A stretch of 20,051 nucleotides of DNA from a virus (IMGVR_UViG_3300034198_002558:1-20051); one strand, 5' to 3'. Counted from the stretch's first letter, positions 1-20,051 are shown. Notes: generated by a model not told the origin, from the sequence alone. Numbers and translations: made by a program.

Positions 1-144
1 CCCCACGCAATACGCAGGGCGCTACGGAACGCTTTCGGTGTCTACATTGACCGATGGAACCCGCCGAAGAGAGGTCAATACGCAGCCGTTTATGTTTGCG
101 TTGATGTTCCTGCAAACACACCAAAACCAAGGAGTAAGAAATGA
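1..144 (+). CDS. C-terminal end of an unknown phage protein (partial)
   Basis: Frame 1 is open from the first base to a TGA at 142-144, giving 47 residues that begin PHAIRRALRNAFGVYIDRW and end in a basic tail (PKPRSKK). The start lies outside the window. The stop overlaps the ATG of the next gene as ATGA, the same coupled arrangement used repeatedly downstream, which supports this frame being a real gene. The fragment is too short for me to assign a family. Confidence 0.6.
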   Translation, partial: PHAIRRALRNAFGVYIDRWNPPKRGQYAAVYVCVDVPANTPKPRSKK

Positions 145-329
145 AAACGGAAGAACATGCCATTGCTGACGCAGAGGTAGAGAACCAAAAATTGAAGGCG
201 CGTATTACCGACCTTGAACGAGCGACGACCTCGGCCAAGGACATGGTGGATGCGCTTAACGGGTTGAGCGATTACGAAACGTGGAACCATTTGTTGTCCA
301 AACTTGAGAGAGACTTGGCCCGACTATGA
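141..329 (+). CDS. Small coiled-coil protein, unknown function
   Basis: This 62-residue protein is acidic at its N-terminus and mostly helical. Residues 12-35 have heptad-like spacing of hydrophobic residues, suggesting a short coiled coil, followed by a second helix with SKLERDLARL at the end. A GGAG Shine-Dalgarno site at 131-134 lies 6 nt before the ATG. The start overlaps the previous stop (ATGA), and the last bases overlap the next ATG at 326. It therefore sits in a translationally coupled run. I do not recognise a family; an oligomerising accessory protein is the most that can be said. Confidence 0.7.
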   Translation: MKTEEHAIADAEVENQKLKARITDLERATTSAKDMVDALNGLSDYETWNHLLSKLERDLARL

Positions 330-538
330 CCACTGGAATTGAAGAACTCAAACTTGAGAAGAAACGTAAAGGGCGGGGGCTTGGTAGGAAACCCGCTTTG
401 TACGGCACGAGCTTGCGACTGCCAAAGAATGTGCTTGACTTTTTTGAGGCACATTACCCGCATTCCAAGCAAGTGAAGATGCGTGAAATCCTTACCGCGT
501 ACGTGAATAGTCAAACCAATGGAGAACCCAATGACTAA
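326..538 (+). CDS. Small basic protein with ribbon-helix-helix-like segment
   Basis: This is a 70-residue protein. The N-terminal third is strongly basic (KLEKKRKGRGLGRKPA), followed by TSLRLPKNVLDFFEAHYP and then KMREILTAYV. A short strand with LRLP, a helix VLDFFEAHY and a second helix REILTAYV is the pattern of ribbon-helix-helix DNA-binding proteins (CopG/BrnA-like); this is inferred from pattern only. It overlaps the preceding gene by 4 nt and the following one by 8 nt. A DNA-binding or regulatory role is likely but unproven. The GRKP core in the basic arm resembles a minor-groove binding tail. Confidence 0.65.
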   Translation: MTTGIEELKLEKKRKGRGLGRKPALYGTSLRLPKNVLDFFEAHYPHSKQVKMREILTAYVNSQTNGEPND

Positions 539-941
539 AAAGAAACCAACCAAATCGCAAAACATCCGCGACTATGTTATTAACAACCCCAAGGCTACGG
601 TATCTGAAGTTGCCAAAGCACTTGACATGAAGTATCAAACTGTCTACATGGCCAAACGCGCAATGGAGAAGAAGTTGGGAACGCTTTGGTCGCCTCCTAA
701 ACTTTTGCCCATGCCCATGCCCATCACCATGCACGAGCCTAAAGCCGACCCCGTAAATCATCCTGCCCATTACAAGGTAGGTGGAATTGAAACGATTGAT
801 TTCATTGAAGCCAAGAAGCTGAGCTACAACATGGGTAACGCCGTGAAGTACATCACCCGCGCCGACCACAAAGGCAACCGCAAGCAAGACCTTGAAAAAG
901 CTCTGTGGTATATCCAGCGAGAGCTGACCCACACCTCCTAA
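531..941 (+). CDS. HTH-DUF3310 fusion protein
   Basis: The protein has 136 residues if started at ATG 531. I prefer that start because GGAG at 521-524 lies 6 nt upstream, whereas the in-frame ATG at 519 has no site. Residues 9-46 look like a helix-turn-helix (ATVSEVAKALDMKYQTVYMA). A proline/methionine linker (PMPMPITMHEP) joins this to residues 72-132, which match DUF3310, with DPVNHPAHYKVGGIETIDFI, then GNAVKYITRA and DLEKALWYIQREL. DUF3310 is common in phages; the T7 gp1.7 nucleotide kinase belongs to this group. Residues H77, H80 and Y81 fall in the conserved N-terminal motif. The fusion to an HTH suggests DNA-associated or regulatory use. This is the last gene before a terminator. Confidence 0.85.
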   Translation: MTKKKPTKSQNIRDYVINNPKATVSEVAKALDMKYQTVYMAKRAMEKKLGTLWSPPKLLPMPMPITMHEPKADPVNHPAHYKVGGIETIDFIEAKKLSYNMGNAVKYITRADHKGNRKQDLEKALWYIQRELTHTS

Positions 942-961
942 CATTTGTTAGGGAAAATACT

Positions 962-985
962 AAGCCGCCTTCGGGCGGCTTTTTT
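962..985 (+). terminator. Rho-independent terminator with UUCG loop
   Basis: Perfect stem GCCGCC (964-969) and GGCGGC (974-979) closed by a TTCG tetraloop, extended by AA/TT pairs and followed by six T residues. It lies 20 bases after the HTH-DUF3310 stop and ends the first transcription unit. Confidence 0.95.
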
Positions 986-996
986 GCGTTTGGGGG

Positions 997-1024
997 TTGA
1001 CAAAGTAAAGAGGTGTGGTATTCT
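997..1024 (+). promoter_or_regulatory. Sigma70-like promoter for the replication cassette
   Basis: Consensus -35 TTGACA (997-1002), a 16-bp spacer and -10 TATTCT (1019-1024). It lies directly after a terminator and about 30 nt before the next gene's start codon. The spacer AAGTAAAGAGGTGTGG closely resembles that of the promoter at 7750. Confidence 0.8.
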
Positions 1025-1054
1025 ACGAGTCCTGAAAACAAATTGGAGTTAATG

Positions 1055-1396
1055 ATGACACCTAGAATGGAACACGCACTTTCACTTGCAGACAAGTGCT
1101 GGGGGAAAGCATACGCAGCCGCCCCCGAGTTCGTAGAGCGATACTTAGAGTTGGCCGAGCAGTTGCTTGCAACCAAACAATTAGTCACTGGGGATGAGTT
1201 TCGCGGGTACTGCCGAAACAACCTTTTGTTTCTTCCACCTAACCTGCACCCCAACACTTGGGTATCCGGTGTTCGCGCCTTGCATAAGGGTCTGGGTTGG
1301 ATTACACCGACTGGCAAAGTTGAGCCCGTAAAAATGCACAACCATATGCCAACTGTAACTTTGTGGAGGAGCATGATTTATGGCAAACACTCCTGA
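1055..1396 (+). CDS. Conserved-looking phage protein, unknown function
   Basis: The protein has 113 residues from ATG 1055; the tandem ATG at 1052 is the alternative. An open frame extends back to an ATG at 1013, but that codon lies inside the promoter, upstream of its -10 element, so it cannot be used from this transcript. GGAG at 1045-1048 is 6 nt from ATG 1055, the spacing seen in neighbouring genes. The protein is helical, with PEFVERYLELAEQLL, then GDEFRGYCRNN and a central HPNTWVSGVRALHKGLGW that could form a winged-helix-like segment. It is the first gene of the replication cassette and overlaps the nuclease gene by 17 nt. No family assigned. Confidence 0.75.
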   Translation: MTPRMEHALSLADKCWGKAYAAAPEFVERYLELAEQLLATKQLVTGDEFRGYCRNNLLFLPPNLHPNTWVSGVRALHKGLGWITPTGKVEPVKMHNHMPTVTLWRSMIYGKHS

Positions 1397-1712
1397 AGCC
1401 AAGGTCAAGGCCAAGATCAAGACTATCTTGAAAGAGCACAACGTCTACTACGCCATGCCGATTGGCAGTGGTTACGGTAATGCTGGTGTGCCCGATTTCC
1501 TATGCTGTGTTAACGGCTACTTTGTGGCGGTCGAGGCCAAGGCAGGTAAGGGCACGACCACCGCGTTGCAAGCTAAGAATCTGCGCTTGATCGAAACGGC
1601 AGGGGGCATCGCGCTGGTTATCAATGAAAACAACATCGGCGCACTTGACGCAAAGATTAAACTTTTAAAGGGGCAACTCCCCGTAAGTTCTTTGCCTTGG
1701 GAGACAACATGA
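1380..1712 (+). CDS. VRR-NUC domain nuclease (PD-(D/E)XK superfamily)
   Basis: This 110-residue protein is the size of a minimal VRR-NUC domain. Active-site residues are visible in order: GVPDF (D39), VAVEAK (E52 and K54) and a downstream conserved Q64 in TALQAKNLRLIETAGG. The N-terminal helix AKVKAKIKTILKEHNVYY is typical of the family. VRR-NUC proteins are metal-dependent nucleases; stand-alone phage versions act on structured DNA such as branched replication intermediates, by analogy with Holliday junction resolvases. That substrate is inferred. It lies in the replication cassette and overlaps both neighbours by a few bases. Confidence 0.88.
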   Translation: MANTPEAKVKAKIKTILKEHNVYYAMPIGSGYGNAGVPDFLCCVNGYFVAVEAKAGKGTTTALQAKNLRLIETAGGIALVINENNIGALDAKIKLLKGQLPVSSLPWETT

Positions 1713-1945
1713 TGGCAATCTCTCGCGCTCAAATCCTCAACGAGCTACTGCCCGGACTAGAAAAATTGTTTGGGGCTGTGTACGAAAAACGCCGCACGGA
1801 GTATGTCATGCGTCAAAGGTACGGCAAGTACAGCATCTACCGCTGGGACTACAACAGTGGCAAACGCAATAGCACTACGCTTGCCACCGGGCTCGACAAA
1901 GAAGCCGCCGATGGGATGATGAAACTTTTAAAGGAACCAACATGA
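1709..1945 (+). CDS. Small phage protein, unknown function
   Basis: The protein has 78 residues from ATG 1709, with GGGAG at 1699-1703 five nt upstream; ATG 1712 is also possible. The N-terminus RAQILNELLPGLEKLFGAVY is an amphipathic helix that reminds me of the leader of some phage structural proteins, but the rest does not follow that type. A basic, aromatic middle (RQRYGKYSIYRWDY) and a final helix (KEAADGMMKLLKE) follow. The stop overlaps the next start as ATGA. Placement between a nuclease and the polymerase suggests a replication accessory role. Confidence 0.7.
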   Translation: MMAISRAQILNELLPGLEKLFGAVYEKRRTEYVMRQRYGKYSIYRWDYNSGKRNSTTLATGLDKEAADGMMKLLKEPT

Positions 1946-2313
1946 TCACCAGATACCTGATTCGCTTTTGCGCACAGGAAGTGCGCATCATGATCGCTCG
2001 GCTACACGAGCGGCCCGATGACTTTGACTACGGCACTAGGTGGAGGGACTTGGCAGAAATGCGGCAAGGCTTTACTTGGGCCGAGCGCATGGTGCTGGAC
2101 AAAGAGTGGGCCAAGTTCAAGAAGACCCAAAAGCGCCGCGAACTGTTGGGTCTTATCACCAAGGAAGTGTTGGACCCGACCCCGAAAGACCGATGGGGTA
2201 CCTTTAGCCACAGCAACTTTACGCAAGCCCTGCAAAACCACAGCCTCGCCCAGCTAGCAATGCACGGGTACACCGACCCACGAGCACTTTACCAAGGAAA
2301 CAACAATGTCTAA
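1942..2313 (+). CDS. Small helical phage protein, unknown function
   Basis: 123 residues, mainly helical and charged, with no family I recognise. Features are an N-terminal helix (ITRYLIRFCAQEVRIMIARL), a conserved-looking centre (WAERMVLDKEWAKFKK) and a C-terminal segment with many polar and aromatic residues. AAGGA lies at suitable distance before the ATG, and the start overlaps the preceding stop (ATGA). The next gene begins 8 nt before its end. Coupled translation places it with the polymerase cassette. Confidence 0.7.
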   Translation: MITRYLIRFCAQEVRIMIARLHERPDDFDYGTRWRDLAEMRQGFTWAERMVLDKEWAKFKKTQKRRELLGLITKEVLDPTPKDRWGTFSHSNFTQALQNHSLAQLAMHGYTDPRALYQGNNNV

Positions 2314-2644
2314 TTTTTCAACCGGTGTCGATACCGTCCTCAAGCGCATGGAGACCAACCCCGAGGAGTTCTTTAACGATGCGCAGAAGTGGCACTTTAT
2401 TTTCAAAGAGAAGTTCCGCGAGGTGTTGTCCGAGCCCGAGAAGGGCGCACTGCACGAGGCGCTGAAAGCTGTACGCCGCAAAGAGTTTGATTACAGCGTA
2501 GTGCAGACCCTGTTTACGGAGGAGATGCAGGGTCAAATGAAGGGGTACGCTCAAGGGGTTATCACTGCGAGCCCATACGATAGTCGCGTCTCAGCAATTT
2601 CCAACCAAGTACAAGCCAAAGAATCGGGGTACAGCTTCAAATGA
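2306..2644 (+). CDS. Small phage protein directly upstream of polymerase, unknown function
   Basis: 112 residues, largely helical: TGVDTVLKRMETNPEEFF, then KWHFIFKEKFREVLSEPEKG, and KEFDYSVVQTLFTEEMQGQM. The tail (KESGYSFK) is polar and probably flexible. A Shine-Dalgarno AAGGA lies 7 nt before the ATG. The stop overlaps the polymerase start as ATGA, so its translation is likely coupled to that of PolA. No catalytic motif is visible; a polymerase accessory role is a guess from position only. Confidence 0.7.
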   Translation: MSNFSTGVDTVLKRMETNPEEFFNDAQKWHFIFKEKFREVLSEPEKGALHEALKAVRRKEFDYSVVQTLFTEEMQGQMKGYAQGVITASPYDSRVSAISNQVQAKESGYSFK

Positions 2645-4461
2645 ACATCATCACGATTGACTTTGAATCTGCGTACGGCGGTGACCTTGGGTTCAAGACT
2701 CAGACTACTGAGGAATATGTACGAGACCCACGCTTTGAGGTGATTGGTGTGGCGGTGCAAATCAATGACGGTGAGCCCGAGTGGTTCAGTGGTTCAATGA
2801 CCGACACCGCCGTGTTCCTTAATCAGTTTGATTGGGCCAACTCCCTTGTGCTGGCGCACAACGCGGTGTTCGATGGGTTTATTCTGTCTGAACACTTCGG
2901 CATTAAGCCAAAGGGCTGGTTGGATACGTTAAGCATGGGGCGGGCGCTTCATGGTACGAACGTAGGCGGCAGTCTTGCGGTGTTAGCCGAGCACTACGGC
3001 ATCGGTAAAAAGGGTACGCAGGTTAAGCAGTACATCAACTACTTCCGCAGTACCTTTACCGCCGAGGAGCTGGCTGACTACGGTTCGTACTGCCGCAATG
3101 ACGTGACGCTGACGTGGGACTTGTTTGGCCACATGAGCCAAGGGTTTCCCAAGACTGAGTTGCGTTTGATTGACCTGACCGTTCGGATGTTCACCAACCC
3201 TGTGTTGCGACTGGACGCGGAGATGCTTCGCACTCACTTGCTGGCCGAACAGCAACGCAAGGCTGAGTTGCTGGAGAACTTCGACAAGGACACGTTGATG
3301 AGCAATCCTCAGTTTGCCGACCTGCTCCGTGATCTAGGTGTTGAGCCACCAATGAAGAAGAGCCCCGCCACGGGCAAGCTGACGTATGCGTTTGCCAAGA
3401 CGGACGAGGAGTTCAAAGACTTACTTGAGCACCCGTTACTTGCGGTGCAAACTTTGGTTGCCGCTCGACTGGGTACAAAGTCCACGATCGAGGAGAGCCG
3501 AACCGAACGGTTTATTGGGATTGCTAAGCGCGGACCTATGCCAGTTCCCTTGCGTTACTACGCAGCCCACACTGGACGCTGGGGTGGTGACGACAAACTG
3601 AACCTGCAAAACTTGCCAAGAAATTCTGCGCTGAAGCATTCTATTTTGGCCCCTACTGGGTACATGATGATTGACTCGGACTCATCGCAAATTGAAGCAC
3701 GTACGCTGGCATGGCTTGCAGAACAAGATGATTTGGTAGAAGCATTTGATAAGGGCGAAGATGTTTACAAAATTATGGCGTCGGCCATTTACAGAAAACC
3801 AATGGCTGAAATCACGAAGGATGAAAGGTTCGTCGGAAAGACTACGATTCTTGGTGCGGGCTACGGCATGGGGTCGGCGAAGTTTCAAGTCCAACTTAAA
3901 AATTTTGGTGTTGAAGTTACGACTGAAGAAGCTAAGCGGATCATCGATACGTACCGAAATTCTTACCCGAAAATTGTTAAATTATGGCGCTCGGCGGGTA
4001 CGGCGCTCGAAGCAATAATTGGCGACCAATACACCGAGTTTGGACGCGGGGGGCTTTTGAAACTTGAGGGTAAAGCTGGCGTCCTGTTGCCAAACGGCCT
4101 GTACTTGCGTTACCCTAACTTGCGTTTGGCTACCAACGAGGAGAATGGCAAGCCCGAGTACGTGTACGACACCAAGAAGGGTAAAGCTACAATCCCCAAC
4201 CGCATCTACGGCGGCAAGGTAGTTGAAAACGTGTGCCAAGCCCTTGCACGGATTGTGATCGGCGATCAGATGTTGTTGGTTGCAAAGAAGTACCAAGTGG
4301 TTATGACGGTGCATGACGCGATTGCTTGCATCGTGCCCGAAGCTGAAGTTGAACGCGCTACCGAGTACGTTGAGTTGTGTATGCGTATACGGCCACAGTG
4401 GGGGCCTGAACTCCCGCTTAATTGTGAATCTGGGTCGGGCGCGAGCTACGGCGATTGCTAA
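2641..4461 (+). CDS. polA: Family A DNA polymerase with 3'-5' exonuclease
   Basis: This 606-residue protein replicates phage DNA. The N-terminal 3'-5' exonuclease (residues 1-170) is complete: IDFES (D7, E9), HNAVFD (D78) and YCRND (Y150, D154). The polymerase domain follows with TGRWGGDDKLNLQNLPRN (311-328), motif A DSDSSQIEAR (D347), motif B RFVGKTTILGAGYG (R396, K400, Y408) and motif C VHDA (H558, D559). There is no 5'-3' exonuclease domain, as usual for phage enzymes. The residue equivalent to E. coli Phe762 is Leu404. The start overlaps the previous stop as ATGA. The segment at about 3610-4015, carrying motifs A and B, differs from its flanks in GC content and Glu codon use, pointing to intragenic recombination. 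Confidence 0.97.
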   Translation: MNIITIDFESAYGGDLGFKTQTTEEYVRDPRFEVIGVAVQINDGEPEWFSGSMTDTAVFLNQFDWANSLVLAHNAVFDGFILSEHFGIKPKGWLDTLSMGRALHGTNVGGSLAVLAEHYGIGKKGTQVKQYINYFRSTFTAEELADYGSYCRNDVTLTWDLFGHMSQGFPKTELRLIDLTVRMFTNPVLRLDAEMLRTHLLAEQQRKAELLENFDKDTLMSNPQFADLLRDLGVEPPMKKSPATGKLTYAFAKTDEEFKDLLEHPLLAVQTLVAARLGTKSTIEESRTERFIGIAKRGPMPVPLRYYAAHTGRWGGDDKLNLQNLPRNSALKHSILAPTGYMMIDSDSSQIEARTLAWLAEQDDLVEAFDKGEDVYKIMASAIYRKPMAEITKDERFVGKTTILGAGYGMGSAKFQVQLKNFGVEVTTEEAKRIIDTYRNSYPKIVKLWRSAGTALEAIIGDQYTEFGRGGLLKLEGKAGVLLPNGLYLRYPNLRLATNEENGKPEYVYDTKKGKATIPNRIYGGKVVENVCQALARIVIGDQMLLVAKKYQVVMTVHDAIACIVPEAEVERATEYVELCMRIRPQWGPELPLNCESGSGASYGDC

Positions 4462-4471
4462 GGAGCATAAG

Positions 4472-4684
4472 ATGAAGTACCCCCGTAAATTACGTGAGCA
4501 ATTAAAAGCATACGAAGCGCATGGGTTCCATGCAGTGCTAGTGGAGCCCCGTGCAGGGTCACACTTTAAAGTGATATTTGCCGAGTTTAATCAGCCACAA
4601 ATTGTAGCGGCGAATCTTGGTTGTCCACGAGCCTTGCTAAACAATTTATCCCGGTTTAAAAAGCTGGTAGGAGAAAATAAATGA
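4472..4684 (+). CDS. Small HicA-like fold protein (tentative)
   Basis: The protein has 70 residues from ATG 4472, chosen because GGAG at 4462-4465 lies 6 nt upstream; a longer open frame runs back into polA but lacks a site. The order is an N-terminal basic helix (KLREQLKAYEAHGF), then strands VLVEPRAGSHFKVIF and PQIVAANLG, then a helix ending in SRFKKLVGE. The helix-GF-strand-GSH-strand order resembles HicA/YcfA-type dsRBD-like proteins, where the GSH histidine is catalytic in RNA cleavage. No HicB partner is adjacent, so a nucleic-acid-binding role is as likely as a toxin. It overlaps the next gene by ATGA. Confidence 0.7.
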   Translation: MKYPRKLREQLKAYEAHGFHAVLVEPRAGSHFKVIFAEFNQPQIVAANLGCPRALLNNLSRFKKLVGENK

Positions 4685-5343
4685 GCATCGTCTGGTCATT
4701 CAGTAGCCTTAAGACATTCCAACAATGCCCAAAGAAGTACTACCACACCAAAATTGCCAAGGACATTGTTGAGCCTGATACAACAGCTACGCTATACGGT
4801 AAATCAGCCCATACCGTTGCGGAAGAATATATTCGCGATGACAAACCAGTTCCCCCTCAGTTTGCGTACATGCAAGAGACGTTGGACAACCTTAAATCAA
4901 TCCCCGGGGAAAAGTTATGCGAAGTAAAACTTGGACTGACCAAGAACTTGAAAACTTGCGATTTCAATGCACCGAATGTGTGGTGGCATGGGATAGCCGA
5001 TTTGGTGGTTATCAACAAGGAGAAGAAGCTGGCCTACTCCGTGGATTACAAAACCAGCAAGAGTGCGAGATATGCGGACGTGAAGCAACTCGATCTTGTA
5101 GCTTGTGGCTTATTTGCGAAGTTCCCGGAAATCCAGAGAGTAAAGTCCGCTCTCCTTTTTGTGGTGAGTAAAGAGTTTGTCAAAGCGGAACACCATGCCG
5201 AGATGATGCCCAAGTATGTAGAAAAACCAGCGCAAGATGTTGCGCGAATTGAAGCGGCATTGGAAAATGGGGTGTGGAACCCCGTTCAAGGCCCACTGTG
5301 CAAATTCTGCTCTGTTAAGCAGTGCGAATACAACCGGAGCTAA
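4681..5343 (+). CDS. RecB/Cas4-like PD-(D/E)XK nuclease with putative Fe-S cluster
   Basis: 220 residues. The family signature is clear: FSSLKTFQQCPKKYY at the N-terminus (C16), GKSAHTVAEEY (H44), HGIADLVV (D107), VDYKTSK (D122 and K124) and QLDLVACGL (Q136). The C-terminus GPLCKFCSVKQC supplies C207, C210 and C215, which with C16 make the four-cysteine pattern that holds a 4Fe-4S cluster in AddB and Cas4 nucleases. Such proteins are DNA exonucleases. In phages they are thought to act in recombination or end processing; here that is inferred from placement next to polA. AGGAG precedes the ATG at 8 nt, and the start overlaps the preceding stop. Confidence 0.9.
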   Translation: MSIVWSFSSLKTFQQCPKKYYHTKIAKDIVEPDTTATLYGKSAHTVAEEYIRDDKPVPPQFAYMQETLDNLKSIPGEKLCEVKLGLTKNLKTCDFNAPNVWWHGIADLVVINKEKKLAYSVDYKTSKSARYADVKQLDLVACGLFAKFPEIQRVKSALLFVVSKEFVKAEHHAEMMPKYVEKPAQDVARIEAALENGVWNPVQGPLCKFCSVKQCEYNRS

Positions 5344-5345
5344 AG

Positions 5346-5633
5346 ATGGAAAACCAAGAAACCGACACCGCCCTTATCCTTGAAAACGAACTCAAGCGCC
5401 GAGTAACCGAGGTGACACGAAACATTGTTCACAATGAAATTCAAAAAGAAGTCAAAAAGATTTTTTTGGAACAAAAAGACTCCCTGATGTTTGAAATCAG
5501 CATCAAAATTGGGCAGATGCTGAGATCAATTCAGGAGGAAGACCGCAAGCCCCTGTGGGAATCAACCCCCGAGGAGTTTGGGCTTACTAAAAAAGACCTA
5601 AACACCCACATGATCTCGAAGGAGTTGAAATGA
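5346..5633 (+). CDS. Small coiled-coil protein, unknown function
   Basis: The protein has 95 residues from ATG 5346. I prefer this to the upstream in-frame ATG at 5322 because GGAG at 5337-5340 lies 5 nt before it and the upstream choice would overlap the nuclease gene by 22 nt. Residues 8-65 are a long charged helix with heptad-like hydrophobics (ELKRRVTEVTRNIVHNEI, then KKIFLEQKDSLMFEI), consistent with a coiled coil. The C-terminus has PEEFGLTKKDLNTHM, a short helical turn. No family recognised. The stop overlaps the next ATG as ATGA. Confidence 0.7.
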   Translation: MENQETDTALILENELKRRVTEVTRNIVHNEIQKEVKKIFLEQKDSLMFEISIKIGQMLRSIQEEDRKPLWESTPEEFGLTKKDLNTHMISKELK

Positions 5634-5836
5634 CGGATGAAGAAAAGAACGCGGCGAGCGCCTACATCAAGTTGCAAGCGGACGTGAAGGATTTAATCCT
5701 CACCACAATCTTGGACGAGATGCAACTCAATGCTCAAGGACCTTTTGCAAACTACATGCGAGATCACATCATCATGTCCAGAGAGGCGGAGCAAAAGATC
5801 AAAAGCGTAATCGTCGCCCAGATGAACAAATACTAA
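5630..5836 (+). CDS. Small helical protein, unknown function
   Basis: 68 residues, nearly all helical: EKNAASAYIKLQADVKDLIL, then ILDEMQLNAQGPFANYMRDH and a final helix ending in VIVAQMNKY. GGAG lies 5 nt before the ATG, and the start overlaps the preceding stop. Like its upstream neighbour it is small and helical, and the two may work together. I see no motif and cannot name a function. Confidence 0.65.
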   Translation: MTDEEKNAASAYIKLQADVKDLILTTILDEMQLNAQGPFANYMRDHIIMSREAEQKIKSVIVAQMNKY

Positions 5837-5845
5837 GGAACACAC

Positions 5846-6160
5846 ATGCCTTACACCAAAACCCCCCGACCATATAAACATGAATACGACTTACAAAAAG
5901 CCCGAGGAGAAGGGCCAGCACGAGCTGAACGCCAACGTGCGCGAGAATCCATTGACAAAAAAAATTCTGACCGAGACCATGACGGAACGGCTGATGTTCG
6001 CGAAGGCAAAGATGTTGCGCACGTCAAGGCTCTATCTAAGGGTGGAACCAACAAAGACGGTGTGCGAATTGAAAGCGCGGCCAAGAATCGTTCGTTCAAA
6101 CGCAACAGTAACCACAAGCTGGTGACCGAGACCAGCACAAAGGAACGGAAGAAGAAATGA
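5846..6160 (+). CDS. Small HNH-like phage protein with degenerate motif
   Basis: 104 residues, very basic. Residues 54-87 read GKDVAHVKALSKGGTN, then a short loop, then AAKNRSFKRN. This matches the layout of small HNH-fold phage proteins, in which GKDVDH, a proline, GG and an N-R-S segment surround the metal site. Here the usual DH pair is AH (A58, H59) and the usual proline-containing turn is altered (KAL). Catalysis may therefore be lost, or the protein may only bind nucleic acid. AAGGA lies at suitable spacing before the ATG, and the stop overlaps the next start. The family assignment is from memory of the motif layout. Confidence 0.7.
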   Translation: MPYTKTPRPYKHEYDLQKARGEGPARAERQRARESIDKKNSDRDHDGTADVREGKDVAHVKALSKGGTNKDGVRIESAAKNRSFKRNSNHKLVTETSTKERKKK

Positions 6161-6384
6161 CTGACGAGCATCGCTGGCTTTTGTTCTACGGCAGGCGTTG
6201 GGTAGACTGGTGGGAGTTTGAGGATGACCCACGGATGCCTAGGTTCGAAGAACGCAGGGATACTCTTGGTGTACCCGATCTAATCGAGCGTATGCACGCC
6301 GCCGGGTTGCTTGAAAGCGACCGCAAAAGGTTACGAGTTAGACTTAAAACAAAGAAGGAAAGAAATGAATCTATCAGAGTATGA
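6157..6384 (+). CDS. Small charged protein, unknown function
   Basis: 75 residues with a tryptophan-rich, acidic N-terminus (WLLFYGRRWVDWWEFEDD) and a basic C-terminal tail (KRLRVRLKTKKERNESIR). It could be a small nucleic-acid or protein-binding factor; I do not recognise it. The Shine-Dalgarno site is weak (GGAAGAAGAA), but the start overlaps the upstream stop as ATGA, so coupling probably drives its translation. Its 3' end overlaps the helicase start by 20 nt. Confidence 0.6.
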   Translation: MTDEHRWLLFYGRRWVDWWEFEDDPRMPRFEERRDTLGVPDLIERMHAAGLLESDRKRLRVRLKTKKERNESIRV

Positions 6385-7753
6385 GTGGCCTCGCCCCCAC
6401 GGGTTCACTCCGTTCGTACATCAGAAGTCAACAGCAGAGTTTTTAATTAGTAACCGCAAGGCGTTTTGCTTTAACGAGCAAGGCACTGGCAAAACTGCAT
6501 CAGTGATCTGGGCAGTTGATTATTTAATGACGCTTGGTGTTATACGCCGAGTGCTTGTTGTCTGCCCCTTGTCAATCATGAAGTCAGCTTGGCAGGGTGA
6601 CTTGTTTAAGTTTGCACTGCACCGCACAGTTGCAATCGCTTATGGCACTGCACGTAAGCGCAAAGAAATTATCAACGCTGGGGCCGAGTTTGTCATCGTC
6701 AATTTTGATGGTGTCGGCATCCTCAAAGACGAGATCATCAACGGAGGGTTTGACCTTATTGTTGTAGACGAGGCGTCTGCGTATAAGAACGCACAGACAA
6801 GCCGCTGGAAAGACCTGCGAGACCTAACAAGAGTTATCAAGGGCTTATGGATGTTGACGGGTACGCCCGCCGCGCAGTCTCCTGCTGATGCTTACGGTTT
6901 GGCAAAGCTGGTCAACCCCAAAGGTGTACCGCAGTTCTTCACGCACTTCAAAGACATGGTGATGGTCAAGGTCAGTCAGTATCGGTACATTCCAAAGCCG
7001 ACTGCAAAGCACACTGTGCACACCGTACTGCAACCCGCAATCCGGTTTGAAAAGCGCCAGTGCATTGACTTGCCCCCGCTGACATTCGTTGAACGTGATG
7101 CTCCATTGACTCCTCAACAAGCTGGCTTTTACAAGCTGCTCAAAAAAGAGATGATGATTGAGGCCGCAGGGGAAGAAATTTCAGCAGTCAATGCCGCCAC
7201 GCAGATCAACAAGCTGCTTCAAATTTCATGCGGTTCAATCTACACCGACACGGGCGAGGTGGTGGACTTTGACGTTAGCAACCGGCTCAACGTAGTGCAA
7301 GAAATCGTAGACGAATGCAGTAACAAGGTGCTGATCTTTGTGCCTTTTACTCATTCGATCATGCTGCTTGAAAAGCACCTAACAAAGAACGGCGTGACAT
7401 GCGAGATCATTAACGGTAATGTGCCAGTGAACAAACGATCGGAAGTGGTTAAACAGTTCCAAGAACAACCCGACCCCAAGGTGCTGATCATTCAGCCGCA
7501 AGCCGCCGCCCACGGGCTTACCCTTACTGCCGCCGACACTATTATTTGGTACGCTCCGTGTACCAGCGTAGAAACATACCTGCAAGCCAATGCACGTATT
7601 GACCGCCCCGGTCAGGTCAACCCCATGACCATCATCCACATCCGTGGAAGCCAAGTCGAAAGCCGACTCTACTCCATGTTGCAAAACAACGTGGCAGGGC
7701 ACAAAGAAATCATTGATTTATACCAAGAAGAAATTTTTGAAGAAATCTCTTGA
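6365..7753 (+). CDS. SNF2-like DEAD/H-box helicase/ATPase
   Basis: The protein has 462 residues from ATG 6365, with AAGGA at 6355-6360 upstream; the open frame extends back to 6311 without a site. Superfamily 2 motifs are all present: Q-like motif PFVHQKSTAEF, Walker A NEQGTGKT (K43), motif II VVDEAS (D135, E136), motif III LTGTP (164-168), motif V QAAAHGLTL and motif VI NARIDRPGQ (R411, R414). The spacing and the RIDRPGQ form are those of SNF2/Swi2 proteins, which translocate on duplex DNA. Phage homologues are usually placed in replication or recombination. It is the last gene of the transcription unit begun at 997; a new promoter overlaps its stop codon. Confidence 0.93.
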   Translation: MNLSEYEWPRPHGFTPFVHQKSTAEFLISNRKAFCFNEQGTGKTASVIWAVDYLMTLGVIRRVLVVCPLSIMKSAWQGDLFKFALHRTVAIAYGTARKRKEIINAGAEFVIVNFDGVGILKDEIINGGFDLIVVDEASAYKNAQTSRWKDLRDLTRVIKGLWMLTGTPAAQSPADAYGLAKLVNPKGVPQFFTHFKDMVMVKVSQYRYIPKPTAKHTVHTVLQPAIRFEKRQCIDLPPLTFVERDAPLTPQQAGFYKLLKKEMMIEAAGEEISAVNAATQINKLLQISCGSIYTDTGEVVDFDVSNRLNVVQEIVDECSNKVLIFVPFTHSIMLLEKHLTKNGVTCEIINGNVPVNKRSEVVKQFQEQPDPKVLIIQPQAAAHGLTLTAADTIIWYAPCTSVETYLQANARIDRPGQVNPMTIIHIRGSQVESRLYSMLQNNVAGHKEIIDLYQEEIFEEIS

Positions 7754-7762
7754 CACTGTCAA
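7750..7762. repeat. Perfect inverted repeat overlapping the -35 element
   Basis: TTGACA-C-TGTCAA is a perfect 6-bp palindrome around one central base. The left arm is the -35 hexamer, so a dimeric protein bound here would block the promoter. The promoter at 997 lacks the right arm. Confidence 0.6.
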
Positions 7763-7777
7763 GAGTTGTGTTAGACT
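7750..7777 (+). promoter_or_regulatory. Sigma70-like promoter, second replication operon
   Basis: -35 TTGACA (7750-7755), a 16-bp spacer and -10 TAGACT (7772-7777), placed between the helicase stop and the gene at 7802. The spacer CTGTCAAGAGTTGTGT matches the spacer of the promoter at 997 in 11 of 16 positions. Transcription would start about 18 nt before the Shine-Dalgarno site at 7790-7794. Confidence 0.8.
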
Positions 7778-7801
7778 AGCACCCAACCAAGGAGAAAAAG
7801 T

Positions 7802-8230
7802 ATGGACGAAGAAGTTCAGGGGCAAGAATCCCCCCTCGTAGATTTAGACACACTGACCGCCATCTATTTGAAGATGCGCGACAAACGGGACAACATGCGT
7901 CGTGAGGCCGAAGCCCGTGAAAAAGAACTTGAAGAACAGATGGGCATCATTGAAACCGAGATGCTTGAAGTCTGCAAACAAATGAACGCCGACAGCGTTC
8001 GCACCCCACATGGCACGATCATCCGTTCCGTAAAGTCACGGTACTGGACGAATGATTGGGATTCAATGTATCAGTTCATTAAAGAACACGATGCGTTTGG
8101 CCTGTTGGAAAAGAGACTGCATCAGACACACTTGAAAGAGTTTCTTTCCGAGAATCCCGCTATGTTCCCCATTGGGGTCAACGTGGAAAATTCGTACTCC
8201 GTGGTTGTTAGACGTTCTAAAGGAAATTAA
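7802..8230 (+). CDS. Conserved phage protein with coiled coil, unknown function
   Basis: 142 residues. Residues 14-60 are a charged helix rich in Glu and Arg (KRDNMRREAEAREKELEEQM), predicted coiled coil. The C-terminal half has the segments TPHGTIIRSVKSRYWTNDW, then FIKEHDAFGLLEKRLHQTHL and VENSYSVVVRRS. I recognise this pattern as one recurring in phages just upstream of the cysteine-containing protein that follows here, but no function is established to my knowledge. The coiled coil followed by a compact domain is loosely reminiscent of Gam-type DNA-end binding proteins. AAGGAG precedes the ATG. It is the first gene of the operon. Confidence 0.85.
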   Translation: MDEEVQGQESPLVDLDTLTAIYLKMRDKRDNMRREAEAREKELEEQMGIIETEMLEVCKQMNADSVRTPHGTIIRSVKSRYWTNDWDSMYQFIKEHDAFGLLEKRLHQTHLKEFLSENPAMFPIGVNVENSYSVVVRRSKGN

Positions 8231-8231
8231 G

Positions 8232-9149
8232 ATGAGTAATCTCACACTGTTGAATCAAGACCTTCCCGACTTTCTGCAACAAGCAGGTGTCAGTGACCTT
8301 ACAAAATCTCTTGCTGGTAAGACTGGTGTTAAGCGTATCGTGCCGAAAAACGGCATCTTCCGCAAAATGGTTGGCGGCGAGGAAATGGGTAAGGTGAAGG
8401 GCGACATCAACGCCATCATCGTAAATGCATCCCCCAAGGTTGGGCGTATCTTCTACGTAAAGCAGTGGACTCCTGATGCCGAGCCTTCTCCACCTGATTG
8501 CTTTAGCAATGACGGCAATGTTCCAGACTCAGGCTCGACCAACATCCAGTCTGATCGTTGCGACTCTTGCCAGCAGAACATCAAAGGTTCGGGCATGGGT
8601 AACTCCAAGGCTTGCCGTTACACCCAGCGTATTGCAATGGTATTGGAAGAAGACTTTGGTACTTCGCTGGAAGGTGAAATTTACCAGATGAACTTGGCTT
8701 CCAAGTCTTTGTTTGGTGACAGCACTTCCGATAACACCCACACATTCGGTAACTACACCAAGTACCTTGCCAACAACGGTAAGAGCTTGGATTACGTGGT
8801 TACCACCATTAGTTTCAACGAAGAAAACGACAACCAGTCGGTGCTGTTCACTCCAGCACGTTTTATCAACAAGACTGAGTATGCTGTGGCTAGCGCAGTG
8901 GCAACGAGGCCTGAAACTCGGAAGATGGTTTTGATGACCCCATACCAAGCGGACGTATCTGGCCGAGCACCTAAGTTGGAAGCGCCAGCCCCTACGCCTA
9001 CATCTACACCTAAAGCCGCCGTGCCTGTGACAGTTGCCGATGCTGTGCCCGAGCCCACCAAGCGCGAAAGCAAAAAAGCTGAAGCCCCTGCTCCAACTGT
9101 GAAGAAGGATTTGGGTTCTGTTGTTGCCGCATGGACTGACGAGGAATAA
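8232..9149 (+). CDS. Candidate single-stranded DNA-binding protein
   Basis: The protein has 305 residues from ATG 8232; AGGA about 7 nt upstream fits better than the in-frame ATG at 8172, which lies inside the previous gene. The first 240 residues look globular and include DCFSNDGNVPDSG (C90), DRCDSC (C110, C113) and KACRY (C128), a likely zinc site. Residues 255-290 are a Pro/Ala/Thr-rich flexible linker. The end is a short acidic tip, AAWTDEE. A zinc-stabilised core, a flexible linker and an acidic tip is the plan of phage ssDNA-binding proteins such as T4 gp32, and the location beside the primase-helicase fits. The assignment is inference, since no sequence-level match is proven. Confidence 0.75.
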   Translation: MSNLTLLNQDLPDFLQQAGVSDLTKSLAGKTGVKRIVPKNGIFRKMVGGEEMGKVKGDINAIIVNASPKVGRIFYVKQWTPDAEPSPPDCFSNDGNVPDSGSTNIQSDRCDSCQQNIKGSGMGNSKACRYTQRIAMVLEEDFGTSLEGEIYQMNLASKSLFGDSTSDNTHTFGNYTKYLANNGKSLDYVVTTISFNEENDNQSVLFTPARFINKTEYAVASAVATRPETRKMVLMTPYQADVSGRAPKLEAPAPTPTSTPKAAVPVTVADAVPEPTKRESKKAEAPAPTVKKDLGSVVAAWTDEE

Positions 9150-9151
9150 GC

Positions 9152-9403
9152 ATGAGCTATGGTTACAGCCAGAGCTTGGTGTATGCCAACAAAAAGGCCA
9201 ACATCAAGTCTTTGGGCGTAGCCTTGGGCCGTGTATGTATTCTTGAAGACATAAGCGTAAGCCATGTTGCTGATTCCTTTGGGGTCAGTCGCATGGCTGT
9301 TTATAACTGGTTCAAAGGGGACTCTGTGCCTCACCCAGATATTCACGTCGCCATCGATAAATACATTCGCAGTATCAAGCGTCGCCACAACAAGCAGAAA
9401 TAA
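9152..9403 (+). CDS. Small helix-turn-helix DNA-binding protein
   Basis: This 83-residue protein has a clear HTH in the middle: VSHVADSFGVSRMAVYNWF, where SRMAVYNW would be the recognition helix, as in Cro/CI-type and related regulators. The C-terminal helix is basic (DKYIRSIKRRHNK). The start uses GAGGA from the end of the previous gene as Shine-Dalgarno site. Lying between an SSB-like gene and the primase, it could regulate this operon or help replication initiation. The palindrome at 7750-7762 is a possible target, but nothing in the sequence links them directly. Confidence 0.8.
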   Translation: MSYGYSQSLVYANKKANIKSLGVALGRVCILEDISVSHVADSFGVSRMAVYNWFKGDSVPHPDIHVAIDKYIRSIKRRHNKQK

Positions 9404-9406
9404 AAC

Positions 9407-12265
9407 ATGTCCAGTTTTGACCTACTCAATACCGTGTTGCCCACGGAAGGGCGGTATTGCGTCGTTGGTATTGGTCGGTATACGGATCAGCGCTTTGCAG
9501 ACACAAGGGGAGAAGCCGAGGAGATCATCCAAGAGTTCGTCAGCAACAAGATAGATGCGTACTTTGCTTGCGCTAAATTTGGTCCGCTGAATGATAGGAC
9601 ACACGAGAACGCAACGTACTTCCGCTCACTGTGGATGGACATCGACTGCGGACCAACAAAGGGTGTGCCGAACGCTAAGGGAAAGATCGAGGGCTACATC
9701 GACCAGAACACAGGACTGGCCGAGCTTCAAAAATTTTGCAAGGCTGTCGGCCTATTCAAACCACTTCTGGTGAACTCCGGTAACGGTATTCACGCTTATT
9801 GGCTGTTCGATCGTACGCTCACTAGAAATGAGTGGACTCCGTTGGCCAAACGCCTCAAGCAACTGTGCAAAGAGCACGGGCTCATTGTTGACGAGCGAGT
9901 TTTTGAGGCATCCCGAGTATTGCGCCCACTGAACTCGTTTAACTTCAAGTATGAACCCAAACCGGTGGGGATGTGGAATGAGAAGTCCACCTTGATGGAC
10001 TACGAAGCACTGCGCAAACTGCTCGGCGCTCCAGCACCGACTACCGACCTAAACAGCGATGTGCCCGATTTCATTCCGCGCTCAATGAGTCCGATGATGG
10101 AAGCACTGATGGAAAACAAGGTGAAGAAGTTTGCCACCATCATGCTGAAGGGCGAAAGCGGCTGCGCACAACTTAACCATTGCTTTGCCAATCAGCAAAC
10201 GATTGATGAGCCGTTGTGGGTATCTGCGTTGTCTATTACTGCGTTCTGCGTAGATGGCGACAAGGCCGCGCACAAAATGTCGAGTCAGTATCCTGAGTAC
10301 GATGAGTACGAGGTTGATAACAAACTGCGCAATATCCGCAAGCGTGGTGGCCCCCACCATTGCACAACCTTTGAAGAGCGCAACCCCGGTGGCTGTGACA
10401 ACTGCCCCCATAAAGGCAGAATCAAATCACCAATCGTACTTGGCATGGGGGTTGAAGAAGCCGACCCAGACGACAATGAATTTGTGGTTGCCGACGAGGA
10501 GACTGGTGAGGAGACGCACTACCACATCCCTGAGTACCCGTTTCCGTTCTTTCGCGGCGCAAAGGGTGGCATCTACCGCCGAGCCTCTGAGGAAGAAGAT
10601 GAGCCAGCGTTGGTGTACGAGCACGACTTGTACGTAGTCAAGCGCATGAAAGACCCAGAGATCGGGGAAGTTGCGCTGTTCCGATTGCACCTGCCGCACG
10701 ATGGTGTGCGCGAGTTCAGTATATCTACCGCGTCCATTTCCGCAAAGGATGATCTGCGCAAGCAGTTGGCTCACAACGGTGTAGTGGCGCACCACAAGCA
10801 GTACGAGAACCTTGCATCATTTGTTGTGACGTTTGTTAAAAATTTGCAGTACGTAAAGAAAGCAGAAACCATGAGAACCCAATTTGGCTGGGCCGATGGA
10901 GACAGTAAGTTTATCCTCGGCGACCGCGAGATTACAAAGGACGGGGTGTTTTACAGCCCTCCATCTAGCACCAACAAAGACACGGCAGAGAAGATTCACG
11001 TTAAGGGTGACTTCGATAAGTGGAAGGAAGTCTTTAACCATTACGCACTGCCGGGAATGGAGCCCCATGCGTTTGCCGCACTTACAGCATTCGGTTCGCC
11101 GTTGCTCAAGTTCACCGGATTGGAAGGCGCGATCATCAACGTCATTTCTCCAGAGTCAGGCTCGGGTAAGTCCACAGCCCTGTATATGTGCAACAGCGTA
11201 AGCGGCGAGCCCAAAGAGCTGACCTCTATGTTCAAGGACACGTTAAACGCCAAACTTCACCGCCTCGGCGTAATGAACAATCTTGCCAACACAATTGACG
11301 AGATTACGAATATGAGCGGCATGGAGTTTTCTGATCTGGCTTACAGCATCAGCCAAGGCCGAGGCAAAGAAAAAATGAAGGGTTCGACCAACGAACTGCG
11401 AATCAACAACACCAAGTGGCAGGGTATCAGCCTGTGCTCATCCAACGCCAGCTTTTACGAGAAGCTCGGTGTGGCCAAGAGTTCACCAGACGGTGAGTCG
11501 ATGCGTCTACTTGAGTACAGGATTGACCACAACAACCTTATCTCAATGGAGCAGGGCAAACACATGTTTGACCACCAACTGCGGGAGAACTACGGACACG
11601 CGATGGAGATTTATGCGCAGTGGTTGGTGAACAACAAAGAAGAAGCAGTGGACCTGATGCGCCAAGTCCAAGCCCGTATAGACAAAGAAGTTCAGTTCAC
11701 TCAGCGTGAGCGTTTTTGGTCCGGTGTTGCCGCTTGCAACATTGCGGGTGGCTTGATTGCCAAGAGCCTTGGCTTGCATGACTTTGATATGAAGGCCGTT
11801 TATGAATGGCTCAAGCGTATGCTCAGCGAAATGCGGCACGAAGTAAAGCCCCCACAGGCATCGCCGATTACCGCAGTTGGCGAGTTCATCAACGCTCACA
11901 TTTCAAACGCTTTGGTGGTCAACGGTGAAGTGGACGCACGAAGCAATCTGTCGGCCTTACCTATGCTGGAGCCACGCGGCGAGTTGATGATTCGGTATGA
12001 GCCCGACACCAAAGAGCTGTACATTGCGGCTAAGCCGTTTAAAGACTTCTGCGTACGTCAGCAGATCAATTACAAAGGCACCCTGCGTGAGCTTCAAAAC
12101 ATGGGTTGTTTTGTTGAGGCCATGAACAAGCGAATGTCCAAGGGTATGAAGATGGTCTCCCCTGCCGTCCGAGTGCTGAAGTTTGACGCCTCGTCCTCAG
12201 AGTTTTTGCAGGTAGACGTACAACTGAACGCAGATGAAGATCGAAACAGTAGCGTTCCAAATTGA
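9407..12265 (+). CDS. Primase-helicase (AEP-like primase, zinc segment, DUF927-type ATPase)
   Basis: 952 residues. The N-terminal part resembles archaeo-eukaryotic primases: FRSLWMDIDCG (D78, D80), VNSGNGIHAYWLF (H129) and a later ASRVLRPLNSFN (R170) are the three expected motif types. A cysteine/histidine cluster follows: PHHC (H317, H318, C319) and GGCDNCPHKG (C330, C333), probably binding zinc. The C-terminal half is a DUF927/superfamily 3-like helicase with Walker A SPESGSGKST (K588), Walker B NTIDEITN (D631, E632) and a following LCSSNASFYEKL sensor region. Together these make primers and unwind DNA at the fork. The Shine-Dalgarno site is weak, so coupling to the HTH gene 3 nt upstream is likely. 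Confidence 0.9.
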   Translation: MSSFDLLNTVLPTEGRYCVVGIGRYTDQRFADTRGEAEEIIQEFVSNKIDAYFACAKFGPLNDRTHENATYFRSLWMDIDCGPTKGVPNAKGKIEGYIDQNTGLAELQKFCKAVGLFKPLLVNSGNGIHAYWLFDRTLTRNEWTPLAKRLKQLCKEHGLIVDERVFEASRVLRPLNSFNFKYEPKPVGMWNEKSTLMDYEALRKLLGAPAPTTDLNSDVPDFIPRSMSPMMEALMENKVKKFATIMLKGESGCAQLNHCFANQQTIDEPLWVSALSITAFCVDGDKAAHKMSSQYPEYDEYEVDNKLRNIRKRGGPHHCTTFEERNPGGCDNCPHKGRIKSPIVLGMGVEEADPDDNEFVVADEETGEETHYHIPEYPFPFFRGAKGGIYRRASEEEDEPALVYEHDLYVVKRMKDPEIGEVALFRLHLPHDGVREFSISTASISAKDDLRKQLAHNGVVAHHKQYENLASFVVTFVKNLQYVKKAETMRTQFGWADGDSKFILGDREITKDGVFYSPPSSTNKDTAEKIHVKGDFDKWKEVFNHYALPGMEPHAFAALTAFGSPLLKFTGLEGAIINVISPESGSGKSTALYMCNSVSGEPKELTSMFKDTLNAKLHRLGVMNNLANTIDEITNMSGMEFSDLAYSISQGRGKEKMKGSTNELRINNTKWQGISLCSSNASFYEKLGVAKSSPDGESMRLLEYRIDHNNLISMEQGKHMFDHQLRENYGHAMEIYAQWLVNNKEEAVDLMRQVQARIDKEVQFTQRERFWSGVAACNIAGGLIAKSLGLHDFDMKAVYEWLKRMLSEMRHEVKPPQASPITAVGEFINAHISNALVVNGEVDARSNLSALPMLEPRGELMIRYEPDTKELYIAAKPFKDFCVRQQINYKGTLRELQNMGCFVEAMNKRMSKGMKMVSPAVRVLKFDASSSEFLQVDVQLNADEDRNSSVPN

Positions 12266-12428
12266 TTGGAAGAAGTTTAGGCGGGGGTATTCTTTTTTTG
12301 TACCCTGCATTGATCACGAAATGGCCAGACAAACTTTGGCCGTGGTCACCAAGCGTTTAAAAATTAAGACAATTAGCAAAGTGGTGGTCGAAGACGGTAT
12401 CAAAGGCTTGCGCGTTTGGCGTGTCTAA
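12234..12428 (+). CDS. Small phage protein, unknown function
   Basis: This 64-residue protein overlaps the primase-helicase end by 32 nt. The pattern VAFQIDWKKFRRGYSFFVPC, then a helix with AVVTKRLKIK, then KVVVEDGIKGLRVWRV is one I recall from short phage proteins found after replication genes. The strand-helix-strand order and conserved W, F-F-V-P and G-L-R-V-W support a real fold. No good Shine-Dalgarno site is visible, so translation probably depends on reinitiation. It is the last protein-coding gene before the convergent terminator. Confidence 0.75.
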   Translation: MKIETVAFQIDWKKFRRGYSFFVPCIDHEMARQTLAVVTKRLKIKTISKVVVEDGIKGLRVWRV

Positions 12429-12436
12429 ATTACACT
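12408..12436 (+). promoter_or_regulatory. Possible promoter for a small RNA
   Basis: TTGCGC (12408-12413), a 17-bp spacer and TACACT (12431-12436). The -35 match is moderate and the -10 is good. The predicted start near 12443 coincides with the first base of a hairpin that precedes a strong terminator. Confidence 0.4.
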
Positions 12437-12442
12437 GTAGGT

Positions 12443-12515
12443 GCTGGATTGTTTCTCCAGCTGGTTTTCCTTGGTAGGTTCCTCTTACCCCCCGGTTTGC
12501 GCTGGGGGGTTTTTT
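12443..12515 (+). ncRNA. Candidate structured small RNA
   Basis: From the predicted start there are three potential hairpins: GCTGGA/TCCAGC (12443-12461, loop TTGTTTC), GGTAGG/CTTACC (12473-12489, with one G-U pair) and the terminator stem CCCCCC/GGGGGG (12488-12509) followed by six T. Hairpins 2 and 3 share two bases, so they compete slightly. No open frame of note lies inside. The alternative is a simple 3' untranslated region of the + strand operon ending at its terminator. Confidence 0.4.
12488..12515 (+). terminator. Rho-independent terminator of the + strand operon
   Basis: CCCCCC (12488-12493), a 10-base loop, GGGGGG (12504-12509) and TTTTTT (12510-12515). The T tract abuts the stop codon of the convergent giant gene. 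On the - strand no T tract follows the stem, so it works in one direction only. Confidence 0.9.
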
Positions 12516-15500
12516 CATTTCTTGCGGTTTTTTTCTTCGCGCTTGTCTGCCGCAATTCGGGATGGAATTAACGCTTCTGCAAATGGCCCCACGTTTTTTT
12601 CGGTCAGTGTGATGCCACGGAAAGATTTGCCGCGTTGCTCTTGCTTGCGCTCTAACGAATCTACAAGGTTGTCCACCGTAATTTCATACGTTGGGTAGTG
12701 GGCGTTAAATTTGCGCATATCGTCGTAGTACCCGGTGTACGCTTTGAAATCCTTTTCCCGGTATGCACGGTCCATTTGGTTCATGATCAAAGCGCGTTTG
12801 TTCAAAACCTTTTGCTCAAGGCCAATCACTTTAAACGTCACGTATTGCGTATTTGCAAGCAGGTCTGAGCGGAAACCGACAGCTTGGAAGATCAACTCGC
12901 CTGTGGTAAACGCATCACGCGACAGAATCTCAACACCCTTGTTATCTTTGGCACCCTCTTGGTAGTACCTAGCTGCGTTGACCCAGTTGCGGAAACCAGC
13001 GGGCAGCGCCTTGCTAACACCCTTCTTGTAGTCACCTTGCATAAATGCTTCAACTGCCTCCGCTTCAGACAAAATCATGTTGGCGGTTGGGCCAGCTTTC
13101 TCAAGTGCCAAGGCCATTGCGCTTTCACGCATGGTTGCAGTTTCTTTGGTATCGCGCATCCACATGTTGTTCAAGCTCACACGGCTGGAAATGTCCACGC
13201 CTGTGATGGCGTTGACGGGGCCGCGTTCAATGATGTCGGCAAGATCATGCCCAGCAATCTGAGTACCGCCAAGCTGCTCCTTGAGCCAGACAGTGCGCCA
13301 CCACAACTCGTAGCTCATGTTCTTGACTTCTTCAGGCCAGTCGTCATCTTTGAGGGAGTTCCACATAGCGCCGAGGAAACCCATGACCGTGCTGAAACCC
13401 CACAAGCCGACAGCGCCGCCGAGCACCCATGTGTGGCCCATAGTGCCAAAGAACTTTTTAGACGCTTCCCAACGGGTGCGGCCATTCATTGGCTTGACCA
13501 TCTCAACGAAGTTCTTGCCCAAGAATATAGTCGTGTGCACTGGGTACATCATGAACTGCGTGAGCACTTTGCCCGGAGCGCCTTTCATGAAGTCAGGGCG
13601 GTTGTACTGGCCATAGTTACCAAGGGCTTCGTTCGTATCTATAACCGCGTTGTCCACCGAAGTTTCGTGATCCCGGCCAGCCTTGCGGTTCAGTCGGTAC
13701 GCTGCAAGGAACATGGACTCACGCGACAAACGCTCAGTTGAGTGCATCAACCCGCCGAGCACCAAAATATCAACCGTATCCTTGGCAAACTGCACCGTGG
13801 GGGAAGAAATTTTGTCAGTCGGCGTAGCCTTGTAGTCCAACGCATCGCGTGCGTAAGTGGAAGTAGTGAGGTCACGAGCCAGCATGTCTTTGATCGCACG
13901 GCGCTCGTCTGCGCTGCGAGTGGTGTTCTCAATGGACGGAGGGACCCAAGAGAATGTACCGTCGGCGTTCTTTTGCATCACACCAAATTCGTTCCACACT
14001 TTAAGCATGTTGCCCATTTCGGCGTAGGCTTTACCAACACCGTACTTCATCAACACAGGAATGCCAGTCTGGAACAAGCTCAGTGGCTGAAGCATTGCCG
14101 AGGATATACCACCCAAATAGTAGATGAATGAGAACTTGTTGGATGCGCCAGCAATGCTTTCAGCCAAGGACGGTTTACCTGCCGACAGTGCATCCGATAC
14201 ACGGCGCTCAAAGGAAGCAACGTATGGCTCGTAGATTGGACGGTTCTTGATTGAATCACGGGCCTGAGACAGCGAGTTGCGCAGCAGGGGGGCGTACTTG
14301 ATGCGGGCAAGCTGAGTTGCCATCTTGGTAGTCGTGTCGGCCACGTTGCGCAGCAAGTCGGTACGGAAGCCAGCAAAACCCTTACGATGAATAAACTGCT
14401 TGCGGAAGCTCTGCTCAGGCATTGTTTGCAAGTAGATTTGGTATACCGCATCTTTGAGCTGCTCTTTGGCTTCTGGGCTGAACTCTGTACCCGCACCAAC
14501 ACTGTCGATCTCAGCAAACACACCAGTCAAGAGCTGGCTGTTGCCAATAGTGGTACGGCGCAGCGAACTGATGTCGTTGCCATAAACAAAGTCTTCCGAC
14601 TCCAACAAGTCCTGCATGTTTTGATCGCGGCGTTTCTTAAACGCAACGGCAGATTCCCCGGGCTTTTGCTTTACTTTTTCGTCGGCAAAACCTTGCATGG
14701 CGCGGTCGCGTTCACCCATGCTCTCAAACATAAAGAACTTGCGGGACTCACCTGTGCCAATTGACAACCAAAAATCTCCACGGCGCACCAATGGGAAGTA
14801 TGGAACGATCTTGCTACCAGTCTCGTAGATGGCCCTAATCTTCTTGATCAGGTTGGCTTGCTCAGCCATCGGCAAACCAGACTGCGTAATCTGGGCGTCG
14901 AGCAATTGGGAGAAATAGTTTGACAGAACTTCAAAGTGGCGCTTGATGCGGTTGTAGACACGTTGACCTTCAGCCCCAAGGTCGGCGTACATTTGGTCGA
15001 GCTTTTTGCTACGCACAGTCTGGGTTGTGTCCGCAGGGTCGTACTCGGCGAGAGTAGCCATGTGCGTAATTTGGTCCAGCTTCTTGCGCAGGGTTGGGTC
15101 CTTGCGGAATGCCCGGGCAATGTCATTGGTCAGGTCACCAGCAGCCTTAAGAAGCGTTTGAGTCATACCACTCATTTGCTGCATCAACTTCTGAGTATTC
15201 AGCAACTCAGGTACGCTATCCGCAGCCAGCTCGGCAAGGAAGTCGGTAGTCATTGCGTACGTCAGCGCAGTACGTGCGCCAAGGTTCATACGCTGGTACA
15301 AGTCACGAATGACCGGAACGAGCTTACGTGGGTCCTGCATCATTTGCAGCAGAGACACAGCTTTGCTGTACTCTTCCCCGTTTTGCGATTCTTCGAATTT
15401 AGCGTTTGCTACATTTACCGCACGGGTCAGTTGCCTTTGAGTACGGGCTGGGTCTCCAGCCGTCTGAGTTTGGCCACCAGCTCCGGCAGGCTGGCCGACT

Positions 15501-18500
15501 TGTCCAGTACTTTGAGCGCTTGCTCCAAGCCCAGTTGATACCCCGGGTCTTCCTTGTCCTGTTTCGCGTTCGCCATCCATTGACTCAGAAGTGCCTTCAT
15601 CTCCAATTTGTTGGTGGCTAGCGTCTTGGAAGCGGTTGCCACGAGGTTTGAGATTTCCACTGCGGAACTCCTTGTTTAAAAATTGAAAGATGTCATCGTT
15701 GCTGGTGATAACTTTGGTCAGGTCTTTTTTGACCTGTTGTAAATCAAACGACGGGTGCGTGTCAAGCAGTGTCATGACTTTTTGCATTTCAGACGCAAAC
15801 GAAGCGCCATGATTACGCACGCGAAAATGAGCCATCTCATGAACCATTGTGCCGATCATAGACACTGCAACTTGTGCGGGGGTGTCATGCATGCTGGTTG
15901 TAGCGGGGTTAATAAACATACCCTTAAACGGCACCATGATGCTGACACCGTAATACTCATTGTCGATACTCACACCAAAGGCTTGAGTGGACATATCAGA
16001 GTACGAGCTGTCAACCGACAGCAAAGCATCGCGCAGCAGGTGGAACGTATCGCCGATCGCCGCAAAATATTTGTTGACGCGAGAAACACCAAATTGGTCC
16101 CGCGCAAGGTCGGACAAGGACTGAGGCGTGCCTTCAAATATCCCAGCAGGGAGGTCAAGCCCTTCCCCTTTAAGCCAATCAACAAGTTCAACCGCCGTGC
16201 CTGATTTATTATCAGCGGAGGCGGCACCATTATTTTTATTGGCTTCATAAACGGTCAGCCAGTACCTACCGTTACCAAGGTCGGTCAACCCAAAATGTAT
16301 TTGGTCCGAGTATGGTTGAGAGGTAACCAGAGCGTCAAGCGCAGCTTTTGCGTCCGTTTCGGTCACAGTCCTTACTTGCGTTTCCGTGTTGTCATGGATC
16401 ATGACTTTGGTAGAGTCAATCTCGTCTTGCGGGACGGTCAACTCTTCGATACGTACGCTTGTCTTTTCCAAGTCTTTGGCAGTCAACTCAGGCAGTGCGC
16501 GGTTGTTGACATACAGTACGCCGTCACGAACTTCTACTTCATCGCCGGGTTTAATCAGTGTGAATGCGTTGTCAGTTGGAGGGGCGGTTGGCTCCAGTGA
16601 TTTTGCTTCAGTCACTGACCCGTCGGCGTTTACGTACTGCACCGTCCCAAAGTTTTTGACGCCCGAAGCCAGATCGAGCTGGCTGTACACGGCGGTGATG
16701 TAGTTAAAAATTTTGCCAAAATCTTCTTTGGCCACAGCCGAAAAGTTTTGGCGGTTTAAATCAAACGGATACCCAGCGTCTTCCGGCTTGACGTTCTCGG
16801 CAGGAGTCACATCTACATAAAAGGCGCGTTTAATTGGCTTACCTTCCCATCCGGGACGGTCTTGAATCTTCATGTCGAATTGCCACAGCCCGTTAGACAA
16901 TACGTGGGTATTGCCGTTGTAAGGCACGTCCATCTTTTCTTTGGACACGTAGATACGCGCAGTGCCCCAAGCAAAGTTGACGTTTGCAAACGGAGTGTAA
17001 TCATTGACAGGAAAATTAGAACCAATTGGGAGCTGCTTTGTGCCATACCCGTAATCGACATTGACATCAATGTCACCAAACAGCGGGCTGTACTCCAGCA
17101 CAGGGGCTTCTGCAAGGCTCCATTTGTTAAAATTAATCTTCTCTTGCTCGCCAGTAGACTCGTTGGTGAATGAGTCTGGGATAGTCACAGTCACCGCAGT
17201 GCCGTGGCCATCGGGAAACAGAGTATTAACGTATTGCCGCACGGTCTCTAAGTCGGAAGTCACTTCAATGTTAGGCCCCCGGTCTGGGTCATCCAGCGCG
17301 GCTTTCAAGTCATCGCCATTGGTGACCATGCGAGAGATCACACCATCGCGCAGCGACACAACTTCAAGCTGCTTGTTCTCAAACAGGAACAACATTTTGG
17401 CAACACCAAGGCCACCGGATGCACGCTTTGTCTCTTTGACAGTACCCGCAATCTGCAAGAACTGATTGCCCATCACGCTGGTTGGCATGCCAAGGCCGTT
17501 GTCCACAACACGGATAGAACGATTGTCTTGGTCAATCTTTACGTCAACACGACCTTTGGTCAACTGCCCTTGCTCCAGCGAGCCTTTGATGGCGTCGAAT
17601 GAGTTTTGGAACAGCTCTTTGATTGAGACCAGCGCAATGTCTTTTGGCGTGCCGTACAGTTTGGAGCCGAGCATTTTGGCCAGACGTTGCACGTTGGCAC
17701 TAGGGCGAGCTTTGATCGTTGTTTCGTTGGGCATCGGCGTGTTAGCGCTGGGTTCTTTATCCCCCCCGAACCCAAACATGGAGCTCGCTTGCTCCCCACT
17801 TGCGTTCTCCTCTCTACGGGTTGATTCTTCATTCATGCGAACCATCAAGTCCATTGCCTTCTGGGGGTCGCCGCCTACGAGCTCATTAACCGCATCGTCC
17901 AAACGACGGAAAGTCATTGTCTGGTTTCTTTTGAGCGAACCCGAAGATGGCACGCGCCCCTGTGTGTTCCCCCGCAAAGCAACGCGCCCTTCGGCTTCAT
18001 CGTCAGCACGCCGCGCAAGTTCGTGCAACCTCCAAATTTTTTCTGGCACCCAGTTTGGAGCACGTTGGCCAAACATAGAGCTCGTTTGCTCCCCACGAGC
18101 TTGGTACTGCGGTGCACGGGTGCTTAAGATGGTGTCGGTCACAATAACCAAGTCAGTGAGAGCATTGGTCTCATCTTCACTCATGTTAAACAAGTCGCGG
18201 ATGCCGCGCACAAACCGGGTGAAGTACGAAGTGTCTCCCTCGTGTCCATAAGCCTTGCGCAAGAAGGCTTGGAAGTCTGGGTCGGTCATGCCGTACGCAA
18301 TGAACTCCCGTGGGTCTTCCAAAACTTCGCCTCGATCAGCAAGCAAAGAAATGTACTTGGGCAGTTCATCCCGCGCAGCCATGTCATTAAACGTGTCAAT
18401 CGCACTGTTCATCGTGCGAAGCAGGTCGGTCGCGGCGCGAACCAAAGGAGAGTCGAGGTTGACGCCCTTCTTGATTGCTTCAATAGCCAGAACGATCTTA

Positions 18501-20051
18501 CGGTTAGTAGCCGCGTGCAACAGCTCGTGCAGGATAGTCAGGTTGTTGATGCCTTGGTTTTCGCCAAAGGATGCACCGCGCACATAGATTACACGGTCGC
18601 CCGTGTTGTAGTTCTCAATGTACAGCGCAATTGAACGGTCCCAATGTTTAGCGTTCTTCGCCAGTTTAAGTTGCGCTGGCAACTCTTGGTCTTCCTCAAT
18701 GACCACGAATTTGACGTTGGTGACAAAGTTGCGCAGGCGCTTGCCGAGCTTCTTCTCGAAGTATGTGCCGGTTTTGATGATGTGGTTCAGAGCTTGAACA
18801 CCGTTGGTGAACTTACCAAACGTAGTATCGGGTGCGCCCTTGGTCACGCGAGAGGAGCTAACCTGCGCTTCTTGTGCGCGTTTTTGCAGGTCCATACCTG
18901 CCAACAAGTCAGCCTTTTCTCTTTCCAAAACATCAGGGCGTGCCAATGCAGCTTTGACACGTTCGCCTACTTTGGTGCCTCGAAGCAAGGGGTCAGACTG
19001 CATTTGCAGCAGGGTTTTGATAGTTTCCCGGCGCTCAGCTCGGTGCTCGGCCAAAGCTGTTTCGTGCTCTTCGTCTGTTTCAAAATCGGCTTCATCGGGC
19101 AACGTGGCCAGCTCATCCAGCTTGTTTGTCAGCCGAATAATTAAGCGCTCAGCTTTTGCTTTTGCCGCCTGCACCGGACGTTTGTTTTCTGCACGCTGCT
19201 GTTTTTCTTCCTCGGTCAGAACAGCAGGTCGGCCACGCTTGGCCTTGGAAACTTCAGTAGTGGGAACAGCGACACCGTATTTATCTTGCAACATAGCCCC
19301 AGCTACGTTGGCAATGTCTTGGCGACCATTGGCAATGCCGTAGTTATACGACTCCAGCAACCCTTCTTGGCTCACATACAGGGGGCTGGTAATGTTTTTG
19401 ATTGCGGCTACCAGCGGGTTATCCACCCCCACGCGCCCTTGGGCTTCTTCTGCGGCCTGAAGATTATTGCCCTCCGCCGTCAACGCCCTGTATTCCCCAC
19501 GAAAAAGCGGGTCGCTTGTTGTCATTGCAGTGGGTTGCTTGCCCTTTCCTGCCACAGTGCTTGCAGCAGTCTGTCCAGTTGAAACCACTCTACTTGGCTG
19601 AGTGACTCCAGCTCCTCCGGGGGTGGTGACAACACCGGGCTGTCCAGCCATTCCAGCGCCTGTTCTATCTGTGGGACTGACAGTTGGCGCATTTCCAACA
19701 GCGCCTTCACGTTCGGCTTGTTCATCTGATTGTGCCTCCTCTTGTGCTTGTTGAATAGCCATTTGATTAGCTTGCTGGGGGTCCATGCCGCCGTCAACAA
19801 ACTCATTTGTCAGCTCAATGATGCGGGGGGCCAGCGTTTTACGTTTTTTGGCTTCTTGGGAGGCCAGCACTTGCTCAGCCTGTACTCGTGCATCCTCCGC
19901 AGGGATGCCTGTGGCTTCAATCTCGGCGGTGAGGTCGGCCAGCTTTTCTTCTTTTGAAACAGTGGGGGGCGCAGATTGTACCGAGGGGGGCGCAGATTGT
20001 ACCGAGGGGGGCGCAGATTGTACCGAGGGGGGCGCAGATTGTACCGAGGGG
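12515..20051 (-). CDS. Giant polyvalent protein: two zincin-like sites, GHKL ATPase, PLxRFG-type C-terminus (partial)
   Basis: The frame has no stop from 12515 to the window edge, so at least 2,511 residues are visible and the N-terminus lies outside. The GTG at 19870 is only internal. Numbering from that codon and going N to C: Pro/Ser/Val/Gln repeats at the edge; an AT-hook-like KRGRPA near 212; a zincin-like HELLH at 448-452; two GEQxSSMFG motifs; a GHKL ATPase with ELFQNSFDA (E752, N756), DNGLGM (790-795), GGLGVAKM and GTAVTVTIP; a SprT-like HEMAH at 1344-1348 with H1354; a Gly/Gln linker; and a long helical PLxRFG-type region with PLVRRGDFW at 1693 and a membrane-like segment near 2150-2175. 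Polyvalent phage proteins are thought to enter the cell with the DNA and act on host targets; that role is inferred here. Confidence 0.9.
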   Translation of the reverse strand, partial: PSVQSAPPSVQSAPPSVQSAPPSVQSAPPTVSKEEKLADLTAEIEATGIPAEDARVQAEQVLASQEAKKRKTLAPRIIELTNEFVDGGMDPQQANQMAIQQAQEEAQSDEQAEREGAVGNAPTVSPTDRTGAGMAGQPGVVTTPGGAGVTQPSRVVSTGQTAASTVAGKGKQPTAMTTSDPLFRGEYRALTAEGNNLQAAEEAQGRVGVDNPLVAAIKNITSPLYVSQEGLLESYNYGIANGRQDIANVAGAMLQDKYGVAVPTTEVSKAKRGRPAVLTEEEKQQRAENKRPVQAAKAKAERLIIRLTNKLDELATLPDEADFETDEEHETALAEHRAERRETIKTLLQMQSDPLLRGTKVGERVKAALARPDVLEREKADLLAGMDLQKRAQEAQVSSSRVTKGAPDTTFGKFTNGVQALNHIIKTGTYFEKKLGKRLRNFVTNVKFVVIEEDQELPAQLKLAKNAKHWDRSIALYIENYNTGDRVIYVRGASFGENQGINNLTILHELLHAATNRKIVLAIEAIKKGVNLDSPLVRAATDLLRTMNSAIDTFNDMAARDELPKYISLLADRGEVLEDPREFIAYGMTDPDFQAFLRKAYGHEGDTSYFTRFVRGIRDLFNMSEDETNALTDLVIVTDTILSTRAPQYQARGEQTSSMFGQRAPNWVPEKIWRLHELARRADDEAEGRVALRGNTQGRVPSSGSLKRNQTMTFRRLDDAVNELVGGDPQKAMDLMVRMNEESTRREENASGEQASSMFGFGGDKEPSANTPMPNETTIKARPSANVQRLAKMLGSKLYGTPKDIALVSIKELFQNSFDAIKGSLEQGQLTKGRVDVKIDQDNRSIRVVDNGLGMPTSVMGNQFLQIAGTVKETKRASGGLGVAKMLFLFENKQLEVVSLRDGVISRMVTNGDDLKAALDDPDRGPNIEVTSDLETVRQYVNTLFPDGHGTAVTVTIPDSFTNESTGEQEKINFNKWSLAEAPVLEYSPLFGDIDVNVDYGYGTKQLPIGSNFPVNDYTPFANVNFAWGTARIYVSKEKMDVPYNGNTHVLSNGLWQFDMKIQDRPGWEGKPIKRAFYVDVTPAENVKPEDAGYPFDLNRQNFSAVAKEDFGKIFNYITAVYSQLDLASGVKNFGTVQYVNADGSVTEAKSLEPTAPPTDNAFTLIKPGDEVEVRDGVLYVNNRALPELTAKDLEKTSVRIEELTVPQDEIDSTKVMIHDNTETQVRTVTETDAKAALDALVTSQPYSDQIHFGLTDLGNGRYWLTVYEANKNNGAASADNKSGTAVELVDWLKGEGLDLPAGIFEGTPQSLSDLARDQFGVSRVNKYFAAIGDTFHLLRDALLSVDSSYSDMSTQAFGVSIDNEYYGVSIMVPFKGMFINPATTSMHDTPAQVAVSMIGTMVHEMAHFRVRNHGASFASEMQKVMTLLDTHPSFDLQQVKKDLTKVITSNDDIFQFLNKEFRSGNLKPRGNRFQDASHQQIGDEGTSESMDGERETGQGRPGVSTGLGASAQSTGQVGQPAGAGGQTQTAGDPARTQRQLTRAVNVANAKFEESQNGEEYSKAVSLLQMMQDPRKLVPVIRDLYQRMNLGARTALTYAMTTDFLAELAADSVPELLNTQKLMQQMSGMTQTLLKAAGDLTNDIARAFRKDPTLRKKLDQITHMATLAEYDPADTTQTVRSKKLDQMYADLGAEGQRVYNRIKRHFEVLSNYFSQLLDAQITQSGLPMAEQANLIKKIRAIYETGSKIVPYFPLVRRGDFWLSIGTGESRKFFMFESMGERDRAMQGFADEKVKQKPGESAVAFKKRRDQNMQDLLESEDFVYGNDISSLRRTTIGNSQLLTGVFAEIDSVGAGTEFSPEAKEQLKDAVYQIYLQTMPEQSFRKQFIHRKGFAGFRTDLLRNVADTTTKMATQLARIKYAPLLRNSLSQARDSIKNRPIYEPYVASFERRVSDALSAGKPSLAESIAGASNKFSFIYYLGGISSAMLQPLSLFQTGIPVLMKYGVGKAYAEMGNMLKVWNEFGVMQKNADGTFSWVPPSIENTTRSADERRAIKDMLARDLTTSTYARDALDYKATPTDKISSPTVQFAKDTVDILVLGGLMHSTERLSRESMFLAAYRLNRKAGRDHETSVDNAVIDTNEALGNYGQYNRPDFMKGAPGKVLTQFMMYPVHTTIFLGKNFVEMVKPMNGRTRWEASKKFFGTMGHTWVLGGAVGLWGFSTVMGFLGAMWNSLKDDDWPEEVKNMSYELWWRTVWLKEQLGGTQIAGHDLADIIERGPVNAITGVDISSRVSLNNMWMRDTKETATMRESAMALALEKAGPTANMILSEAEAVEAFMQGDYKKGVSKALPAGFRNWVNAARYYQEGAKDNKGVEILSRDAFTTGELIFQAVGFRSDLLANTQYVTFKVIGLEQKVLNKRALIMNQMDRAYREKDFKAYTGYYDDMRKFNAHYPTYEITVDNLVDSLERKQEQRGKSFRGITLTEKNVGPFAEALIPSRIAADKREEKNRKK
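15427..15660 (-). CDS. Possible gene nested in +1 frame within the giant gene
   Basis: A 77-codon frame starts with GTG at 15660, with AAGGAG (15668-15673) 7 nt upstream. It encodes EISNLVATASKTLATNK, then a helix with MKALLSQWMANAKQ, then a leucine-rich helix LEQALKVLDKSASLPELVAK. The balanced composition and amphipathic helices look like a true protein. The giant protein in the same stretch is Gly/Gln/Ser-rich linker, as expected when the linker is constrained by another frame. No family recognised. It could also be a chance open frame. Confidence 0.5.
   Translation of the reverse strand: MEISNLVATASKTLATNKLEMKALLSQWMANAKQDKEDPGYQLGLEQALKVLDKSASLPELVAKLRRLETQPVLKGN
15668..15673 (-). promoter_or_regulatory. 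Shine-Dalgarno site of nested frame 15427-15660
   Basis: AAGGAG on the - strand, 7 nt before a GTG codon. In the giant frame these bases simply code for Lys-Glu. Confidence 0.5.
17772..17799. repeat. 28-bp imperfect direct repeat, copy near the GHKL domain
   Basis: Matches 18069-18096 at 26 of 28 positions. On the - strand it encodes GEQASSMFG in the linker before the GHKL ATPase. Confidence 0.85.
18069..18096. repeat. 28-bp imperfect direct repeat, copy after the first zincin-like domain
   Basis: Encodes GEQTSSMFG on the - strand. The two copies are 297 bp apart, exactly 99 codons, and in the same frame. Confidence 0.85.
19522..19725 (-). CDS. Probable small gene nested in +1 frame within the giant gene
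   Basis: 67 residues from ATG 19725, with AGAGGAGG (19735-19742) 9 nt upstream. The protein reads as MNKPNVKALLEMRQL, a helix VPQIEQALEWLDSP, a Pro/Glu turn (PPPEELESL) and SQVEWFQLDRLLQALWQERA. This W-x-x-L-x-x-LL pattern near the end is like short phage proteins I have seen. Its TGA (19524-19522) overlaps an in-frame ATG of the giant gene as ATGA, the junction style used throughout the window. The giant frame here is a low-complexity Gly/Thr/Val/Ala linker. It is either an overprinted gene or a sign that the giant frame can also be entered at 19525. Confidence 0.6.
   Translation of the reverse strand: MNKPNVKALLEMRQLSVPQIEQALEWLDSPVLSPPPEELESLSQVEWFQLDRLLQALWQERASNPLQ
19735..19742 (-). promoter_or_regulatory. 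Shine-Dalgarno site of nested gene 19522-19725
   Basis: AGAGGAGG on the - strand, a very strong match, 9 nt before ATG. In the giant frame it codes for part of Gln-Glu-Glu. Confidence 0.55.
19964..20051. repeat. 21-bp tandem repeat, at least four copies, cut by the window edge
   Basis: Four perfect units at 19964, 19985, 20006 and 20027, each GGGGGG followed by CGCAGATTGTACCGA, plus four G of a fifth. Each unit is 7 codons on the - strand and adds S-V-Q-S-A-P-P to the giant protein. With no base differences, the array is recent or kept uniform. Confidence 0.95.

Follow-up and report, generated by a model that had tools for sequence, protein, structure and literature searches.

Conserved small open reading frames in the +1 frame of giant DarB-like polyvalent-protein genes: a putative overprinted gene in an uncultured freshwater phage

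Among the overprinted genes of bacteriophages are gene E of phiX174, located within gene D, and Rz1 of phage lambda, located within Rz. Nested genes are usually associated with very small genomes, other examples such as Rz1 being treated as isolated cases. In viruses as a whole, overprinted genes constitute a known class (reviewed in PMC8227390). Polyvalent proteins are described by Iyer and colleagues (PMC5512222) as proteins ejected together with the phage DNA, and the paper on the Bcep22-like phage JC1 (PMC9144972) places a DarB-like protein in the structural proteome of that phage. The giant gene studied here belongs to the DarB-like/PLxRFG polyvalent proteins, as revealed by its match to the phrog_10089 profile (E-value, 3e-53) and by a multidomain architecture that comprises LPD39, an ATPase (HATPase) domain and weak metallopeptidase motifs, with an ART-PolyVal domain found in one relative (L105).

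The analyzed stretch of DNA (hereafter, the window) is the entire 20,051-base IMG/VR record of an uncultured freshwater phage. The giant gene lacks its first part because the contig ends within it, in a tandem repeat of 21 bp, where the assembly probably broke (Table 1). Among cultured phages, the closest relatives of the primase and the giant gene are mostly found in genomes of 55–64 kb, at identities of 22–28%. A match to the primase at 72% identity was found on a small contig of a betaproteobacterial metagenome-assembled genome, which is a weak lead to the host.

Table 1. Features of the window referred to in the text (coordinates counted from its first base).
Feature	Position	Strand	Remarks
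Giant DarB-like/PLxRFG polyvalent-protein gene	12515..20050	-	2511 codons, 5' end cut by contig end; holds OLG1 and OLG2
LPD39 polyvalent-associated domain of the giant	14906..15274	-	E-value, 3e-07
OLG2, putative nested gene	15427..15660	-	77 codons from a GTG, in the linker that precedes LPD39; +1 relative to the giant
Shine-Dalgarno site AAGGAG	15668..15673	-	7 nt before the OLG2 GTG
YgjP-like metallopeptidase motif of the giant, weak	15773..15847	-	E-value, 0.003, below the Pfam cut-off; just upstream of OLG2
HSP90/gyrase-type ATPase (HATPase_c_3) domain of the giant	17318..17626	-	Domain match; presence tracks OLG2
OLG1, putative nested gene	19522..19725	-	67 codons, ATG at 19725-19723, TGA at 19524-19522, +1 frame of the giant
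ATGA junction where the OLG1 stop overlaps a giant-frame ATG (19525-19523; MTTSDPLF...)	19522..19525	-	Proposed restart site, not conserved
Shine-Dalgarno site AGAGGAGG	19735..19742	-	9 nt before the OLG1 ATG
21-bp tandem repeat at contig end	19964..20051	.	Inside the giant gene

The sequence facts on which the original prediction of a nested gene was based were confirmed: OLG1 is an open reading frame in the +1 frame of the giant gene, it is preceded by a strong Shine-Dalgarno site, and its TGA codon overlaps an ATG of the giant frame. Across the overlap, the giant product is rich in G, A, V, T and P, in agreement with the low-complexity linker that had been noted there. Since the giant would encode only a disordered linker in this part, the DNA may be free for shaping by the small frame. 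The products of the OLG1 family are 56–69 residues long and acidic, with a median pI of 4.4 and a net charge of −5. In the AlphaFold model of OLG1, which is of moderate confidence (pLDDT 72, pTM 0.50), helices at residues 17–28 and 44–63 are located around a proline-rich loop; the product would be a small acidic protein (pI ~4.4) with two predicted helices joined by that loop. No significant match to OLG1 was found in Pfam, PHROGs, NCBIfam, PDB sequences, or PDB and viral fold libraries. The sole family match, that of one divergent OLG1 member to phrog_5825 (E-value, 0.0016), is weak and was rejected, as it found no gene-level support in the records. The codon usage of OLG1 and that of the giant frame are equally atypical and give no indication of which frame is the older.

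The presence of an open frame in a single sequence is in itself unremarkable. With the giant amino acid sequence kept and its codons redrawn from the usage of the phage, a stretch of 57 codons in the +1 frame remains free of stops with a median probability of 0.12, and the same holds for 8% of the +1 windows in other parts of these giants. Single-sequence openness was consequently rejected as evidence for OLG1, as about 12% of the synonymous reshuffles stay open. A real gene became more likely in view of the strong Shine-Dalgarno site and of a composition resembling that of proteins, but only relatives could decide on the gene status of OLG1; there, its conservation exceeds chance.

Searches of IMG/VR revealed homologues of the 67-residue product on 22 contigs with the single sequence, on 145 with a profile and on 194 with a divergent profile, with at most 80 matches retained from each search. 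In every locus fetched in this manner, the small ORF is enclosed by a long one, and the two frames are again offset by +1. Since loci should not be picked by the small gene itself, a second set of IMG/VR loci was anchored on the neighboring primase gene. OLG1 was present, always in the +1 frame, in all 35 of the primase-anchored loci with a complete giant gene, and in those without OLG1 the giant is cut off before the respective part. Of the 230 OLG1 matches scoring above 25 bits, 229 lie within a longer ORF, each in the +1 frame, and the remaining match runs off the contig end. The final profile detected OLG1 in 251 loci, which form 106 clusters at 95% nucleotide identity (median pairwise amino acid identity, 0.56); the clusters are the better count, because some loci represent one contig fetched by different queries. 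The +1 frame remains open in the relatives, differences in length amount to whole codons, and no free-standing copy of OLG1 was found in any locus examined. No homologues were detected among INPHARED phages by tblastn (P0001 and the family consensus as queries) or in GTDB genome contigs, and a profile search of 13 cultured DarB-like loci yielded chance matches only.

Comparison of 18 distinct copies revealed an amino acid identity of 71% in the small frame versus 47% in the giant frame, at a nucleotide identity of 72%, with variable sites peaking at the third positions of the small frame, which are the first positions of the giant frame. In close pairs among 63 distinct copies, omega, estimated by approximate counts without a phylogeny, ranges from 0.07 to 0.23 in the small frame and from 0.36 to 1.25 in the giant frame. 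The OLG1 frame is under purifying selection beyond that acting on the giant frame, which is near neutral in the overlap, yet never broken. Giant-frame stops are absent from every OLG1 copy, though the probability of the giant frame being open given the small-frame amino acids is only about 0.04 per sequence, and the long giant ORF continues on both sides of the overlap. The giant frame is maintained and presumably translated through this part. Its third positions are strongly over-conserved in the overlap (differences of 0.19 versus 0.65 in the giant C-terminus and, among close relatives, 0.11 versus 0.37). None of the three outcomes named beforehand as refuting the original prediction was observed, namely a lack of homologues, stops in the +1 frame of relatives, or a lack of excess conservation at synonymous sites of the giant frame. 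In an unbiased scan of third-minus-first/second-position divergence along whole giants, performed for the close group of the window and for groups g1, g2 and g3, the OLG1 overlap ranked lowest in three of these sets (the close group, g1 and g2); in g3 it came second, after OLG2. Possible further dips were seen in giants at places without an open alternative frame, e.g., at codon 900 of g1.

An ATG or TTG codon with a Shine-Dalgarno-like site is located at codon −56/−57 from the stop in 50 out of 58 non-redundant copies, as compared with a background for ATG with such a site of 0.14% of the +1 codons in giants. In the subgroup of the window this start is lost, and a start with its own Shine-Dalgarno site is found at −67 or −61 instead; the start codon of OLG1 shifts between subgroups and the Shine-Dalgarno site shifts along with it. 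The conservation of OLG1, the selection on both frames and this architecture support the prediction of a small overprinted gene with its own ribosome-binding site inside the giant. On sequence grounds, it is very probable that OLG1 represents a true coding gene, overprinted on the giant in its +1 frame and initiated independently. Its translation would take place on the mRNA of the giant, with initiation at its own Shine-Dalgarno and start site.

Three other explanations of the locus were considered. The ATGA overlap had led to the suggestion that translation of OLG1 feeds re-initiation at 19525, resulting in a shorter giant product that starts with MTTSDPLF. Although the window has this junction, it is the only one to do so among the 251 OLG1 loci; the stop of the other copies is TAG (143), TAA (66) or TGA in other contexts, and the giant codon at the site is TTG, ATA or another in relatives. 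Conservation thus does not extend to the proposed restart, which is very unlikely, and the view of ATGA as the usual gene boundary provides no evidence for the nested OLG1. Programmed frameshifting, by which ribosomes on the giant frame would slip to +1 and end at the OLG1 stop, producing a truncated giant with an alternative tail, would fit the +1 relation of the two frames, as well as the record of phage PBC5, where a split leaves one gene ending in the frame of a nested family (family Y, described below). That record, however, is a single old one and may contain a sequencing frameshift. Moreover, in two relatives (L032 and L052) a small-frame stop directly precedes the ATG of an ORF of exactly 57 codons, so that the OLG1 frame is not enterable by an upstream frameshift; the amino acid conservation of OLG1 starts at its start codon and the Shine-Dalgarno–start pairs are conserved, all of which makes frameshifting highly improbable. 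A constraint at the DNA or RNA level (a signal, a recombination node at a shuffled domain border, or an RNA structure), with the open frame as a by-product of G/A/P/T-rich linker codons, could be brought forward because the giant domains flanking the OLG1 segment vary among relatives while the segment itself is retained, and because single-sequence openness is not rare. This explanation is already disfavored, and to be regarded as extremely unlikely, since changes cluster at small-frame third positions instead of being evenly suppressed, omega of the small frame is well below 1, indels between relatives comprise whole codons, and the Shine-Dalgarno site and start shift jointly.

The scan of codon-position divergence revealed another, stronger dip in the linker before LPD39, where a second putative nested gene, OLG2, was found. 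Its homologues are present on 24 contigs, all nested in the +1 frame and most with the same Shine-Dalgarno site before GTG or ATG, and its omega is about 0.33. The predicted fold of OLG2 is a confident four-helix bundle (pLDDT 87), and comparison of the model with the PDB gave no significant match. In a set of 73 giant loci, OLG2 is found in 32 out of 32 loci with the ATPase/metallopeptidase cassette and in none of the 40 without it, the one exception being cut by a contig end; this match is complete, but some loci repeat one contig and many are related, hence these are not 72 independent observations. It is in favor of nested genes being linked to modules of the giant.

Three further unannotated families nested in the +1 frame (X, Y and Z) were identified in cultured DarB-like phages (Erwinia, Klebsiella, Serratia, Pseudomonas and others), examples being Parlo, ZX1 and Skulduggery; PEp14, SopranoGao and PBC5; and Pavtok, respectively. 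As frames of homologous genes resemble each other, the all-against-all BLAST of the alternative frames of cultured giants is noisy, and candidates were retained only if they had a Shine-Dalgarno site together with a lower third-position rate or membership in a family. The scan of cultured giants displayed dips with an open +1 frame in Erwinia phages and in the comparison of Parlo with ZX1. Family Y comprises 21 records, from Erwinia to Microcystis phages, family X comprises eight, and BLAST assigned five Erwinia records to family Z, to which ORFs of Parlo and ZX1 are related. Beneath these matches, the records list the giant gene, except that Itty13 has an antisense ORF there, and in giants with an annotated start (VvAW1, Ruegeria 45A6 and Vibrio 1.232.O) the nested match is again in +1. 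For X and Y, the nested-frame identity is higher than that of the giant frame. In ZX1 and SopranoGao, which belong to one genus, X and Y follow a shared upstream motif, suggesting that one nested gene was replaced by another. Similar to OLG1, these families are unannotated +1-frame ORFs with Shine-Dalgarno sites in linkers of homologous giants; unlike it in sequence, they have no detectable relation to OLG1. A homology prompted by similar MxKPN starts and -LH ends was rejected (hhalign probability, <1%).

With respect to function, it is tentatively proposed, from location and co-occurrence, that OLG1 may act as an assembly or escort (chaperone) partner, or as an inhibitor, of the giant ejection protein, produced from the same mRNA. 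The reason for this proposal is the constant association of nested genes with giants, and of OLG2 with a single module; the location of OLG1 on the giant mRNA would also tie its supply to that of the giant in time and amount. OLG2 would perform the same service for the ATPase/metallopeptidase cassette. The chief rival explanation accepts OLG1 as a real nested gene, but holds its product, for example a small acidic mimic, to be directed at the host (takeover or counter-defence) and to have nothing to do with the giant, whose linker would simply offer space. It is a serious possibility, if somewhat short of an even chance: OLG1 is small and acidic, and the occurrence of unrelated nested families in equivalent linkers of other giants is what would be expected of permissive linkers. 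A host-directed role agrees less well with the lack of a free-standing copy among the loci examined, with OLG2 following one giant module exactly, and with the lack of a match to defence-related families in the libraries searched (Pfam, PHROGs, NCBIfam, PDB and fold libraries). Beyond OLG1, it is quite conceivable, though not yet probable, that linkers of DarB-like giants are general nesting sites for small +1 genes, in which the unrelated OLG1, OLG2, X, Y and Z are carried or swapped with giant modules and encode dedicated partners such as chaperones, inhibitors or co-ejected cofactors, thereby forming a layer missed by annotation in many phages, including cultured ones.

In a large clade of aquatic phages, the unannotated OLG1 is as universal as its giant gene, and gene callers that bar full overlap hide conserved phage genes of this kind. 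The nested genes are a candidate set of partners for giant ejection proteins, the packaging and control of which are poorly understood, and cultured hosts, e.g., Pseudomonas fluorescens SBW25 with phage Skulduggery, make testing practical. A key-word search for nested genes in the polyvalent-protein paper (PMC5512222) returned no "overlapping" and one unrelated "reading frame", and the passages of the JC1 paper (PMC9144972) found by key words make no mention of them. Overprinting as such is known; none of the open-licence papers found describes repeated overprinting in one frame, by several unrelated families, in the linkers of polyvalent giants. Like other overprinted viral genes, which have their own start site and encode a second protein in a shifted frame within the bounds of an older gene, OLG1 is a complete small frame within a larger one. 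It differs from them in that its host gene encodes a very large ejection protein of a dsDNA phage, that the overlap falls in disordered linkers, and that several unrelated nested families, OLG1, OLG2, X, Y and Z, recur in the same +1 frame.

OLG2, the second nested gene of the window, lies in the +1 frame of the giant DarB-like/PLxRFG polyvalent gene. It was found to be conserved in 24 contigs, and its occurrence matches exactly the giants that bear an HSP90-like ATPase/metallopeptidase cassette. In Pfam and PDB searches, four-helix bacteriocin immunity proteins showed a weak, non-significant likeness to OLG2.

As for OLG1, the 67-codon gene nested in the same giant, the copies in two relatives (L067 and L099, about 6001) have no ATG, GTG or TTG at codon position -57 from the stop; AGGA(G/A) precedes a CTG, which is perhaps the start codon in these copies. 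A 72% primase relative on a 3.9-kb contig (L280) of a betaproteobacterial MAG provides a weak lead to the host, possibly a binning artefact.

The DarB-like giants of cultured phages harbor +1-nested genes of their own, with no detectable relation to OLG1. Family X (129 aa) was found in Parlo, ZX1 and Skulduggery, with more distant members in Ruegeria phage 45A6 and two Vibrio phages, and the unannotated family Y in the giants of 21 cultured-phage records. Family Z (70–76 aa, product ending in ..LH) is positioned earlier within the same giants.

Genes nested in the +1 frame of giants
Gene	Location	Strand	Product	Start
OLG2	window 15427-15660	(-)	77 aa	SD AAGGAG, GTG
X	L306:7253-7642
X	L188:7541-7930
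X	L189:7256-7645
Y	L191:4064-4381
Y	L305:5291-5617
Y	L307:4564-4881
Y	L196:4571-4879
Y	L185:5093-5410
Y	L190:4634-5032
Y	L195:4607-4915
Z	L307:2092-2322
Z	L191:1826-2056
Z	L306:5204-5419
Z	L188:5876-6088

Two annotations around family Y deserve mention. Annotation divides the PBC5 giant (L195:4339-4915 and L312) into two genes and lets the first terminate in the family Y frame, reflecting either a sequencing frameshift or a genuine split. In Itty13, the annotated antisense ORF gp02 (L308), which spans the stretch that holds family Y and presumably the coding strand of the giant, is likely a gene-calling error.

Near-identical sequence is found upstream of X in ZX1 (L188:7516-7545) and of Y in SopranoGao (L305:5266-5295), both Lastavirus, with the motif caattygayarygaggtaac.ccga shared ahead of the ATG. 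The likeness suggests an exchange of nested genes at a single site.
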